Source of the DNA: a virus
DNA: 64,000 nucleotides
Virus record (IMG/VR): IMGVR_UViG_3300038701_003016
Coordinates: 1-64,000 of that record
Reading direction: 5' to 3' (one strand)
Position 1 is the stretch's first letter; the number at the start of each line of letters is the position of its first letter. A program made the position numbers and the translations under genes. This document shows positions 1-64,000 of this stretch, one piece after another. Below the pieces are notes generated by a model. It had not been told where the DNA came from. It searched no databases and saw only the letters and a program-made list of their open reading frames with translations.

Positions 1-272
1 AAGAACCCTGTAATTTTAGGGGAAGAACCCTGTAATTTTAGGGGAAGAACCCTGTAATTTTAGGGGAAGAACCCTGTAATTATCGGGGAAGAATTTAGAG
101 CAAAAATGTAAGGAAATCAAGGGCTTAATAAAATAGAACATAGATATTCGGGGAAGAACTCAGTAATTTTAGGGGAAGAACCCTGTAATTTTAGGGGAAG
201 AACCCTGTAATTTTAGGGGAAGAACCCTGTAATTTTAGAGGAAGAACCCTGTAATTTTAGGGGAAGAACCCG
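1..272. repeat. Tandem array of 22-bp repeats at window start
   Basis: The 22-bp unit AAGAACCCTGTAATTTTAGG plus GG repeats in register from base 1 to 88 (four units, the fourth diverged) and from 154 to 263 (five units), with a partial unit to 272. Bases 89-153 are degenerate. Each unit carries a short inverted repeat, CCCT-N8-AGGG. Units are nearly identical, so the array is young or kept uniform. Possible roles are iterons of a replication origin, operator sites or a genome-end repeat; nothing in the sequence decides between these. The array begins exactly at the window edge and may continue upstream. Confidence 0.9.
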
Positions 273-348
273 GTTTTAAATAATGGGATTTATTCCCCGT
301 AATTTCTCTTATACATATTTCTATTCAATTTACATAGGAGACTTAAGC

Positions 349-648
349 ATGAATAGTTCATCAGCCCCTTTTCATTATGACCTTCTTGAAAACTATTTTA
401 AGAAGGCAGAAGAACTAAGAGGCTTTGTTGTGCATGGAGAAGACACTGAAAGATGTGTTTGTCGTATTGATTTGATATCAGTTGGAGTTGTTTCGAAATC
501 TACAGATCCTTTAGGGGAAGTAATTCAATTGGTAGAAGATGAAAGATGTGACTATATTGCGGACTTAGAACCTACTAATGGAATGCCTATGAGGCGAGGA
601 GTAGTTTTGAAAAGGACTGCAGTTGTAAGAGTGGAGTTTCCCCTATGA
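349..648 (+). CDS. Hypothetical protein, 99 aa
   Basis: I do not recognise a family. The start at 349 is chosen because AGGAG lies at 336-340; an in-frame ATG at 283 would add 22 residues with no ribosome site and sits next to the repeat array. The protein is acidic in the middle and ends in alternating hydrophobic and basic residues. The 3' end overlaps the next gene by four bases (ATGA), so the two are translationally coupled. Confidence 0.7.
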   Translation: MNSSSAPFHYDLLENYFKKAEELRGFVVHGEDTERCVCRIDLISVGVVSKSTDPLGEVIQLVEDERCDYIADLEPTNGMPMRRGVVLKRTAVVRVEFPL

Positions 649-1367
649 AAAGAAATTTAGAAGATATAAAGAAAATCGTAGGAGCTCTTTTAAACGATAG
701 TGGAAGAACTCCAGAGGAAGCAGAACTAGCTGCAGATAAAGCCGCTCAGCTATTAGCCAGGTCAGGGCTCACTCTTCAAGACGTAGTGGAAAATGGAGGA
801 GAGGATATTATCTTAGGAGCTCCTATTGAAGTAGGTAGGCATCCTTGGATAGTATTTAAATTTTTATTAACTCCTATAAGTCGTCTTACTCAGACAGAAA
901 TATGGTTTAATGAACTGTTAACTAAGAATGGCAATCCAGGAGATAGAAAGTCAATTGCAGTAGTAGGATATGATGCTGATGTAGAATGGGCTAAATGGTT
1001 AATTCAAGTTATAGAAACTTCAGCTCGTCAAGCTATTAAAGGGGTTAAGACAGACCCTGATAAAAGAGCCATTCTGATTGGAGTAGGAGTTCGGCTAAGA
1101 GATAGAATTAATCTTCTTGTCTCTAAAATGGATAGAGCTATTCAAGAACAAGGACAAGATGGTAAAGCGGTAGTTCTTCATAAGTCCGCTCAATTAGAGC
1201 AATGGATAAAAGAATTGGGAATTGAATTAGCCCCTTCAAAAAATAGGGGCTCTGATATGACTAAGTTAAGTGGAGAGAAATTTAAAGAAGGGCTATCTAA
1301 AGGGGACAGAATTGCTTTAGGTAGACCTATTGAAGGAAATAAGGGAGTACTTCAAATAGAGAATTAG
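645..1367 (+). CDS. DUF2786-like phage protein
   Basis: 240 aa. Residues about 5-50 resemble the DUF2786 helical domain found in phage and bacterial proteins: a KKIVGALL-type helix, then an EEAELAADKAAQLLARSGLT-like stretch. The rest has no clear signature but holds several basic segments, so nucleic-acid contact is possible. The start overlaps the preceding stop (ATGA). Family assignment is by eye; the function of DUF2786 is not established. Confidence 0.55.
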   Translation: MKRNLEDIKKIVGALLNDSGRTPEEAELAADKAAQLLARSGLTLQDVVENGGEDIILGAPIEVGRHPWIVFKFLLTPISRLTQTEIWFNELLTKNGNPGDRKSIAVVGYDADVEWAKWLIQVIETSARQAIKGVKTDPDKRAILIGVGVRLRDRINLLVSKMDRAIQEQGQDGKAVVLHKSAQLEQWIKELGIELAPSKNRGSDMTKLSGEKFKEGLSKGDRIALGRPIEGNKGVLQIEN

Positions 1368-1382
1368 ATATGGATATTAAAT

Positions 1383-1454
1383 GCTGTATAGCTTAAGGAA
1401 AGCGCTAAGCTGGTAACTTAGAGATGTAGGAGGTCGAGTTTCTACTACAGCCCA
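1383..1454 (+). tRNA. tRNA-Thr(GGT)-like element, possibly degenerate
   Basis: The sequence folds as a cloverleaf. Six acceptor pairs form GCTGTA with TACAGC, followed by T8 and A9. A short D arm pairs GCTT with AAGC. The anticodon stem CTAAG/CTTAG is perfect, with loop CTGGTAA that keeps U33 and gives anticodon GGT. The T arm is abnormal: stem TAGGA/TTCTA has a G-U pair and an eight-base loop, GGTCGAGT, lacking T54. CCA is encoded at 1452-1454, but no base is then left over as discriminator after the six-pair stem. It is either a divergent tRNA or a decaying one; functionality is uncertain. Confidence 0.45.
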
Positions 1455-1469
1455 ATTAAGAGATTTATA

Positions 1470-1796
1470 ATGACCAAGTGTTTGAAGGTAGCTTTAAAGT
1501 ATCCACATCTTCTAGAGCTACCTATTAAATATTCTAATATATCTAGCCCTGATGAAAGGCGCTTAGTCAGAGAGACATACATAAAGCTTCAAGAGGGTAA
1601 GTGTATGTACTGCGGGGGAAATTTATACGATAAGCCTCCTTCTAGAATTGCTAATAAACCTGTTAAGGAAAGTCTATTTCCTCAGGGTTTCTTTAAGTGG
1701 CCTATACATATTCAACATTGCCATAAAACAGGTATGACTGAGGGGGTTGTTCATGCAAAATGCAATGCAATATTATGGCAGTATCATGGAAGATAA
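1470..1796 (+). CDS. Endonuclease VII-like HNH nuclease
   Basis: 108 aa. A CMYCGG zinc knuckle near residue 45 is followed by HIQHCHKTGMTEGVVHAKCN near the C terminus. This matches the CxxC...HxxHCHxTGxxxG...CN pattern of recombination endonuclease VII and related HNH enzymes. Such proteins cleave branched DNA or act as small homing-type nucleases. It is shorter than T4 gp49 and lacks its C-terminal dimerisation region, so a free-standing HNH nuclease is the safer reading. It follows directly after the tRNA-like element. Confidence 0.75.
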   Translation: MTKCLKVALKYPHLLELPIKYSNISSPDERRLVRETYIKLQEGKCMYCGGNLYDKPPSRIANKPVKESLFPQGFFKWPIHIQHCHKTGMTEGVVHAKCNAILWQYHGR

Positions 1797-1846
1797 ATAA
1801 GACCTAATTGCTATTATGGTAGTGTTTATAATGAGAGGGATAGACA

Positions 1847-2362
1847 ATGACGAAAGTTGTTAAGGTGAATTACAACAGAGTGGAGCATATCATACTTGGG
1901 GGAATTAAAGCTATTGATCCTCATTTTGATAAAGACCCAAAAGTAGAAAAGGCCCGTATGCGTATAGCTAAGAATATTCAGAAAGATTTTGATGAGCGTA
2001 TGGAAAAAGGATTTTTTGGGTATGAGGATTATACTGCTGAAGAGCAAGCAGCACTAAGTCGAATTCTAATGTACCATGAATTAGGTAAGCACTTTGGGTA
2101 CCCTAAATGCTGCATAGCAGACTTTATTAAAAACATTCCTAAGAGACTTGATAAAGTTAAAATCGAAAAAAGAGCTTTTCATGGAACAGGATTTGTTCCT
2201 TGCCCCGATTGTAACAAAGTCGTGCAACAAGCGGGGCCCGAAGCTTACATAGAGATAATAATTAATAGGAATAGGAAATGTCCGGATAGGTTCCCTCAAC
2301 ATGCAAATAAGGTGGATGAGGTAAGCAGGGCCATTATGAATAAGTATAAAGGAATTACCTAA
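1847..2362 (+). CDS. Conserved cysteine-rich phage protein
   Basis: 171 aa. Two cysteine motifs stand out: FGYPKCCIADF near residue 85 and HGTGFVPCPDCN near residue 120. The spacing suggests a metal-binding core. I have the impression of similar GYPxCC...GTGFVPC proteins in other phages, but I cannot name a characterised family. The start codon lies nine bases after GAGAGGG. The stop TAA overlaps the next ATG (TAATG). Confidence 0.7.
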   Translation: MTKVVKVNYNRVEHIILGGIKAIDPHFDKDPKVEKARMRIAKNIQKDFDERMEKGFFGYEDYTAEEQAALSRILMYHELGKHFGYPKCCIADFIKNIPKRLDKVKIEKRAFHGTGFVPCPDCNKVVQQAGPEAYIEIIINRNRKCPDRFPQHANKVDEVSRAIMNKYKGIT

Positions 2363-2580
2363 TGATGATAGATTGTCCTTTTGCAAAGGAAGCTTATGCA
2401 AAACTTCGTAGTAAGCTTAAAGAAATAAAACCTTTGATTGAAGATATTCAAGCAGAGGGAAATTTAGAAGTGACTCTTGAAGTAGGTCCTCTTAACGCAA
2501 TTGAGAAAAATCATATAAGGTTATATATCCGGGACTCTATTCGAAATTCTGCTAGTGTAGAATATATCAAGCTATATTAG
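2362..2580 (+). CDS. Hypothetical protein, 72 aa
   Basis: Small, mostly helical, unrecognised protein whose start shares a base with the preceding stop. The N-terminal half is lysine-rich and predicted helical; the second half alternates beta-like segments. It resembles the 69-aa product at 3236-3445 (shared layout of a basic helix, PLIEDI/PIIAEL and an EVTLEV/DVVLDV strand), so the two may be paralogues. Confidence 0.65.
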   Translation: MMIDCPFAKEAYAKLRSKLKEIKPLIEDIQAEGNLEVTLEVGPLNAIEKNHIRLYIRDSIRNSASVEYIKLY

Positions 2581-2589
2581 GATTTAATT

Positions 2590-3225
2590 ATGTCTGTCGA
2601 TTTTAACCGGTATATGGAAGATGCCAGAATGATGCAGTCATTAAGGGAAGAGCAATTAAAGTATGATTTACAGAGGGAACAATGTCGTACTAAGCCTCCT
2701 TTAAATGAAGATAATTTCCTAAGGCTTAAGAGGGAATTGAGTTTGAATGTACTGCAACTTAATGAAATTTTAGTAGAGGTATATACACAAAACCGAAAAG
2801 GCCTAAATCTGTACGCAACGGGAACTTACCCTAATAACGCTAGTACTTTCGATTATTATAAGGGAAGACTTGTTCCCTCTATATATTATACAGGGTTGCT
2901 AGACCCTTCATATAAAGAAGTTGCAGACAGGTGGGAATTAGCTTCTCGGCTTGATAAGGTTATTTTGAAAGTAAACAAAGTATTAAAAGATTTAGTTTTA
3001 AAAGAAGATATTGGAACAGTATTTAATTTTCCAAAATATGAGCTGCCCGGCACTTCTAATGTAGTAGCAGATATTGAGGAAGGGCTAAGTCCTATAAAAG
3101 TGGTACAAATGAAGGTTCAATTCTTTAATAATAGGCGTAAAGATGAAGATGATTTGAGAGCTTGGACTAAGAGGGTGAAAGAAATAAGCAAGCCTAAAAT
3201 TAAATATCGTCCTATAAAATATTGA
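2590..3225 (+). CDS. Hypothetical protein, 211 aa
   Basis: Unrecognised. It is highly charged, with a long N-terminal helical stretch to about residue 70 and a basic C terminus. An AGGA site precedes the ATG by seven bases. It lies in the same direction and with the same spacing as its neighbours, consistent with one early operon. Confidence 0.65.
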   Translation: MSVDFNRYMEDARMMQSLREEQLKYDLQREQCRTKPPLNEDNFLRLKRELSLNVLQLNEILVEVYTQNRKGLNLYATGTYPNNASTFDYYKGRLVPSIYYTGLLDPSYKEVADRWELASRLDKVILKVNKVLKDLVLKEDIGTVFNFPKYELPGTSNVVADIEEGLSPIKVVQMKVQFFNNRRKDEDDLRAWTKRVKEISKPKIKYRPIKY

Positions 3226-3235
3226 GGGTAATAGA

Positions 3236-3445
3236 ATGAAACTTGAAGGTGTTGCTAGAAGAGCTTATTTGATGAATAAGCTTCATTTAAAATTAAAAGA
3301 GGCTTCTATGGAAATAAGTCCTATAATCGCAGAGCTTCTTGATGAGTATAATACAGATGTTGTACTTGATGTTAACAATTATGAGAATGGCCCGGTCTCG
3401 GGACATAGAATGTTTGTATCAGAGTTTAAAACCTTAGAACTATAG
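3236..3445 (+). CDS. Hypothetical protein, 69 aa, possible paralogue of 2362-2580
   Basis: A GAGGG ribosome site lies just before the ATG. A basic amphipathic helix is followed by SPIIAELLDEYNTDVVLDVN, which parallels the arrangement in the 72-aa protein two genes upstream. No family is recognised. Confidence 0.6.
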   Translation: MKLEGVARRAYLMNKLHLKLKEASMEISPIIAELLDEYNTDVVLDVNNYENGPVSGHRMFVSEFKTLEL

Positions 3446-3457
3446 GGGGTAAAGTTC

Positions 3458-3811
3458 ATGTATATTAGAACTGTATTAGGTATTACAAAGACTGCTTTGG
3501 CAGTTATGGGAGTAGGTTTCTTATTGTCTTTTCCTATTCAAAACTTTATTGATCCAGCTAATGGTCAAGAAATGATTGAGAGTATTAAAGACAAAGAATA
3601 TTCTAAATTTCTTGATCTTTATGGAAACTATGTCAAAATTTATAAAGATCCAGTTAGTAAATGCGAGTATTTAATATTTGGAAAAGCTAATGGAGGGCTT
3701 GCTTCTGAGCCTAGAAGAAACTCAAAAGGGGAAATTGTTTGCGAGAATAAAAAAAAGGAGCTAAAAGCCCCTTTCTTAAAGACGAGATTTAAAAATTATT
3801 ATACGATATAA
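3458..3811 (+). CDS. Small membrane-anchored or exported protein, 117 aa
   Basis: Residues about 8-28 form a hydrophobic segment (TKTALAVMGVGFLLSFPIQN) after a short basic start, consistent with an uncleaved anchor or signal. The remainder is soluble, with two cysteines (CEYLIFG, VCENKK). A GGGGG site precedes the start. The last 13 bases overlap the convergent 48-aa gene on the other strand. Confidence 0.6.
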   Translation: MYIRTVLGITKTALAVMGVGFLLSFPIQNFIDPANGQEMIESIKDKEYSKFLDLYGNYVKIYKDPVSKCEYLIFGKANGGLASEPRRNSKGEIVCENKKKELKAPFLKTRFKNYYTI

Positions 3812-3945
3812 ACTTTCCATTCCATTACCGTCTTGCCAGGGCGGACTTGGCGAGACACTCTTTTTACATTGCCCGCACCGAAGCTTAATTTCTCTTTAGT
3901 TGAAAGGGCGCTAAATTCTTTGTCTGAGTATGTCCGAACAATCAT
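3799..3945 (-). CDS. Small cassette protein, 48 aa
   Basis: The minus strand holds an uninterrupted 48-codon frame starting MIVRTYSDKEF and ending EWKVYIV. It is preceded by CTGGAGC, the same ribosome-site context as the other cassette genes, and by a perfect promoter at 3974-4002. These signals, not homology, make it a gene. The frame that runs through it on the plus strand is its shadow. Function unknown; it belongs to the early cassette array. Confidence 0.75.
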   Translation of the reverse strand: MIVRTYSDKEFSALSTKEKLSFGAGNVKRVSRQVRPGKTVMEWKVYIV

Positions 3946-3973
3946 TGTTTGCTCCAGCGTTTATTTGATGAAT

Positions 3974-4002
3974 AATATAGCGCCCTTTCCAGTCTTTGTA
4001 AA
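3974..4002 (-). promoter_or_regulatory. Cassette promoter A
   Basis: On the minus strand TTTACA is separated from TATATT by exactly 17 bases. Flanking sequence (TTTTCCTA before, TATTCATCAAA and GCTGGAGC after) is shared with four other promoters in this region. It is read as a host sigma-70 type early promoter for the 48-aa gene. Confidence 0.85.
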
Positions 4003-4051
4003 TAGGAAAATTATTTTTTTTTCCACTTTTTATTATGTACTTCCACTTCAA

Positions 4052-4069
4052 TTCGCGTTATATAATAGA
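4052..4069 (+). promoter_or_regulatory. TTCGC-TATATAATAG element, copy 1
   Basis: TTCGCGTTATATAATAGA contains a consensus-like TATAAT. It resembles the doubled element at 4751-4794 and the shorter one at 6352-6363. No good -35 box lies 17 bases upstream. It may be an extended -10 or phage-phase promoter for the gene at 4094. Confidence 0.5.
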
Positions 4070-4093
4070 TCTAGTCAATTCAAAGGGGACTTT

Positions 4094-4312
4094 ATGCCAA
4101 GATACTTTCAGAAGACTATATTCAATACACGTATGACTGAAAAGGTAACGGAAGTTTCCATCTTAAATGATAATGAGGTACCAGACTTTTTCAGTCGAGA
4201 AGAATTAGAGAAACTTGATAAGGGACAGTTGATCTATAGGAGTCATCCTAATTATAGCTTGGAAATAGTCGACCTTCAAGCTTTCTTTAATAAGGGTAGA
4301 AAAAAGAGTTGA
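4094..4312 (+). CDS. Small cassette protein, 72 aa
   Basis: The start at 4094 (MPRYFQKTIF) is chosen because AAAGGGGA lies just upstream; a longer in-frame reading to 3833 runs through the opposite-strand gene and its promoter. The protein is charged, with SREELEKLDKGQLIYRSH in the middle. No family recognised. An intrinsic terminator follows immediately. Confidence 0.7.
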   Translation: MPRYFQKTIFNTRMTEKVTEVSILNDNEVPDFFSREELEKLDKGQLIYRSHPNYSLEIVDLQAFFNKGRKKS

Positions 4313-4322
4313 ATGTGATTTG

Positions 4323-4351
4323 AAAAAGGGGCTTATATAAGCCTCTTTTTT
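4323..4351 (+). terminator. Intrinsic terminator
   Basis: The hairpin GGGGCTTATATAAGCCTC is followed by TTTTTT, directly downstream of the 72-aa gene. Confidence 0.85.
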
Positions 4352-4371
4352 ATTATAGGGATTTAGGTAAA

Positions 4372-4403
4372 TAAAAAGGCCCCTGAAGGGCCCTTTATTT
4401 TAT
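4372..4403 (-). terminator. Intrinsic terminator, convergent
   Basis: On the minus strand GGGCCCTTCAGGGGCC is followed by TTTTTATT, ending the 82-aa gene. The plus strand also has a T-rich tail, so it may work in both directions. Confidence 0.8.
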
Positions 4404-4412
4404 TTAAATTAC

Positions 4413-4661
4413 TTAAGCTTTTTTAACAAGTTCTACATCGAATTTTTCATTTTTCGCTATTGTTTCTTTAATAAGGTTTCCAGTAATTGTTCCTTGTAAA
4501 ACCAAAGTAACATTATCACCCGATTTTTCAATTTCTAATACTTTATGTTTTTGAATTTGGAATTCATAGTTTGGGTTTTTTGTATCTACCATTACATATA
4601 CATCAGCTGTCGCATTCAGTTCTTTAAAGCGCTTAGCAGTAATTTGTGTATGGACTGACAT
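4413..4661 (-). CDS. Small cassette protein, 82 aa
   Basis: The start at 4661 (MSVHTQITAKRF) is set by CTGGAGC just upstream; a longer in-frame start would lie inside the promoter. The predicted protein is rich in short beta strands (VYVMVDTK, VTLVLQGTITG) with an acidic C-terminal helix, suggesting a small OB- or SH3-like fold. That is inference from pattern only. Function unknown. Confidence 0.75.
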   Translation of the reverse strand: MSVHTQITAKRFKELNATADVYVMVDTKNPNYEFQIQKHKVLEIEKSGDNVTLVLQGTITGNLIKETIAKNEKFDVELVKKA

Positions 4662-4693
4662 GTTCTTAGCTCCAGTGTTTGTTTGATGAATAA

Positions 4694-4722
4694 TATATAA
4701 CCCCCTTTCCAGCATTTGTAAA
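4694..4722 (-). promoter_or_regulatory. Cassette promoter B
   Basis: TTTACA-N17-TATATA on the minus strand, head-to-head with promoter C. Spacer and downstream leader match the other cassette promoters closely. Confidence 0.85.
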
Positions 4723-4750
4723 TAGGAAAATTCACTTTTTCTATTTTTTT

Positions 4751-4794
4751 TTTCGCTTTATATAATAGGAGAGAATTTCGCTTTATATAATAGG
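4751..4794 (+). repeat. Two direct copies of TTTCGCTTTATATAATAGGA
   Basis: A 20-bp element recurs with a 24-bp period at 4751-4770 and 4775-4794. Each copy contains TATAAT. It sits between the head-to-head promoters B and C and matches the element at 4052-4069. Either tandem promoters or operator sites are possible. Confidence 0.7.
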
Positions 4795-4837
4795 ATATTC
4801 CAAAATAGGAAAAAATAGAAAAAAGTGAATTTTCCTA

Positions 4838-4866
4838 TTTACAAACGCTGGAAAGGATGCTATATA
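4838..4866 (+). promoter_or_regulatory. Cassette promoter C
   Basis: TTTACA at 4838 and TATATA at 4861 are separated by 17 bases. The preceding TTTTCCTA and the following leader match the other cassette promoters. It drives the 66-aa gene. Confidence 0.85.
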
Positions 4867-4900
4867 TTATTTATCAAATACACAAACAGAGGGAATTGAA

Positions 4901-5101
4901 ATGATTTACGCAAAATTGACAACTGCAAACAAAACTAAACCTGTAGGGTATTTTGAAACTCCACACCACTTAATTGATTATATTATGAGTAAAGGAGAAA
5001 TTTTAGATTGGGTTCAAATGGATACTGAAACCCAAGGGACTTTTTCGATTAAAATGAAAAGAGGACAAAAGCTTTACACTTTTGAGCAATCCAAACATTG
5101 A
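4901..5101 (+). CDS. Small cassette protein, 66 aa
   Basis: Its promoter is 35 bases upstream and AGAGGG precedes the ATG. The product has no transmembrane segment and a mixed alpha/beta pattern (residues 1-5, 46-52 and 57-61 look like strands). No family recognised. A strong terminator follows. Confidence 0.75.
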   Translation: MIYAKLTTANKTKPVGYFETPHHLIDYIMSKGEILDWVQMDTETQGTFSIKMKRGQKLYTFEQSKH

Positions 5102-5123
5102 TTTAATTAAATAAGTATTAAAG

Positions 5124-5149
5124 GGGAGGCTTTAAGCCTCCCTTTTTTT
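5124..5149 (+). terminator. Intrinsic terminator
   Basis: Perfect hairpin GGGAGGC-TTTAA-GCCTCCC followed by seven T. Confidence 0.9.
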
Positions 5150-5165
5150 GTATATAAATAATGAT

Positions 5166-5197
5166 AATAAAAAGACCCCTTATAAAGGGGTCTTTCT
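5166..5197 (-). terminator. Intrinsic terminator, convergent
   Basis: AGACCCC/GGGGTCT hairpin with TTTTTATT on the minus strand, ending the 70-aa gene at 5214. Confidence 0.85.
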
Positions 5198-5213
5198 ATT
5201 CCTTTAAAATGTA

Positions 5214-5426
5214 TTATCCAATAAAAATAAGGAATTTATCTTCGTATGAAACTTTATTTGCAGGAGTATCTTCAAAACACCCTTCAGAAACCAGTTCATC
5301 AATATCTTCCTGAGTAGCTAGTTTCCAATACATTCCGAAGGCATCCAAGGAATAATAGGTATAGTATTGTTCGTCAAAAAGGTTGCAAAGGGCTTTTGCA
5401 TGGATGTCTTCGATTTCTTTATACAT
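5214..5426 (-). CDS. Small acidic cassette protein, 70 aa
   Basis: Strongly acidic and rich in tyrosine (EQYYTYYSLDAFGMYWKLAT), ending FLIFIG. Small acidic early phage proteins often mimic DNA or inhibit host enzymes, so an anti-host role is plausible, but this is inference from composition and context. Promoter D lies 32 bases upstream of the start, giving a leader nearly identical to that of the divergent partner. Confidence 0.75.
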   Translation of the reverse strand: MYKEIEDIHAKALCNLFDEQYYTYYSLDAFGMYWKLATQEDIDELVSEGCFEDTPANKVSYEDKFLIFIG

Positions 5427-5457
5427 TATTTAGCTCCAGTGTTTGTTTGATGAATAA

Positions 5458-5486
5458 TATATAGCACCCTTCCCAGTCTTTGTAAA
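5458..5486 (-). promoter_or_regulatory. Cassette promoter D
   Basis: TTTACA-N17-TATATA on the minus strand; spacer identical to that of promoter E. Confidence 0.88.
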
Positions 5487-5534
5487 TAGGAAAATGCTTT
5501 CTATTTTTTTTTTTTCAATTATAACATTTTCCTA

Positions 5535-5563
5535 TTTACAAAGACTGGGAAGGGTGCTATATA
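5535..5563 (+). promoter_or_regulatory. Cassette promoter E
   Basis: TTTACA at 5535 and TATATA at 5558 with a 17-base spacer identical to promoter D. Confidence 0.88.
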
Positions 5564-5595
5564 TTATTCATCAAACAAACGCTGGAGCAAAGAAT

Positions 5596-5925
5596 ATGTA
5601 TCAATACAATTTAACAATCAAATGTGGAAATGAAAAAGTGTCAATTGATTTTACAGTTCCCAGTAAAAAAGAGGCAAAACAAGAAGGGGAATTTTTGGCA
5701 ATGTCTTATGGCTGGAAAACAAATTCAATTTGGAAAGTACATTCTTTAAAATATTTAGGAAGTTTTACTAAAAAAGAAATATCTGAATTTTCAAAAGATT
5801 TTGATAACTTATCAGAAACTCATAAAAAAGAAATAGAAAATCAAATTGCTTCAGTAAGAAAAAATAAAACATCCAAAGAACGTTTACAATCAGATAGAGA
5901 TTTTATTCAATCTTTTTTAAAATAA
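5596..5925 (+). CDS. Small basic cassette protein, 109 aa
   Basis: The start at 5596 (MYQYNLTIKC) is set by CTGGAGC and promoter E; a longer frame from 5494 would translate the promoter itself. The protein begins with beta strands and continues as a lysine-rich, helical C-terminal half. Unrecognised. Terminator follows at 5944. Confidence 0.75.
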   Translation: MYQYNLTIKCGNEKVSIDFTVPSKKEAKQEGEFLAMSYGWKTNSIWKVHSLKYLGSFTKKEISEFSKDFDNLSETHKKEIENQIASVRKNKTSKERLQSDRDFIQSFLK

Positions 5926-5943
5926 ACTAAGTTACTTGTAAAT

Positions 5944-5975
5944 AAAAGGCCCTTATTAGGGTCTTTTTATTTATG
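5944..5975 (+). terminator. Intrinsic terminator
   Basis: GGCCCTTATTAGGGTC hairpin followed by TTTTTATTTAT. Confidence 0.8.
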
Positions 5976-5984
5976 TATTTATAT

Positions 5985-6022
5985 AAAATAAAGGGCTCTT
6001 ATGATAAAGAGCCCTTTATTCT
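5985..6022 (-). terminator. Intrinsic terminator, convergent
   Basis: AAAGGGCTCTT and its complement form a long hairpin with a T-rich tail on the minus strand, ending the gene at 6040. Confidence 0.8.
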
Positions 6023-6039
6023 TGCTTATTTAAAAGGAA

Positions 6040-6252
6040 TTACATATCCCAAATATTTTCTCTTTTAATAAATTGGGAAACTCTGACAGTTTGTAGCCTA
6101 TTATCTCCTTTTGGTCTCTGAGTACTTATCGCAAATACACATTCTATATCTTCATGCTCCAAAAGAGTTTGACTATGAGCATTTACAGTTTCAAGGCACT
6201 CATTGATTTCATCTTTTATTTGAGCAATTAGCTTCTCTTTTTCAAGTGACAT
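6040..6252 (-). CDS. Small cassette protein, 70 aa
   Basis: An N-terminal charged helix (SLEKEKLIAQIKDEINECLE) is followed by beta-like segments. The ribosome site GAGAGGAAA lies upstream. Promoter F has the shared -35/-10 layout but a different spacer, so this is the outermost, diverged member of the array. Function unknown. Confidence 0.7.
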   Translation of the reverse strand: MSLEKEKLIAQIKDEINECLETVNAHSQTLLEHEDIECVFAISTQRPKGDNRLQTVRVSQFIKRENIWDM

Positions 6253-6278
6253 ATAATTTCCTCTCTATTGATAAAGAC

Positions 6279-6307
6279 AATATAGCAGGTTATAATAGGA
6301 ATGTAAA
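6279..6307 (-). promoter_or_regulatory. Cassette promoter F
   Basis: TTTACA-N17-TATATT on the minus strand; the spacer differs from promoters A-E. Confidence 0.8.
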
Positions 6308-6313
6308 CAGGAA

Positions 6314-6363
6314 ATCCCATTCTATTTAATGGGATACGGGAACTTAATCTCTTTTATAATAGG
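6314..6363 (+). promoter_or_regulatory. Inverted repeat and TATAAT element upstream of 6390
   Basis: ATCCCATT and AATGGGAT (6314-6321 and 6328-6335) form a perfect 8-bp inverted repeat with a six-base gap, like an operator. TTTTATAATAGGA at 6352-6363 matches the TATATAATAGGA element seen at 4052 and 4751. Together they look like a regulated promoter for the operon starting at 6390. Confidence 0.5.
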
Positions 6364-6389
6364 AACATATATTAAGTGGAGAATTTGCA

Positions 6390-7055
6390 ATGGGTTGTGA
6401 TATACACCTTTTCGTTGAAGTAAAACAAAATGGCAAGTGGCAGTCCGTATCCGAAATGAGAGACTGCTATATAGAACGTAATTATCATATGTTTGCTTTG
6501 CTTGGGGGAGTTAGAAATTATGATGAAATTACTCCTATATCTGAATTAAAAGGAATAGATAAAAATTCAGGGAGGGATTTCAAAATACAAGCTGAATATT
6601 ATAACAGCGACGGGCATTCTTATTCCAATTTGACTTTGCGGGAATTGCTAGATTTTGATTGGACTAAAAAGGTTTTAAAAAAAGGGTACCTTGATATAGT
6701 TCAATGGGCTAATTTTAGAAGTATAGGAAAACCAAGTGGATATTCCAGAGACATTAGTGGGCATCATATAGAAATTTTTAAGCCAGAAGCTTTTGAAGAA
6801 GCATGGAGAAAATATTCTTTTGCGATGGGCTTAGAAAAGTATATTTTACCTAGTAAAGCTATTACGAATGAAGAAGAAGAAAAAAGATTTGCTTTCTTTC
6901 TTGCTCCAAATAGAAAGACTTATCCGGTATGTGATGCTGAATGGGAAATTCCCATATATGAAAATACTTCTCATTTTTGGAGCTGTATTATGCCTAGACT
7001 TCTTGCTTTAGGAGCTCCAGAAGAAGTACGAATAAATTTCTTTTTTGATAGTTAG
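6390..7055 (+). CDS. Conserved phage protein of the MGCDIH type
   Basis: 221 aa. The N terminus MGCDIHLFVEVKQNGKW followed by RNYHMFALLGGVRN is typical of a widespread but uncharacterised phage protein group. GHHIEIF near residue 125 adds possible metal ligands. First gene of a run of closely spaced plus-strand genes. I know of no proven function. Confidence 0.7.
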   Translation: MGCDIHLFVEVKQNGKWQSVSEMRDCYIERNYHMFALLGGVRNYDEITPISELKGIDKNSGRDFKIQAEYYNSDGHSYSNLTLRELLDFDWTKKVLKKGYLDIVQWANFRSIGKPSGYSRDISGHHIEIFKPEAFEEAWRKYSFAMGLEKYILPSKAITNEEEEKRFAFFLAPNRKTYPVCDAEWEIPIYENTSHFWSCIMPRLLALGAPEEVRINFFFDS

Positions 7056-7072
7056 ACAGAGAGGGCTAAAAC

Positions 7073-7504
7073 ATGACTACTCAAAAACATCCCGGAGATG
7101 GAACTGTTTTAATAGGGCAATATGTAGGAGAAATTGAGCCTTATAAACATTATATGAATATATTCAGCAAAAATCCTATGGACATTGAACGTATAAGGGT
7201 TGTTTTTAAGCCTGCTTTAAAAATACCTAAAGGGCTTTTAAAATCTGGAGTTTTGCTTGTAACAGAATTAAGAAGTGGAAGATATACTGGGAATATATCT
7301 AAAGGAGACCCTTCTACTTATAATTATTGGGAAGTACAGAAAGTTTTTGTGGAAACGGACAGCCCTGATTTTATATGGAGTAAACCTTCGGGCGCTAATA
7401 CTACAGGTCCTGTTTTTCATAGGCTAACTCCGTCACAAAAAGAAATATTTCGTAGTATATTTGAAAATGCCTTAGATAGCTTTGTTTTTACGGATAAATT
7501 ATGA
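7073..7504 (+). CDS. Hypothetical protein, 143 aa
   Basis: Unrecognised soluble protein with beta-rich pattern. AGAGAGGG precedes the ATG. The stop overlaps the next start by four bases (ATGA). Confidence 0.65.
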   Translation: MTTQKHPGDGTVLIGQYVGEIEPYKHYMNIFSKNPMDIERIRVVFKPALKIPKGLLKSGVLLVTELRSGRYTGNISKGDPSTYNYWEVQKVFVETDSPDFIWSKPSGANTTGPVFHRLTPSQKEIFRSIFENALDSFVFTDKL

Positions 7505-7743
7505 AACTTGAAAACGGATGGAAACTAATAGATGATAAAGCAAAGGATGGAAAATACTACGAAGTATGGCCTTGCGATCATTATCGGGTACCTGACATAT
7601 TTATAGTATGTTGGACAATTGAATATGGATGGAGTACAAGAGAAGGATGGTATATACCTGGAATAGGGGTTTATCCAATTGAGCCTACTCATTACAGAGA
7701 AATAAGAGACGCTCCTCATATACCATTATTAAAGAGGGATTAA
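7501..7743 (+). CDS. Hypothetical tryptophan-rich protein, 80 aa
   Basis: Seven tryptophans in 80 residues (as in YEVWPCDHYRVP, CWTIEYGWSTREGWYIPG). No family recognised. Coupled to the preceding gene by ATGA overlap. Confidence 0.6.
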   Translation: MKLENGWKLIDDKAKDGKYYEVWPCDHYRVPDIFIVCWTIEYGWSTREGWYIPGIGVYPIEPTHYREIRDAPHIPLLKRD

Positions 7744-7744
7744 A

Positions 7745-8290
7745 ATGCAACTTTTAGAACATGGCGAAAATTTCACTAATGGCATAAGAGTTCTTATGCT
7801 TTTAGGTAGAAATAAAGACGGGTGCGAAAATAAACGTACTAAGCTAGTTGTATCTCAAAATTCTGTTGAATTTAGAGAGCACTTAGAGGACTTGTGTGAG
7901 GTTTCAACCCCAGGTCAACGAATATATGCATCTTTAGCTCGCCGAGATTTACAGAAGGCAATCCGCCTTTTCAAAGAGAGGCAGCTTCAGGCAGACTATT
8001 CTGAAACTCAACATTTCTATGCAAACTTAAATAAAACATGGGTTAGCTGCCTCATGAATGAGCAAGCGGCTACTAAGAAAGAAAAATTTTGGCTGATTGA
8101 CTGTGATACATTCGATGAGTTCAATGACGTGGTTAGACTATTAGGGGATAATTTAAGTATCTATGAAGGCCATTATAAAACTAAGAATGGGTTTCACGTA
8201 ATTGTTAAGCCTTTTAATCTTAAAATGGAATTGCCTATTGAGCTACATGCTTTAGTCAATAGAAATCCAATGATGTTATGGGGATATTGA
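7745..8290 (+). CDS. Hypothetical phage protein with DCD and NGFHVIVKPF motifs
   Basis: 181 aa. FWLIDCDTFDEF and KTKNGFHVIVKPFN near residues 115-155 recall the acidic and (N/S)G-H strands of archaeo-eukaryotic primase-like folds. Only this C-terminal half resembles them, so I would not call it a primase. GAGGG precedes the ATG. Confidence 0.6.
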   Translation: MQLLEHGENFTNGIRVLMLLGRNKDGCENKRTKLVVSQNSVEFREHLEDLCEVSTPGQRIYASLARRDLQKAIRLFKERQLQADYSETQHFYANLNKTWVSCLMNEQAATKKEKFWLIDCDTFDEFNDVVRLLGDNLSIYEGHYKTKNGFHVIVKPFNLKMELPIELHALVNRNPMMLWGY

Positions 8291-8293
8291 CTA

Positions 8294-8515
8294 ATGAAAA
8301 TAAGTCGAGACATGGCAACAAAAGAGTATACTCCTACGGCGGTAGTATTAGAGGATTATGATATTTTAAAAGGAACTTTGGTAGTTCAACTTAGAAGCTC
8401 TATAGCTATTAATAAAATAGCAATCGTAGATAATCCAGAAAATATAAAATATAAAGCCGGAGAAATAGTTAAGCTCAAGTTTAATAGCCTCGAAGATAGA
8501 TGGGAACTTAGATGA
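8294..8515 (+). CDS. Hypothetical protein, 73 aa
   Basis: Short beta-rich protein; the segment TAVVLEDYDILKGTLVVQLR and KYKAGEIVKLKFN suggest a small barrel. Stop and next start overlap (ATGA). Function unknown. Confidence 0.6.
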   Translation: MKISRDMATKEYTPTAVVLEDYDILKGTLVVQLRSSIAINKIAIVDNPENIKYKAGEIVKLKFNSLEDRWELR

Positions 8516-8946
8516 TGAAAGCTTTTACTGTATATGGAGTGGAAGTAACTTATGACCATTTAACCGCTATTTGGAATGAAGTAGCGGTCAGTCCAAGAAG
8601 GGTTAGAAGAACATGGGACCCTGAAGTAGCACATCTTATAGATTATGAGTTCGTGCATAAACATGATCTTTACCAGCCCATGATGAATGCTCTGCAAATA
8701 AGTCCTATACAGGATATAGATAATAAAAAGGGAATTTTCGTAGGTATGCTCGGAGACCTCTTAGGACAACGTCTTATAAATGACGCGATTAAGAAAGGCA
8801 TAATTAAAAAAGAAGCCCGAGGAAGATATAGTTGGAATAGAAGAGAACAACATTACCATAAGCGTATATTAAAACAGCCTTGGGTAGGTGAAGAGGGATG
8901 GAAATACCCAACACAAAATATAAAAGTGCTTGCTAAGGGGTTTTGA
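8512..8946 (+). CDS. Hypothetical protein, 144 aa
   Basis: Unrecognised. Basic C-terminal half (ARGRYSWNRREQHYHKRIL) suggests nucleic-acid contact. Two ATG codons occur in tandem at the start; the first couples to the previous gene. Confidence 0.6.
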   Translation: MMKAFTVYGVEVTYDHLTAIWNEVAVSPRRVRRTWDPEVAHLIDYEFVHKHDLYQPMMNALQISPIQDIDNKKGIFVGMLGDLLGQRLINDAIKKGIIKKEARGRYSWNRREQHYHKRILKQPWVGEEGWKYPTQNIKVLAKGF

Positions 8947-9006
8947 GGGTATAACTGAAAATTATGATAGGTACTATATCTACATAAATAATTGAGAGGG
9001 AAAATA

Positions 9007-9288
9007 ATGTTGACTTTAAGTTTTTTTGAATTTTATTTGATTGCCGGGTTTATAACTTTTCATGGAGTTATGATGGCAAAACATATTAACACTGAAGATC
9101 CTGTCTATGACGTATGGAACATATTAAGTACAGCGGGTTTTGTTATATTTTTATGGCCTATATTCTTTGTGTATTTTCCGGCTGTATTTGCTGATTATGT
9201 AATTACAGAATTGAAATTTTATGCAAGGCGTAAAAAAGTCAATAAAGCCAACAAAGCGTTTAGGCGCTCAGAAAAATCAAATAAATAA
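9007..9288 (+). CDS. Small membrane protein, 93 aa
   Basis: The start at 9007 follows GAGAGGG by six bases. Two hydrophobic segments (about residues 5-22 and 40-65) and a strongly basic tail (FYARRKKVNKANKAFRRS) indicate a two-pass inner-membrane protein with a cytoplasmic basic end. Function unknown. Confidence 0.65.
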   Translation: MLTLSFFEFYLIAGFITFHGVMMAKHINTEDPVYDVWNILSTAGFVIFLWPIFFVYFPAVFADYVITELKFYARRKKVNKANKAFRRSEKSNK

Positions 9289-9308
9289 ATAAATAAATAA
9301 AGTTTTAT

Positions 9309-9383
9309 AGACCCGTAGCTCAAAGGTAGAGCTGGCTGCTCATAACGGTTAGGTTACAGGTTCGAGTCCTGTCGGGTCTACCA
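9309..9383 (+). tRNA. tRNA with CAT anticodon (Met or Ile2)
   Basis: Full cloverleaf: acceptor AGACCCG/CGGGTCT, D stem GCTC/GAGC, anticodon loop CTCATAA, T arm ACAGGTTCGAGTCCTGT, discriminator A and encoded CCA. The anticodon CAT reads AUG, or AUA if the first base is modified to lysidine. Confidence 0.95.
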
Positions 9384-9384
9384 A

Positions 9385-9461
9385 GTGTCCTTAGCTCAAT
9401 TGGATAGAGCCATGTACTTCTACTGCATAGGTTGCAGGTTCGAGTCCTGCAGGGCGCACCA
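9385..9461 (+). tRNA. tRNA-Arg(TCT)
   Basis: Cloverleaf: acceptor GTGTCCT/AGGGCGC (with G-U pairs), D stem GCTC/GAGC, anticodon stem ATGTA/TGCAT with loop CTTCTAC giving anticodon TCT, T arm GCAGGTTCGAGTCCTGC, discriminator A, encoded CCA. It reads AGA, which is very frequent in the phage genes, so it probably offsets a codon-usage mismatch with the host. Confidence 0.95.
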
Positions 9462-9492
9462 ATTAAATTAAATTAAATAGAGAGGAAATATC

Positions 9493-9678
9493 ATGATTAG
9501 ACGACGGAATAATAATGAAGAGTTAGTCCAAGGTTTGACTTTTGTACAGGGCCTATTCCTAGTATTCTTATTTCTAAAGCTTGATGGTTCAATTGATTGG
9601 TCTTGGCTTTGGGTAACTAGCCCTTTATGGGTACATTTTGTATTTATGGCTTTAGCAAGCTGGGGTACAAATCATTAA
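9493..9678 (+). CDS. Small membrane protein, 61 aa
   Basis: AGAGAGG precedes the ATG. Two hydrophobic stretches flank a DGSIDWSW turn (residues about 16-28 and 42-56). Unknown function. Confidence 0.6.
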   Translation: MIRRRNNNEELVQGLTFVQGLFLVFLFLKLDGSIDWSWLWVTSPLWVHFVFMALASWGTNH

Positions 9679-9686
9679 ATTCCCGT

Positions 9687-9763
9687 CTTATAATATAAAT
9701 AACCTTGGGTCTATATTATAAGTTTTGGAGGGCGTTCCCTAGTCCGCCCGGGAAAGGCTAGGG
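9687..9763 (+). ncRNA. Hairpin plus H-type pseudoknot, candidate cis-regulatory RNA
   Basis: An 11-bp perfect hairpin pairs 9687-9697 with 9712-9722. It is followed by a G+C-rich element that folds as a pseudoknot: GGGCG (9730-9734) with CGCCC (9745-9749), and CCCTAG from its loop (9737-9742) with CTAGGG (9758-9763). A rival hairpin TTCCC/GGGAA (9735-9739/9750-9754) is mutually exclusive. The element lies 27 bases before the gene at 9790 and stands out in base composition. It looks like a riboswitch or protein-binding leader but matches none I know. Confidence 0.55.
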
Positions 9764-9789
9764 GCTAATTTAACATAGAGGATTTTAAA

Positions 9790-10089
9790 ATGAGTGAAGA
9801 ATTAAGAGATAAACTTTGTAGAGACATTACTGAAAGTGAATGTGCTTTAGCCACTGCTAATGAGCACTTAGCTCTTTTACAAGTTAAAGATGCTGTTTTA
9901 AATTATATGGGAGCGGTAGGGCATAGAATAGAAATTAGCCCTCATAGCCAAACTCCTAATGAGTTTCCTAGTGAAAATACTGAGTTCTTTATGGAAGTAG
10001 TATCAAGAATTGATGAGGAATTAGACCTAATTAGATGCGAATATGGGTTAATAGATCTACAACCTTTTGACCCGGATAAGCTTGATTAA
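9790..10089 (+). CDS. Hypothetical protein, 99 aa
   Basis: Acidic, helical protein beginning MSEELRDKLCRDITESECAL. Probably controlled by the structured leader upstream. AGAGGA site eight bases before the ATG. No family recognised. Confidence 0.65.
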   Translation: MSEELRDKLCRDITESECALATANEHLALLQVKDAVLNYMGAVGHRIEISPHSQTPNEFPSENTEFFMEVVSRIDEELDLIRCEYGLIDLQPFDPDKLD

Positions 10090-10120
10090 AAAGGTAATTA
10101 AATAGTATTAAGGAGGTAAT

Positions 10121-10321
10121 ATGTGTTGGAGTTACATTGGACTGAGTTTACTCTATTTATTTATGGCTTTTATAGTTACTAGGGTTATAGAGGGCTCATG
10201 GGTTCGTAGAATAAGTGACAATGAAACTCTAAAAGCCCTAGGGGTTTTATTAGGTTTTTGGCTTTTCATCGGAAGTTTAATTATGCTTGTTTCCGGATTA
10301 TTAAATAAATGTCCTGCATAA
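10121..10321 (+). CDS. Small membrane protein, 66 aa
   Basis: Strong ribosome site AAGGAGGT. Two transmembrane segments (about 3-20 and 42-60) joined by a charged loop. The end overlaps the next start by 13 bases. Function unknown. Confidence 0.65.
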   Translation: MCWSYIGLSLLYLFMAFIVTRVIEGSWVRRISDNETLKALGVLLGFWLFIGSLIMLVSGLLNKCPA

Positions 10322-10509
10322 ATTTAAACAATATTGACGAATGCAAGGCCTGTCAAGGCAGAGCCTATTTACCTGTTTGCTGTAAAACAAGGGAATTAAT
10401 TTATCCTGATGGATTTAATATTCCTTTAAGTATAGATGCATGCTGTGGAGATTGGGATTATGAGATGTGCCCTGAATGCAAGTCCGGATATGTCCTTAAG
10501 AAAGCCTAA
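10309..10509 (+). CDS. Small cysteine-rich protein, 66 aa
   Basis: Four cysteine pairs: CKAC, VCC, ACC and CPEC. The arrangement suggests a zinc-ribbon or knuckle. It begins inside the preceding gene. Function unknown. Confidence 0.55.
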   Translation: MSCINLNNIDECKACQGRAYLPVCCKTRELIYPDGFNIPLSIDACCGDWDYEMCPECKSGYVLKKA

Positions 10510-10696
10510 AAGACTGCAATGCGAATTTGCAGTATTGGATATAAAGAATGGCAGAGTTATATTAGAAGAATATACTAATAACTCTCAGAATGAAGTAGAG
10601 GTCATTGTAACAGGGCGAATAACAGGGCCTCATAGCCGTGATGACGGAATAAGTACTGAATTTCTTCTAGATGTAGATAAAATACAGGTGGTATAG
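10490..10696 (+). CDS. Hypothetical protein, 68 aa
   Basis: The start at 10490 (MSLRKPKRLQCEF) is preferred because an earlier in-frame ATG lies deep in the preceding gene; no strong ribosome site supports either. Beta-rich (CEFAVLDIKNGRVILEEY). The stop TAG shares its last base with the GTG start of the next gene. Confidence 0.5.
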   Translation: MSLRKPKRLQCEFAVLDIKNGRVILEEYTNNSQNEVEVIVTGRITGPHSRDDGISTEFLLDVDKIQVV

Positions 10697-11190
10697 TGAA
10701 AGTACTTTTTCTTGATATAGATGGCCCGGTAGTTAATACTAGAAGTATATTAGCCAATCCTCAATGTGATTGTTGGTATGCTATAGATACTATAGGAGTG
10801 GCCTTATTAGTAAAGATAGCTAAAAAGTACGATGTAAAAATAGTTTCAAATACCGCCCGGCATTCTTTAGATTTTGATGTTATGAAGTCAAAGCTTGAAA
10901 TGCTCGGGCTTGTTTTTTATGGATCTACTAATTTGCCAAAAACTCTACCTCGAAAACAAGCTATAGTAGAATGGCTTGAAGCTAATCCAGAAGTAGAACA
11001 GTGGGCGGCAGTAGATGATGAGTTTATAGATCATGAAAATGCAGTTCTTATAGACTATGATGAGGGTATAACCACAAAAGCTTTCCTCTCTATATTAAAT
11101 ATATTAGATTGTGAACAAGATGATGGAATTATAATTTTAAAGGCTAATAGAGGGAAAGCTAATGACGAGAATAAACTGCGTTCATCCTAG
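10696..11190 (+). CDS. HAD-like phosphatase domain protein
   Basis: 164 aa, GTG start. VLFLDIDGPVVN gives HAD motif I (DxDG); VSNTAR is motif II-like; AAVDDEFIDH supplies the later acidic motif. This matches the compact HAD domain seen in many phage proteins and in RNA-repair proteins. The substrate cannot be told from sequence. Overlaps the downstream glycosylase gene by 29 bases. Confidence 0.75.
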   Translation: MKVLFLDIDGPVVNTRSILANPQCDCWYAIDTIGVALLVKIAKKYDVKIVSNTARHSLDFDVMKSKLEMLGLVFYGSTNLPKTLPRKQAIVEWLEANPEVEQWAAVDDEFIDHENAVLIDYDEGITTKAFLSILNILDCEQDDGIIILKANRGKANDENKLRSS

Positions 11191-11578
11191 AGAGCTATGT
11201 GATAAGCATCTTTTAGCAGAATTAAATGAGTTACCACGGATTTTTACTAAAGCCGATATTTTCTGGAAAACCAGACAAGATGTGGGAAGTAAGCTTCCTA
11301 CGGCATATTGTCTGGGAACTGGCCATATGAAATTTTTCTATAATAAATTAAAGTATCTCCATTCCAGATATGGGCTACTCCACTTAGAAGCTACTCTTAG
11401 GGGTTTTAATGTAAAGTGGAGTAAAAAAGTATTTATTAGTCTAGAATATATTGATTTAAAAGTTGATAAATTTTGGCAGCCTAACTTAGAAGATATTAGG
11501 AAAAACAGAGAACGTATTGCTGAAAGAATTTGGGATAGTATGAAAAGTAAACCCAAGTTTACCCCATATATTAATTAG
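11162..11578 (+). CDS. denV: Pyrimidine-dimer DNA glycosylase (T4 endonuclease V type)
   Basis: 138 aa, the same length as T4 DenV. MTRIN at the start, HLLAELNELPRIF and LGTGHMKFFYNKL align with the T4 enzyme. The nucleophile Thr2 (N-terminal after Met removal) and catalytic Glu23 are present; T4 Arg22 is Asn here. It would cut UV-induced cyclobutane dimers by glycosylase and lyase action. UV repair fits a phage of a surface-water host. It starts inside the HAD gene. Confidence 0.9.
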   Translation: MTRINCVHPRELCDKHLLAELNELPRIFTKADIFWKTRQDVGSKLPTAYCLGTGHMKFFYNKLKYLHSRYGLLHLEATLRGFNVKWSKKVFISLEYIDLKVDKFWQPNLEDIRKNRERIAERIWDSMKSKPKFTPYIN

Positions 11579-11588
11579 GATACTTAAT

Positions 11589-12476
11589 ATGACTGATCTT
11601 AAAAAACCTATGCTGGCTGCCAAGTTTGATCCTGACAAAGCTGTTTATCCTTTAATGGGAAGCATTAAAGTAGATGGAATAAGGTGTCTTATAAAAGATG
11701 GAGTAGCGGTAAGTCGGTCTTTAAAACCCATTCCTAATAAGTACGTTCAGAAATGGGCTGCTAGAAATGCAAGGCGTTTAGAAGGAGCAGATGGGGAACT
11801 AGTTGTAGGTAATTTAGAAGCTGAAGACTGCTTTAGAAAAACCAGCTCTGCAATAATGTCTTTTGAGGGCAATCCTGATTTTAGCTATTGGGTATTTGAT
11901 TTATGGAATAGGCCTGTTGCGCCTTTCTATGCTCGATATGATGTATTTACTTTTGACCTTTGGGATGTAGACCGAGTATGTTTGCTAAATCAAGAAACTC
12001 TAAATACCCTTGAAGAGGTTTTAGATTTTTTAGATAAACAAACTAATAGAGGGTACGAAGGAATTATGCTTCGAGACCCTTACGGTCTTTATAAAATGGG
12101 ACGCGCCACTGTAAATCAACGTCAACTTATGAAATTGAAAAAATTTGAAGATGCTGAAGCGATTGTAATTGGTTTAGAAGAAGAAATGCATAATGCAAAT
12201 GAGGCTCATACTAATGAAGTAGGGGCTACAGAACGTTCACATCATAAAGAGAACATGATCGGCAAAAATACTTTGGGAGCTCTTAGAGTACAGCTTATAG
12301 ACGGCTCAAAAACCGAATTTAAGGTAGGCACCGGCTTTTCGGCACAAGAACGTTTAGCGATATGGCGCTCTAAGCCGATCGGAGCTATAATTAAGTTTAA
12401 ATACTTTCCTACAGGATCAAAAGATAAGCCCCGTTTTCCTGTATTTTTAGGTTTTAGAGATAGAATAGATATTTAG
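11589..12476 (+). CDS. ATP-dependent DNA ligase
   Basis: 295 aa. KVDGIRC near residue 28 is the KxDG nucleotidyl-lysine motif. GADGELVVG, YWVFDL, EGIMLRDP and MKLKKF follow as motifs III, IIIa, IV and V. The C-terminal part has an OB-fold-like end (RFPVFLGFRD). This is the size of small phage ligases such as T7. It seals nicks in replication and repair, next to a repair glycosylase. Last gene before the structured-RNA unit. Confidence 0.92.
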   Translation: MTDLKKPMLAAKFDPDKAVYPLMGSIKVDGIRCLIKDGVAVSRSLKPIPNKYVQKWAARNARRLEGADGELVVGNLEAEDCFRKTSSAIMSFEGNPDFSYWVFDLWNRPVAPFYARYDVFTFDLWDVDRVCLLNQETLNTLEEVLDFLDKQTNRGYEGIMLRDPYGLYKMGRATVNQRQLMKLKKFEDAEAIVIGLEEEMHNANEAHTNEVGATERSHHKENMIGKNTLGALRVQLIDGSKTEFKVGTGFSAQERLAIWRSKPIGAIIKFKYFPTGSKDKPRFPVFLGFRDRIDI

Positions 12477-12478
12477 CG

Positions 12479-12507
12479 TTTACATAACTAGGAAAATAGC
12501 GTATAAG
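12479..12507 (+). promoter_or_regulatory. Promoter of the structured RNA
   Basis: TTTACA (12479-12484) and TATAAG (12502-12507) are separated by exactly 17 bases, the same architecture as the cassette promoters. Predicted start about 12513-12515. Confidence 0.75.
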
Positions 12508-12512
12508 AAAAA

Positions 12513-12853
12513 GAACAATCGGAGTTGGCCTTTAGCAGGAGAGAGCACGCGTAGGCGTTAATGGTCTTTTAGTAGCGAGAAGCAGCTGTAGGCGGTGAGC
12601 TATTTCAGCCCCTACCTATTTAGAGTAGGGTAGCCAATAAAGAACATAGAGCGATGTCACGGAAGCAGTATAAAGCTATTAGCTTAAGGGATAGTACAAT
12701 CTATCTAGCACCAATAATCAGTTAACTCTGTAGGGGCTTTTAGGAACTATATGTAGCTGCCAACGAGGCTCAAAACGAACTAAACAGTAAACGTGGATGA
12801 TTGTTTTAACGCGCTGGCTTGCATTATGCAGGTCAGCGCGTTATATATTTTTT
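12513..12853 (+). ncRNA. Structured non-coding RNA, about 340 nt, unknown family
   Basis: The 377-base gap between ligase and terminase has no credible frame but is bounded by its own promoter and terminator. AGAACAATC (12512-12520) pairs with GATTGTTTT (12799-12807), closing the molecule at both ends. Inside it, GTTGGC (12524-12529) pairs with GCCAAC (12759-12764). Local hairpins include ACGC/GCGT (12547-12558), CCCTAC/GTAGGG (12610-12630), AAGCT/AGCTT (12673-12685) and GATAG/CTATC (12690-12705). GCCCCTAC (12608-12615) can instead pair with GTAGGGGC (12730-12737), eight perfect pairs, giving a possible switch. I could not match it to tmRNA, RNase P, SRP or group I intron cores. Confidence 0.7.
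12808..12853 (+). terminator. Intrinsic terminator of the structured RNA
   Basis: AACGCGCTG pairs with CAGCGCGTT (9 bp), with an inner TGCAT/ATGCA stem, followed after a few bases by TTTTTT ending right at the terS start codon. It would release the RNA, and it also leaves terS with no visible ribosome site. Confidence 0.8.
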
Positions 12854-13393
12854 ATGATTGAAAAAAGTTCAAAATATGAAACCGAGCGTAGAAAAGAGCT
12901 TGTAATTGAGGCGGCAAAAACAGCCCCCTCTTTTAGAAAGGCTTGTGACATAGCCGGAGTACCTTCTAGCACTGCTAATAGGTGGCGTAGGGATGATGAA
13001 GATTTTGCCGAGGCGCTACATGAAGCAGAAAAAGAACGGTGGGATGTTTTAAGAGAACATATCTATGAAAGAGCTATAGGCGGGTATGAAAAACCTGTGT
13101 ATTATAAAGGCAGGCCTTTATGGAGACGAGACCCTAAAACTAATGAGCTTTTATTAGATGAAAATTTTGAGCCTATACCTCTAACAGAAACAGTCGTATC
13201 TGATAGGCTTCTTGAAAGGTATCTAGAAGCTAACTTGCCTGAGTTCGCTCGGAAATCGAGTTTGGAATTAAGTGGCCCTAATGGGGGTCCTGTTTCTACC
13301 CAATTAGTTGTAAATTTTGTTGATCCTCCTGATTGGGATAAAGTAAAATGGGATCCTGAAACAGGAAGAGCCGAATTACCAACAGATAAATAA
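12854..13393 (+). CDS. Terminase small subunit
   Basis: 179 aa from ATG 12854. An N-terminal helix-turn-helix (FRKACDIAGVPSSTANRWRR, about residues 23-42) followed by charged helices and a variable C terminus is typical of small terminases that recognise packaging sites. Position just before terL supports this. The ATG follows the RNA terminator directly and has no Shine-Dalgarno sequence; an upstream ATG at 12797 would run through the terminator hairpin and is less likely. Translation may need read-through and refolding of the RNA. Confidence 0.8.
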   Translation: MIEKSSKYETERRKELVIEAAKTAPSFRKACDIAGVPSSTANRWRRDDEDFAEALHEAEKERWDVLREHIYERAIGGYEKPVYYKGRPLWRRDPKTNELLLDENFEPIPLTETVVSDRLLERYLEANLPEFARKSSLELSGPNGGPVSTQLVVNFVDPPDWDKVKWDPETGRAELPTDK

Positions 13394-13407
13394 GGCTGTA
13401 ATTCCTG

Positions 13408-14706
13408 ATGGCTAAATTAGTTATTGAAAGACAAATTCCTAGGGCTTTTCAAGGGCTTTACAGACCAGCAAGATATAAAGTTTTCCATGGAGGAAGGGGC
13501 TCCGGGAAATCCCATTCTGTGGCTGACTATCTTATTTCTATGGGCGTAAAAAGACGCATGAGATTTTTATGTGCTCGGGAAATACAGAAATCACTTGCAA
13601 CTTCTGTCCATCAGCTTCTACAAGATAAAATAAAAGAACAGGGCTTAGAGCACGCCTATTCAGTTACTAAAGATGGTATTAGGGGTCCTAATGGAACTCA
13701 TTTTCTTTTCGCGGGTCTAAGATCAAATCCTGATAGTGTTAAATCGATGGAGGATTTAGATGGAGCTTGGATAGAAGAAGCAGACCGGTGTTCTCAAGCC
13801 TCTTTAGATTTATTAACTCCTACAATTCGTAAACCAGGCTCTGAATTAATATTCACATTCAATAGACAAAAGACGACTGATCCTGTCGATAAATTGTTTT
13901 TAGGAGGTACTCCTCCTCCCGACGCTATCATACAACAAGTAAACTGGCGAGACAATCCTTGGTTTCCTAAAGTACTATACGACGAAATGACGTGGCTTAA
14001 ATCTAGAGATAGAGATAAGTATTTGCATGTTTGGGAAGGGGCGCCTCTAAGCCGTTCAGAAGCGAAAGTGTTTCAAAATTGGATTGAAGATGATCTGGAT
14101 GGGCAAGTTCCTTCGGGAGTTCAACTGAGATACGGAGCAGATTGGGGATTTTCTGTTGATCCAACAGTACTAGTCGGAATGTATGTTTGGGATAGAACTA
14201 TTTATATAAGGCACGAAGCTTATAAAGTAAAATGCCGTATTGAAGAAACTCCTAGCTTATTTGCGGGCTCTGATGATAGAGCTCCTCAAAAATGGAAAAA
14301 TCCGTATAAACAAGGAGGCCCTAAACATAAAGGACTACCTAATGCAAGACGTACTAGAATAATAGCAGATAGTGCTCGCCCTGAAACAATAGCTTATATG
14401 AAAGATAGAGGGTTCAATATTCATAGAGCTATTAAAGGGCCTAATTCTGTTGAAGAAGGGGTAGAGTTTTTACAAAATTATGATATAGTTGTCCATCCAA
14501 GTTGCATTCATGTAAGAGATGAACTTGCTTCTTATGAGTATAAAACGGACCCATTAACAGAAGAAATATTATCAGAACTAGAAGACAAACATAATCATAC
14601 TATAGATGCTACTAGATATGCCCTAGAAGATTTAAGAAGATCGCGAGGAAGACCTGTTCCAGGAGTTTCTCTTCCAGGTATGGGCCCGAGGTTAATATCA
14701 AAATGA
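13408..14706 (+). CDS. terL: Terminase large subunit
   Basis: 432 aa. Walker A is GGRGSGKS at residues 28-35; Walker B and catalytic Glu are in DLDGAWIEEAD around 117-126. The C-terminal RNase H-like nuclease has acidic residues in GADWGF (Asp245), RIIADSARPE (Asp321) and NHTIDATRYALED near residue 400. It pumps DNA into the prohead and cuts it. The stop overlaps the next start by four bases. Confidence 0.95.
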   Translation: MAKLVIERQIPRAFQGLYRPARYKVFHGGRGSGKSHSVADYLISMGVKRRMRFLCAREIQKSLATSVHQLLQDKIKEQGLEHAYSVTKDGIRGPNGTHFLFAGLRSNPDSVKSMEDLDGAWIEEADRCSQASLDLLTPTIRKPGSELIFTFNRQKTTDPVDKLFLGGTPPPDAIIQQVNWRDNPWFPKVLYDEMTWLKSRDRDKYLHVWEGAPLSRSEAKVFQNWIEDDLDGQVPSGVQLRYGADWGFSVDPTVLVGMYVWDRTIYIRHEAYKVKCRIEETPSLFAGSDDRAPQKWKNPYKQGGPKHKGLPNARRTRIIADSARPETIAYMKDRGFNIHRAIKGPNSVEEGVEFLQNYDIVVHPSCIHVRDELASYEYKTDPLTEEILSELEDKHNHTIDATRYALEDLRRSRGRPVPGVSLPGMGPRLISK

Positions 14707-15047
14707 AAGTATTAGTTTGCGGAGGCCGGAAATTTGCCGACGATAAAAAATTATATGAAACACTAGATTGGTATAATGTTTTATATGGGCCTTTTTCGTC
14801 AGTTATACATGGAGCAGCTAACGGCGCAGATAGTTTAGCAGGATTATGGGCCGCTGAAAATAATATTTCAGTAACTTCATATAAAGCTGATTGGGAAGCT
14901 GATGGGGTACAAGCAGGCATGCTTAGAAACGGCCTTATGCTTCATGAAGAAAATCCAGATTTAGTTATTGCTTTCGAAGGGGGCCCTGGAACTAAAGATA
15001 TGGTACGCCGAGCTAAATTGAAAAGGTTAAAAGTAATAGAGCTTTGA
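14703..15047 (+). CDS. SLOG-type (DUF2493/YspA-like) protein
   Basis: 114 aa. VLVCGGRKFAD at the start, HGAANGADSLAGLWA in the middle and AFEGGPGTKDMVRRA near the end are the signatures of the SLOG nucleotide-binding Rossmann family. Such proteins are common in phages, and related SLOG proteins sense nucleotide messengers. No partner effector is seen next to it; it lies between terL and structural genes. Confidence 0.85.
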   Translation: MKVLVCGGRKFADDKKLYETLDWYNVLYGPFSSVIHGAANGADSLAGLWAAENNISVTSYKADWEADGVQAGMLRNGLMLHEENPDLVIAFEGGPGTKDMVRRAKLKRLKVIEL

Positions 15048-15105
15048 AGGTTTTAACATGCTTCCTTGACTATTATAGATTATATAAATAGAAAGGAATT
15101 ATACT

Positions 15106-15534
15106 ATGGAATTAAAAGCCGGTGAAAAATATTTATATGCTCCCTTAGATATTGCCCATGCAGATAGTGGGTTGACGGTTAAAAAACTTAGAGCCGAGGG
15201 CAATACTGAAGTTTTAAGAAATATAGAAGATAATCTACAAGGAGGCTTGAAAAAACTTACTGTAAATGGGGGCCAAGGAGATGGAGTTTCAGCTCTTGTA
15301 GAAGGCGAAATACTAACGGTAAAAGAAAGTGCAGCGGTAGCTATCGCCAACGATATTATCAAAGATGCTCAAAATAGATATAAAAAACCGCTTGCTAAAT
15401 TAACTCTTATTCAATTAAATGACGGAATAGAAGCTAGAGTTGTAGGCAGAGCTACCAGTGTCGGAGCTGTTATGGCTGAATTAGGGCGTCTGCAAAATCT
15501 AGCAATCTATAAAAGTAGAGTAAGGCGCCGTTAA
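15106..15534 (+). CDS. Hypothetical protein, 142 aa
   Basis: Soluble alpha/beta protein, AAAGGA ribosome site. Placed between terminase and portal, so a virion or assembly role is possible. No family recognised. Confidence 0.65.
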   Translation: MELKAGEKYLYAPLDIAHADSGLTVKKLRAEGNTEVLRNIEDNLQGGLKKLTVNGGQGDGVSALVEGEILTVKESAAVAIANDIIKDAQNRYKKPLAKLTLIQLNDGIEARVVGRATSVGAVMAELGRLQNLAIYKSRVRRR

Positions 15535-15607
15535 TCACTGTTGGTCAACATTAATTATATATCACGACATGTTACAGAGTAACTTATAATTTTGTGGGAG
15601 ACGGCAT

Positions 15608-17032
15608 ATGGCCGCTAAACCCCTTGAAACTTCTTTCGGGGCTCTTCTCGGCGGCATTCGCTCAAGTAGAGTTAAACCCACAGAGTCTTTAGGGCACCCT
15701 GGTACAGCAGTATATGGGGGGTATGTTATTGAAAGAGATAACGACCCAAAGCTAACCGGGGTAGAGCGTTACAGAACTTTTAGCGAAATATTAGCTAATT
15801 GTTCAGTAGCTGCTGCTGGAGTTAGGTATTTCTTAAATTTGACTGCCAAAGCAACATGGGCTTTTATACCTGCGGATCATCCAAGAGGGGAAGAGTTAGC
15901 AAAACTAGCTGAAGAAATGCTAACAAAAGACCCTGATACATCGTGGGCAAGAATTATACGAAGGGCTGCGATGTATAGATTTTATGGATTTTCTATACAG
16001 GAATGGACAGCTAAAAGAAGACCTGATGGCCTTTTGACTTTTTCCGATATTGCTCCACGAGCTCAAATGACTATTGAAAGATGGGATATTAATACTGATG
16101 GATCTATAAATGGGGTAACGCAACGAAATCCCCAGGACCAACAGGAAACATATTTACCTAGAGGAAAATTTCTATATTTAGTAGATGATAGTCTCAATGA
16201 TGATCCTACTGGTCTAGGCCTATTTAGGCATATTGTTAAACCAGTAAGAGCTCTATTTAGATATGAGCAGCTTGAAGGCTTTGGATTTGAAAGCGATCTA
16301 AGAGGAATTCCAGTAGGTAAAGCTCCTTATTCTGAGATACGCCAACAAGTATTAGATGGAAAAATAACAGAAGCTGAAGGCAAACAGGCTGTAGCGGCTT
16401 TAGAGGCCTTTATAGAAAAACATATAAAAAATCCAGAATTAGGGTTGTTATTGGATAGTGAGCCTTTTGCTTCTACAGATGAAGCAACTAGGCCTTCTTC
16501 AATACCAAAATACGAAGTAGAGCTTTTAAAAGGGAGTCCTACAGGGCTACCTGATATTGCTAAAGCTATTGATAGAATAAATAAAGAAATAGCTAGAGTT
16601 TTAGGGGTAGAGGCTATAATTTTGGGGGACGGAAATGCAGGTTCTAACGCTCTAAGCCAAGATAAGACAAATCAGTTTTCGTTAACGGTAGACTCTACTT
16701 TAGCGGAATTAGCCGATAGTGTATCGAAAGATTTATTAGAGGTTTTATGGAATTTAAATGGCTGGCCTGAAGAAGCTATGCCTGAATTAAAGCCTGAAGC
16801 GGTACAATATAGAGATATTGAACAAATCACTATAGCTCTTAGAAATATGGCAAATTCCGGAGCAATACTGGCTCCTGAGGATCCTGCTATAAATGAAGTA
16901 AGAGCTTTGATAGGACTTAGCCCTGCTGATGAGCTAACTAGAGATGAAGATGCTTCTTTGTTACCAGCAGACAATGGTCAAGAGGAGGTAGATGAAGACG
17001 AAAAAATAGACCTTGAAGAAGGGGATAGTTAA
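15608..17032 (+). CDS. Portal protein (DUF935-like)
   Basis: 474 aa. YRTFSEILANCSVAAAGVRYFLNLTAKA and the later GRAMEL-like stretch with NKEIARVLGVEAIILGDGNAGSNA resemble Mu gp29/DUF935 portals. Acidic C-terminal tail. It forms the dodecameric DNA channel at the capsid vertex and docks the terminase. Genome position right after terL fits. Confidence 0.85.
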   Translation: MAAKPLETSFGALLGGIRSSRVKPTESLGHPGTAVYGGYVIERDNDPKLTGVERYRTFSEILANCSVAAAGVRYFLNLTAKATWAFIPADHPRGEELAKLAEEMLTKDPDTSWARIIRRAAMYRFYGFSIQEWTAKRRPDGLLTFSDIAPRAQMTIERWDINTDGSINGVTQRNPQDQQETYLPRGKFLYLVDDSLNDDPTGLGLFRHIVKPVRALFRYEQLEGFGFESDLRGIPVGKAPYSEIRQQVLDGKITEAEGKQAVAALEAFIEKHIKNPELGLLLDSEPFASTDEATRPSSIPKYEVELLKGSPTGLPDIAKAIDRINKEIARVLGVEAIILGDGNAGSNALSQDKTNQFSLTVDSTLAELADSVSKDLLEVLWNLNGWPEEAMPELKPEAVQYRDIEQITIALRNMANSGAILAPEDPAINEVRALIGLSPADELTRDEDASLLPADNGQEEVDEDEKIDLEEGDS

Positions 17033-17623
17033 ATGCCTAATAGAACTCGAATAGTTGACCAAAACGGGAGGCCAATGTGGATAGAAGCATCAGGCTTAAT
17101 GGGAACAGTGACTGCTGAAGAGTTTGCTACTCAACAAGGATGGGTATTTGAAACAAATGCTTCAGTACAGACTTTAGCTGATGGAGCTACTTTCGATTTA
17201 GCGCTATCAGTAGCAGATATTCCTGAGGACCCTGGAGATACTTTTGCTTTAGGCATAGCGGGCAAATTTGTAACAACAAGACAAGCAGAAGTAGAAGTAT
17301 ATTTAGGAACCCAGTTTACTGGAGGAACAAGTATAGCAGTGACTAATAGAAATACTATATCGGCTAATACTTCAAATGTATCCGCGGTAACTAATCCTAC
17401 AATATCAGACCTAGGAACTTTATATCATTTAGATTTAATACCAGGAACTGCTAGCAGTGGGGGCCCCCCTTCTTCTATAGGAGATAGTATCAGTGACTCA
17501 AGAAGAGTAGTAGGAACTCCAGAAGCTATATTAACTCGTATTACTAATACATCCGGGGAGAGCATGTCCGTTTTAATTCAAAAATCTTGGATAGAGCGCA
17601 AATTAGGGGAAACGGTTATATGA
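17033..17623 (+). CDS. Putative virion protein, 196 aa
   Basis: Beta-rich, Ser/Thr-rich (VEVYLGTQFTGGTSIAVTNRN), without cysteine and begins immediately after the portal stop. Composition and place suggest a head or decoration protein, but no family is recognised. Confidence 0.6.
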   Translation: MPNRTRIVDQNGRPMWIEASGLMGTVTAEEFATQQGWVFETNASVQTLADGATFDLALSVADIPEDPGDTFALGIAGKFVTTRQAEVEVYLGTQFTGGTSIAVTNRNTISANTSNVSAVTNPTISDLGTLYHLDLIPGTASSGGPPSSIGDSISDSRRVVGTPEAILTRITNTSGESMSVLIQKSWIERKLGETVI

Positions 17624-18186
17624 GTATTTCCACAATTACAATTAACAGTGTCGATTATACTTCCTATGCTTCAGTTATAGAAGCTAATGAATATTTAGCA
17701 GTCGATCCTGTTCGTATGTCTCAATGGGATACATTGGATGCTGACCAAAAAGGCTCAAACTTAGTAGCCGCCACGCGTAGGCTAGACCAATTAAATTGGG
17801 AAGGACTTAAAGTAGCCCCTTCTCAAGAAAATGCATGGCCTAGATCAGGAGTAACTGATAAAGAGGGAAATCCAGTTTCTTCTACGGGAGTTCCTTTAGA
17901 TTTAGAAAACGCCTGTATTTTATTGGCAGGTTCTATTGCGTTAGATAGCGCGGCCTCTCAAGCGGGAGGTAGCGGGTCTAATATTAAATCAGTAGGAGCT
18001 GGCTCGGCAAGAGTAGATTTCTTTAGACCTACAGACGGAGTAGCTTTATCTGATGAAACCGCGTTTAGCCTTGTTCAACAATATATAGGGTCTCCTACAG
18101 GGCTTTTCGGAACTGCAACCGGAACTTCTTCTAAATCAGAATTTTGTGATAAAGGGGCGCCGAGGCTAAATGAAGGATATCCCTAA
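17620..18186 (+). CDS. Head-tail adaptor, DnaT-like family
   Basis: 188 aa from ATG 17620, chosen because AGGGGA lies nine bases upstream and the start overlaps the previous stop (ATGA). SYASVIEANEYLA, ATRRLDQLNWEG and ENACILLAGSIALD match phage proteins annotated as DnaT-like, which sit at the head-tail adaptor (gp6-like) position. The label does not imply replication activity. Confidence 0.75.
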   Translation: MSISTITINSVDYTSYASVIEANEYLAVDPVRMSQWDTLDADQKGSNLVAATRRLDQLNWEGLKVAPSQENAWPRSGVTDKEGNPVSSTGVPLDLENACILLAGSIALDSAASQAGGSGSNIKSVGAGSARVDFFRPTDGVALSDETAFSLVQQYIGSPTGLFGTATGTSSKSEFCDKGAPRLNEGYP

Positions 18187-18563
18187 TGCCTAATCTATTT
18201 GGACTGGATATTGCTAAATTAGTGAATGATACTATACAAAAAGCTGGCGGAGTTTTAGACGGTACCTTGTCAAAAGTAGTAAATGGGGCTAGGGCTCCTG
18301 GGGATATAACAGCAGGTCCCTCCACTACAGTAACTGAATATAGCTTTAAGGGGTTTATTGAAAATAAAACTGAAGTTCGTCGTTCGGGAACCCTAGTAGC
18401 TTCAGGCGGTAAATTTGTTTCTATGCTAGGAGGTTCATTACCGTCTGGTATAGAACCTATGACTGGCGACTTGGTTACTATAGAAAATATAGAATATAAA
18501 ATAATAGAAGTTGCCGAAAGAGACCCCGCAGCAGCTTTATATGTTTTAAGGGTAGAAGTATAA
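18186..18563 (+). CDS. Head-tail joining/closure protein
   Basis: 125 aa. The small beta-barrel pattern (GDLVTIENIEYKIIEVAERDPAAALYVLRVEV) and its place between adaptor and minor head protein match head-closure proteins of siphophages. Starts at the last base of the preceding stop. Confidence 0.65.
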   Translation: MPNLFGLDIAKLVNDTIQKAGGVLDGTLSKVVNGARAPGDITAGPSTTVTEYSFKGFIENKTEVRRSGTLVASGGKFVSMLGGSLPSGIEPMTGDLVTIENIEYKIIEVAERDPAAALYVLRVEV

Positions 18564-19540
18564 TGCCTGTTCAACCTGGAGGAGCTATTGATCCAGCTAG
18601 TCGTATAGAAGCTATATTAAATAGGCAAGAGAGATTATTCAGGCAATCTTTTGAAACGGCTATTTCTAATATAAAAGATGCTAATACTCTATCTATTTTA
18701 GCAGATTTATTAGAGCAAGGGCGCTTTGAAGAAGCTATTATAGCTTTGGATGCAGCAGCCGTTGCTTTAGGGGGTGTTTATGGAGCTGCGGTTTCTGAAG
18801 CAGCTCGAGATACTGCTAGATTTCTCTCCGAAGTCTTAACTGTTAGCGTTTCTTTTGACCAAACTAATATTAGAGCAGTACAAGCTATACAACGTAATTC
18901 TTTAAGGTTAATTAGAGAATTTAGCTCTGAGCAAAGATTGGTGCTTAGACAAGCACTCCAAGATGGTATAACTAGAGGATTAAACCCTATAGATCAAGCT
19001 AGAAATTTTAGGTCTTCTGTAGGATTAACCCAAAGGCAATTGAGATCCGTTGAAAATTACAGGGCTCTTTTAACTACTTCTCGGCTAGATGGTTTACCTT
19101 CTACGCAAGCCTTAAATAGAGCTTTGAGAGATGGGCGTTTTGACAGAACTATCAGAAGCGCTATACAAAATGAAAATCCTTTAAGGCCTGAACAAGTAGA
19201 AAGAATAGTTAATAGATATAAAGAAAGATTAATAAAACATAGAGCGGAGGTTATTGGCAGAACTGAAGCTTTACGGTCAGCCCATGAAGGTACCGAAGAA
19301 ATGTACCGTCAAGCTATAGACACTGGCCAAATAAATCCGGAGCAACTTAGAAGAAAATGGGTTACTGCTGGAGATGAACGTGTTCGCACTTCGCATTCAA
19401 AACTTAATGGTCAGGTAAAAGGCATAGATGAACCGTGGGAAGCAGACAGCGGAACTTTGCGTTTTCCAGGTGATCCTTTAGCCCCCGCTTCAGAAACTAT
19501 CCAGTGTAGATGTGTATTAAGTACTACTATAGAAGGTTAA
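18563..19540 (+). CDS. Minor head protein, Mu gpF/SPP1 gp7-like
   Basis: 325 aa. The C-terminal 90 residues hold the conserved head-morphogenesis domain: RAEVIGRTEALRSAHEG, WVTAGDERVRTSHSKLNGQ and ETIQCRCVL. Proteins of this family enter the prohead with the portal and may accompany DNA ejection. Helical N-terminal half. Confidence 0.9.
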   Translation: MPVQPGGAIDPASRIEAILNRQERLFRQSFETAISNIKDANTLSILADLLEQGRFEEAIIALDAAAVALGGVYGAAVSEAARDTARFLSEVLTVSVSFDQTNIRAVQAIQRNSLRLIREFSSEQRLVLRQALQDGITRGLNPIDQARNFRSSVGLTQRQLRSVENYRALLTTSRLDGLPSTQALNRALRDGRFDRTIRSAIQNENPLRPEQVERIVNRYKERLIKHRAEVIGRTEALRSAHEGTEEMYRQAIDTGQINPEQLRRKWVTAGDERVRTSHSKLNGQVKGIDEPWEADSGTLRFPGDPLAPASETIQCRCVLSTTIEG

Positions 19541-19606
19541 TAGTAATGGTACCCCAATATTTTTAATGGCGGTATCCTAACAATTAATTAACTATAGGAG
19601 ATATAC

Positions 19607-20344
19607 ATGGCTGAGCGCCTTTATATACCTTTAGAAGTTAGAAATACTGTAATAAAAGGTATAGAACTTCAAAGAAGGTTTAATAGAGATTTGCTTTATG
19701 GAAAAAGTGTATCTACAACTGAAATTCTTAAGCTAGCTGCAAATTTACTTGCAAATTCATATATAGATAATGAAAATGCAAATTTGCTATATAAATTTTT
19801 CAAAGACATTCCAAACATAGATAATGTAGCCAAAAAAGAAAACGGAAAACCGACTTCAGAGGTTATCAAATGGTTTTTACATGGCGGCAAAGCTGGTAAA
19901 CAGTGGATAGATAGCGTATATGTAAATAAAGAAATCCCGGCAGAAAACCAAGTCTCTATAGAGGTAGATGTACAAAAAGTAGATAGAGAGCTTGGGATAG
20001 TATTCGGATATGCTATTGTTTGTAAGATAGGAAATGAGGACTATTTTGATACTCAGGGAGATCATATACCTGAGCAGTCTATGTTAGAAGCCACTTCAGA
20101 TTTTATGTCGGGTGAGAGAACGGCTAAAGTTATGCATGCAGGAGAGCCTGCAGGACAAGTAGTGTACGGATTTCCATTAACACATGAAATAGCTAAGGCT
20201 TTAGATATTGAAGTCAATAAATCTGGATTTATAGTCGGTATGAAGCCGGATAGTTCTGAAGTGCTAAATAAATTTGCTACTGGGGAATTTACTGGATTTT
20301 CAATTGGCGGTAGGCGCCTAAAAGATACGGAGATTAGCGCATGA
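19607..20344 (+). CDS. Prohead protease, XkdF-like
   Basis: 245 aa. Residues about 130-240 match the XkdF-like serine-protease domain: VFGYAIVCKIGNEDYFDTQG, HAGEPAGQVVYGFPLT, GFIVGMKPD and GEFTGFSIGG. The N-terminal 110 residues are extra and unrecognised. It would cleave scaffold and capsid during maturation. Overlaps the scaffold gene by four bases. Confidence 0.85.
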   Translation: MAERLYIPLEVRNTVIKGIELQRRFNRDLLYGKSVSTTEILKLAANLLANSYIDNENANLLYKFFKDIPNIDNVAKKENGKPTSEVIKWFLHGGKAGKQWIDSVYVNKEIPAENQVSIEVDVQKVDRELGIVFGYAIVCKIGNEDYFDTQGDHIPEQSMLEATSDFMSGERTAKVMHAGEPAGQVVYGFPLTHEIAKALDIEVNKSGFIVGMKPDSSEVLNKFATGEFTGFSIGGRRLKDTEISA

Positions 20345-21567
20345 CTAAATACTTAGGTAGAAGGCGCCGAATGGATAAGTTTTCTTTAAACGAAGTTAGC
20401 TTTGTAACAGTACCGGCTCAAACTCCTGCGTTAGCTGATATTCAAAAAGCAGATTTGGATATTCTACTAGATGAAAATACAGTTGTAAATACTGAAAAAG
20501 CAGGGGATTTAGTTTCCCTCTTTACTTCTATTGAAGACGGGCATCAACATGGAGTGTCAGTAGAAGAAGATTGTGAAGGCCTAAGAATATTTGTTCATTG
20601 GGCTTCTTCTGAAGATGATACAACAGGCAGTCACGATCATCAGATAACAAGAACTATAGATGGTCAATATGTACTCAGTGAAAATCATGGCCATAGCCAT
20701 ACTATAGATCAAGCCTCTATTGTAAATATACTGATGGCAATTATGGCAAAATATGAAAAAACTTCAGATTTGGGCACTCCCAAATTGAAAGAAGGAGGCC
20801 TTGAGCTCGCAAGCCTTCCTGAGATTGTCAAGGCGAGCAAAAGCGATAGTAGCAAGGAGGTCCCAATGGACGAAGAACTTAAAAAAGCACTGGAGAAAGT
20901 TGAAACTCTTCAGGCCGAATTAGCTAAATCTACAGCAATTAATTCAATGACTGATGTGCATAAACAGTATTTTGATAGCCTCGATGAAAGCATTGAGGAT
21001 GATCTACGTAAATCGTTTATCGAAGCTTCTACGGAACAACGAGACGTAGTTGTAAAAGAAGCTCAAGCTAAAATCGAAAAAGCAAAAGAAGTAGTATATA
21101 CAGCCGTAGATGGCACTGAATATACCAAAGCGGATGATCCTCGCCTTGTAAAAATGGCTAAAGATCGCGATGAAGATCGTAAAGAGCATATTCTTTTGCA
21201 AAAAGCAGCTGAAGATGCTGAAATCACAAAGCAAGCTGAAACTGAATTAGCTAATTTACCTGGTGACTTAGAAGTGCGTAAAGCTTTGGTAAAATCTGTA
21301 AATTCCATTGAAGATGCGGATACACGGCAAAAAGCTTTGGATGCTCTAAAAGCTCATAATGCTAAATTACATACCGCTTTTGAAACAGTAGGAGCTGCGG
21401 GCACTGTAAACATTGAGAAGGCTATTGCTGATAAACAAGCAGCAGCAGATAAACTCGATGAATTGGCTAAAGCAAGAGCAGCTGAAAAAGGCGAAAATTT
21501 CTATGACGCCTATGCAAAAGTATCTGAAGATAATCCAGAATTAAGAACTAAAGCCGTTAATGGCTAA
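20341..21567 (+). CDS. Head assembly protein with C-terminal scaffold domain
   Basis: 408 aa. The N-terminal part (KFSLNEVSFVTVPAQTPA) resembles XkdF-linked sequences, followed by a histidine-rich segment (HQHGVSV, HDHQITR, HGHSHT, about 73-120) that could bind metal. From residue 176 the protein is a highly charged coiled coil typical of scaffolds. An internal start with a strong ribosome site can produce that half alone. The histidine cluster between protease and scaffold is unusual. Confidence 0.8.
   Translation: MTKYLGRRRRMDKFSLNEVSFVTVPAQTPALADIQKADLDILLDENTVVNTEKAGDLVSLFTSIEDGHQHGVSVEEDCEGLRIFVHWASSEDDTTGSHDHQITRTIDGQYVLSENHGHSHTIDQASIVNILMAIMAKYEKTSDLGTPKLKEGGLELASLPEIVKASKSDSSKEVPMDEELKKALEKVETLQAELAKSTAINSMTDVHKQYFDSLDESIEDDLRKSFIEASTEQRDVVVKEAQAKIEKAKEVVYTAVDGTEYTKADDPRLVKMAKDRDEDRKEHILLQKAAEDAEITKQAETELANLPGDLEVRKALVKSVNSIEDADTRQKALDALKAHNAKLHTAFETVGAAGTVNIEKAIADKQAAADKLDELAKARAAEKGENFYDAYAKVSEDNPELRTKAVNG
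20866..21567 (+). CDS. Internally initiated scaffold protein
   Basis: ATG 20866 is in frame and preceded at five bases by AAGGAGG, the best ribosome site in the region. The 233-aa product begins MDEELKKALEKVETL and is helical and charged throughout, like lambda Nu3, which is likewise expressed from inside a longer gene. It would template capsid assembly and then be cleaved or expelled. Confidence 0.75.
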   Translation: MDEELKKALEKVETLQAELAKSTAINSMTDVHKQYFDSLDESIEDDLRKSFIEASTEQRDVVVKEAQAKIEKAKEVVYTAVDGTEYTKADDPRLVKMAKDRDEDRKEHILLQKAAEDAEITKQAETELANLPGDLEVRKALVKSVNSIEDADTRQKALDALKAHNAKLHTAFETVGAAGTVNIEKAIADKQAAADKLDELAKARAAEKGENFYDAYAKVSEDNPELRTKAVNG

Positions 21568-21622
21568 TAGTGGGCTGGCTCACTATATAGACAGCTAAAA
21601 AATTTAAGTTAGGAGAACTATA

Positions 21623-22066
21623 ATGGCTTATGAAGCAGTCCACGCCATTTCTTTAGAAGTAATAGCTGCATCCGCAGATATTCCTCAACGGCGTTTTGTG
21701 ACTTTTGAGACTACTAATGGCTTACAACTTCCAGCGGATGTTGGTCAAGGCGTTAACTTGATCGGAGTAACTTTAGAAGGTTATGATGATAGTGAAGCAG
21801 ATGCAGGTAATGGGACAACTGTTATTCCCGTTGCTATGCTAAATGGGTCCGGCAAACTGGAAGCAGAAGCCGGAGCCGCTATTGCAGTAGGCGATCTTTT
21901 GATTGTTGGCAATGATGGTCGGCCAATCCCTTCTACAACTACCGCAGGAGGCACAGTTCCAGCTGGGAATTATAGAGAGATTGGAATTGCAGTTTCAGCT
22001 ACAGGAGCTGCTGCTGAAGTGGTAACTTTTGTGCCTATTACAGGCCCTGTAGTAACAACTGCATAA
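21623..22066 (+). CDS. Capsid decoration protein (DUF2190-like)
   Basis: 147 aa, beta-rich and small-residue-rich (NGSGKLEAEAGAAIAVGDLLIVG). Its pattern and place immediately before the major capsid gene match DUF2190-type capsid cement proteins that stabilise the expanded head. Confidence 0.75.
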   Translation: MAYEAVHAISLEVIAASADIPQRRFVTFETTNGLQLPADVGQGVNLIGVTLEGYDDSEADAGNGTTVIPVAMLNGSGKLEAEAGAAIAVGDLLIVGNDGRPIPSTTTAGGTVPAGNYREIGIAVSATGAAAEVVTFVPITGPVVTTA

Positions 22067-22107
22067 CCCGCAAACGTATAAACACTAATTAAAGGAGATT
22101 AGGTAAA

Positions 22108-23097
22108 ATGCCTATGGTAACAAATCCAACAGCGGGTGACGTACATGTTAATAGACCGCTGACTAATTTTTCTCAAAAATTCTTGCAAGATGCAGAATTT
22201 TTTATTGGTACTCGGGCAGTTCCGAACCTGCCTGTCGCCAAACAGTCTGATCTGTATTATGTCTTTGATCGCGCTGATTTTTATCGGGACGAAGCAAAAG
22301 AAAGAGCAGATGGGACTGAAACTGAAGGTAGTGGGTTTAACTTGTCTACCAATCCTTATTTTGCTAGGGTATACGGTTTTCACAAAGACGTAACAGACCG
22401 TCAGCGTGCTAACCAAGATGACCAAGTAAAATTGGATGAGTCCGCTACTCAATTTGTGACTACGAAAATGCTTATTAGGCGTGAACGCTTATTTGCAGAC
22501 GCCTATATGCAGGATAATATCTGGTTTAATGGTGGAACGTCTGCTACTACAGGCGAAGATGTAACCTGGGGCGCAGCAAGTTCGGACCCTATTTCAGATG
22601 TTCGCGATGCTATTCGGGGCGTACATCAACGTACAGGCTATCGTCCTAATAAAATGATAATTGGGCGTCAAGGCTACGATACTCTTTTGGATAATGATGA
22701 AATTTTGTCACGTATTACTGGTGGATCAACAGTTTCTCAGCCTGCAAAAGTTGTACGTACTTTGATTGCTCAGCTGTTTGAGTTAGATGAAATTTTCGTT
22801 ATGGACAGTGTATTTAATTCAGCAAATGAAGGTGCTGCAGAAAATACTCAGTTTGTATTAGCGGACCAGGCTTTGTTGTATTATGCTCCGAACTCAGTTG
22901 GATTAGAAGAGCCTACCGCAGCAGTCCAATTTTCTTGGACGGGCCTAATTGGCAGCACAAATAACGGCGTTAGAATTAAACGTTTCCGTGTGGAAACAAA
23001 AGCTTCTGACCGTATTGAAGCTGAAATGGCCTTTGATTATCGGGTACCTTCTGGGGTACTTGGTCACTTGTTTAAAGATGTGAGTGACGCTTCTTGA
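22108..23097 (+). CDS. Major capsid protein
   Basis: 329 aa. The sequence (NFSQKFLQDAEFFIGTRAVPNL, an E-loop-like charged region, RTGYRPNKMIIGRQGYDTLL and the C-terminal KRFRVETKASDRIEAEMAFDYR) is typical of HK97-fold capsids of this size. AAAGGAG ribosome site and less A+T-biased codons suggest high expression. Confidence 0.9.
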   Translation: MPMVTNPTAGDVHVNRPLTNFSQKFLQDAEFFIGTRAVPNLPVAKQSDLYYVFDRADFYRDEAKERADGTETEGSGFNLSTNPYFARVYGFHKDVTDRQRANQDDQVKLDESATQFVTTKMLIRRERLFADAYMQDNIWFNGGTSATTGEDVTWGAASSDPISDVRDAIRGVHQRTGYRPNKMIIGRQGYDTLLDNDEILSRITGGSTVSQPAKVVRTLIAQLFELDEIFVMDSVFNSANEGAAENTQFVLADQALLYYAPNSVGLEEPTAAVQFSWTGLIGSTNNGVRIKRFRVETKASDRIEAEMAFDYRVPSGVLGHLFKDVSDAS

Positions 23098-23118
23098 GCA
23101 ACTCTAAAGCCTTTTAAT

Positions 23119-23200
23119 AATGTGTTATTATCTTTAAGGCCTTTAGAAACACCTACTATTGAGCCTCGGTTTATATTTATATAGGCCGAGGCTGAATAGG
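23119..23200 (+). other. Two mRNA hairpins after the capsid gene
   Basis: AATAA-TGTG-TTATT inside AAGCC..GGCTT-like flanks (about 23109-23147) is followed by a strong stem, AGCCTCGG with CCGAGGCT (about 23162-23193), extended by CCTA/TAGG. Neither has a T run, so they are more likely mRNA stabilisers or processing sites than terminators. Confidence 0.5.
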
Positions 23201-23237
23201 TAGAAAAGCCTGTTAATTTTAAAAATAGGAGCTAATC

Positions 23238-23774
23238 ATGGCTGGAAGAATAAGTAGACCTTTGTTCAGACGCGATCAAGTTTTTGTCGCGGTTCGTCCT
23301 ATAAGGCTCTCTAAGACGACTACTTTAAATCCCGGAGAAGAACTTAAACCGGGAGATTTCAGAATTTACCATTTAAGATCCTTATATGCGCGTCGTAGAA
23401 TTGGAGTCAAAGATACTCCTTGGACTGATGCAATGCTTAAAACTACGGGCTTTTATAAGCCAGAGGCTTTTTCTAATGTAGAACCTAAATCTGAAAAAGT
23501 AGCGGATCCTGTTTTTGAAGAAAAATTAGAGACTACTGAAAAAGGTCTTTTAGGAACTATAGTTTCCGCCTTAAGGGGTAATAAAGAAGAAGCTACAGAA
23601 GAAGCTACAGAAGAAGCTACAGAAGAAGCTACAGAAGAAGCTACAGAAGAAGCTACAGAAGAAGCTACAGAAGAAGCTACAGAAGAAGTTACAGAAGAAG
23701 CTACAGAAGAAGCTACAGAAGAAGCTACAGAAGAAGCCAAGGAAGAAGCCAAGGAAGATGAAGACTGGCTATAG
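23238..23774 (+). CDS. Head-region protein with 14 EEAT-type tandem repeats
   Basis: 178 aa. The N-terminal 110 residues are a normal basic domain (SRPLFRRDQVFVAVRPIRLSK). Residues about 117-172 are 14 four-residue repeats: EEAT eight times, EEVT, EEAT three times, EEAK twice, encoded by a 12-bp DNA repeat. This acidic helix-like tail could act as a spacer or DNA mimic. Place between capsid and neck genes suggests a virion protein. Function unknown. Confidence 0.7.
   Translation: MAGRISRPLFRRDQVFVAVRPIRLSKTTTLNPGEELKPGDFRIYHLRSLYARRRIGVKDTPWTDAMLKTTGFYKPEAFSNVEPKSEKVADPVFEEKLETTEKGLLGTIVSALRGNKEEATEEATEEATEEATEEATEEATEEATEEATEEVTEEATEEATEEATEEAKEEAKEDEDWL
23586..23753. repeat. 12-bp tandem repeat GAAGAAGCTACA, 14 units
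   Basis: Units 1-8 and 10-12 are identical, unit 9 has one change and units 13-14 end CCAAG. A 12-bp period keeps the reading frame, so slipped-strand changes would alter only the length of the acidic tail. Confidence 0.95.
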
Positions 23775-23783
23775 GTAATTGAT

Positions 23784-24188
23784 ATGGCTAATCCCGAAGT
23801 TCGAAGGGTAACTAATATATTAGTGACAAGCATAGAAAAAACTATTGCTAGGCTATCAGTTAATATTACAGCGGAACTAATAGAAAGAACGCCTGTGGAT
23901 ACTGGGTGGGCTAGAGCAAATTGGGTACCCGCTCTAGGAAGCCCCTCTTCAGAATTAGCAACTACATCTCCAGACTCTTCTGATGTACCTGGCCAATCTA
24001 ATAGACAAAGTTCAGGTATAAGTTCAGTATTAGGATATAAGCTACGTAACGGTGAAGTATTTATATCTAATAATGTTCCTTATATAGAAAGACTAAACGA
24101 GGGGACTTCTAACCAAGCTCCTAAAGGATTTGTACAAGATGGCATAGAAGCAGGAATTAAGTCCTTAGATGGGATTAATATAGAATGA
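23784..24188 (+). CDS. Neck/tail-completion protein, HK97 gp10-like
   Basis: 134 aa. TPVDTGWARANW and NNVPYIERLNEGTSNQAPKGFV are the family signatures. It joins the head connector to the tail. The end overlaps the next start by four bases. Confidence 0.85.
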   Translation: MANPEVRRVTNILVTSIEKTIARLSVNITAELIERTPVDTGWARANWVPALGSPSSELATTSPDSSDVPGQSNRQSSGISSVLGYKLRNGEVFISNNVPYIERLNEGTSNQAPKGFVQDGIEAGIKSLDGINIE

Positions 24189-24601
24189 CAAATATAGTAG
24201 AAGCAAATGAAAAAATAGCTCAATTGTTTGTCGATACATGGACTACAACCGGGCATGAGTACACATTGGAGAATGAAAAATTTGATCCTCCAGACGATGC
24301 TCCTTGGGCTAGGTTTACATCTAGAATTTCAGCTTCTTCACAAGATACTTTAGGAGTTGAAGGCTCTAGAAAATTTGAAAGATCTGGCTCGGTACTAATT
24401 CAAATCTTCGTGCCTACTAACTCTGGTTCGAAAGTTTCTAAAGAGCTAGCGGGCGTATTATTGCAGGCCTTCGAGGGTCAGCGTATAACAGGAACTACTA
24501 TACATTTTTTAGATGTAATACCTAGAGAGACAGGACCCGATGGAAACAAATGGTATCAAACCATCGTGGAAGTAAATTTTAATTTTTACGAAACTAAATA
24601 A
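24185..24601 (+). CDS. Tail terminator-like protein (DUF4128-like)
   Basis: 138 aa. PWARFTSR, the middle RSGSVLIQIFVPTNSG and the end WYQTIVEVNFNFYE match small proteins at the tail-terminator position of siphophages. It would cap the tail tube and stop its growth. Confidence 0.75.
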   Translation: MTNIVEANEKIAQLFVDTWTTTGHEYTLENEKFDPPDDAPWARFTSRISASSQDTLGVEGSRKFERSGSVLIQIFVPTNSGSKVSKELAGVLLQAFEGQRITGTTIHFLDVIPRETGPDGNKWYQTIVEVNFNFYETK

Positions 24602-24612
24602 AGGAGCTAAAT

Positions 24613-26211
24613 ATGGGCCGCGTCTTGACAAATAATGTAGGACTTCAATACGCTATTGAAGCCTCATTAGGCTTACTTCCCGGGGAGACTTCTCCTAACG
24701 ACGGGAATTCAACTGCAGACTGGTTTACTTTGGAACCCAATGAGCTTAGTGGATTTGGAGCTACTATTACTACTGTTGCTCGTGATCCTATTAGTCAAAA
24801 TAGGCAAAGACGAAAAGGTACTGTTACGGATTTGGATAGTGCCGTCGAATTTGGGCATGATATTACAGGATCGGTATTTAGAGACTTTATCGAAGGTTTC
24901 TGTTTTGCTACCGGCATTAACTCTAATGTAACTCAACTATTAGCTACGGCAGTAGTAGATGGTGGGGGACTTGATGACGAGTTCACTTTAGATGCAGCTT
25001 TAGTAGCTGCTCAAAATAATAAATTAGTAGCAGGGGCTTTAGTTTGGGCTTCTGGATTTGATACAGCGGCCAATAATGGCCTACATGAAATTGCAACCAA
25101 TACCACTACAGATACTTCTGTACCTGTACCAACAGGAACTTTAACAGCTGAAACAGGGCAATCTGGAAGAGTATCTTTTGCCGGCTGGCGTATTCAAGCT
25201 TCAGATACGGTAACCTGGACTTGGAATGCGGGCTCTAAAGAAGCTACTTTAAATGAAACCGGAGTCGGAACTCAGCTGATTGCTTTAGGATTAACTGCCG
25301 GTCAGCTAGTGCATATTGGCTCGATAGCCTCTTTCGGCGGAAGCATTCAGAATGCTTTTGAAAATTCATCCGCTAATGATATGTTTGGGTATGCTCGAGT
25401 TAAATCTATTACAGCAGATGATGTAGTATTTGATAAAGTAGATAGCGCTTTGCAATTTACAGATGCTACTGATCCTACTACAGATTTAGATATTGTTTTT
25501 GGTGAATTTATACGTAACGTTTCAGTTTCAGATAATGATTTCCTAGAAAGATCTTTTCAAATGGAAACGACATTTCCTAATTTAGGAGATGGCACAGTAG
25601 GCAATACAGATACAGCATACCAATATGCAAGAGGCAACTTTTGCAATACGGCATCTTTTAGTCTGCCTTTAACTGATAAAGCCTCAGTCACTTTTGCTAT
25701 GGTCGGTACTGATACGGCAAATCCAGGGACTACTAGGCAGCCAAATGCAGCTTCAGGAACATTGCCTACACAAACTGCTGCCTTTAATACTTCTTCAGAT
25801 ATTGCTAGATTGCGCATAACAGAAGCAGACGAAGATGGAATTACCACAGACTTTAAGTCTTTGACTCTAACTTTAAATAATAATGTTAGTCCTGAAAAAG
25901 TGCTAGGGCAATTAGGAGCCAAGTTCTTAAATACAGGCAATTTTGAAGTAGAGGTAGAAGCCCAACTTTTATTTACTAACCCTCTAGTGATAAATAAAAT
26001 TAGAGATAATGAAACAGTTACAATGGACTTTATCCTTAAAAATGATGATGGAATTATCGGAGTAGATATTCCAAGCATGACTTTAGGGGGTGGTGATAGA
26101 GAATTTCCGGTTAATGAAAGTGTACTGCTCAATACAACGGGTGAAGCTTTTGGAGATGCTTCTTTAAATACCTCTATAGGTATAAGTATTATACCTATTC
26201 CTTTTGCGTAA
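24613..26211 (+). CDS. Major tail tube protein
   Basis: 532 aa, longer than most tube proteins (250-330 aa). The N-terminal part (EASLGLLPGETSPND, DPISQNRQRRKGTVTDLDS) and C-terminal beta region with ITEADEDGITTDFKSLTLTL fit tail tube proteins. The middle (about 110-250) looks like an inserted beta domain (TDTSVPVPTGTLTAETGQSG), perhaps exposed on the tail surface. Terminator follows at 26243. Confidence 0.85.
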   Translation: MGRVLTNNVGLQYAIEASLGLLPGETSPNDGNSTADWFTLEPNELSGFGATITTVARDPISQNRQRRKGTVTDLDSAVEFGHDITGSVFRDFIEGFCFATGINSNVTQLLATAVVDGGGLDDEFTLDAALVAAQNNKLVAGALVWASGFDTAANNGLHEIATNTTTDTSVPVPTGTLTAETGQSGRVSFAGWRIQASDTVTWTWNAGSKEATLNETGVGTQLIALGLTAGQLVHIGSIASFGGSIQNAFENSSANDMFGYARVKSITADDVVFDKVDSALQFTDATDPTTDLDIVFGEFIRNVSVSDNDFLERSFQMETTFPNLGDGTVGNTDTAYQYARGNFCNTASFSLPLTDKASVTFAMVGTDTANPGTTRQPNAASGTLPTQTAAFNTSSDIARLRITEADEDGITTDFKSLTLTLNNNVSPEKVLGQLGAKFLNTGNFEVEVEAQLLFTNPLVINKIRDNETVTMDFILKNDDGIIGVDIPSMTLGGGDREFPVNESVLLNTTGEAFGDASLNTSIGISIIPIPFA

Positions 26212-26242
26212 ATTAAATAACTGTAAATAATAGTAAAAACTG

Positions 26243-26279
26243 GTTGCCATAGTCTACAAGCTATGGCAACTTTTTATTT
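26243..26279 (+). terminator. Intrinsic terminator after the tail tube gene
   Basis: GTTGCCATAG and CTATGGCAAC form a perfect 10-bp stem with an 8-base loop, followed by TTTTTATTT. It would lower transcription of the chaperone genes relative to tube and capsid. Confidence 0.92.
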
Positions 26280-26302
26280 AGCTCTAATTAGGAGAAAGTT
26301 AA

Positions 26303-26749
26303 ATGAGCAAATTTAGTTACTTTGAAAAAGCTAAGGTATCTGTAAATGATACTAAAAAATTCCCTTTGAATGATATTGAAAATCCTGATGGAAGCTCCCC
26401 CACTTTAATTCTTGCCCCTGCCGCTGAACCGAATAAGCCTTATTTCAATGCCTTATTGAAAAAAGGAGGTAGGTCTACTCGTCAAGTAGTATCCGGAAAA
26501 CTTACTTTAGAGCTGCTTCAAGAAAATAGAAATGAAGATAAACGCCTATTTCCGAAGTACGTAATTAAAGGATGGGAAAATGTATTTAATAGCGCTGGGG
26601 AACCCGTAGAGTTTTCCCAAGCTGAATGTGAAGATTTTGTAAATTCTATGCCTGATTGGTTGTTTGATACAATTAGAAACTATGCGGCTATTGTACAAAA
26701 TTTTACAACTGGAGTAGTTGTAGATAGCCAAGAAACGGGAAACGATTAG
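26303..26749 (+). CDS. Tail assembly chaperone G-like
   Basis: 148 aa. Place between tail tube and tape measure and the frameshift signal at its end identify it as the G-like chaperone. The last codons carry G GGA AAC in phase for a -1 slip, after which the ribosome enters the next frame. It keeps the tape measure soluble during tail assembly. Confidence 0.85.
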   Translation: MSKFSYFEKAKVSVNDTKKFPLNDIENPDGSSPTLILAPAAEPNKPYFNALLKKGGRSTRQVVSGKLTLELLQENRNEDKRLFPKYVIKGWENVFNSAGEPVEFSQAECEDFVNSMPDWLFDTIRNYAAIVQNFTTGVVVDSQETGND

Positions 26750-27123
26750 GGGCCAGACTGCTTTGGGAGATGCGCCTAGAAAGAGATGGCTTTTCTATAG
26801 ATCAAGCTATAGCTAAAGGGCGTGCTCTCCCAGAATGGTTTTTAGAAGAGCCCATTATATTACCTGGAGAAGAATTTTATATAAAAGCTTTTTTCCATCT
26901 AAGTACTTGTAGACATGGAAATGGTATGTCAACCGGGCCTATTCCTTGGAATAATTGTCTCGAATATGGGTTGCTGGCAGGATTAGATAATGACATAATC
27001 GAAACGTTTATAGAAATAATCCGAGTAATGGATACTATATATTTGAAATGGCAAGATGACGAGGCTAAAAAAGCACAACAATCTGCCAAGCGTTCAAGTA
27101 AAGCCAAAAGTACCAGAAAGTAA
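26303..27123 (+). CDS. Frameshifted GT-type chaperone fusion
   Basis: A -1 slip at GGGAAAC (26737-26743) continues as RLGARLLWEMRLERDGFS and on through the downstream frame to 27123, without a stop. The product is a C-terminally extended chaperone of about 273 aa with a basic tail ending SSKAKSTRK. This is the lambda G/GT arrangement, and only one nucleotide differs from the lambda slip site. The ATG at 26770 has no ribosome site of its own, which supports the fusion. Confidence 0.88.
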
Positions 27124-27134
27124 AGGATTTATAC

Positions 27135-30100
27135 GTGGCTGATTTTAGAATTGTAGTCCGGGTTGATCCATCGGGAGTAGCCAGAGGTACAAGGCAGGTT
27201 GAACAAAATCTAAATAGAGTCGGAAATGCAGCCGACCGAACTAGGCAGCTTATTTCTAGAACATTTGCCTTAGTAGGTATTGGAGGAGCCATATCAGGCT
27301 CTATTAGATTAATAGCAAATTTTGAGCAATCTATTTCGTCAGTGGGAGCTGTATCGGGGGCTACTGGTCAGCAATTATTACAGTTAAGAGAAGAAGCTCA
27401 GCGATTAGGTTCTACTACCAGATTTTCTGCCAGTGAAGCGGCAGAAGGTTTACTATTCTTATCAAGAGCGGGCTTTAGCGTTGATGAGTCTTTGCAGACT
27501 ATTCAGGGTACTCTTCAATTAGCTCAAGCGGGCGCTTTAGACTTAGCTTCGGCTGCTGATATTGCTTCGAATATTCTATCAGGCTTTAGATTAGAAGCAG
27601 AAGAGGCAGGGCGTGTTGTAGACGTAATAGCCCTAGCAGCAAATAGCGCTAATACCAACGTATTTCAACTAGGGGAAGCTCTAAAGTTTGTTGCCCCTGT
27701 AGCGGCAGGCTTAGGGGTTTCTATAGAAGAAACTTCAGCGGCTATCGGAGTTTTATCAGATGCAGGCTTACAAGCCAGTTTAGCAGGTACCGGTCTAAGA
27801 CGAGTTTTATCAGAGCTTGAAAGCCCTGCGTCTAGAACAGAACAAATTTTAAAATCTGTAGGTCTAACGGCAGAAGAAGTACAAGTTTCTCAAGTTGGAT
27901 TGACAGAAGCTATACGGGCTTTGGCGGAAGCAGGAGTAGATACTGCGTTGGCGTTAGAAATATTTGGGGATAGAGGCGGCCCTGCTTTTGAGGTTCTATC
28001 TAATGGTATTCCTAGAGTAGAAGAGCTTACTACCAGTTTAAATGATGCTGAAGGGGCTGCAGCCCGTATTGCGGAAATAATGGACGATAATTTAAACGGA
28101 GCTTTGTTATCAGTTCGAAGTGCTTTTGAAGGACTTATTCTTGAATTAGGGGACTCAGGAGCTACAGGAGCTTTCCAAAATTTCTTTGAAGCGGTAGCAG
28201 GAGGCCTCAGATTTTTAACGGATAACGTAGAAAATTTTATAAATGCTTTGGAAACTTTATCTATAGTTTTAGGCGTTCAATATGCAAGACGAGCTATCCC
28301 AAGAGCGATAGCGGCTACTAGAGCTTTTTCAGTTGCAATAGCTAGTAACCCTATAGGGGCTTTGGCTACTGTTATTACAGTGGCAATAGCTGCTTTAATT
28401 TCTTTTTCAGATCAACTCGAATTAACTACAGGGTCAACAGCGTCTGCTTTAGATTTTATAATAGTCGCGTTTGAAAGATTTTCAAGTGGAGTACTGGCCG
28501 CTATAAACTTTATTATTGGGTTGTTTGGAGATTTCCAAATAACTCTTGATAATTTCGATTTTTTAGAGTTTATTGACGGAGCAGCGGTAGGCCTAGATGG
28601 AGTGTTAGCTTTATTCGAAGGAGCCTTTAGTGGTATTTTAGCTATATTTGATGATTTTCCTAGGTTACTAGGGGAAGTATTTATAGATACTTTTAATTTT
28701 ATTATTAGAGGAACTGAAAGTTTTGTAAATGCTATAGTAGGAGCATTGAATGAAATACCTGGAGTTTCTATAGCTACTTTGGATGGAGTCATACCCCAAT
28801 TAGAAAATCCATTTGAGGGCGCAGCGGCCAATGTAGGCCGTGCTGCCCAAGAAGGCTTTGTAAGAGGGTTTCAAAGATCAATTGCCCAAGATTTAGTTGG
28901 GGATATAGCGGTCGAAGCAGAAAGGCGCGCTTCAGAAAGAGCTTCTCTTATAGAAGACGCTTTTGGAGCTTCTACTGCCGGGGCTGCTACCCCAGGCGTC
29001 CCTGGAACAACTCTTACAGAAACTAGGCCTTCTTTTACTCCAGGTGAAGCTGATAGAAATGCGATATTAGAGCGCGAACTAGAATTATTCGAACAAGAAG
29101 CAGAAATACTAGGGGTAGTTGGTCTTGAGCGCCAAAAACTTCAAGCTATATTAGCTACTGAAGAGCAAATCCGAAATGATCTAAGGCAATCTAACGAGGA
29201 TTTAACTGAAGAACAGCTTAATAATTTAGCTACTCTTTCTGCCAGTGAAAGAGAGCGTATTGCGGCTTTAGTAGAGCAAAATGATACTTTACAACGTCAA
29301 GCTTCTATTCTTGAAGATATACAAGCTCCGGTTGAAGAATATAGTCAAACCCTGGCAGCCTTAAATGCTTTGTTAGATCAAGGAGCTATATCCCAAGCTG
29401 AATTCAATGAGCAACTACGTCAAACAGGATTGGCCGCTTCTCTTATAGATTTAGATCAACAGTTATTTGGCCCGTTTGGAGAAGGGCTGGCTGCTCAAAC
29501 TCAACTTATAAGAGATCAACAAGCCGAGCAATTACAAATAGTACAACAAGCTTTAGAAGCTCGAATAATCTCAGAAGAAGAAGCCGCCGAACGCATTCGG
29601 CAAATTAATACACAAACAGCCGCGGCCATATCCGAAGCGAACCTATCTGGGTATAGTTTGATACTTGGCAATGCTCAAAATACCTTTGGTATGATTGCGG
29701 ATGTAGCAAGAAATTCGGCGGGCGAACAAAGCGATGCCTTCAAAGCTCTGTTCGCGGTTTCTCAAGGATTTGCACTAGCTAACGCGATAGTGCAAACAGC
29801 TTCTGGTGTAGCTAATGCTTTAGGGTCTGCTCCTCCTCCTATTAGTTTTATTAATGCTGCTTTAGTAGCAGCGGCAGGTGCTGCTCAAGTAGCAACTATT
29901 GTCGGTCAAACTTTGGCTTTAAGGGATGGGGGTTTTGTAGCGGGTCCAGGTACTTCAAGATCAGACAGTATTCCGGCGATGCTATCTAATGGAGAATTTG
30001 TAGTAAATGCAAGAGCTACACGGCAAAACAGAGCGTTATTAGAAGCAATGAATTCAGGAGCTAATGTAGATGGGGGCTCTGGGGTTACTGTTGTTCAAAA

Positions 30101-30206
30101 CATATCTACTCCCGACGCTGATAGCTTCCGGAGATCAGATAATCAGATAAATGCTCGTTTACAGCAAGAACTTGCGAGAAGTAGAAAGAGAAATACTAAT
30201 GGCTGA
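27135..30206 (+). CDS. Tail tape measure protein
   Basis: 1023 aa, GTG start. Residues about 50-330 match the TP901-type tape-measure core (SVGAVSGATGQQLLQLREEAQRLGSTTRFSASEAAEG). Hydrophobic segments near 385-430 and 895-945 may cross the membrane at ejection; the rest is helical and repetitive. Length implies a tail of about 150 nm by the usual 1.5 Angstrom per residue. The end overlaps the next gene by eight bases. Confidence 0.93.
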   Translation: MADFRIVVRVDPSGVARGTRQVEQNLNRVGNAADRTRQLISRTFALVGIGGAISGSIRLIANFEQSISSVGAVSGATGQQLLQLREEAQRLGSTTRFSASEAAEGLLFLSRAGFSVDESLQTIQGTLQLAQAGALDLASAADIASNILSGFRLEAEEAGRVVDVIALAANSANTNVFQLGEALKFVAPVAAGLGVSIEETSAAIGVLSDAGLQASLAGTGLRRVLSELESPASRTEQILKSVGLTAEEVQVSQVGLTEAIRALAEAGVDTALALEIFGDRGGPAFEVLSNGIPRVEELTTSLNDAEGAAARIAEIMDDNLNGALLSVRSAFEGLILELGDSGATGAFQNFFEAVAGGLRFLTDNVENFINALETLSIVLGVQYARRAIPRAIAATRAFSVAIASNPIGALATVITVAIAALISFSDQLELTTGSTASALDFIIVAFERFSSGVLAAINFIIGLFGDFQITLDNFDFLEFIDGAAVGLDGVLALFEGAFSGILAIFDDFPRLLGEVFIDTFNFIIRGTESFVNAIVGALNEIPGVSIATLDGVIPQLENPFEGAAANVGRAAQEGFVRGFQRSIAQDLVGDIAVEAERRASERASLIEDAFGASTAGAATPGVPGTTLTETRPSFTPGEADRNAILERELELFEQEAEILGVVGLERQKLQAILATEEQIRNDLRQSNEDLTEEQLNNLATLSASERERIAALVEQNDTLQRQASILEDIQAPVEEYSQTLAALNALLDQGAISQAEFNEQLRQTGLAASLIDLDQQLFGPFGEGLAAQTQLIRDQQAEQLQIVQQALEARIISEEEAAERIRQINTQTAAAISEANLSGYSLILGNAQNTFGMIADVARNSAGEQSDAFKALFAVSQGFALANAIVQTASGVANALGSAPPPISFINAALVAAAGAAQVATIVGQTLALRDGGFVAGPGTSRSDSIPAMLSNGEFVVNARATRQNRALLEAMNSGANVDGGSGVTVVQNISTPDADSFRRSDNQINARLQQELARSRKRNTNG

Positions 30207-30816
30207 TTTTGATGAAATTAGACTTCCAGACGATATAGAGCGGGGAGCAGCTGGAGGCCCTGTATATAATACTACTATTTTAGAACTTGCTTCAGGATTT
30301 GAAAAACGCAATCAAAATTGGGCTCAATCTAGGGGTTCTTGGGATTTATCTTATGGAATACAAAATAGAATAGGATATTCTCAGGTAGTAGAATTTTTCA
30401 GAGCTAGAAGAGGCAGACTAAAAGGATTTAGGTTTAAAGACTGGTCCGATTTTCAAATAGAGGACCAGTTTTTATTTACTGGAGATGACTCTACTACGGA
30501 GCTACAATTATTTAAAAGATATGGAGAAGCTTCAACAGGGTTATATGATAGAAAAATATTTAAAATAGTAGCTGGAACTTTTTCTATAACTGCAGATGAT
30601 GTAGACGATACGGCTAATGTATCTTTAGATTTTAATACCGGTGTAGTTACGAGAGCCGGAACGTTTCTAAACGGCGTCGAATATAAATTTACATGTGAGT
30701 TTGACGTGCCTGTTCGATTTGATAGTGATAGCTTAGCAGTACAATTAGATTGGGCTGAAGCAGGAGCTATTCCTTCAATACCTGTAGTAGAAATAAGGCA
30801 ACAAAGTACGGTATAA
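30199..30816 (+). CDS. Distal tail protein, DUF2460 (GTA gp12-like)
   Basis: 205 aa from ATG 30199; an earlier frame lies inside the tape-measure gene. FDEIRLPDDIERGAAGGP and the central EFFRARRGRLKGFRFKDWSDF are diagnostic of the DUF2460 family, the distal tail protein of alphaproteobacterial gene transfer agents. Confidence 0.92.
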   Translation: MADFDEIRLPDDIERGAAGGPVYNTTILELASGFEKRNQNWAQSRGSWDLSYGIQNRIGYSQVVEFFRARRGRLKGFRFKDWSDFQIEDQFLFTGDDSTTELQLFKRYGEASTGLYDRKIFKIVAGTFSITADDVDDTANVSLDFNTGVVTRAGTFLNGVEYKFTCEFDVPVRFDSDSLAVQLDWAEAGAIPSIPVVEIRQQSTV

Positions 30817-30818
30817 AT

Positions 30819-33026
30819 ATGGCTAAGACAGTTTCATCTTCTTTATTATCACATCTTCAACAAGAAACGGCTACATTAGCTACTTGCTGGGAAATAAAAA
30901 GACCTGATGGCTTTGTGGTTCGATTGACGGATCATGATGAAGATATAACTTTTGAAGGGTCTACTTATAAATCTTCAGAAGGGTATACTCGTACGGCTAT
31001 TTCAAATTCGGGAAATTTACAAGTAGATAACTTAGATATAAGTGGTTTTCTTGCTGAAGATATATCCACCACTCAATTGGTCTATGATAATCCGGAAGAC
31101 TCTTTAGGAACCCCTACAAATACTTTAGAAGTTTCAGATACTCCTGATCCGAATGATTTTACTTTAAATGATGATACAGTAATTGGTATTGATTTAACTT
31201 TTTCCTTTGTGCCCTCAGGATCTATATTTACCTTGGGAACAGAAATGAGTGTAGAAGTATCCGGAGGAAATTTAGTATCTACTATAGGGGATGGAGTAAA
31301 TTCTATATCTACTTCTCACGATATTTCAGATTATTCAAATCTAAAAGGAACTCTATTATTAGAGGTAGATATAAGTGCTAATACTCTACGATCTGATTTT
31401 ATACCAGATGACGGAGAAGGTCAGGTTATAAATTCTGAGTTAACTTCAGGAGCTCCTATATCTGCATGGTCTTCAGGCGTTGGAGGTTCTATAGGCAGTT
31501 CGTTTAATGGCCTTATAACTGAAATTAGGCAATATGACTCTACAGAGTACCCAGCCGGATTTCCTAACTCTCAAGGGTCTTCTATTCAAACAGTAACAAC
31601 TGAAACTCTAGGCTTAAAAGAAGAAGATATAAGAAAAGGTCTTTATGATTTTTCTGAACTCAGAATATTCCTGGTCAATTTTGAAGACTTAACTCAAGGA
31701 TCAATAAAACTTAGAAGAGGGTTTCTGGGGGAAATGTTTGTAGGCCAGTCTGGTAGATTTCAAGCCGAATTTAGAGGCCTTCAACAAAGTCTTCAAACTC
31801 GAATTGGAGAAGCTACGACTCCTACTTGTAGGGCGGATGTCGGGGACTCTAGGTGCACAGTTCCTATTCAACCTTCTGCGGTTCTTAGAAATCAGGTATT
31901 ATCTGTAGGAGATTATGTAAGAGCTTATTCAGGAAATGTCGGGGCTACCCTTATATCAGTGCCTATACTTAATGCGGATTTCGAAGATGGCCCTGGAGGA
32001 GACGTTACTCCTCAAAGTTGGGAAAATATATCTGGAGATACTTTGGTAGGTACTAGAGCGAATTTAACGGTAGCATCCGGATCCCGCTATCTTACAGGAG
32101 CAAGTCCTTCTGATGATTTTGTAATAGCCCAAACTGTAAATATGCAGGGTGTATCCAACTTTGATGGAAATGCAGTAGATGCCGGAGAAGTATTTTTAAG
32201 AGCTTCGCTACTAAGAGGCACAGTAGGCATAGAAGGCACGGGCTCCCAATTTGATCCAGGGCGCTTTAGAATTGAAGCTTTAGACAGTCAAGGAAGAGTT
32301 TTAAAAGAGTTATTTAATACTGGATTTTCTGTTACTAGGCCTTTTGGGACTTGGATTTTAACAGGGGTAACTGATAGTATACTCCCAGCCACTACCCGGC
32401 AATTAAGATTTTATTGTGAGGGAAATAGAAGCACAGGATCAATTGTAGACGCCGCTTTTGATAATATACAAGCCGAATTAGTAGACATGGGGGATATGGT
32501 TACAAGCCCTCAAGAAGGGTATGAAAATAGAATTTATGAAGTTACAACTGCAGGTACCACTTCAGGAACAGAACCCGCCTATGATACTATAGTAGGAAAT
32601 ACTACAACTGATGGAACTGCAGTATTAACTGCTAGACAAAGCTGGACTAGGCATGCTGAAATAGCTACTGTTATAGATAGAAGACGTTTTACAATAACCG
32701 TCACGGAAACAAGAGCTTTAGATGATTGGTTTAATGACGGAGTAGTCATATTTGAAAGTGGCAATAATACCTTATTAACAATGGAAATAAAAGACTGGAC
32801 TCAATCATCAAGTACCGTAGAATTATTTCTTCCTATGCCGGGCGATATACAAATCGGGGATAAATTACGTATATTTCCAGGATGTCCAAAAACGGTAAAT
32901 CAGTGTAGAAATAAATGGGTAATACCTGATAGTAGAGATTTTTCTAACGGAAACGTCATAAATTTTAGAGGCGAACCTTATCTGCCTGGTAAAGACGCCG
33001 TGGTTACTTATCCAGACGCTAAATAG
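30819..33026 (+). CDS. Tail hub protein, DUF2163 (GTA gp13-like), with inserted domains
   Basis: 735 aa against about 300 for the family. N-terminal LATCWEIKRPDGFVVRLTDHD and C-terminal CPKTVNQCRNKW...NFRGEPYLPGKD belong to DUF2163. Two insertions explain the extra length: a beta domain at about 90-230 and a jellyroll-like module at about 385-560 resembling one in the protein at 37526. The cysteines in TCRADVGDSRCTVP and GCPKTVNQC may bind an iron-sulfur cluster, as proposed for the GTA hub. Confidence 0.88.
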   Translation: MAKTVSSSLLSHLQQETATLATCWEIKRPDGFVVRLTDHDEDITFEGSTYKSSEGYTRTAISNSGNLQVDNLDISGFLAEDISTTQLVYDNPEDSLGTPTNTLEVSDTPDPNDFTLNDDTVIGIDLTFSFVPSGSIFTLGTEMSVEVSGGNLVSTIGDGVNSISTSHDISDYSNLKGTLLLEVDISANTLRSDFIPDDGEGQVINSELTSGAPISAWSSGVGGSIGSSFNGLITEIRQYDSTEYPAGFPNSQGSSIQTVTTETLGLKEEDIRKGLYDFSELRIFLVNFEDLTQGSIKLRRGFLGEMFVGQSGRFQAEFRGLQQSLQTRIGEATTPTCRADVGDSRCTVPIQPSAVLRNQVLSVGDYVRAYSGNVGATLISVPILNADFEDGPGGDVTPQSWENISGDTLVGTRANLTVASGSRYLTGASPSDDFVIAQTVNMQGVSNFDGNAVDAGEVFLRASLLRGTVGIEGTGSQFDPGRFRIEALDSQGRVLKELFNTGFSVTRPFGTWILTGVTDSILPATTRQLRFYCEGNRSTGSIVDAAFDNIQAELVDMGDMVTSPQEGYENRIYEVTTAGTTSGTEPAYDTIVGNTTTDGTAVLTARQSWTRHAEIATVIDRRRFTITVTETRALDDWFNDGVVIFESGNNTLLTMEIKDWTQSSSTVELFLPMPGDIQIGDKLRIFPGCPKTVNQCRNKWVIPDSRDFSNGNVINFRGEPYLPGKDAVVTYPDAK

Positions 33027-33036
33027 GAAATTATTT

Positions 33037-33468
33037 ATGGTTTATAGAAGAGATGTAGTAAATTTAGCTCGTAGCTATGTTGGTACTAAATATAGGCATC
33101 AAGGTAGAACTAGGGAAGGTATAGATTGTGCAGGATTAGTTATATTAGTTGGAAACGAACTCGGACTAATAAACTATGATACGGATGGGTATTTAAGAAA
33201 ATCTACTGGCAGGCAAATATTCCAGTATTTTAAAGATAGTGGAATGGAACAAATTAGTACTTCAGATTTAAAACTCGGTGATGTAATATTAACTCGAGAT
33301 AGTATATTTCCGTGTCATTGTGCTATTATATGTACCCACGATCTTCCTAGCTCTTCCAGAATTGTGCATGCTTATGCTAAAAGACGGCAAGTAGTTGAAG
33401 AATATATGAACGCCGAATGGATAAATAAAACAGTGGGCGCTTTTAGGTTTAAAGGACTAAAGGATTAG
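33037..33468 (+). CDS. NlpC/P60 cell-wall peptidase (GTA gp14-like)
   Basis: 143 aa. GIDCAGLV places the catalytic Cys at 31; FPCHCAII provides His94; a further His111 lies in IVHAYAK. In the GTA order it follows the DUF2163 hub and digests peptidoglycan at the tail tip during DNA entry. Confidence 0.92.
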   Translation: MVYRRDVVNLARSYVGTKYRHQGRTREGIDCAGLVILVGNELGLINYDTDGYLRKSTGRQIFQYFKDSGMEQISTSDLKLGDVILTRDSIFPCHCAIICTHDLPSSSRIVHAYAKRRQVVEEYMNAEWINKTVGAFRFKGLKD

Positions 33469-33471
33469 ATA

Positions 33472-36400
33472 ATGGGTTTTTTAATACCTACTACGAGTGT
33501 AACTGTAGATAATCCAAGGACTGATGAATTTAGTCTTTCAAATTCTACATTTGGGGAACCTATACCTATACCTTTTGGAACTGTAAGAGTTCCGGGAAAT
33601 ATTATATGGGCAGCTCCTATTAGAGAAGAAAAAGTTACAGAGACTAAAAAATCGGGGGGTAAAGGGGGAGGCGGAAAAGTTAAAACCACTACCACGACTT
33701 ATTACTATTATGCTTCATTTGGTATAGCTTTTGGAGAAGGGGTGGTTAATAGAGTAAGGCGTATATGGGCTGACAGTAAGTTAATATATGATATTACTGG
33801 AGCAGGAACTACTACTTCAGTTGTAGATTTAACCTTTCGGTTTTATCCAGGTACTGAAACTCAAGAGCCAGATGCCCTAATTGAAAATGATGTTGGAAGT
33901 GATTTAGCTCCTGCTCATAGAGGGCTATGCTATATAGTATTTGATGAATTATCCTTAGCCAATTTTGGCAATAGAATACCAAATATCGAAGCTGAACTTG
34001 AAACAGATATATCAAGCGAATTAGTTATTGGGGATATAGATTTATCTCCAACTGATATAAGCTATACTCAAGACCTTATAGTTTCTTCTGCTAGCCAAGA
34101 TTATGCTAGAGGATTTATTTATGTAGCAGATGAGCAGACAGGTACCGGAGAAATACTGGTATTTTCTACGTCAACGAATTCACTTGTAAGTGTATTGCCG
34201 GCTCCTGAAACTGAGTCTTTACTAGGAGTAATACCTTCTAATGGAGACTTAGTAGCTTCTGACGGAGCTAGTACTTTACGTATTCTAAATTCTTTTAATG
34301 GCGCCGTTAAATCCTCCGGGGGCATTTCTGTACCTATTGATAGATTGCCTTTGAACAGACCTTCTACGCTCGCCGTAAGTGGATTAGGTAGAGACGCCTT
34401 GTTTAGCATACAAGACGGGGCTAATAATATAGTCGGGTACGATCTTGAGGACTTTTCAGTAATAGGTACTTGGGAGGCTCAAATATCAGGAACTTTAAGC
34501 GTTCCGGTAAATGGCTCAAGAAACCAAGGAGACTTATATTACGCTGAAGTATCTACGACTTCTATAAATTTTTATAGACTTCAACTTACAACTTCAGATG
34601 TTCAACAAACCTTAATAGGAGCGGTGCAGGCTTCGGATTTAAGAGAAGCCACGTCATTAACTGAAAGGTTAATGACTTGGGAGTTTGATCCTATATTGAA
34701 TTGTGCATTTTTTAATATAGGATCAGATGTAGGAAATACGGCTGCAAGATTTGATTTTGACTTACAAGGTATTAATTGGGCAGTGAGTACTCCAAGTCTT
34801 ATTAACGGAGATTTTTCTGGAATTGGTATGAACCGTACAAGAGGGGGCCGGTATGTATATCCTACTTCCGAAGATACATTTTTAGCTTTTAATGCGTCAA
34901 ACGGGGAACGCTCCACGTTTAAATTTACAGGTTCAGATGAAGCTGGAGTATTTTTCTATGATGACTCTCAACGTAGATACTTTGGTTTTGACGACGTATT
35001 TAGGCTATTAAAAACTGGAGTTCTTGAAGCTTCAGCCCCTACTGGAGGAGTTCCCGTATCTTTCATACTCGATAAAATATGTACAAAAGCAGGATTAGAA
35101 TTAGTAGCCGATTTTAATACTTCAGACTTATCATCGGCTACTGTAGAAGGGTATATAATAAGAGAACAAGCACCCGCCGCTGAAGCTATAACTCCTTTAT
35201 CCAGATTGCTACAATTTGATGTTGTATCCTCAGATTATAAAATACATTTCCGTTTAAGGTCTGATGATACTATACAAGCCACTTTAACTGATGATGATTT
35301 AATAAGGCTTCGTCAAGGGCAGAATGAACCCTACATAGAAACCAGAATTCAAGAAAGTGAAATTCCGGCGGTATATGAAACAACGTATTTGGATAAAGAT
35401 AATGCTTACCAACAAAATACTCAAAGAGCTCAACGAGTAAGAGCCCCTATAACAACAGTCCAATCTGATAATGCAGAAACTTTAGAAATAGATGCCGTAT
35501 TGAGTGCAGATACGGCTAAACAAGCTTCTGAGATTTTGTTGTATAATTCTTGGACGGAGAGGCTATCTTTTGCTTTAAGAACTTCATGGGAATTTTTATA
35601 TTTAGACCCGTCAGATAGCATACAATTAGATTTTCAAAACGTAGAAGTACAAGCGCGTCTTACAAATGCGGATATAGGCGCCGATTTATCTTTCGAGAGT
35701 ACTACGGTATCTGAAACTCAAGGAGTATATATTTCGAATGCCGAAGGAGAAACAGGAGACAATAATATTCAAGTTTCTATACCTTCTGTTAGCCCTTCAG
35801 AATTGTTTCTACTTGATATTCCCCTATTAAGAGATATTGACGACACAGGGGGCTCTACAAGTAGATTATACCTAGCCGCTTCAAACTATGGCCAAATGTC
35901 TTGGCCTGGATGCTTAGTATTAAATTCAGCAGACAATGCTGCTTTTGATGAAATATCTCAGCACCAACAAGAAGCTGCTTGGGGAGTAACTGCTACAGTT
36001 ATTAGCGACCCTACTTTTGAAAATGCCATAGATGAAACAGATAGTTTTGATCTCACAGTAGTGTCTGGGTTAGATGATTTTTCCTCGGTTACTAATTCTG
36101 AAATTTATCAAGGGGCTAATACTTTAGCCGTAATTAAGGCGAATGGAAATATAGAAATACTTCAATTCAAAACAGTTACTATCGTATCAGGCCAGCGAAT
36201 AACCTTATCAGGTTTATTAAGAGGCCGTAGGGGAACAGATGTATTTTCTACAGGTCACGCTATTGGAGAAACATGTATTTTACTTGAAACAGCTTCTGTT
36301 GAAAGTACTCAGTTATCAATAGGTAATATCGGGTCTAGTCTATTTTATAAAGCACCTACAAATGGAACTATATTAGAAGATGCTGAAAGTCAACAATTTG

Positions 36401-36807
36401 CCTCCAATGGCAATGATTTAAAGCCTTATGCTCCGGTCAAGGTAGAAGCCTCTATAGATATGTCAGATGATATAACTATTACATGGATTAGGCGCACTAG
36501 AATAGGAGGGGAGCTCAAAAATAGTGACGGGGTAACTCCTATAGATGTACCTTTAAGTGAAACTCAAGAGTTGTATGACTTAGAATTTTTAGATGGAGTA
36601 GGTGGGGCAGTGCTGTCAAATATAACTGAACTTGATTTGACTTCAGAAACCGCTACTATATCCTTAATCAATTTAAATAATGAACTCACTTCTGATATAA
36701 CAGGAGCCGGAGATGATATAACAGTTCGAGTATATCAAAAAAGTGGTAATACTCAAATAGGAAGAGGCTTTGCTCGAGAAGTTACAATAACTATCGCGGC
36801 AGCTTAA
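33472..36807 (+). CDS. Tail tip/host specificity protein (GTA gp15/J-like)
   Basis: 1111 aa. The N-terminal segment (GEPIPIPFGTVRVPGNIIWAAP, a Gly/Lys loop, TYYYYASFGIAFGEG, RRIWADSKLIYD) is typical of this family. Residues about 195-520 look like an inserted beta-propeller with repeated strands (FIYVADEQTGTGEILVFS). The phage-tail_3 hub follows, then a fibronectin-like end near 1000. It forms the tip baseplate and contacts the host. Confidence 0.9.
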   Translation: MGFLIPTTSVTVDNPRTDEFSLSNSTFGEPIPIPFGTVRVPGNIIWAAPIREEKVTETKKSGGKGGGGKVKTTTTTYYYYASFGIAFGEGVVNRVRRIWADSKLIYDITGAGTTTSVVDLTFRFYPGTETQEPDALIENDVGSDLAPAHRGLCYIVFDELSLANFGNRIPNIEAELETDISSELVIGDIDLSPTDISYTQDLIVSSASQDYARGFIYVADEQTGTGEILVFSTSTNSLVSVLPAPETESLLGVIPSNGDLVASDGASTLRILNSFNGAVKSSGGISVPIDRLPLNRPSTLAVSGLGRDALFSIQDGANNIVGYDLEDFSVIGTWEAQISGTLSVPVNGSRNQGDLYYAEVSTTSINFYRLQLTTSDVQQTLIGAVQASDLREATSLTERLMTWEFDPILNCAFFNIGSDVGNTAARFDFDLQGINWAVSTPSLINGDFSGIGMNRTRGGRYVYPTSEDTFLAFNASNGERSTFKFTGSDEAGVFFYDDSQRRYFGFDDVFRLLKTGVLEASAPTGGVPVSFILDKICTKAGLELVADFNTSDLSSATVEGYIIREQAPAAEAITPLSRLLQFDVVSSDYKIHFRLRSDDTIQATLTDDDLIRLRQGQNEPYIETRIQESEIPAVYETTYLDKDNAYQQNTQRAQRVRAPITTVQSDNAETLEIDAVLSADTAKQASEILLYNSWTERLSFALRTSWEFLYLDPSDSIQLDFQNVEVQARLTNADIGADLSFESTTVSETQGVYISNAEGETGDNNIQVSIPSVSPSELFLLDIPLLRDIDDTGGSTSRLYLAASNYGQMSWPGCLVLNSADNAAFDEISQHQQEAAWGVTATVISDPTFENAIDETDSFDLTVVSGLDDFSSVTNSEIYQGANTLAVIKANGNIEILQFKTVTIVSGQRITLSGLLRGRRGTDVFSTGHAIGETCILLETASVESTQLSIGNIGSSLFYKAPTNGTILEDAESQQFASNGNDLKPYAPVKVEASIDMSDDITITWIRRTRIGGELKNSDGVTPIDVPLSETQELYDLEFLDGVGGAVLSNITELDLTSETATISLINLNNELTSDITGAGDDITVRVYQKSGNTQIGRGFAREVTITIAAA

Positions 36808-36818
36808 GGAGATTTTAA

Positions 36819-37529
36819 ATGGCTACTCCCAATTTAGGAATTGAAGAAGTAAGCGCTTCTCAATCTCAAAAAGAAGTAACAATAAATAATGCTCTTATAG
36901 ACTTAGATAATGCAACTCAGGATTTAATTTCCATAGCTATATCTGGAAATACCTCAGTTACTGCCGACCAGTATACAGAAAATTTTGTACTTAGGCTTAC
37001 AGGGTCTCCAGGAGCAGGCTTTGATTTAGATATTCCTGCTACGAATAGATTTTTCTTTGTCGATAATAATACTTCTCAAACTGCAACCGTACAAGTTACA
37101 GGTGGCGGAGGGGTATCTGTAGACATAGTGACTTTAGAGTCACGGCTTCTATATTGTGATGGTACAGATGTTGTAGAAGCTGGAGGGGGAGGAGGAGGAG
37201 GCGGATCAGGCTCTGTAGATGTAACTATTCGTACAGAAACTGCAAGCCATGTATTAGAACTAGTTGATAGCAATTCATTAATTCGTATGAATGTAGGAGC
37301 TGCGAATACGGTAACTGTACCCCTTAATGCTTCAGTAGCCTTTCCAATTGGAACTCAAGTTCATGTTACTCAAACAGGAGCCGGTACAACTTCTTTTTTA
37401 GCAGCCGGAGGGGTAACGTTAGATACTCCTGAAACATTAAACCTAAGAAAACAAGACTCGACGGCTAGCATTGTAAAAGTGGCTACAGATCAATGGCTAG
37501 TATTAGGAGATTTGGAGCTATCGCCATGA
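36819..37529 (+). CDS. Tail appendage protein
   Basis: 236 aa. Beta-rich, with a run of nine glycines near residue 125 linking two domains. The pattern FFVDNNTSQTATVQVTGGGG...YCDGTDVVEA and the C-terminal IPxGTQVHVTQ-like part are typical of short fibre modules. The stop overlaps the next start (ATGA). Confidence 0.7.
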   Translation: MATPNLGIEEVSASQSQKEVTINNALIDLDNATQDLISIAISGNTSVTADQYTENFVLRLTGSPGAGFDLDIPATNRFFFVDNNTSQTATVQVTGGGGVSVDIVTLESRLLYCDGTDVVEAGGGGGGGGSGSVDVTIRTETASHVLELVDSNSLIRMNVGAANTVTVPLNASVAFPIGTQVHVTQTGAGTTSFLAAGGVTLDTPETLNLRKQDSTASIVKVATDQWLVLGDLELSP

Positions 37530-39730
37530 CTATGTTAATTGGTGCTATAGCTTCAGGGGCCTTAGATAAAACAAATCCCGGTCCTTGGAAAGCTAGAATT
37601 ACTATAAGCTCTGGGACAGTAGGCTCCAATTTAACAGATTTTATTGTAGCAGTACGTCTTTCAGATATGCCCGCTACTTTTTGGGAAAGAGTAAGGCCTG
37701 ATGGAGGAGACTTAGAAGTTAAAACTACGGGAGGTACAAATGTGCCTCGTCATTTGTTTAGATTTGACTATACTGAAAATGAAGGATGGTTATTTTTCAA
37801 AGGTACTTTATTATCTGCTTCGGATAATGAATGGGATATTCATTACGGAAATAGATCAATAGCTCCTTTTGTACAATCTATTACTAACTCTTTAACTATA
37901 ACAAATCCTGGAGCAGATGTAGATGTTTCAGGATGGACAGCAACAACTGGCTCTTTGGGTAGAAGAACTTCTAATCCAGCACCATTTGAGGGAGCGGGCT
38001 ATTTTTTCGCAGGCCCAAATGCAGAAACTCGAGCCCATCAAGATATATCAATTCCAATGGCCGAAGAAACGGATGTTGATAACGGGTTAAGACAAGCAAG
38101 ACTTCAATGGTACCAAACCAGTTTTAATGGATCAGACGAAGGAGAAATGGAAATAGAATTTTTTAATGGAGCTATGGCTTCATTAGGAAGCAGGATAGGT
38201 TCGGGGCTTACAGCTCCATTAGGACAAGAATGGAATTTAAGAAGATTAAATCTATTAATACCGTCTACTACCCGAACTATAAGAATTTCTATGCACGCTG
38301 TAAGAAGCGCAGGTACAAACAACGATGCGTATTTTGATGCTATAACTTTAGATATTGCTGATTTAGAAGAAAATGGAAAAGAACAAGTCTGGTCTGATTA
38401 TGAAATGGTGGCGTTAATGGGATCAGATGGAAATATAGATGCAGCGCGCCGTACAAGGGGAGCCGTTTTAGGTGACCCAGATATGTTTGAGCAACTTTCT
38501 GTAAGTGCCAATAGAGGAGTACATCAAGGAGTTTGCTCAGATAACATTTTTAATTACCTAGTAGATGACAATTTAATAAAAAAATATGATGGAAATACTT
38601 TAGTATTAGAAAATACTGATCCTATAGGGGATAGCGGTTTAGCCACTGTAGATCATTTAGGGGATCCAGAATATTTTGCAGGACTTTTATATATTCCGTT
38701 AGAAGAATTTACCGGCGGAGGATCTACGACAGAGCACATAGCCATATACAATGCGAAAGACTTAACTTTTGTTCAGGCTTTTGATATATCGGCTCAAAAT
38801 CATGAAGTGTCAAGTATAGCATATGTACCAGAAGATGGCCTTTTATATATAACTTCCTTTTTCGATGATAGAAATATTTTTAAATATGACCCGGTTGATG
38901 GAAGTTTTATAGGCACCTTAGAATTATCTTCTCCTATAGCAGATATTCAAGGAATAACTTATTATAAAGGTAGGCTGTATATTAATGCAGATGGCCCTGA
39001 CGAAACTTATATATGTGACCTTAACGGCGATGTAAGAGGATCAGGAATATTTGGGCAAGCAGTAGGCGGAGGTAATTATGAAGGTATAGGAAAAAGAGAT
39101 GATAACCTTCTTATATTAACAGACCCTACAGGAAGTTCAGATGGAGTAGTAAGGACCTTCTCCCCTCAGAATATAGATAATTCTGCGGGGGGAGGAATAG
39201 ATATTCAAGCTACTGCTACTTTATTAATGGACCAATTAAAAGATGCTTCTACTTATACTTTAGGATGCACTCTCGTAATAGATGATAAATCTGTAAATAG
39301 AGTAGCCGCTTCTTATCTAGACGAAGATGATGCTCCGGCTAATAATACTAGGCAAATTATAGGATATCGAAATTCTGCATCTAGAATAGCTATTTGGGAT
39401 GTAAATAATTCATGGCTTAATTCTTCTGTCGATCCAACAATAGGAGTAGCTTATAGAGTTCATGCGGTATATGATGGGTCTACAGATCGTATAGTCTACG
39501 TGGATGGATCTCAATCAGGACAAGAAATAGGCATAACCGCTATTCCGTCTTCGTTTAACGCAGTGCGTATTGGTACTGAAGATGGGGACGAAAACGAAGA
39601 CTGGCAGGGCCAAGTTGGATTTTGCTATTTGAGATTTGAAGAACTTAGCGCTGACTGGATATCTGCAGAATACGATAACTTATCTTCCCCTGCAACTTTT
39701 TATTCTATAGGCACTGAACAATTAGCATAA
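37526..39730 (+). CDS. Large tail protein with DUF2341, propeller and LamG-like modules
   Basis: 734 aa from ATG 37526 (ATGA overlap). Order: DUF2341-like domain (WKARITISSG...RVRPDGGDLEV, about 20-115); jellyroll module (about 130-290) similar to that inserted in the DUF2163 protein; beta-propeller-like repeats (about 370-570, SSIAYVPEDGLLYITS); LamG-like C terminus ending WISAEYDNLSSPATFYSIG. Such a chain of sugar-binding-type folds suggests receptor binding. Confidence 0.82.
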   Translation: MTMLIGAIASGALDKTNPGPWKARITISSGTVGSNLTDFIVAVRLSDMPATFWERVRPDGGDLEVKTTGGTNVPRHLFRFDYTENEGWLFFKGTLLSASDNEWDIHYGNRSIAPFVQSITNSLTITNPGADVDVSGWTATTGSLGRRTSNPAPFEGAGYFFAGPNAETRAHQDISIPMAEETDVDNGLRQARLQWYQTSFNGSDEGEMEIEFFNGAMASLGSRIGSGLTAPLGQEWNLRRLNLLIPSTTRTIRISMHAVRSAGTNNDAYFDAITLDIADLEENGKEQVWSDYEMVALMGSDGNIDAARRTRGAVLGDPDMFEQLSVSANRGVHQGVCSDNIFNYLVDDNLIKKYDGNTLVLENTDPIGDSGLATVDHLGDPEYFAGLLYIPLEEFTGGGSTTEHIAIYNAKDLTFVQAFDISAQNHEVSSIAYVPEDGLLYITSFFDDRNIFKYDPVDGSFIGTLELSSPIADIQGITYYKGRLYINADGPDETYICDLNGDVRGSGIFGQAVGGGNYEGIGKRDDNLLILTDPTGSSDGVVRTFSPQNIDNSAGGGIDIQATATLLMDQLKDASTYTLGCTLVIDDKSVNRVAASYLDEDDAPANNTRQIIGYRNSASRIAIWDVNNSWLNSSVDPTIGVAYRVHAVYDGSTDRIVYVDGSQSGQEIGITAIPSSFNAVRIGTEDGDENEDWQGQVGFCYLRFEELSADWISAEYDNLSSPATFYSIGTEQLA

Positions 39731-39742
39731 TATTAAGTAATT

Positions 39743-39788
39743 AATACTGGGCTGTTAGTATTTAACGGCTCAGTATTATTAGTATTTT
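39743..39788 (+). terminator. Terminator after the tail genes
   Basis: AATACTG..CAGTATT with inner GCTGTTA..TAACGGC forms a stem of 14 pairs, followed by a T-rich tail. Confidence 0.75.
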
Positions 39789-39827
39789 ACCTATATTTAT
39801 TACCATCACTTACAATATTAAGAGGTA

Positions 39828-40307
39828 ATGATGGGCTATAAATTAGGTAAAAAATCTAAAGCTGAATTACAAAGAGTTCATCCAATACTGATAGATATTG
39901 TAGAATGTTCTTTACAAAGCAGTCTGGTAGATTTTTCGGTTCATGATGGACTTAGAAGCCCTAATGAACAAAATTCCTTATTCAAAAGAGGAGTTTCTAC
40001 TTTAGATGGCTATAATAAAATAAGTCAGCATCAGCTTCAAGATACAGGCTATGGCCATGCTGTAGACTTAGTTCCTTATATAAATGGAAAATTGAGATGG
40101 GAATGGAAACCCATTTTTAGTATTGCATTAGCAGTGCAAGTTGCTAGTGAAGTAATAGGGGCTAATGTAAGATGGGGAGGGTGCTGGAAAATAATTACTA
40201 ATTCAGAACTATCTCCTGAAAAAATGCATTACGAATATTTAAAACGTAAAGCTTTGCAAGGTAAAAAACCTTTCGCCGACGGTCCTCATTTTGAGTTGAT
40301 ATTATGA
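39828..40307 (+). CDS. M15 peptidase endolysin
   Basis: 159 aa. GYGHAVDLVP supplies His77 and Asp80 of the zinc site and PHFEL the third His155; FSVHDGLRSPNEQ is the family N-terminal motif. D-Ala-D-Ala-type carboxy- or endopeptidases of this kind serve as lysins, as in T5. No signal sequence, so release depends on the holin. First gene of the lysis block. Confidence 0.88.
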   Translation: MMGYKLGKKSKAELQRVHPILIDIVECSLQSSLVDFSVHDGLRSPNEQNSLFKRGVSTLDGYNKISQHQLQDTGYGHAVDLVPYINGKLRWEWKPIFSIALAVQVASEVIGANVRWGGCWKIITNSELSPEKMHYEYLKRKALQGKKPFADGPHFELIL

Positions 40308-40549
40308 CAAAAGAGGGACCCACCTGGAAAAATAGACGTAGATTTATGATAGCCGTAATACTTTTTTGTATGGCTACAATATCCGTAGTTATTTTAAAAG
40401 ACATGCAAAGTTCTGTTGCTGAAACTGCCGTAACTATGTCCTTTGCAATTATGGGCTCCACAATAGCTTCTTATGTATTTGGAGTTGTATGGCAAGATAA
40501 TACGATAACTCAAAGCGGGAAATTAGATGATGGCTTGGCTGATCGCTAA
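40304..40549 (+). CDS. Holin-like membrane protein, 81 aa
   Basis: Two transmembrane segments (about 14-31 and 42-62) with a basic N terminus (TWKNRRRF). Position directly after the lysin, with four-base overlap, supports a holin or holin-modulator. No family-level match is claimed. Confidence 0.7.
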   Translation: MTKEGPTWKNRRRFMIAVILFCMATISVVILKDMQSSVAETAVTMSFAIMGSTIASYVFGVVWQDNTITQSGKLDDGLADR

Positions 40550-41003
40550 TTGGAAATTAGTAATAGGAGGCCTAGGAGTCCTTTTCATTACCGGATTTAT
40601 AATAGGTTTTTGGAGCTTCGTAGCCAATTTACAAGAAGCTAACCGAATTTTATCTGAAAAAGTAGGCCAGTTTGAAGTGGCTTTAGAAGTCCAAAAAACT
40701 ACGATAGATAGCCAAAAAGAAGCCCTTATTAAATGGTCACTCGCTCAAAAGCAGCAAGCCCAGATTTTGCAGGAGATAAATCAAAATGCAAATAAAGCAC
40801 GAGACGAAGTTAAACAGCTCGGAAAACTGTTTGGGTCCCACGACTTTAAAAACCTTGTGGATAAAAAGCCGGACAGTATTGAGCGTATTATTAATAGGGG
40901 CACCAGCAGGACTTTCCGCATGTTCGAGTGCTCCTCAGGAAGTTCAAATAAAAACTGCGTCGTTGGGAATTCCTCAACCCCCAAAAACGATAGTTCTTCC
41001 TAA
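40527..41003 (+). CDS. i-spanin (Rz-like)
   Basis: 158 aa. One transmembrane segment (about 8-33) followed by a long coiled coil (ANRILSEKVGQFEVALEVQKTTID onward) and a loose Ser/Asn-rich end. Overlaps the holin start and contains the beginning of the lipoprotein gene in another frame, the usual Rz/Rz1 layout. It bridges to the outer membrane to complete lysis. Confidence 0.85.
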   Translation: MMAWLIANWKLVIGGLGVLFITGFIIGFWSFVANLQEANRILSEKVGQFEVALEVQKTTIDSQKEALIKWSLAQKQQAQILQEINQNANKARDEVKQLGKLFGSHDFKNLVDKKPDSIERIINRGTSRTFRMFECSSGSSNKNCVVGNSSTPKNDSSS

Positions 41004-41187
41004 GCCGGATCCTATATCTTTAAATGATATAGAATGGAAAATTGTAGAAGCAGACAATGAAAAATACATAGCTCTAACTCCAGAAGACTACGAAGATCTT
41101 TCTTTAAATATGGCCGAAATACTCAGATATATAAAAGAATTAAATTCGCAGCTGGATTATTACGTAGAAAGCCTTGAAGATGATTGA
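40786..41187 (+). CDS. o-spanin lipoprotein (Rz1-like)
   Basis: Signal VLSVLLIGAPAGLSAC ends in the lipobox LSAC, giving a lipid-anchored, proline-containing mature protein (LGIPQPPKTIVLPKP). From ATG 40786 the signal would be 45 residues, which is long; a TTG at 40855 would give a normal 22-residue signal and may be the true start. Overlaps the Rz-like gene in the +1 frame. Confidence 0.82.
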   Translation: MQIKHETKLNSSENCLGPTTLKTLWIKSRTVLSVLLIGAPAGLSACSSAPQEVQIKTASLGIPQPPKTIVLPKPDPISLNDIEWKIVEADNEKYIALTPEDYEDLSLNMAEILRYIKELNSQLDYYVESLEDD

Positions 41188-41467
41188 TCCAAACCAACAA
41201 TCTAAATTATCAAATAGGCCAATAGTCCTAACAGAAATGGAATTGCGTAGACTAGTGGCTGAGGGGGTAGATGACGCCCTAACAAAACTTGGTGTTGACG
41301 CTGAAAATCCCATAGAAATGCAGAGAGACTTTCAACATTTAAGAGAATGGAGGGAGGCAGTTAATAGCGTCAAGCAAAAAGGTATATTGACTGTTATAGG
41401 GTTAATTCTTACGGGAGGAAGTGTAGCCCTTGTAATAGGCTTAAAATCAATGTTCAATACCCCATAA
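41180..41467 (+). CDS. Small tail-anchored membrane protein, 95 aa
   Basis: Start at ATG 41180, overlapping the spanin stop by eight bases. A soluble N-terminal helical part (LTEMELRRLVAEGVDDALTKLG) is followed by a single C-terminal transmembrane helix (about 72-92). The place at the end of the lysis block suggests a role there. Similar proteins occur in other phages but are uncharacterised as far as I know. Confidence 0.65.
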   Translation: MIDPNQQSKLSNRPIVLTEMELRRLVAEGVDDALTKLGVDAENPIEMQRDFQHLREWREAVNSVKQKGILTVIGLILTGGSVALVIGLKSMFNTP

Positions 41468-41479
41468 GGACTTTTTGGC

Positions 41480-43126
41480 ATGGCTGGAAAACAAATACCA
41501 ATAGAAGAATTGGAAATAGCTGTTCAAGCTTATTATGACTACTCTGGAAATAAATCAGAAGCAGCTCGAGCTTTAGGATTAAATAGATGTACTTATAAAG
41601 ATAGGCTGAAAGTAGCCGAGTCAAGATTAGGAATAAGATTAAATAAAGTCGCAGATGGAACTATACAGCCTTCCGAAAGTAAAATATTGAAGCTACCTAA
41701 GAAAGGCTATACAAAAAGATATATTCTCACTTCTATTCAAAATAATACCCACCTACATCCGGCATTCAATAATATTCTTGCTCTTAAAGACTATTTGGAC
41801 AATTATCCCAAAAGTAGTTGTGATCTACTGATAGGAACTTATTCATACCAGCTTTCTTCGTATGGACCTAAAGCGGTTAAAAGGGGCAAATACAAAGCAG
41901 AAAAAGCTTTAGAAGAATTATGGTATGCTAGAGAAGCTGAAGATTTTATTGTAGATGAAAGTGTTGAGTTAGCTCCGGGACTAGTTTGGTGTGGAGAGCA
42001 AAATATATTACCTACGGCTAAACATCCTTTAACATCGTTTGAAGATTATAACGGCCGTAAATCTAACATTGTTCCGCATGCTAAAATAGAGATGGAAAGC
42101 GTGGCTTCAATGGCTAAAGAAGCGACTAAATTTAATTACTCTACGGGCACAATAACTCAACGTAATTATATAAAGAAACGAGCAGGTATTTTAGCCGAAC
42201 AAAAACATTCATATGGAGCATTACTTGTAGAAGTAGATAGCCAAGGAAACTGGTACGTACGACAATTGCATGTTGATGACAATGATGCTATAATGGATAT
42301 AGGGCCTTCAGGAACTTCAGGTATTTATGTCCAAACGGGTATGGTAACAGAGCGACAAGTTACTGAAGCTATATACTGGGGGGATGCTCACGCTCATGAG
42401 CTCGAATTATGGGTTAGAGAATGCGGCTGGGGTAGAAAAGGAATGCTCCAAGTTTTAAAACCTAAATATCAATTTTTAGGAGACGTATTTTCTATGCATA
42501 CCCGAGGGCATCATGAAATAAACGATTTTCATTCAAGGTACTCTAAGTTTGCTAAGCAAGAAGAAAGTGTAGAAGACGAAGTACAACTTACAACAGACTT
42601 TACAAATGAAGCTACGAAAAAATGGTGCAAAACTATTATAGTCCCTTCAAATCATGATAGGCATCTAGAAAGATGGTTGAATGAAGCGGATTTTAGAAAA
42701 GATCCTTTAAACTCCAAATATTTCTGTTATCTCCAATATAATTTGTTAAATGCTATGGATAAGGGAGACTCTTCTTTTAATGTACTAGAATTTGCTATGA
42801 CAAAGGCAGGACTAAACCCTTTAGTAGAATTTTTGCCTTTAAATCAAAGCTGTATAATTAAAGGTATAGAGAATGGATTGCACGGAGATATGGGCCCTAA
42901 CGGATCAAGAGGATCTACGCGTTCTCTTACAAAGTTAGGAAGACCCGTAAATAAAGGACATGACCATACAGCAGCCATTCGCGATCAAGTGTATTCTGCA
43001 GGAGCTTGCTCTTTAGATTTTGGATTTATGAATGGTCCGGACTCTCATTCTATTAGCCACATAGTGACCTACTCAAATGGAACTAGAAGTATTGTAACTA
43101 TGTACAATAATAAATGGCGAGCATAA
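41480..43126 (+). CDS. HTH-metallophosphoesterase, T5 A1-like
   Basis: 548 aa. Residues about 8-40 form a helix-turn-helix of the NKSEAARALGLNRCTYKDRL type. The C-terminal half has calcineurin-like metal motifs: WGDAHAHE (about 299), GDVFSMHTRGHHE, VPSNHDRHLERWL (about 390), HGDMGPNGSRGS and GHDHTA. This resembles the A1 protein of T5, which is needed for DNA transfer and host DNA breakdown, and related phage phosphoesterases. Which substrate it uses is not shown by sequence. Confidence 0.75.
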   Translation: MAGKQIPIEELEIAVQAYYDYSGNKSEAARALGLNRCTYKDRLKVAESRLGIRLNKVADGTIQPSESKILKLPKKGYTKRYILTSIQNNTHLHPAFNNILALKDYLDNYPKSSCDLLIGTYSYQLSSYGPKAVKRGKYKAEKALEELWYAREAEDFIVDESVELAPGLVWCGEQNILPTAKHPLTSFEDYNGRKSNIVPHAKIEMESVASMAKEATKFNYSTGTITQRNYIKKRAGILAEQKHSYGALLVEVDSQGNWYVRQLHVDDNDAIMDIGPSGTSGIYVQTGMVTERQVTEAIYWGDAHAHELELWVRECGWGRKGMLQVLKPKYQFLGDVFSMHTRGHHEINDFHSRYSKFAKQEESVEDEVQLTTDFTNEATKKWCKTIIVPSNHDRHLERWLNEADFRKDPLNSKYFCYLQYNLLNAMDKGDSSFNVLEFAMTKAGLNPLVEFLPLNQSCIIKGIENGLHGDMGPNGSRGSTRSLTKLGRPVNKGHDHTAAIRDQVYSAGACSLDFGFMNGPDSHSISHIVTYSNGTRSIVTMYNNKWRA

Positions 43127-43128
43127 TA

Positions 43129-43164
43129 TTAAGGCCATGAACTGATTATAATTCATGGCCTTAA
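43129..43164. terminator. Bidirectional hairpin between convergent operons
   Basis: TTAAGGCCATGAA and TTCATGGCCTTAA form a perfect 13-bp stem where the late plus-strand genes meet the minus-strand operon. T-tracts are weak on both sides. Confidence 0.7.
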
Positions 43165-43240
43165 TCTCATTATTTCTATAGGTAGACAGCTCGATAAGCT
43201 TTTAATATATAAGTTTATATTAGACTATCACCGAAAGTAT

Positions 43241-44980
43241 TTAACCACATTCTTTAGAGCCATCAGGCCCTATTTCACACATAGCATTGTGGGCCTCCGG
43301 AGCCTTTTCATCTGGATCTTCTTTTCCTAAAAGAATGCCCATTCTTTTCCCGTCTTTATTGAAAGTGGTACACCCTTTACATCCTCGCTCCCAAGCTTGA
43401 ATATAGATATTTTTAAAGGCTTCCCATGTCATAGAGCTATCTACGTTGCAAGTCTTAGATACAGCGCTGTCTACTAAAGCTGAAGCCGCTGCCAGAACAT
43501 CAATATGTTGTTCGGCAGAAACCTTTGAGGATATAATTCCCTCTACTCCAAATTCTCTATAACCATAATCGGAAACATCTACGGTTACTTTTCCTTCAGG
43601 CATATTAACTACGCGCTTGCTTTCATATTCAAATACGGGTTCAATTCCACTAGAAATATAATCTGCACAAAAACTTATAGTTCCAGTAGGCGCAATGCTA
43701 GTTAAATGTGAATTTCGTATCCCTTTTTCTTTAATTGCGTTTCTGATTTTTGGAGAAAGAGTTTTTGCAAAAGGTCCTGCTAGGAATAAATCCCTGTCGA
43801 ATTTTGGAAAAGATCCTTTTTCTTCTGCTAAATCAGTACTAGCCAGATAGGCTTCGTCTCTAAGAGTTTCAAGAATTTCAAGTTGAAATTGCATAAAATC
43901 CGCTCCAGCATATGTATATCCTAAAGCTTCAGCAGCATTTGCAAGTCCGGTAATTCCTAGCCCCATACGCCTTTTTGATAAAGCTTCCATTCTTTGTTCT
44001 GGAAGGGGATATAAAGCTCTATCTACAATATTATCCATAGCCCTTACAACATGAGGTATATCGGCTTCGAATAATTTCCAATCAAAAATATAGCCATTCC
44101 AACCTGATTTTTTCTCTTTTTTAATATATTTTACTAGATTGAATGATCCTAAAAGACATGCTCCAAATGGAGGAAGAGGCTGTTCTCCACAAGGATTTGT
44201 GGCGGCTATTGTTTCGCAATACCAAAGGTTATTCATTTTATTTATAGTATCTATAAATAAAACGCCGGGTTCCCCCCAGTCCCAAGTAGATCTCATAATC
44301 ATTTCCCATAAATAATTAGCATCTACTTCTTTATATACTCGACCTTGCCACCTTAATTGGAAAGGCTTATTGTCCTTTAGACAATTCATAAATTCATCAG
44401 TTACTGCTACTGAAATATTAAAACCTGTTAAACTTGTGGTATTTTGTTTTGCTAAAATAAATTCCTCAATATCAGGATGGTCTATTCGCATTACTCCCAT
44501 TTGAGCACCTCGACGATGCCCTGAAGAAGCTATACATCTACATATGGCGTCAAAAATATCCATAAAACTTACGGGGCCGGAAGATCTAGATTGTAGTTTT
44601 TTAATTAATTCTCCTCTAGGTCTTAAGGTAGAAAAATCGTACCCAATACCTCCTCCCATTCTCATAGTCTGGGCAGCTTGTGAAGCTCTATCCATTATAG
44701 CCCCTGGGCCTTCCACAAAACTATCTTCTAAAGTACCAGAAACATAACAATTATAAGGAGTTACAGCTTTAGGGGCTCCCATTGCTGCTTGGACTCTTCC
44801 AGCTGCAATAAATCTCATATCTAAAGTGATATCTCTAAAAGCTTTGAAATGCTCATCATCATCTTTAAGAGTGCTAGCAACTCTATTACAACTTTCTCTA
44901 AAAGTTTCATTTGGAAGACGGTATTTTTCAGCATGAAGTTTATCGCTGAAAACCAAGGAGGGTCCTGGTTCAGTGCTCAT
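43241..44980 (-). CDS. nrdJ: Adenosylcobalamin-dependent ribonucleotide reductase (class II)
   Basis: 579 aa. NPCGEQPLPPFGACLLGSFNL is the class II/I active-site segment; GGGIGYDFSTLRPRG, CIASSGHRRGAQMGVM, the radical-site region and the end CKGCTTFNKDGKRMGIL fit B12-dependent NrdJ. It makes deoxynucleotides for phage replication and implies that the host makes or imports cobalamin. Shorter than host NrdJ, with no N-terminal ATP cone. AAGGAA ribosome site. Confidence 0.92.
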   Translation of the reverse strand: MSTEPGPSLVFSDKLHAEKYRLPNETFRESCNRVASTLKDDDEHFKAFRDITLDMRFIAAGRVQAAMGAPKAVTPYNCYVSGTLEDSFVEGPGAIMDRASQAAQTMRMGGGIGYDFSTLRPRGELIKKLQSRSSGPVSFMDIFDAICRCIASSGHRRGAQMGVMRIDHPDIEEFILAKQNTTSLTGFNISVAVTDEFMNCLKDNKPFQLRWQGRVYKEVDANYLWEMIMRSTWDWGEPGVLFIDTINKMNNLWYCETIAATNPCGEQPLPPFGACLLGSFNLVKYIKKEKKSGWNGYIFDWKLFEADIPHVVRAMDNIVDRALYPLPEQRMEALSKRRMGLGITGLANAAEALGYTYAGADFMQFQLEILETLRDEAYLASTDLAEEKGSFPKFDRDLFLAGPFAKTLSPKIRNAIKEKGIRNSHLTSIAPTGTISFCADYISSGIEPVFEYESKRVVNMPEGKVTVDVSDYGYREFGVEGIISSKVSAEQHIDVLAAASALVDSAVSKTCNVDSSMTWEAFKNIYIQAWERGCKGCTTFNKDGKRMGILLGKEDPDEKAPEAHNAMCEIGPDGSKECG

Positions 44981-45054
44981 ATAAAGTTCCTTACTACTAT
45001 ATTAATGAAAGTTATTAACAATATCAGTAGTTTAATACTTTATAAGCCGTTAGA

Positions 45055-45318
45055 CTATATCAATCTAGAATAATAATCGCTTCTAATACTTTCAATATCG
45101 GAAATACGTTTCATTTTATCTTGACTACACTTATTGCATAACCCTTCAGTATTTAAGTCTAGAGGGCTAATAAAAGGATTTTCACAATCATCACAAATAT
45201 ATAGCTCTTCAGAATTATATACTTCGTTTCCAATATTCACAAGTAAATAGCCAAGCCCCTCTTTTTGTATTTCTAAAATTTCTGAGGTATTTAAGGGTGA
45301 TATATTATTCTCGAACAT
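45055..45318 (-). CDS. Small zinc-ribbon protein, 87 aa
   Basis: Start at 45318 (MFENNISPLN), nine bases after GGAG; a longer frame overlaps the terminator. CDDCENPF and CNKC form a four-cysteine zinc site about 18 residues apart. Basic C terminus. Function unknown. Confidence 0.65.
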   Translation of the reverse strand: MFENNISPLNTSEILEIQKEGLGYLLVNIGNEVYNSEELYICDDCENPFISPLDLNTEGLCNKCSQDKMKRISDIESIRSDYYSRLI

Positions 45319-45332
45319 AACTAACTCCAAAT

Positions 45333-45373
45333 TAAAAATGCCTAACTGGAACATAATATTCCAATTAGGCATT
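45333..45373 (-). terminator. Intrinsic terminator
   Basis: On the minus strand AATGCCTAATTGGAA pairs with TTCCAGTTAGGCATT, followed by TTTTT. Ends the gene at 45406. Confidence 0.85.
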
Positions 45374-45405
45374 AAATTAAGCTTATATTTTAAGAAGTTA
45401 GCCCC

Positions 45406-45864
45406 TTATTTAGAAGGTTTAGATCTGGGTCTCCTTTGAACCAGATTATAATTTTCGTAGCCAAATTCTCCTACTCTAGCTTTAACAGAATACCAACGAA
45501 GACACGCTGGAGTTGTTTGGGCTTCAGGAAATTCTTCAATAATCATCTCAACAATTTCTTTATAAGGAAGCCCGACGGACCTAGCATTTGGATGATTTGC
45601 TTCTACAACATTTTCAGAACTTGGTTTTTTAGTCTTATCTTCATAATAAGACACTTTACAAAGAAGTTCCATAGAAGCTTCTCTAATAGTTCTTGTTTTT
45701 GGGGCTTGTTGGGCTAAATCCCTAAGTAAATCTTGAATGTGGCCAAGTAATTTGGCCTTACTTTGTTTCCAAGGTTTACTTAATTGATGATCCTCTGGGG
45801 CTTTTGAATTGAAAAAATCTACCAATTCAGAAGAAGTTTTTTGTTCAAGTACGGAAAAATCCAT
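45406..45864 (-). CDS. Protein with FPEAxT..WY..K.R module, 152 aa
   Basis: The C-terminal part EEFPEAQTTPACLRWYSVKAR matches EAKTSLPSINWYRNKLR in the 82-aa protein at 50395, with a similar helix before it (GLPYKEIVEMI/GMTNEEALEAV). The shape suggests a small helical DNA-binding domain like a homeodomain-type HTH. N-terminal half unrecognised. Confidence 0.7.
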   Translation of the reverse strand: MDFSVLEQKTSSELVDFFNSKAPEDHQLSKPWKQSKAKLLGHIQDLLRDLAQQAPKTRTIREASMELLCKVSYYEDKTKKPSSENVVEANHPNARSVGLPYKEIVEMIIEEFPEAQTTPACLRWYSVKARVGEFGYENYNLVQRRPRSKPSK

Positions 45865-45901
45865 TTTTAGTCTCCATTTAACTGTCTATAAGGGTTATTT
45901 A

Positions 45902-46132
45902 TTAAGCGAATACGCTCATAAAGCCTGCGGAAGCTCCAATTACAGCGCTTACAGGAGCATAAATTAAAACGAAAAACAGAATATCTTCTTTTTTCGCCGT
46001 TTCTTCGCGTTTGAATTTTGAACGAAGTCCCATAATTTTGTATGTTGCTTTCTGCTCTGTAGTCAAACGTAGATCGATTGAACCCCATGGTGTTAAAGTG
46101 GCGTTCGGAAAGTTTTTAAATAAAGGTGCCAT
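45902..46132 (-). CDS. Small membrane protein, 76 aa
   Basis: GGAGAGG precedes the ATG and promoter H lies 28 bases upstream. A soluble basic part is followed by a hydrophobic C-terminal stretch (about 50-74, ILFFVLIYAPVSAVIGASAG). It is one of few minus-strand genes here with its own consensus promoter, so it is probably expressed early. Confidence 0.7.
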   Translation of the reverse strand: MAPLFKNFPNATLTPWGSIDLRLTTEQKATYKIMGLRSKFKREETAKKEDILFFVLIYAPVSAVIGASAGFMSVFA

Positions 46133-46159
46133 TGTCCCTCTCCTAATAATGTATAGAGG

Positions 46160-46188
46160 ATAATGGCGTGTTTTATAGGACTTGTAAA
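46160..46188 (-). promoter_or_regulatory. Promoter H
   Basis: TTTACA-N17-CATTAT on the minus strand, preceded by TTTTCTA as in the cassette promoters. Confidence 0.7.
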
Positions 46189-46250
46189 TAGAAAAATGGG
46201 ATTTTTTAAAATTATTTTGAATGTTATAGAGACTCCTTATATATGGACCT

Positions 46251-46721
46251 CTATAATAAAGAAGAATGTTTCGGTTGAGGATGCTTTACGATAGCTGCCA
46301 AAAATTCTATTTTAGAAGCTCCGGGGTTGACAATAGAAAGAGCCCCTAATTCTTCCAAAGTCAACCCATTTTGCATCTTATCTATTAAGTCTCTGCTTGC
46401 TGGTATTAAATATCTGTTAGCTTTTGAATATTTTCCAATAAGAATAGCTACAAATACTCGTCCTCCGGCTCTGTATCTATTTTTCAACCAAATAGGCTGT
46501 CCATCTTGAAATTTTATTTTAATAGGAGTTTTTGCATTAGAAGGTTTATTGGCTTTTTTTAACTCAAGCCAAAATTCTATACCTTTAAAACAACCATTTA
46601 CATCCGCCATTCCATTTCCTGCAGAATTTTCAATTCTATTTAAATGGAGTTGGTTTCTATAAACAAATTTTAATTTTTTGATCCATTTCCATAAATTTTC
46701 TTCGCCGGGAGTTATATTCAT
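46251..46721 (-). CDS. VRR-NUC-type nuclease (PD-(D/E)XK)
   Basis: 156 aa. GMADVNG followed by FWLELK gives the D...ExK catalytic core; WLKNRYRAGGRVFVAILI follows as in VRR-NUC domains of phage Holliday-junction-type nucleases. AGGAGA ribosome site. It may act on branched replication intermediates. Confidence 0.82.
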   Translation of the reverse strand: MNITPGEENLWKWIKKLKFVYRNQLHLNRIENSAGNGMADVNGCFKGIEFWLELKKANKPSNAKTPIKIKFQDGQPIWLKNRYRAGGRVFVAILIGKYSKANRYLIPASRDLIDKMQNGLTLEELGALSIVNPGASKIEFLAAIVKHPQPKHSSLL

Positions 46722-46736
46722 TTAGGTTCTCCTACA

Positions 46737-47180
46737 TTATACTATATTGGCAAAAATTATTTCTATTCCTGCTTGTCTAAAAGTTTCCTCAGATTTTAAT
46801 TGATCTTCAGCCCAACTAGAAACAGGGTCTATTTTCCAGGATATAAGACGGGAAATACCCGCATTCAATATAGACCTACAGCATCCTTTTTTAGTACAAG
46901 GGAACATAGTTACATATAGAGAACATCCCTCTGTCTCAAACGTAGCATTCATTAAAGCGTTATGCTCTGCATGAACCATATTGTGATTTTTAACTTCTTT
47001 CATATTAAGCATCACTTGATCGTCAGGAATATCTTTCGGAAATCCATTATAGCCTATAGATATATTACGTCTATCAGGGCTTACAAGTACGGCTCCGACT
47101 CGACAATTAGGATCTTTTGACCACCCTGAAACTTGAGTGGCTATGAGAAAAAATCTTCTATCCCATTTATTTTCTAACAT
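46737..47180 (-). CDS. dCMP deaminase
   Basis: 147 aa from 47180; the longer frame begins inside the upstream gene. VHAEHN gives zinc ligand His70 and catalytic Glu72. The second zinc motif is FPCTKKGCC: Cys95 and Cys100 (or 101) are four or five residues apart, not two as in the usual PCxxC, so the loop is longer. It converts dCMP to dUMP. Two bases separate it from the upstream dCMP-hydroxymethylase-like gene. Confidence 0.85.
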   Translation of the reverse strand: MLENKWDRRFFLIATQVSGWSKDPNCRVGAVLVSPDRRNISIGYNGFPKDIPDDQVMLNMKEVKNHNMVHAEHNALMNATFETEGCSLYVTMFPCTKKGCCRSILNAGISRLISWKIDPVSSWAEDQLKSEETFRQAGIEIIFANIV

Positions 47181-47182
47181 AT

Positions 47183-48157
47183 TTATTCCACCAAAACAGG
47201 TAAAGGAGACCAAGAATTTTTTGTTACTCTCTTGCTCAGCCGGTTAACAAGATTTATATACCCTTCAGGATTATTTTCTATTTCAGAGATGCTCATTCCA
47301 GGTAGAGAGGGCTCTATTTCAGTTAGTACTGTAGGCCAATCTTTTTCTTCGTAAGGCCAATAAACTAAATCTGCAAGCTGTAAATGCTTAGGAATACTTA
47401 AATCAGATCCCGCACTAAATTGACTTTTCAGATATTTATAACGTTTATCTATATGATGGCTGCCCGGTATGCAAGCTTCTACCATAGCTAAATGCGGTTG
47501 ATAAATATGGGCGTTAGCTAAAGTAAATGATATAGTCCCAGGTACTAAATCTACTTCTGACGCTAAAGCATCTAAGGTAAGAGCATAAGCCATAATGTCA
47601 TAAGGCAATCCTACAAATACGTCACTTGATCTTATGAAAACTGACATATGCAATTCTCTATTATTACTTTGTTTATTGTCTAAGACATTTACACTAAAGC
47701 CTACTGGACATGGAATATTTTTAGGTTGAGAGCCTCCTAGACCATCTGAAGCAGGATCCCAAGTGCTTACATATAGTTGCCTATTAGAAGGATTTAATTT
47801 AAGTTCTTCACAAAGCTGGGCTAACTGGTCTCTGCCGAAATGTTTTCGCCAACGATAACCATAAGCAGTTTTCAACTCCCCGTCTTCTACAAATTTACTC
47901 CATAATTTAGGGGCATGTTTTAAAATAAATTCAGGGTTTTTAGTGCCCATTATTTGCCAAGCTACCTCGGCGGCGGCCACTTTTGGGAAATAAGCTCTAT
48001 TAGCTGCTAAAGGCAGTCTGCCATTTAACTCTAATTTTATATTATAAGAGCCCCTATGGGTTAATACTTCCGTCTCAGTTCTGCTATTGAGCTGCTTTAC
48101 TCCTTCTTTGTATATTGTAGTCAGCAGAGTTCTATATTGTTCATTGAGAGTTTCCAT
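47183..48157 (-). CDS. dCMP hydroxymethylase-like thymidylate synthase homologue
   Basis: 324 aa. Thymidylate-synthase fold motifs: nucleophile Cys150 in IPCPVGF, Arg176 and Asp179 in FIRSSD, and His217/Tyr219 in NAHIYQ. In GLPYDIMAY the Asn that binds dUMP in E. coli ThyA (Asn177) is Asp187 here. That change is the hallmark of T4 gp42 dCMP hydroxymethylase and makes the enzyme accept dCMP. It would use methylene-tetrahydrofolate to make 5-hydroxymethyl-dCMP, or possibly 5-methyl-dCMP. Confidence 0.85.
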   Translation of the reverse strand: METLNEQYRTLLTTIYKEGVKQLNSRTETEVLTHRGSYNIKLELNGRLPLAANRAYFPKVAAAEVAWQIMGTKNPEFILKHAPKLWSKFVEDGELKTAYGYRWRKHFGRDQLAQLCEELKLNPSNRQLYVSTWDPASDGLGGSQPKNIPCPVGFSVNVLDNKQSNNRELHMSVFIRSSDVFVGLPYDIMAYALTLDALASEVDLVPGTISFTLANAHIYQPHLAMVEACIPGSHHIDKRYKYLKSQFSAGSDLSIPKHLQLADLVYWPYEEKDWPTVLTEIEPSLPGMSISEIENNPEGYINLVNRLSKRVTKNSWSPLPVLVE

Positions 48158-48158
48158 G

Positions 48159-49043
48159 TTATACCTTCCAATATAAGTGGTTCATAATTCGCCCTAAATT
48201 TTGCACCGTGGTTGATATATCACTATTATTATCTAAGTGATAATCAGCCATATGAGGAGTTACCGAGCAAGATCCTTGGTCCTCAGGGAGTATTACCTTC
48301 GATCTATCTACCCAAATTATAGCGTCGAATACATTCTCTTTAATACATTGTACAAGTTCTGAAGAGTCCCGCATTCCACAGTAGATATCATTTTCTTTCA
48401 ATATTTCTTTTGCTAATTTAGATTTAATAGGAAAATTATATTCTTGAATGGCTTTGTACCATATTTGTCTATTGTTACCTGAATGCCTATCTTCAAAGCA
48501 TTCCGCTGTGCTATTATATTTTCTGCCAAGTTTTTCAAAATAAGGCCTCATGATCCGTTCAGCACAAAAAGCACTAGAAGATGTGAATTTCAACCCATAA
48601 GAATTTTGTAATATATCACAAACAGTATCTTTTCCATGTCTTCCATGCCCAATAACTAATATTTTTGGGCGCCTTTCAATAGCTTTCTTTATATCTGGAG
48701 CTTTCCATCCATAAGGCTTTATGGCATCACAGCCTAGAGCTCCAGGGCGCTTACTTAATTCGCCTTTTTCTTTAAGCATATTTGCTTTATGAACTTCATT
48801 TAGGACTTGTTTACCATTAACCCCCATTTCATAAAAACGCCCGGCGGCAAAGTACATTAGATCCATTAAGGCATCTACTTCATCTTCTAAAGTTTCAGCG
48901 TCCTTAAACTCCTGTAATTCTTCGGCAAGAGCTGAACTCGTCCATATCTTTCTTTGCTCCGAAAGCCTCTCAGGCGATACAGGTTTTGGGATATCAACTA
49001 TGTATTTTGCAAAGTCTGCAGTAAGCGTGAAAATATCATTCAT
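48159..49043 (-). CDS. NTP-pyrophosphohydrolase/dNMP kinase fusion
   Basis: 294 aa. Residues about 30-92 are an all-alpha NTP-PPase (EELQEF, then DEVDALMDLMYF and VHKANM), like MazG or a PRA-PH-type domain. Residues about 127-294 are a P-loop kinase with GHGRHGKDT at 132-140, resembling the T4 gp1 dNMP-kinase pattern GxxxxGKDT. In T4 the dCTPase (gp56) and gp1 kinase remove dCTP and phosphorylate hm-dCMP; here one chain carries both folds. It ends one base before the hydroxymethylase gene. Confidence 0.82.
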   Translation of the reverse strand: MNDIFTLTADFAKYIVDIPKPVSPERLSEQRKIWTSSALAEELQEFKDAETLEDEVDALMDLMYFAAGRFYEMGVNGKQVLNEVHKANMLKEKGELSKRPGALGCDAIKPYGWKAPDIKKAIERRPKILVIGHGRHGKDTVCDILQNSYGLKFTSSSAFCAERIMRPYFEKLGRKYNSTAECFEDRHSGNNRQIWYKAIQEYNFPIKSKLAKEILKENDIYCGMRDSSELVQCIKENVFDAIIWVDRSKVILPEDQGSCSVTPHMADYHLDNNSDISTTVQNLGRIMNHLYWKV

Positions 49044-49051
49044 ATTAAGTC

Positions 49052-49330
49052 CTATCTATTTAGCATATTCTCAAATACCATTTCAGAAGTGAGAAATGTC
49101 ACGATAATTCCATTTTTCCATAACGCATAATAAAATACCCCTTCATAACCTATTCTATAAACCCTGATACGTCTTTCAGTATATATTTTACGACAGGTAC
49201 CTTTGCAGATACTAGTATAACAAGCCATATATACCCGGGCAGCATTCTCAGGAAGAACTTTGTATCTAGAAACAAGTCGCTGGCAAGCATGGACACTTGC
49301 TCTTACGATCTTATCCATATCTGGATACAT
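49052..49330 (-). CDS. Hypothetical protein, 92 aa
   Basis: Basic, cysteine-containing (ACYTSICKGTCRK) protein with a hydrophobic second half. No family recognised. The ATG lies just after the stop of the upstream gene, in the same operon. Confidence 0.6.
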   Translation of the reverse strand: MYPDMDKIVRASVHACQRLVSRYKVLPENAARVYMACYTSICKGTCRKIYTERRIRVYRIGYEGVFYYALWKNGIIVTFLTSEMVFENMLNR

Positions 49331-49332
49331 AC

Positions 49333-50010
49333 CTAATCAAGCCAGCTTTCATCTTCAGCGGGTTCATCAAATGGATTAGAGCACCCTTCTGGAAATTCAA
49401 TAGTAGCATTGTCTCCTACCAACCTATATCCAATTCCATGATCCTTTTGAAGCATAAAAAGGTAAGATAAAGCATTAGATCGAGACATTGAGAACTCTGC
49501 CATAGCTTCTCGTATAGACCTGATATTATTTCCGTCTATAAACCACTTAAGAAATTTCCCTCTTTTACTTTTTAATTTTACAGCCTTCTTTAGGGTGTTA
49601 GCTACTTCTTTTCCGCCTTTAACCCTTTTATCTTGGCTACCATCTTTCATAATTTGGTCTGGGACTTTAAGCCCTAATTTTCTCATAATTAGGGCCGCAG
49701 TATCATAATCTTTTTGCCAGCCATTTCTTTGGAACTCTTTCCACTTCTTAACAATATGCTCAGAAAACCAGTCAGGCCTAAATTCCAGATCAACGCTGCC
49801 TGTAAGTTCCCCGGCTAAATTAGGTATAGAATAGCTCTGGAAAGTATAAGGGCAAAAAACAGTAGATCTCTTTTCGCCTTTTAATACTAGAGCGCACTGC
49901 CAACCATTACATGGGGGGTCCTTTATGTAAGCGTCAATTGTACTTTTACGTACAGACCCGTTAACATAATAAATACGAACCCATTCCATTCCCTCTTGAA
50001 TAATAGACAT
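49333..50010 (-). CDS. Hypothetical protein with C-terminal winged-helix-like region
   Basis: 225 aa. A beta-rich N-terminal part is followed by a basic linker (GGKEVANTLKKAVKLKSKRGK) and IREAMAEFSMSRSNALSYLFMLQ, which looks like a winged helix followed by a wing (YRLVGDNATIEF). DNA binding is inferred. Function unknown. Confidence 0.6.
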   Translation of the reverse strand: MSIIQEGMEWVRIYYVNGSVRKSTIDAYIKDPPCNGWQCALVLKGEKRSTVFCPYTFQSYSIPNLAGELTGSVDLEFRPDWFSEHIVKKWKEFQRNGWQKDYDTAALIMRKLGLKVPDQIMKDGSQDKRVKGGKEVANTLKKAVKLKSKRGKFLKWFIDGNNIRSIREAMAEFSMSRSNALSYLFMLQKDHGIGYRLVGDNATIEFPEGCSNPFDEPAEDESWLD

Positions 50011-50012
50011 AT

Positions 50013-50309
50013 TTAAAATCCTACGGTCTCTGTATGCACAGCTTCCACAAAATTTCCGAGGTGTTCACAAATGTTATGCTCAACTCTTATTAAAGGGTCT
50101 AAAGGAAAACTTTCTAATTCTTCCCATGTTACCATAAATTTATAGCAGGCGTTTCCATCTTGCCTAGTAATATGAGGCATTTGCCCTATTATAAGAAAAC
50201 CTTCCAGGTGAATTTGATAAATAAAAGTAACCCCTTTAGTAGGCTTTTTACCACGTTCCAAAGCTCTTCTCATACGAGTATAGGCTATAGCTTTTCCTTC
50301 ATCATACAT
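50013..50309 (-). CDS. Hypothetical protein, 98 aa
   Basis: GAGAGGG ribosome site. Beta-rich after a basic first helix. No family recognised. Two bases before the next gene, so co-transcribed. Confidence 0.6.
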   Translation of the reverse strand: MYDEGKAIAYTRMRRALERGKKPTKGVTFIYQIHLEGFLIIGQMPHITRQDGNACYKFMVTWEELESFPLDPLIRVEHNICEHLGNFVEAVHTETVGF

Positions 50310-50326
50310 ATGTATTCCCTCTCATT

Positions 50327-50365
50327 AAAAAAAAGACTAGTCATTTATATGACTAGTCTTTTATA
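50327..50365 (-). terminator. Terminator hairpin, symmetric
   Basis: AAAGACTAGTCAT and ATGACTAGTCTTT form a 13-bp stem. The minus strand continues in eight T, the plus strand in TTTTATAAAA, so it may act both ways. Confidence 0.85.
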
Positions 50366-50394
50366 AAATAGTTTCCTACTAAAATATCCCCTTA

Positions 50395-50643
50395 TTAGGC
50401 TAGGGGGTCTTCTTCAGAGGCTTTAGCTTGCTTTTTAAGTTCACGGGCTGTAGGGATATCTTCGCCGTCTGAACGAAGTTTATTACGGTACCAATTAATA
50501 GACGGAAGGGAGGTTTTAGCTTCTGGGAATTCTGCTTTCACGGCTTCGAGGGCTTCCTCATTTGTCATGCCCGCACGAATAGCTTCAAGAGCTGCTTTGC
50601 CTACACCGCGTTTTTCAACTTTTTGATCTTGAGTTTCACTCAT
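50395..50643 (-). CDS. Small protein with FPEAxT..WY..K.R module, 82 aa
   Basis: Start at the second ATG (50643) because AGGAG overlaps the first. RGVGKAALEAIRAGMTNEEALEAVKAEFPEA then NWYRNKLR: two or three helices with a basic recognition-like helix. Paralogous module to 45406-45864. Probably DNA-binding; less A+T-biased codons than neighbours suggest high expression. Confidence 0.75.
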   Translation of the reverse strand: MSETQDQKVEKRGVGKAALEAIRAGMTNEEALEAVKAEFPEAKTSLPSINWYRNKLRSDGEDIPTARELKKQAKASEEDPLA

Positions 50644-50741
50644 GTTCATCTCCTAAACTAATTAATAATTAAATAATACGAATTCCTATAAAGGAAAGTC
50701 TTCTACAACTTAAGGCATCTTTTCAAATGAAATAGCCCTCG

Positions 50742-51095
50742 TTATACTTTTATTTGTACTTTAAACGGATTGTATGTATTTGTCCTCCTGTCGTATTTAA
50801 GTATGTTTACTGTGCCATTAGCCATTTGACAAGCAATAGCACATGCAGCTCCTATTGCAATAGGGTCTCCAATGGCCAATATATAATCGTCATGGTTAAA
50901 AGAGGCCGATTTAAATACATTCTGCATATGAGTGATAGAAGTGTCAACTCGATCTGCATATAAATTACCAGGTCTCAATACTTCTACTATTTCTCCATAT
51001 TGAGCCGCTGCGGAAAAATCATATTTATTTACCCAGCCACGTCTGATCTTGTCATAATAGGCAGGTCTTTGAACCATGAATACTCGACTAATCAT
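50742..51095 (-). CDS. Conserved phage protein, 117 aa
   Basis: YILAIGDPIAIGAACAIACQMANGTVNILKYDRRTNTY is a sequence type I associate with many phage genomes beside replication helicases, without known function. The start overlaps the helicase stop (ATGA). Confidence 0.7.
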   Translation of the reverse strand: MISRVFMVQRPAYYDKIRRGWVNKYDFSAAAQYGEIVEVLRPGNLYADRVDTSITHMQNVFKSASFNHDDYILAIGDPIAIGAACAIACQMANGTVNILKYDRRTNTYNPFKVQIKV

Positions 51096-52609
51096 AATTT
51101 AACCTCTTGTAAAATCTTTTTCATTCCCTCTCTTGTTAATGAAGAAGCTATATCAATATTATTTTTTACACTATCTCTTATGTATTTATCAATTGGAGCC
51201 CCTATAAAGTCTATAACAGGAATATTTCCCCCTCCAATTGCAGTAGCTCTTTCATCTGCTTGACTTCGTTTAATTCCATCAAATACATGAGAGTACCAAA
51301 TAATTTTACTGGCGGCAGACAAATCTAATCCAGAAGTCGAATACCCTACTAGAGCTTTAATATTATTTTCAGCTCCAGGCTCAAAAGCTTTGCGGGCTTT
51401 AAGCTTATTAGCAGTAGATATTCGCCCATGATACTCTACTATTTCATGCCCTCTATCTCTTAAAGTCTTAGCAATCAAGTCCATATCTTCATGAAAAGCC
51501 GCCCAAATAATACATTTTCCGCTAGCTCTTTCTACTTCTTCAATAAGAGCTTCTAATTTAGGGTTGGCTCCTGGAATTCTATACGTTTCGCCGAATTCAT
51601 CTTTAATAAATCCAGAAGCAACCTGCTGTAACTTTATAAGTCTATTTGTATTTTCCCCAACCGATATTTCATTTTCGCCTATTTCAAGTTCATATTTAGT
51701 TCTTAAATCTGAATATACTTGAACTTGTTCATAAGTCATACCTACTTCTATAGTTTCAGGTACTATAGAAGGTAAATCAGTACAATCTTCTCTGAGAACT
51801 ACAGAGCTATATTTAGCCATTTTTGATCTTAAACTATCTAGATTTATATATTCAGATAGCTGTTTATATTGATGCTTTTTAGCCCTTTTAAGAACATAAA
51901 TAGCATGGTTAGCTTCAAATTCACTATATTTTTCAAAGCCTAAAGCTCCTTTTTTTAAGAGCTCAAATTGGCCCCAAGCATGTAATGGTGAATTGTCTAA
52001 AGGAGTACCTGTAAGTATACGCCTATAAGAGCATTTGTTTGCAATCGCCCGTGCCATACTTGTACGTTTAGCAGAAGGCTTTCTAAAATCATGACTTTCA
52101 TCAAATACTACCAATATTTTACCGTGTTTATTTCGTATAATTCTTTTTATTAATTTTCTTACATCATCCCTTACCATAGTTTCGCTGGCAAAGCTAAACC
52201 ATGTAAGATTAGAACTTTTTATTAATTCTTTAGCTGTTTGCCACCATCTTAAATGGTCTTGTTTCCATTTAGCTTTATCCGCCGCTTTTACTTTTACAAC
52301 GCCTTTTTCACTGGCTATATCAGTATTCCAAACTAAACATTGGTATTCTATGGAGTCCCAATGATGAATGTTTAATTCTCTTCTGACCCAATTATCATGA
52401 ACCCCATTAGGAGCAAATATAAGTACGCAATCTATTTTGCCTTGGGAGTGTAAATTGCAGGCTGTATCTATTATAAGCTTAGTTTTACCTGTTCTCATTT
52501 GCCAAAATAAAGCGCGAGAAGGTAAATCTGCAGAATACTCAAACTCCTTAAATTGATGGTCGTAAGGAATTGTTTTAAAATCTGCGCTTATAAGAGCTTG
52601 AGTACTCAT
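51092..52609 (-). CDS. SNF2-family DNA helicase/translocase
   Basis: 505 aa. Motif I QMRTGKTKLIID, motif Ia FAPNGVHDNW, motif II FDESHDF, motif III LTGTPLDN; C-terminal half with IIWAAFHEDMDLIA and STSGLDLSAASKIIWYSH for motifs IV-V and a degenerate VI (SQADERATAIG). ATP-driven DNA translocation in replication or recombination. Translationally coupled to both neighbours. Confidence 0.92.
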   Translation of the reverse strand: MSTQALISADFKTIPYDHQFKEFEYSADLPSRALFWQMRTGKTKLIIDTACNLHSQGKIDCVLIFAPNGVHDNWVRRELNIHHWDSIEYQCLVWNTDIASEKGVVKVKAADKAKWKQDHLRWWQTAKELIKSSNLTWFSFASETMVRDDVRKLIKRIIRNKHGKILVVFDESHDFRKPSAKRTSMARAIANKCSYRRILTGTPLDNSPLHAWGQFELLKKGALGFEKYSEFEANHAIYVLKRAKKHQYKQLSEYINLDSLRSKMAKYSSVVLREDCTDLPSIVPETIEVGMTYEQVQVYSDLRTKYELEIGENEISVGENTNRLIKLQQVASGFIKDEFGETYRIPGANPKLEALIEEVERASGKCIIWAAFHEDMDLIAKTLRDRGHEIVEYHGRISTANKLKARKAFEPGAENNIKALVGYSTSGLDLSAASKIIWYSHVFDGIKRSQADERATAIGGGNIPVIDFIGAPIDKYIRDSVKNNIDIASSLTREGMKKILQEVKL

Positions 52610-53229
52610 GCTGGATACAAAAAGCCTTCTTCTTTTAATATTTTTTTAGTGTATTTTTTATGAAGAGATAGCCATTTCATTTTTATAAGGAATGGAAATC
52701 TGCCTCTAATAGGCATTAATTTTACCCCGAGAGCTTCTAACTTATCTATTCCCCATGTATTTCCTGAGGGCCTCATAATTTGAGCCCGTTCATCCTTTAG
52801 CACTCTAGTATCAATTTCTTTTATCCAGTTCGGATGGGGCCATATAGTCCCAAATTTTCTAGCAGAAGCTTCATGTAAAGTTTCTTCATATACACAAAAC
52901 TCAGGCATAAGCCTTTTTAAAGGAGTTACTTTATCCCCAATTAAATACTCTGAATTATCATGACATAAAGCGGTTAAGCATTCTCGGGCTGTTCCCCCAT
53001 TTCTTTCAATATACTTAGCTAAAACAATTGTATGCTCGCCTACAGAATAAAACCTTTTAGAATGCCCATTATATCTGCATATTAGAGACAAAGCATGAGC
53101 AACGTCTTCGACTTTTATTTTAGAAATAAGAGTTTGCATATTGGTTGTAAAATAAAAATCAGTTCCAGAATGTAATTCCATCCATACGTCTCTGTTTTCA
53201 AGCTCATTTGAACTAGTATTTTCTTTCAT
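52606..53229 (-). CDS. HD-domain phosphohydrolase (YfbR/DatZ-like)
   Basis: 207 aa. DVAHALSLICRYNGHSKRFYSVGEHTIVL and LCHDNSEYLIGDKVTPLK contain the HD metal site (His, HD) of YfbR-like 5'-nucleotidases. Phage relatives remove specific deoxynucleotides; DatZ of 2-aminoadenine phages belongs to this family and also sits beside a PolA-type polymerase. The substrate here could be dATP, dCMP or others. Confidence 0.85.
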   Translation of the reverse strand: MKENTSSNELENRDVWMELHSGTDFYFTTNMQTLISKIKVEDVAHALSLICRYNGHSKRFYSVGEHTIVLAKYIERNGGTARECLTALCHDNSEYLIGDKVTPLKRLMPEFCVYEETLHEASARKFGTIWPHPNWIKEIDTRVLKDERAQIMRPSGNTWGIDKLEALGVKLMPIRGRFPFLIKMKWLSLHKKYTKKILKEEGFLYPA

Positions 53230-53407
53230 ATTCCGTACCTTTAATTTTCAAGTTCTGATTTTCTGTGTGCCTTTTAACTCTTCTGTCACATTTTTTATTA
53301 TCTGAAGTCTTTGTAAAGGTGCTCATAGGGCCTTTACCCCACAAATCGCTATTCATTCTAATAGGGTCTTTCGTATATTTAATATGGTCCTTATGCGTAT
53401 ATGACAT
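53213..53407 (-). CDS. Small basic protein, 64 aa
   Basis: Lysine- and arginine-rich (KKCDRRVKRHTENQNLKIKG), no hydrophobic core. Lies between polymerase and HD hydrolase with overlap to the latter. Probably expressed; function unknown. Confidence 0.5.
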   Translation of the reverse strand: MSYTHKDHIKYTKDPIRMNSDLWGKGPMSTFTKTSDNKKCDRRVKRHTENQNLKIKGTEYERKY

Positions 53408-53410
53408 TAT

Positions 53411-55771
53411 TTATTTCCTATATCTGCTGTACCTTTCAGCCTCTGCAGTAATAGGGCACCCTTCAGCCCATGGTTCAATTTCTGACATTAGCTCTTCAAA
53501 TTCTTCCAAAGAGCCTTTATTCTTTGGCACTTCCCCGACCATCTCATCATGGACTGTCATGAACACTCTATAAATAGTGTCTTTGCATCTTAACATTGCG
53601 TCAGCCATTATATCTCTAGCTACTGCTTGAGTTATATTCTCTACTAATTTTCCGCCATAGGATGCTGTACGAACCCATTTTCCTTTCGCCAAAGACATAT
53701 ATCTTATGCCATCTTTGACTTCTCCCCAACTTGTCTTTGTAGGTTTTACAAGAGGGTCTCTGTAACGAACTAATCTACCTGAAGGTAGCTGACAGCACAA
53801 GAAACCTCCTTTTACAAACCATTTTATTTTACCTGATACATAGCAAGGACCCGTAAGTTTATCTCTTTGTTCTATATACTCTGGAGTTACTTCGGCGACA
53901 GCTCCTAAAGTTTGTTTGACTAAAGCTTCCCAGCCTTTAATAGCTGCTATCGCCGCTTCTTCTTGTTCCTTCCACATGGCTTTAACTTCAGGATACCTAG
54001 TTCTATAGACATCGACTGTATATTTCATTAAAGCCAATTCGTGTATTATAGCTTTCGGATTTTCGTCAGCATCAATAAGTATACGTAAAACTCTCGACGC
54101 TTCTCTCTTTTTGAGAGGCTTAGCCTCTTTTCCAGGGAACAAATAGTCATTAACCCAATTATAATATTTTTCGTATTTATCTTGTAGGATTTTTGCTACT
54201 TGCTGTTTACTAAAAGAAATATCGTATTTACGGCATGTTAATAAGAAGGTTAAGAAACCCATTCCATAGCCTAAACCTAAAATGGCTTGTTTACCAAATT
54301 GCCTTTCTTCTGGATGGTCATGCCTATTTACTGGATATCCATAAATGCCCTCGGCCATATCACAGTAAATATCTCCTCCATTTCTGAAGGTTTCTAAGGC
54401 TTTTTCACAGCCAGCTTCCCACAACACACATCTAGCTTCGATAGCAGAATAATCAGCTACTATAAGGTCATTGTCGATAGAAGGTATTATTAGGCCTCTT
54501 AAAGCACTAGAAAGGGCCTCCATAGTTCCTCCATCATAAAACGCTTCAAGCCAATCTGGATTTTGATCCAATATATCATTGGCAGCTACGTCCATATCAA
54601 ATACTGATTTGTACTTTCCAGTTTTTTCATCAAAATATGATACGTTTTTAGCTTTGCCTCTTGGAAAATTTTGTACTTGAATTCCTTTTCCAGACCATCT
54701 ACCGGTGCCTGCTCCATGGTACATTAATATATCTCTAGCGCGGCCGTCTTCATGATCCGTTTTATCAAGAGCTGCCTGATATTTACGGGTAGAAGTTTTA
54801 TTAACCAATTTTACAAGCTGAAGTACTCGGCGAGCTCTGCCTTCCACCTCTGGCATTTGTAAGAATTTATCTAAAGTAGCTGCTTGAGTATCTGGTAAAT
54901 CCAAGTTTTCATTTTCTCTAAGCCAGTTTTTTACCTGTTCTCTTTTAGTAGCTGCAGAGATGCCTGTCATGTCTTCAAGCTCTGAATTCATTCGCTTCTT
55001 AGCTTCTTCGGCAATATACAATGCAGCTTTGGCTAGCTTAAGGTCAACTTGGGCTCCTGATATATTAATTTCTTGATCTAACTGCCACAATGAAAGCTCT
55101 CGGTCAGACAAGGCCGGAATAACGTCGCTTAAAGCTTCTTCAGCTCTTACATCTTGTTTACAATATTCCCATAACCTATAAATGTCTTCCTCTTCCTCAT
55201 GCCATAAAGTAGGCATAGGAGTATCTCTTCCGTGTTTAGCTCTCCATTCTTGCCTTTCAGATTTACGAGGTTTTCTGGGTTTTGCCATTTTAAGCATAAG
55301 CCTTCGGCCTTCCATATCTTTTTCAATAGGAAGGCCCATAGCTTTACAGGCATTTTCAAGATCACGAGGGAGAGAGGCTGCACTAGCCCGAGAAGCAGAG
55401 CACCGCCACTGGTTTTCTGGAACCTCAGGCCACCCATATCTAGGCGTCATTATATGCCTCCAGATAACTCTTTCAAAGAAAGCATTGTGGGCTTCAACTA
55501 ACCCTCCTTGCTCTATCCACTTAAAAAGCTCGTAGGGTATTTCGCTTTCAGCTATAAAAAATTGGTCGTGGCTTCTATGCCAAAGTTCTACTTTTCCTTC
55601 AGGCCAATAAGGTAACCTATAAGCTAAACAAAATACGTCAGTTGTTGGATGCTTAGAATAAATCCATGAGCCAGTCTTCTTAATTTCGCATTCAGACTTG
55701 GTTTCAAAATCTATAGTAGCATGGAGATTTAAATCAATATATGTTTCTATATTTAATACAGGTAGTCCCAT
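53411..55771 (-). CDS. Family A DNA polymerase with 3'-5' exonuclease
   Basis: 786 aa. Exonuclease motif DFET (Asp21, Glu23) and later acidic motifs are in the first 200 residues. Polymerase motif A is LIVADYSAIEARCVLW, motif B RQFGKQAILGLGYGMG and motif C TVHDEMVGE. It replicates the phage genome with the plus-strand primase-helicase. Motif B has Leu at the position of the Tyr/Phe that governs ddNTP choice in PolA, as a guess from alignment by eye. An inserted segment (about 540-600) separates motifs B and C. Confidence 0.93.
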   Translation of the reverse strand: MGLPVLNIETYIDLNLHATIDFETKSECEIKKTGSWIYSKHPTTDVFCLAYRLPYWPEGKVELWHRSHDQFFIAESEIPYELFKWIEQGGLVEAHNAFFERVIWRHIMTPRYGWPEVPENQWRCSASRASAASLPRDLENACKAMGLPIEKDMEGRRLMLKMAKPRKPRKSERQEWRAKHGRDTPMPTLWHEEEEDIYRLWEYCKQDVRAEEALSDVIPALSDRELSLWQLDQEINISGAQVDLKLAKAALYIAEEAKKRMNSELEDMTGISAATKREQVKNWLRENENLDLPDTQAATLDKFLQMPEVEGRARRVLQLVKLVNKTSTRKYQAALDKTDHEDGRARDILMYHGAGTGRWSGKGIQVQNFPRGKAKNVSYFDEKTGKYKSVFDMDVAANDILDQNPDWLEAFYDGGTMEALSSALRGLIIPSIDNDLIVADYSAIEARCVLWEAGCEKALETFRNGGDIYCDMAEGIYGYPVNRHDHPEERQFGKQAILGLGYGMGFLTFLLTCRKYDISFSKQQVAKILQDKYEKYYNWVNDYLFPGKEAKPLKKREASRVLRILIDADENPKAIIHELALMKYTVDVYRTRYPEVKAMWKEQEEAAIAAIKGWEALVKQTLGAVAEVTPEYIEQRDKLTGPCYVSGKIKWFVKGGFLCCQLPSGRLVRYRDPLVKPTKTSWGEVKDGIRYMSLAKGKWVRTASYGGKLVENITQAVARDIMADAMLRCKDTIYRVFMTVHDEMVGEVPKNKGSLEEFEELMSEIEPWAEGCPITAEAERYSRYRK

Positions 55772-55782
55772 GTTTTATCTTT

Positions 55783-56037
55783 CTAGTCGAGGAAACCTTT
55801 AGTCCCATTAACAGCTTCTTCATACATATTTAGAAGCTCGTCTTGTTCTCTACGGTCATATGCATCCATCTTTCTTCTTTTTATAACCATCCTAACAATT
55901 TTTGGATCATACCCGAGCATTTTAGCTTCGCCATAAATATCCCGTTTATCCTCATTATAAACATCTATTTCTTTCTGGACTGCCTCAAGTCTGTCAACTA
56001 AAGACTTTAAAATCTCAGAACTTGGCGTATTGCTCAT
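55783..56037 (-). CDS. GapR/DUF2312-family DNA-binding protein
   Basis: 84 aa. LVDRLEAVQKEIDVYNEDKRDIYGEAKMLGYDPKIVRMVIKRRK and REQDELLNMYEEA match the GapR family, an alphaproteobacterial nucleoid protein that clamps overtwisted DNA ahead of replication. This marks the host group. The ribosome site AGAGGAAA lies just downstream of the tmRNA terminator and can pair with CCTCT in it. Confidence 0.88.
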   Translation of the reverse strand: MSNTPSSEILKSLVDRLEAVQKEIDVYNEDKRDIYGEAKMLGYDPKIVRMVIKRRKMDAYDRREQDELLNMYEEAVNGTKGFLD

Positions 56038-56050
56038 TTAATTTCCTCTA

Positions 56051-56086
56051 AATAAAAAGAGGACTTTCTGTTGCCCGGCCGTCCTC
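56051..56086 (-). terminator. Intrinsic terminator of the tmRNA gene
   Basis: GAGGAC pairs with GTCCTC on the minus strand and is followed by TTTTTATT. The hairpin 3' arm plus T run overlaps a second stem CCTCT/AGAGG that would cover the gapR ribosome site. Confidence 0.8.
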
Positions 56087-56365
56087 GGAGCCGCGTTCAA
56101 TTAAGCTGCTTGAGCAAAATCAACAAGTGGTTGGTTATCGTTGACAATTAACGATTTTAGTCTATAAAGGAACTACCCTGCATTCTCCAATAACCTCTCA
56201 TTGATAGTCGATCCTAGTTCACCCCCCTCAAGAGCCTACTGACAGAGCTTTGCGCCTTGCTAGAGGTCATAGGCGAGTCAACCCCTGCTTATCAGATATC
56301 AGTAGGCTCATGGTGGAGGTGCCGGGTACTGCCCCCGGGTCCTACTCAATTAAATTCATCTTCAT
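56059..56365 (-). ncRNA. ssrA: Circularly permuted two-piece tmRNA (alphaproteobacterial type)
   Basis: On the minus strand the acceptor piece comes first: CCGGGGGCAGTACCCGG (T-arm equivalent), CACCTCC, A and CCA ending at 56311. An intervening segment follows whose GAGCCTACTGA/TCAGTAGGCTC stem (11 bp) extends the acceptor helix. The coding piece begins GGGGGTGAAC (G1 at 56226). The 7-bp acceptor has G3-U70, the alanine identity pair. GGATCGAC is the D-loop-like motif. The tag frame reads VNDNQPLVDFAQAA then TAA at 56101-56103, with GTC as apparent resume codon. GGGCAACAGAA after the tag is the conserved 3' part. It rescues stalled ribosomes. Confidence 0.93.
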
Positions 56366-56384
56366 CAAATGCATACTTAGAATA

Positions 56385-56412
56385 GAAAAAGGGCGCTCCG
56401 AAGAACACCCTT
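56385..56412 (-). terminator. Terminator hairpin upstream of the tmRNA
   Basis: On the minus strand GGGTGTT-CTTC-GGAGCGCCC is followed by TTTTT. With the next one it insulates ssrA from upstream transcription. Confidence 0.75.
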
Positions 56413-56565
56413 AATCTATTTAGCCCTCGATAATTCATATAGGTGATATACGAAATTAACTTATATAATATAAAAAGAGGGTGCCCCGAAGGACACCCTC
56501 AATTTCCTAGGCGGTCTTGAGAGGGGCAAGAGAAGCCTAGGAGGGACACTCACATGTATCTAGCT
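56413..56565. other. Intergenic structured region between SSB gene and tmRNA
   Basis: Contains the tandem terminators and a third stem, CCTAGGC/GCCTAGG (56506-56512/56535-56541), with an inner CTTG/CAAG stem. No clear sigma-70 promoter for the tmRNA is visible; the tmRNA may arise from read-through or an unrecognised promoter. Confidence 0.5.
56472..56500 (-). terminator. Strong terminator after the SSB-like gene
   Basis: GAGGGTGTCC-TTCG-GGGCACCCTC (UUCG tetraloop) followed by TTTTTATATT on the minus strand. Confidence 0.92.
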
Positions 56566-57192
56566 TTAAAAACCTATATCGTCATCGTCTCCGAGGAAAC
56601 CCTCAGTGTCTTCATCTTCAAGAAAATCATCATCAAAGTCTTCAGCTGCATTCCGACGGCTATCAAGCCGATCTTCATCCGCACAATCTTTAACTTTTTG
56701 TAAATTCATAAGGCCTAAAGATACGCCTTTACCTTTACCGTCATATGAATATACAGTAACAGTAGCTCTAAAGTATGCTCCGGGGTAGATTTCATCCATA
56801 TTACCTTCTTCATGGCTAATAGGATTTTTATTTCTATCTACAATACCTGGTCGCATTTCACTACTTAAATTGGCAAAAATAGTTCCTTCGCCATAGCCTT
56901 CCAGGTCCGCTTTTGATTTACCATCACGCAAACCAAGTTTGTAGCTAGCCCCTTCTGAATTTAAAACTTTAAGTTCTTTAATGGATTTCTTAAAACGTTC
57001 CTTAGCAGCCTCGTTCATAGCATTATTAATATTACGCCATAAAACTTTTTCTTTTTCAGTAAAATTAGCTGGAGTCCAAATAGCCCCACAGCTAAATTTT
57101 TCTTTTGATCCTTCCTGATAAGCTTCAGGTTTTGCTAGTTTGGGAAAAGACATTCTAAATACTGGAGTCGTAAATCTTTGTACTGTAGCCAT
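56566..57192 (-). CDS. Single-stranded DNA-binding-like protein (DUF2815)
   Basis: 208 aa. TPVFRMSFPKLAKPEAY and the beta-barrel stretch GAYFRATVTVYSYDGKGKGVSLGLMNLQKV match DUF2815, a family with an OB fold like T7 gp2.5. The acidic C-terminal tail (DFDDDFLEDEDTEGF, then DDDDIGF) ends in an aromatic residue, the typical protein-interaction tip of phage SSBs. AAGGAAG ribosome site. Confidence 0.88.
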   Translation of the reverse strand: MATVQRFTTPVFRMSFPKLAKPEAYQEGSKEKFSCGAIWTPANFTEKEKVLWRNINNAMNEAAKERFKKSIKELKVLNSEGASYKLGLRDGKSKADLEGYGEGTIFANLSSEMRPGIVDRNKNPISHEEGNMDEIYPGAYFRATVTVYSYDGKGKGVSLGLMNLQKVKDCADEDRLDSRRNAAEDFDDDFLEDEDTEGFLGDDDDIGF

Positions 57193-57274
57193 TTCGTCTT
57201 CCTTTCTATCTATAATGAAATCAGCTATTACTCTTAAATAAAAGAGTAAATGAATATTATAAGTTATTAATAAA

Positions 57275-57838
57275 TTAAGAGCCCTTACTTTCAGACAATT
57301 CTAAGGCTTTTTGTAATAACATCGCTTGCCCTACAGCATCATCAAAAGCATCATGAGCATTAAGCCCTGTCCAATCTATTTTTGGAGTACCTGCAACCGA
57401 AAGAAAAGTTCTTGCACAGTAGGTAACCCTTCTGTCCCAAGGCACATCTCGACCTACTTTGTAATAAGCTGACTTCAAAATCGGGATATCGAAGTCAGAG
57501 GGTTTTGCCCAAACTCCTTGTATATCCCTCCAGCCGTATACTCCTGGTATATTTACTTTATTCAGCCATATATCTAAATTTGATAGAGCATAGGAAAGCT
57601 CTGTAGCATTCTGTTCAAGTTTTTTACCAAGGTCCTTAGCTAAAGGTTGTTGGAGCCACCATTGTAAAGTGGAATGGTCGATAGACCCTGCTCCATCTTG
57701 AAGTTTAACATACTGGTTAAACCCTTGGTCATTAAAAATACGCCCTTTGGATTTAAACTCGAATGCTACTGCGCCTATTTGCACTATAGAAGCATCCGGC
57801 CTTGTGCCAAAAGTTTCTAGATCTAGCATAACATGCAT
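57275..57838 (-). CDS. DnaQ-like 3'-5' exonuclease
   Basis: 187 aa. MLDLETFGTRPDASIVQIGAVAF contains the DEDD Exo I motif; DFDIPILKSAY and NAHDAFDDAVGQAM give Exo II and III with His-Asp. It resembles the exonuclease VIII-like/Rv2179c-like group found in phages. It may process DNA or RNA ends. Confidence 0.85.
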   Translation of the reverse strand: MHVMLDLETFGTRPDASIVQIGAVAFEFKSKGRIFNDQGFNQYVKLQDGAGSIDHSTLQWWLQQPLAKDLGKKLEQNATELSYALSNLDIWLNKVNIPGVYGWRDIQGVWAKPSDFDIPILKSAYYKVGRDVPWDRRVTYCARTFLSVAGTPKIDWTGLNAHDAFDDAVGQAMLLQKALELSESKGS

Positions 57839-57975
57839 TTAACTGCTCCATAATTATCTAGTAGTAAATAAGTTATAATCGCCACGCCTCCCACAAACAG
57901 CTCTATTCCGAAACGGTCTAAAACTTTTGAAAAGAAAGCTAAATGAAATAGTCGATTTGTGAATGGGATTTTCAT
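57823..57975 (-). CDS. Small membrane protein, 50 aa
   Basis: An open frame starts MKIPFTNRLFHLAFF right after the upstream stop (TAA then ATG) and ends KCMLC, overlapping the exonuclease start by 16 bases. One transmembrane segment (about 27-39, LFVGGVAIITYLLL). Context and coupling support it, but no homology is known. Confidence 0.5.
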   Translation of the reverse strand: MKIPFTNRLFHLAFFSKVLDRFGIELFVGGVAIITYLLLDNYGAVKCMLC

Positions 57976-58263
57976 TTATTTTTTCCCTATTATTACCCCT
58001 TGTACTAACGTTCTAATTCTTCCCGAACCTCCTCTGTGAACTGAAACTTCTTCCGTGTTATTTTCTAGAAACCGCACAAACATTTTTGTAGGAGCCTTTT
58101 CAAATCCCCATTCATTACAAAAATTTTCATAGTCTCTATAAATAAAAGTTAAAGGCATTAGCACGTTGCTAGATATAGAGCAAGTGCTAAGCCAAGCGCT
58201 GTAAGAGCCCCATTCAGCGGATACTTCTTTATGAATTTCAGCATTTTTCATACGGTATAGCAT
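57976..58263 (-). CDS. Hypothetical protein, 95 aa
   Basis: Tryptophan-containing soluble protein (WGSYSAWLSTC) with a basic C terminus. Starts inside the upstream gene; ATG 58251 is an alternative. No family recognised. Confidence 0.6.
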   Translation of the reverse strand: MLYRMKNAEIHKEVSAEWGSYSAWLSTCSISSNVLMPLTFIYRDYENFCNEWGFEKAPTKMFVRFLENNTEEVSVHRGGSGRIRTLVQGVIIGKK

Positions 58264-58495
58264 GGCGCTTAGCTATGTCTTCTAAAGAGACTTTCTTGCC
58301 TTTAGCAGCATACCCTCTACGAAGTTGATCCAATAAAGCCAGGTTTAATGCTTCATTTAATTCCTGAGTAACATCCTCAATTCCATCAAAATCATCTAGC
58401 TCCGCCTTTAAATTTATGAAATATTCAGTGCCCTCATAGTTCCCTGTATTTACACGACAACTTTTAGAAACCGACACTTCTTTAATTTCTGCCAC
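58238..58495 (-). CDS. Hypothetical protein, 85 aa
   Basis: GTG start preceded by GGAGGT. Beta strand then helix layout (SKSCRVNTGNYEGTEYFINLKAEL, ALNLALLDQLRRGY). The segment resembles small phage proteins next to exonucleases, function unknown. Confidence 0.6.
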   Translation of the reverse strand: MAEIKEVSVSKSCRVNTGNYEGTEYFINLKAELDDFDGIEDVTQELNEALNLALLDQLRRGYAAKGKKVSLEDIAKRHAIPYEKC

Positions 58496-59087
58496 TTAAG
58501 ACCTCCATAACGATTTCCCACATGTCCTTTTCAGACAATTGAAATCTATCAAAATCTTCATCAGGAGAAGTTTCAATAGCACATAGTGAAACCGCTCCTT
58601 TGTCACTCTCCTGTGTTTTAAGCATTAAAGTGGCAGTCTTACCTCCATTTAAAGGCTCCGTAGCATGAAACTCATGCATCTTCATATTATACCTTTGACC
58701 AGCAGGTACAATTTCTTCAGATACTTTTTTCACATGAACTAAGCCGTTAGGGCGCCAAGGTCTATTTCCAAACTGGCTTCTTTGGCCTTCATGCAAATAT
58801 GACATATGTGTGGCGTTTGACGTAACAGGCTCACCTTTTAAAAGGCCGTCAAGATTTATATTATCTCTTTGGGTTTTGTACAAAATATTCTTCTGAGTTC
58901 CGATTAAGACCCGGCTCATAAAGCTAAATCTGTGACTATGTATGCTAGAAAACTCAAAGCATTCTCTTTTCGGCAAGTCAGGATGCCATACATGTAAGCG
59001 TTGATTGCCCTGAAGCTTTATCTGAATAAAACCTAAGCCATGTAAGGTTATAACCTCAGCCGTTTCTTTAAAATTATCCGCTATCAT
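58482..59087 (-). CDS. Cupin-like phage protein, 201 aa
   Basis: LHVWHPDLP, SSIHSHRFSFMSRVLIG and MKMHEFHATEP place paired histidines as in cupin metal sites, in a beta-rich chain. Possibly a metal-binding barrel enzyme; no substrate can be inferred. Coupled to neighbours at both ends. Confidence 0.55.
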   Translation of the reverse strand: MIADNFKETAEVITLHGLGFIQIKLQGNQRLHVWHPDLPKRECFEFSSIHSHRFSFMSRVLIGTQKNILYKTQRDNINLDGLLKGEPVTSNATHMSYLHEGQRSQFGNRPWRPNGLVHVKKVSEEIVPAGQRYNMKMHEFHATEPLNGGKTATLMLKTQESDKGAVSLCAIETSPDEDFDRFQLSEKDMWEIVMEVLSGRN

Positions 59088-59377
59088 GTATCATCTCCAT
59101 ATCCCAAAGCTTTAAGAGCATTCGAAACCAGGTGCAACACGCTAGATTTTCTTACGTGCCTCTTTACTTTTCTGATTTTAGACGAATGGGCACTATCTTT
59201 TAATATTAAAGCATTTCCCCATTCTGCGTACCCGCATGACTCTGGATAATTCATTTGGGCTACATCGTAGTTGCCTAATTCGTCATCTCCAGTCAAATCA
59301 TTGCCAATAGCTATCTGTTCTAAAATGCTCACTTCGCCAGTTACTGCAGAATGTAGTTCTACTTTTACTATAATCAT
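59084..59377 (-). CDS. Hypothetical protein, 97 aa
   Basis: AGGAGGGG ribosome site. VKVELHSAVTGEVSILEQIAIGND suggests a beta sheet start, with a basic middle (SSKIRKVKRHVRKSS). No family recognised. Confidence 0.6.
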   Translation of the reverse strand: MIIVKVELHSAVTGEVSILEQIAIGNDLTGDDELGNYDVAQMNYPESCGYAEWGNALILKDSAHSSKIRKVKRHVRKSSVLHLVSNALKALGYGDDT

Positions 59378-59386
59378 AAGCCCCTC

Positions 59387-60733
59387 CTACTCTAAATCAT
59401 CATCAAAGTCATTTCCAATATCTATAACGACTTCAGATCTTTTATCTGAAATAGGTGCCATTGTTAAAGACCCTTCGTTCTTAATCATAACGCGCTCACT
59501 AAATTCTTTCTTACGCTGGCCTGACCCTTTACCTTTTATTAGTTTTTCTAGAGCAGGCCCCCTTTTTAATTCAGGCTCTGTAAAATGTTGTTCCACAGGA
59601 ATGTCAAACTCTTCAGCACAAATAGTAGAAATTTCCTCCGGGCTTAAACCAGGACGATAAGATCTTCGACTTGCATTCCTTACTACTTTATAGCCTTCTA
59701 CTTTTCCTCCAGCTAGAAGCTTTGCTTTAGCTTCTGCTTTTACTTTAGTAACCCAGTCGTCTATTAATTCTACCCAAGGTAAAATTATGGGGAACCTATT
59801 TTCCCCTCCGATTTCTATTTCTTCAGGATCGTCTTCAAAATCAATTAAGGCCAATTCTTGCATTTTACTTTTAATAGCGGTGCATCTAGTTTTTAATTCA
59901 CAAAAAGTGCAATGACTCCCGTCTTCTCCAATACTAATTAAACCACGCTGGTATAAGTCGTCAATAATTTCCTGTAGATTTTTTCCTTCTTTGGTTTTGT
60001 TCCGTAGAATTTCTCTAGCCAAATCCACTTTACGGGCTTTTTCTCTTAGTTCATCCCTCCATTTGAGCAATTCCACCCTTGTTATCTCTTCAGTCATAAT
60101 TCCATCTTCGGGTGCTTGATGATGCCGAGGCATGCAAATCGTATACCTATATACATCGTGAGAAAAGCCTGTTTCATGAGCTCTTCCTAAAACATAGGAA
60201 CGTAATTGCATATTCCCTTCAACCGGTACAAATACTCCTGTACCATTTTTATAATCAATGACTTCTAGAACATCAGGCCATGCATCAATAGTTACATCGG
60301 CAGTTCCTCCTGTATCATCTCTTTCAGGTAGCGGTATAGTATAGCCTTCTACTATAAGTTCTGCAGACTCTAATTCATCCATCCTCTTATTTACATAATC
60401 TGTAAATTTGGTGGTAGCATCCACCATGTCGTCATCTACTTCAAACCAGATAGCAGTTGCATCTTTTGGAGTTTTAGCATTGGCTTTAAGTATTTTAGCT
60501 TCTTCGCCCCCCGTCTCTGTTTCCACTAATTGTATAATACGCCCTGTGTAAGTTTCTGGGGAAGTATCGGTAAGAAGGCAGTTTTCAATGAGCGCATGCG
60601 CGCATGTACCTAACTGGGCTTGAGGGCTGCTTTCCCCTTTAAGAGACGGAACCGCTTCTAGTACTGCAGCGGACCCTGGACAGTTCCACCATTGTTTAGT
60701 TTGCGATGAGCTAAGTCTTGCATGAGCAGCCAT
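59387..60733 (-). CDS. DUF2800 nuclease (PD-(D/E)XK, Cas4/RecB-like)
   Basis: 448 aa. LSSSQTKQWWNCPGS at the start, DVLEVIDYKNGTGVFV (catalytic D...E/D-K core) near 150 and FCELKTRCTAIK near 275 are the family signatures; cysteines 14-18 and around 265-275 could hold an iron-sulfur cluster as in RecB-like nucleases. It probably trims DNA ends in recombination. Confidence 0.85.
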   Translation of the reverse strand: MAAHARLSSSQTKQWWNCPGSAAVLEAVPSLKGESSPQAQLGTCAHALIENCLLTDTSPETYTGRIIQLVETETGGEEAKILKANAKTPKDATAIWFEVDDDMVDATTKFTDYVNKRMDELESAELIVEGYTIPLPERDDTGGTADVTIDAWPDVLEVIDYKNGTGVFVPVEGNMQLRSYVLGRAHETGFSHDVYRYTICMPRHHQAPEDGIMTEEITRVELLKWRDELREKARKVDLAREILRNKTKEGKNLQEIIDDLYQRGLISIGEDGSHCTFCELKTRCTAIKSKMQELALIDFEDDPEEIEIGGENRFPIILPWVELIDDWVTKVKAEAKAKLLAGGKVEGYKVVRNASRRSYRPGLSPEEISTICAEEFDIPVEQHFTEPELKRGPALEKLIKGKGSGQRKKEFSERVMIKNEGSLTMAPISDKRSEVVIDIGNDFDDDLE

Positions 60734-60808
60734 TATAAAATCTCCATTTAATAAAATAGCGGGAATTTTTAAGAGCTACCCCGCAACCCTCTACTTAATC
60801 TTAAAGCC

Positions 60809-61201
60809 TTAAAAGTCGTCTTCAGAAGGCTTAAGTGAAGCTGCGTCAATAACACTTTGATAGGCTTCTTCTTTAAGCTCACTTAGAGACGAAGCGGAAT
60901 GGTCTTTGAGAATTTGAATGGCAGCATCTTTGCCATTTTCTTCTGAGAACTGTTTCAGAGCAGCGCGAACTTGTTCTTTTGTAATGGCTTCTGGTTTAGC
61001 TTCTTCTTTAGGTTCAGGCTTGGTTTCTGCCTTTGGCTTAGCGGCAGGTTTAGGTTTAGGCTTAGTTTCTAATTTTGTAGTCTCTGCCTTATTTGCAGAA
61101 TGATTAAATGAAGCTGAAATAGCACTTAATGTTTTATGAGCATCTTGTACCGCACTTTCAACACTTGGATCAAATTGAATAGTAACTAAGGAACTTGTCA
61201 T
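60809..61201 (-). CDS. Lys/Pro/Glu-rich protein, 130 aa
   Basis: A low-complexity centre of KPKP, KPAAKPKAETKPEPK repeats (about 45-75) joins two helical ends. The C-terminal part EQVRAALKQFSEENGKDAAIQILKDH is the kind of short domain found in phage proteins near SSB and recombination genes. First gene of the long minus-strand operon. Confidence 0.65.
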   Translation of the reverse strand: MTSSLVTIQFDPSVESAVQDAHKTLSAISASFNHSANKAETTKLETKPKPKPAAKPKAETKPEPKEEAKPEAITKEQVRAALKQFSEENGKDAAIQILKDHSASSLSELKEEAYQSVIDAASLKPSEDDF

Positions 61202-61370
61202 TTAGGTAATCTCCTATTTATGGATTGTGAATAACAGGAGTACAATGACATAATTTTTCCTATCCAGTGGACCCTTAATGAGGAACTCAAAGGTTATAAT
61301 GGCAACATGAAAAAGCTAAGTTATCCTAAGCTTGTAAAGTCATTAAAGCTTGTAAGACGGAGAAAAATAA
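61202..61370. promoter_or_regulatory. Divergent control region between minus operon and primase gene
   Basis: 169 bases with no gene. AAGCTTGTAAAG (61328-61339) and AAGCTTGTAAG (61346-61356) form a direct repeat just before the primase start; TGTAAGACGGAGA (61351-61363) recurs at 63843-63855. No consensus promoter is clear on either strand. It is the point from which the two replication gene blocks diverge. Confidence 0.5.
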
Positions 61371-63701
61371 GTGGCTAAGACAGATGTAGATTTAGAAGCC
61401 TTAAAGGAATATCAAAAAGCTAAATATACTCTACTCCCTTTACATAAGTGGGATAAGACTTCAACCTATAAAGGAAAAGAGAGACAGGACGGTAAACGGC
61501 CGATTGATCGAGACTGGACAAACCGACCTTATAATAACGCAACTACAATAAAGCATGCTCAAACTGGAGGGAATGTAGGAGTTCGGCTCACCGCAGAACA
61601 ACTTGTTATTGACGTTGATCCTCGCAATATGCCAGAAGGTAGAGATACTTTTAAGGAATTGTGCGAAGCTATTAAATTAGTTCCCGATGATTATCCTCAA
61701 GTTAAAACAGGAAGTGGAGGCCTTCATGTCTATATGCGTAAGAGCGCAGATGTGCCTGTCGTGGATAGTATTGAAGGATATGATGGCGTTGAGTTTAAAA
61801 CAAAAGGGCGCCAAGTAGTCGCTGCCGGATCAAAGCATCCTAATGGAAACATGTATGAATGGGATTTTCTAGGCCCTAATTTGGAAGATGCAGATCAAGC
61901 CCCCGACCGTCTCATGGCTTTGATTAGAAGACCGAGCAGGATATCATCGGGGCCTTCAGGCGGAGGAGAGCATACTCAAGAAGAGATTGCTACGATGCTT
62001 GATGAATTGGACCCTACAGATTTTAGAGATCAGTCTGCATGGCTAGAATTGATGATGGCTTGTCATCATGCTTCTGGCGGAGATGCCCGCTCTGAATTTA
62101 TCGACTGGTCTACCCGAGATCCTCAATATTCTGCTGACTCTTGGATTGTCGGTCGTAGATGGGATAGCCTGCATAGAGATAAAGGATCGGGAGTCACATA
62201 TCGGACTTTACATAAAGTTATGAGGGATAAAGGAAAGCAGTCTGCTATTCCTCAAGTTAAAGCCGAAGATGATTTTGAAGATGATTTGGATTTACCAGGA
62301 GATGAAAACGAATTTGAAATCCCAGAGCATGAACGTAAGGGCCCCATGACACGGTTGAATGAAAGACTTTGGGCAGTTATGGATGGGGGCAAATTTAGAA
62401 TTATGTATGAGCACTTCAATCCAAGTACCCAAAGAATGGAATGGGTTTCCGCTACCAAAAATAATGCCCTTGACATGTACGCTAATAGGAAGGTAGAAAA
62501 AATAAATATGAAAGGTGAACCAGTTGTTGTACCTGTTTTAGAAGAGTGGATGCAATGGGGTCATCGCCGTACAGCTCAAGGAGTAGTATTTGATCCGGAA
62601 AGAGACCACAAAGGATTTTTAAATTTATGGCAAGGATGGGCTGTTGATCCAGCACCTGGTGATTGGTCTCTTACGGAAGAGCTTATTCATGAAGTCCTTT
62701 GTAATGGGGACTCGGTACAATCCAAATTTGTTATGGATTGGATTGCCTACATGGTGCAAAAACCTTGGGATCCACCAGAAGTTGCTATTTGCTTTAGAGG
62801 GGATAAAGGAACAGGCAAATCTACTCTTGGAGAGGCTCTTGTTAAATTATCAGGCAGGCATGGTATTCAGGTCACCTCTCCCCGGCATGTCATGGGCAAC
62901 TTCAATATCCACTTAATGGATTGCATTATGCTGTTTGCAGATGAGGCTGTTAGACCCACTGATAAAGCCGGACAAGCGGCCTTGAAGGCTTTGATAACTG
63001 AGAGGCAAATGGCCTATGAGGCTAAGGGGATTGATTTAAAAACAGGGATTAATAGAATTCATGTCATGATGGCTTCTAACGATGATTGGTTCGTAGATGC
63101 TTCAGCCGTTGATGGGGAGAGAAGGTATTTTGTAGCGGAAGCAAATAATAAAAGGCAACGTGATACGAAGTTTTTTGGAGCTTTAAAAAATCAATTGTAT
63201 AATAAAGGAGGGTTGGCCGCAATGCTCCATGATATGCAATTAAGGGATATTTCTGGATGGGCTCCAAGAGGTAACGTTCCAGTCACTACTGCTTTAACTG
63301 AACAGAAAGCGAGAAACTTAGAACCTGTCGGTCAGTGGTGGTTTAATATATTAGATGAGGGGGCCATGCCTTGTCCTTTAACGAATGACGATGATGATTG
63401 GGACTTAGGGGCTATCAGAGTATTTAATGAAGATTTGAAAGGATCTTTTGAGGATTTCTGCAGAAAAAACAGATTGTCTCCTGGTTCAATGAATAAATCC
63501 ATGGATAGATATTTCTGGGGAGAACTGAAGAAATATTGTCCAAGTTTTACAGAGAAACGCGATAAAATACCGGAAGATCGCTTTGATATAGCTCCAGTAA
63601 GCAGCTCTGATAACAGGGCAAGATGTAAAGCCTTTCCTTCTATGAGTGAGTGCCGTATGGGCTTTGAAGCTGTTTTAGGAGGCAAATTTAACTGGAACTG
63701 A
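61371..63701 (+). CDS. Primase-polymerase/D5-type helicase fusion
   Basis: 776 aa, GTG start after GGAGA. N-terminal PrimPol-like domain: GGNVGVRLTAEQLVIDVDPR, VKTGSGGLHVYMRK and FKTKGRQVVAAGSKHPNG (about 60-165). A middle VapE/DUF-type region leads to the SF3-like helicase with GDKGTGKST (about 478-486), Walker B CIMLFADEA and sensor ITERQMAYEAKG...MMASNDDWFV. It would prime and unwind DNA for the PolA-type polymerase. Confidence 0.9.
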   Translation: MAKTDVDLEALKEYQKAKYTLLPLHKWDKTSTYKGKERQDGKRPIDRDWTNRPYNNATTIKHAQTGGNVGVRLTAEQLVIDVDPRNMPEGRDTFKELCEAIKLVPDDYPQVKTGSGGLHVYMRKSADVPVVDSIEGYDGVEFKTKGRQVVAAGSKHPNGNMYEWDFLGPNLEDADQAPDRLMALIRRPSRISSGPSGGGEHTQEEIATMLDELDPTDFRDQSAWLELMMACHHASGGDARSEFIDWSTRDPQYSADSWIVGRRWDSLHRDKGSGVTYRTLHKVMRDKGKQSAIPQVKAEDDFEDDLDLPGDENEFEIPEHERKGPMTRLNERLWAVMDGGKFRIMYEHFNPSTQRMEWVSATKNNALDMYANRKVEKINMKGEPVVVPVLEEWMQWGHRRTAQGVVFDPERDHKGFLNLWQGWAVDPAPGDWSLTEELIHEVLCNGDSVQSKFVMDWIAYMVQKPWDPPEVAICFRGDKGTGKSTLGEALVKLSGRHGIQVTSPRHVMGNFNIHLMDCIMLFADEAVRPTDKAGQAALKALITERQMAYEAKGIDLKTGINRIHVMMASNDDWFVDASAVDGERRYFVAEANNKRQRDTKFFGALKNQLYNKGGLAAMLHDMQLRDISGWAPRGNVPVTTALTEQKARNLEPVGQWWFNILDEGAMPCPLTNDDDDWDLGAIRVFNEDLKGSFEDFCRKNRLSPGSMNKSMDRYFWGELKKYCPSFTEKRDKIPEDRFDIAPVSSSDNRARCKAFPSMSECRMGFEAVLGGKFNWN

Positions 63702-63933
63702 CAGTTTGTAAAGCATGTATAGCATATTTTAGTCTAAGTTGTTTTTGAAATACACATGCGCATATATGACAATATTATAGTATTACAAGTAGTATATGCT
63801 TTACAAACTATAAAAAATTAAACAAAATCAAGGATTTGAGTCTGTAAGACGGAGAGCACTTTCTATCTTACAGGTTTTACAAATCGAATTTAGCTACCTC
63901 TTCTACTCTTGGATTAAGGTAAAGGAGGGAAAA
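63702..63933. promoter_or_regulatory. Intergenic region with 14-bp inverted repeat
   Basis: AGTTTGTAAAGCAT (63703-63716) and ATGCTTTACAAACT (63796-63809) are perfect inverted repeats flanking about 80 bases of A+T-rich sequence. A related TTTTACAAAT lies at 63874 and the shared TGTAAGACGGAGA at 63843. Origin-like or operator-like; no gene seen. Confidence 0.55.
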
Positions 63934-63966
63934 GTGGGAGATAAAGGAGAGTTGAAAGAGAGCTGA
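63934..63966 (+). other. Ten-codon frame with strong ribosome site
   Basis: GTG at 63934 is preceded by AAAGGAGGG at four bases. The frame encodes MGDKGELKES and stops at 63966, six bases before the next ATG. It may be a leader peptide or a chance match. Confidence 0.3.
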
Positions 63967-63971
63967 AAGAG

Positions 63972-64000
63972 ATGATCTTAATTCAGAGAAGAAGACTTCA
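63972..64000 (+). CDS. Possible 5' end of a gene running off the window
   Basis: ATG 63972 opens MILIQRRRL and is still open at the window edge. Purine-rich sequence (GAAAGAG) precedes it. Too short to judge. Confidence 0.25.

Follow-up and report, generated by a model that had tools for sequence, protein, structure and literature searches.

A circularly permuted tmRNA gene with a valine resume codon in a Xiamenvirus-like siphophage

We found a complete circularly permuted tmRNA of the alphaproteobacterial type on the minus strand of positions 56377-56054 of the window, that is, the whole 64-kb stretch of DNA analyzed, which covers nearly all of a virus record of 64,159 bases. The gene lies in a phage genome and was inherited within a phage group, as indicated by gene order and by a tree of tmRNAs. 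Judging from these comparisons, it is very likely a functional phage ssrA gene, and its product is probably a working ribosome-rescue RNA. The tag that it encodes starts with valine.

Structure of the permuted tmRNA gene

Two Rfam covariance models matched the gene. The alpha_tmRNA model (RF01849), a search proposed in the initial annotation, matched positions 56477-56056 (-) at 113.5 bits (E 3.4e-30); tmRNA_permuted (RF04321), the merged permuted model, gave 109.3 bits (E 2.1e-20) at positions 56373-56101 (-). Both scores exceeded the curated Rfam cut-offs of 50 and 47 bits, respectively. ARAGORN, which is independent of Rfam, also called a permuted tmRNA with the tag VNDNQPLVDFAQAA. Thus, the earlier proposal of a phage-borne two-piece tmRNA with its own tag was backed by two covariance models and ARAGORN. 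When the two pieces were folded as separate strands without constraints, they formed the full acceptor stem and the T arm and paired with each other over a long helix. The single-strand fold showed a modest stability over shuffled sequences (z -2.1), and the case for a tmRNA rests on the covariance models. The features of the gene and its neighbors are as follows.

56389 to 56412, minus strand: hairpin AAGGGTGTTCTTCGGAGCGCCCTT with a T-run just 5' of the acceptor piece (simple terminator scan)
56311 to 56377, minus strand: acceptor piece, the 3' tRNA-like part with T arm, CACCUCC strand, A73, and encoded CCA (Rfam, ARAGORN, and unconstrained two-strand fold)
56227 to 56310, minus strand: intervening segment of 84 nt, predicted to be removed on maturation (sequence and fold)
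56059 to 56226, minus strand: coding piece with the GGGGGUG acceptor strand, GGAUCGAC motif, pseudoknot region, tag frame, and 3' hairpin
56158 to 56179, minus strand: candidate PK1 pseudoknot 5' of the tag, AGGG/UCCU with UAGU/ACUA (read by eye)
56101 to 56145, minus strand: tag frame GTC...TAA, product VNDNQPLVDFAQAA (ARAGORN, alignment to relatives, and U-5/A-4 context)
56054 to 56086, minus strand: conserved 3' hairpin GAGGAC/GUCCUC with GGGCAACAGAAA in the loop, then UUUUU; possible terminator
56566 to 57192, minus strand: single-stranded DNA-binding protein (SSB) of the Enc34 family, PF10991, upstream neighbor (synteny)
55783 to 56037, minus strand: GapR-like DNA-binding protein, PF10073, downstream neighbor (synteny)
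53411 to 55771, minus strand: DNA polymerase A, used for phage placement

The structural elements described in the initial annotation were all located. The acceptor piece lies 5' of the coding piece and ends with CACCTCC-A-CCA at 56311; its 3' tRNA domain in the ARAGORN call spans 56353-56311, and the 5' portion of the acceptor piece forms base pairs with the coding piece. An 11-bp helix without mismatches, GAGCCTACTGA/TCAGTAGGCTC, at 56309-56299 and 56242-56232 closes the intervening segment. The coding piece begins with GGGGGTG at 56226, and the 7-bp acceptor stem GGGGGUG/CACCUCC contains the G3-U70 pair. The GGATCGAC motif was also found in the coding piece. In the candidate pseudoknot, the order AGGG-UAGU-UCCU-UUAUAG-ACUA was read by eye.

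The 3' motif GGGCAACAGAAA is placed in the 16-nt loop of a hairpin with a 6-bp stem (GAGGAC/GTCCTC, 56086-56059), which is followed by TTTTT. This hairpin had been described as the gene's own terminator. The hairpin and its U-run are present, but the same hairpin is the conserved 3' element of the family and also appears in the Rfam consensus and in relatives. Its loop length places it outside what a simple terminator scan lists, and termination at this hairpin is plausible from its sequence. The hairpin at 56412-56389, whose place is also occupied by a visible hairpin in the related contig L206 and in the Rfam model, may be either the terminator of the upstream gene or a leader hairpin. It is one of a tandem pair of related hairpins (GGGTGTYCTTCGGRGCRCCC) that look like terminators and separate the SSB gene from the tmRNA, at 56500-56477 and 56412-56389 (-); both are better terminator candidates than the 3' hairpin. 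A simple scan showed no sigma-70-like promoter near the tmRNA or between the tandem hairpins. A supposed phage-specific shortening after the tag (deletions relative to Rfam columns 276-317) was rejected, as many bacterial tmRNAs share the distance of about 30 nt to the 3' motif.

Carrier phage, relatives, and ancestry of the gene

The carrier is a Xiamenvirus-like siphophage of about 64 kb, kin to phages of Ruegeria, Roseobacter, and Rhodobacter. The window encodes terminase, portal, major head, and tail proteins, polymerase, primase, helicase, and nucleotide metabolism genes. Its DNA polymerase is 59% identical to that of Ruegeria phage Tedan, 53 to 54% identical to those of the Roseobacter RDJL phages, and 44% identical to those of Rhodobacter capsulatus phages. 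DNA similarity to known phages was absent or confined to 38 nt of the tmRNA. The GapR-like protein (55783-56037, -) is a homologue of an alphaproteobacterial nucleoid protein and also occurs in contigs L205 to L207 and in Tedan. The window also carries clear tRNA-Met and tRNA-Arg(TCT) genes at 9309-9461 and a weak tRNA match at 1382-1453 (+), which scored 40 bits with Rfam and gave no ARAGORN call.

Whole-record searches revealed permuted tmRNAs in two cultured phages, RcSimone-Hastad (108.7 bits) and RcRudolph (103.6 bits). The former copy (MW677525.1, 32190-32477; L007) lies in a gap of the GenBank annotation, and a "hypothetical protein" is called in GenBank over the latter (OP009285.1, 49133-49421; L008). 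Among IMG/VR relatives gathered via the SSB, L206 and L207 carry a tmRNA with the tag ANDNFEQSAEFAIAA (122 bits), and L209 carries one with the tag VNDNDMFEDVRLAA (58 bits). The gene order exonuclease, SSB, tmRNA, GapR-like protein, and DNA polymerase is the same in the window and in L206, whose DNA polymerase is 63% identical to that of the window. In L209, RcSimone-Hastad, and RcRudolph, the tmRNA likewise lies between the SSB and polymerase genes. The tags of these relatives (ANDNVRMDAQALAA in RcSimone-Hastad and RcRudolph) differ from that of the window; L209 shares the GTC resume codon, whereas RcSimone-Hastad, RcRudolph, and L206 use alanine. No permuted tmRNA was found in the whole records of Tedan, RDJL1, and RDJL6, and none was found in the searched records of L204, L205, L208, and L210; some of these seven are fragments. 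Because several relatives are without it, the tmRNA is, on gene content, dispensable in this phage group and has been gained or lost within it.

Permuted tmRNAs were present in at least 119 IMG/VR contigs, and the kind is therefore common. Several of the viral copies have individual traits. A tRNA-Pro(TGG) gene lies directly 3' of the phage tmRNA in L209 (7142-7218, +). In L120, the 110-nt intervening segment (8323-8432, -) resembles a class II tRNA, possibly Leu-UAA; it falls under the Rfam and default ARAGORN thresholds, and ARAGORN reports it only when its threshold is lowered. The intervening segment of the L083 tmRNA is 215 nt long and contains an open reading frame some 68 codons long (MVTFKEKCRVYYMVKG...), and the permuted tmRNAs of L037, L039, L054, and L061 encode an unusually long tag of 29 residues, ANDNALSNVTFVDFSAPVTAVNEDFALAA.

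A maximum likelihood tree was built from 95 tmRNAs with the tag left out. The closest tmRNA to that of the window was the L206 copy, with 65% identity. Phage and bacterial tmRNAs were separated by 2 label changes on the tree compared with 31 in shuffles, where the viral contig L112, whose tmRNA and tag are of the bacterial type, was counted as bacterial; given the weakness of many internal branches and the length of some terminal ones, only this coarse pattern was used. Scored with the alpha model, the best bacterial tmRNAs in the class sample reached about 250 to 310 bits, against 58 to 122 bits for the window and its relatives, a gap which indicates that the window tmRNA is no recent host capture. 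Its low score could come partly from relaxed constraint. In addition, G3-U70 was held through compensatory changes of the acceptor stem (GGGGGUG/CACCUCC, GGGCCGG/CCGGUCC, GGGGUGG/CCACUCC, and GGGGCCG/CGGCUCC). In 13 close pairs of tags from other phages, 27 codon differences were synonymous and 13 were non-synonymous, where 23% synonymous differences were expected (P = 3e-9). Phage tags, as a group, are thus probably translated and selected. From the separation on the tree, the compensation around G3-U70, and the mostly synonymous tag changes, we conclude that phage permuted tmRNAs are old, probably functional phage genes and not recent host captures.

The synonymous excess also counts against two other explanations of the gene. 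The first is a host ssrA fragment, now out of use, which was left by imprecise excision or at an attachment site. The ssrA gene is a common integration site, and prophage fragments of it are known (PMC9004378). However, the gene in the window is complete with all of its functional elements intact, it lies inside a replication module, no tyrosine integrase was found in the phage, and both the tree and the shared gene order point to phage ancestry. Such an origin is therefore extremely improbable. The second is an inhibitor or decoy: by binding host SmpB, the RNA would shut off trans-translation in the host, a role suggested for the tmRNA of mycobacteriophage DS6A, which lacks a tag. Phage RNAs that resemble tmRNA and may titrate SmpB have been described, and the DS6A RNA, also phage-borne, consists of little beyond a tRNA-like domain (PMC4131195). 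No SmpB was detected in the phage of the window, which agrees with a decoy and also means that any trans-translation must rely on host SmpB. Unlike DS6A, however, the window keeps a full tag frame, a stop codon, the resume context, GGATCGAC, and the 3' motif, none of which a decoy needs, and selection appears to act on the tags of related phage genes. We consider a decoy function very unlikely, and a functional ssrA gene is the reading that we retain, although its low model score, its absence from several relatives, and the failure of a simple scan to find a sigma-70-like promoter nearby weigh against it.

The tag and its resume codon

The tag frame at 56145-56101 reads GTC AAC GAT AAC CAA CCA CTT GTT GAT TTT GCT CAA GCA GCT TAA, in agreement with the tag frame and stop codon noted at first. 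The resume codon is GTC (valine), not GCN, as the initial annotation had also proposed; it lies at 56145-56143 and is aligned with GCC in RcSimone-Hastad and GCA in L206. Positions -5 and -4 relative to this codon hold U and A, respectively, a context shared by the phage and bacterial groups. In a targeted scan of viral contigs for VNDN tags, clear cases were found in L249 (VNDNDMEVAQAA), L251 (VNDNVAPYEMSLAV), L252 and L253 (VNDNVAFSEELRLAA), L254 (the same contig as L209), and L255 and L256 (VNDNQVDIALAA). A GTC resume codon is thus present in the window and in five other distinct VNDN loci on differing tmRNA backbones; for example, L249 has the T loop TTCGA, and L255 begins with GGGGCCGACATAGGTTTCGAC and scores best with the merged permuted model.

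None of the 143 distinct alphaproteobacterial tags in the ARAGORN set begins with valine. In a phage scan that was not selected for tags, 5 of 47 distinct tags among the matches listed were valine first compared with 0 of the 143 bacterial tags (Fisher's exact test, P = 0.0008, kinship ignored), but these five are of the VA(A/D/F) type with a less certain resume codon. In these tags, VAANDNN, VADNDNN, and VAFNDN (L023, L070, L097, L011, and L120), the next GCA can be read as the resume codon instead. The A at -4 favors GTC, and they were counted apart from the VNDN tags. A pattern search for a GTC resume codon in 385 alphaproteobacterial genomes gave 0 matches and was discarded as powerless, since the alanine form of the pattern matched 0 of 129 known bacterial tmRNAs.

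The -QAA end of the tag, which had been taken to set it apart from host tags, also ends 2 of the 143 distinct bacterial tags (ANDNFAPVAQAA and ANDNYAPVAQAA) and three further sampled phage tags (ANDNFVAEDYRQAA, ANDNFAPQEFAQAA, and ANDNFAPVAYAQAA). As a phage signature it was rejected, with 1 of 47 distinct phage tags among the matches listed against the 2 of 143 bacterial tags in the ARAGORN sets (Fisher's exact test, P = 1). The suggestion that tagged proteins might escape ClpXP is accordingly unsupported, because the same end occurs in ordinary bacterial tags. Since -QAA is shared with bacterial tags and a first valine is not, the tag appears to depart from host-type tags chiefly at its first residue, as compared with the sampled bacterial tags, which may not be those of the host.

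A valine resume codon is recurrent in phages and not unprecedented: the resume codon of Helicobacter pylori is GUA, which encodes valine, and in Escherichia coli GUC is said to function in this position (PMC2862035). The H. pylori tmRNA further resembles that of the window in having an unusual residue near the tag end in place of Leu or Val (Lys there and Gln in the window), but its codon is GUA in a bacterial gene and not GUC in a phage gene (PMC2862035).

We also considered that the tmRNA works with a retuned tag, in which the valine start and the -QAA end alter recognition by adaptors and proteases so that tagged proteins are spared or rerouted. The GTC codons on different backbones and the absence of valine from the bacterial tags fit this idea, as do five changes of the resume residue on the tree, a rough count given the long branches and few columns. 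In addition, when GUA encoded a valine in the E. coli tag, frequent breakage after that residue was reported, and such tags were ineffective in growth competition (PMC2862035). The use of valine in H. pylori and of GUC in E. coli, the occurrence of -QAA in ordinary bacterial tags, and the LAA ends kept by most phage tags argue against it. Overall, a retuned tag is unlikely. The broader proposal, that phages repeatedly moved the resume codon from alanine to GUC valine on several backbones for tags that host adaptors and proteases read differently, with the window as one case, is doubtful to the same degree.

Proposed function and comparison with known systems

As a working ssrA gene, the locus would act as follows. 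The transcript would be cut at its tRNA-like ends as in any permuted tmRNA, with RNase P and 3' processing removing the 84-nt segment, and the two mature pieces would remain paired. Host alanyl-tRNA synthetase would charge the RNA with alanine via G3-U70, and the charged RNA would bind host SmpB and move into ribosomes that have stalled on mRNAs which are broken or lack a stop codon. The ribosome would resume at GUC and add (A)VNDNQPLVDFAQAA, and a tagged nonstop product would carry AVNDNQPLVDFAQAA. As a result, ribosomes may return to translation during infection, and the unfinished protein may pass to host proteases, to the presumed benefit of the phage.

The gene resembles alphaproteobacterial ssrA (RF01849, with the two-piece tmRNA of Caulobacter) in the order of acceptor piece, intervening segment, and coding piece, and in the T loop GGCAGUA, GGATCGAC, the NDN-type tag start, and the GGCAACAGAA 3' motif. 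In contrast, the best bacterial genes of the sample score about 250 to 310 bits and bacterial tags resume at alanine, whereas the window tmRNA scores 113.5 bits and resumes at valine. Its tag has 14 amino acids; 12 is the most common length in bacteria.

The initial annotation implied that such a gene was new, yet a 2022 study had already described a two-piece tmRNA in phage Melnitz and, in a survey of public phage genomes, assigned the two-piece form to 53 of 133 distinct phage tmRNAs (PMC9004378). Phage tmRNAs in general date back to mycobacteriophages (PMC4131195); 79 distinct bacteriophage sequences are held in a 2025 tmRNA database (PMC11915505), and tmRNA genes in phages of Bradyrhizobium elkanii were described in the same year (PMC12656738). 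Melnitz, a Methylophilales phage, and other marine phages also encode a permuted ssrA of the alphaproteobacterial type in a phage of aquatic bacteria (PMC9004378). Melnitz is a myophage whose ssrA was reported with a glutamine riboswitch (PMC9004378), whereas the window is siphophage-like, has a valine-first tag, and showed no riboswitch in an Rfam scan. As far as the literature searched shows, the permuted tmRNA in this siphophage group is new.

The window tmRNA is a well-supported added example of phage-encoded ribosome rescue. The analysis suggests an old, phage-specific pool of permuted tmRNAs, distinct from the bacterial genes. The GUC resume codon is a small testable trait that recurs in phage tags, and the two cultured cases on Rhodobacter capsulatus, RcSimone-Hastad (strain SB1003) and RcRudolph (strain YW1), open the role of phage tmRNA to direct test.
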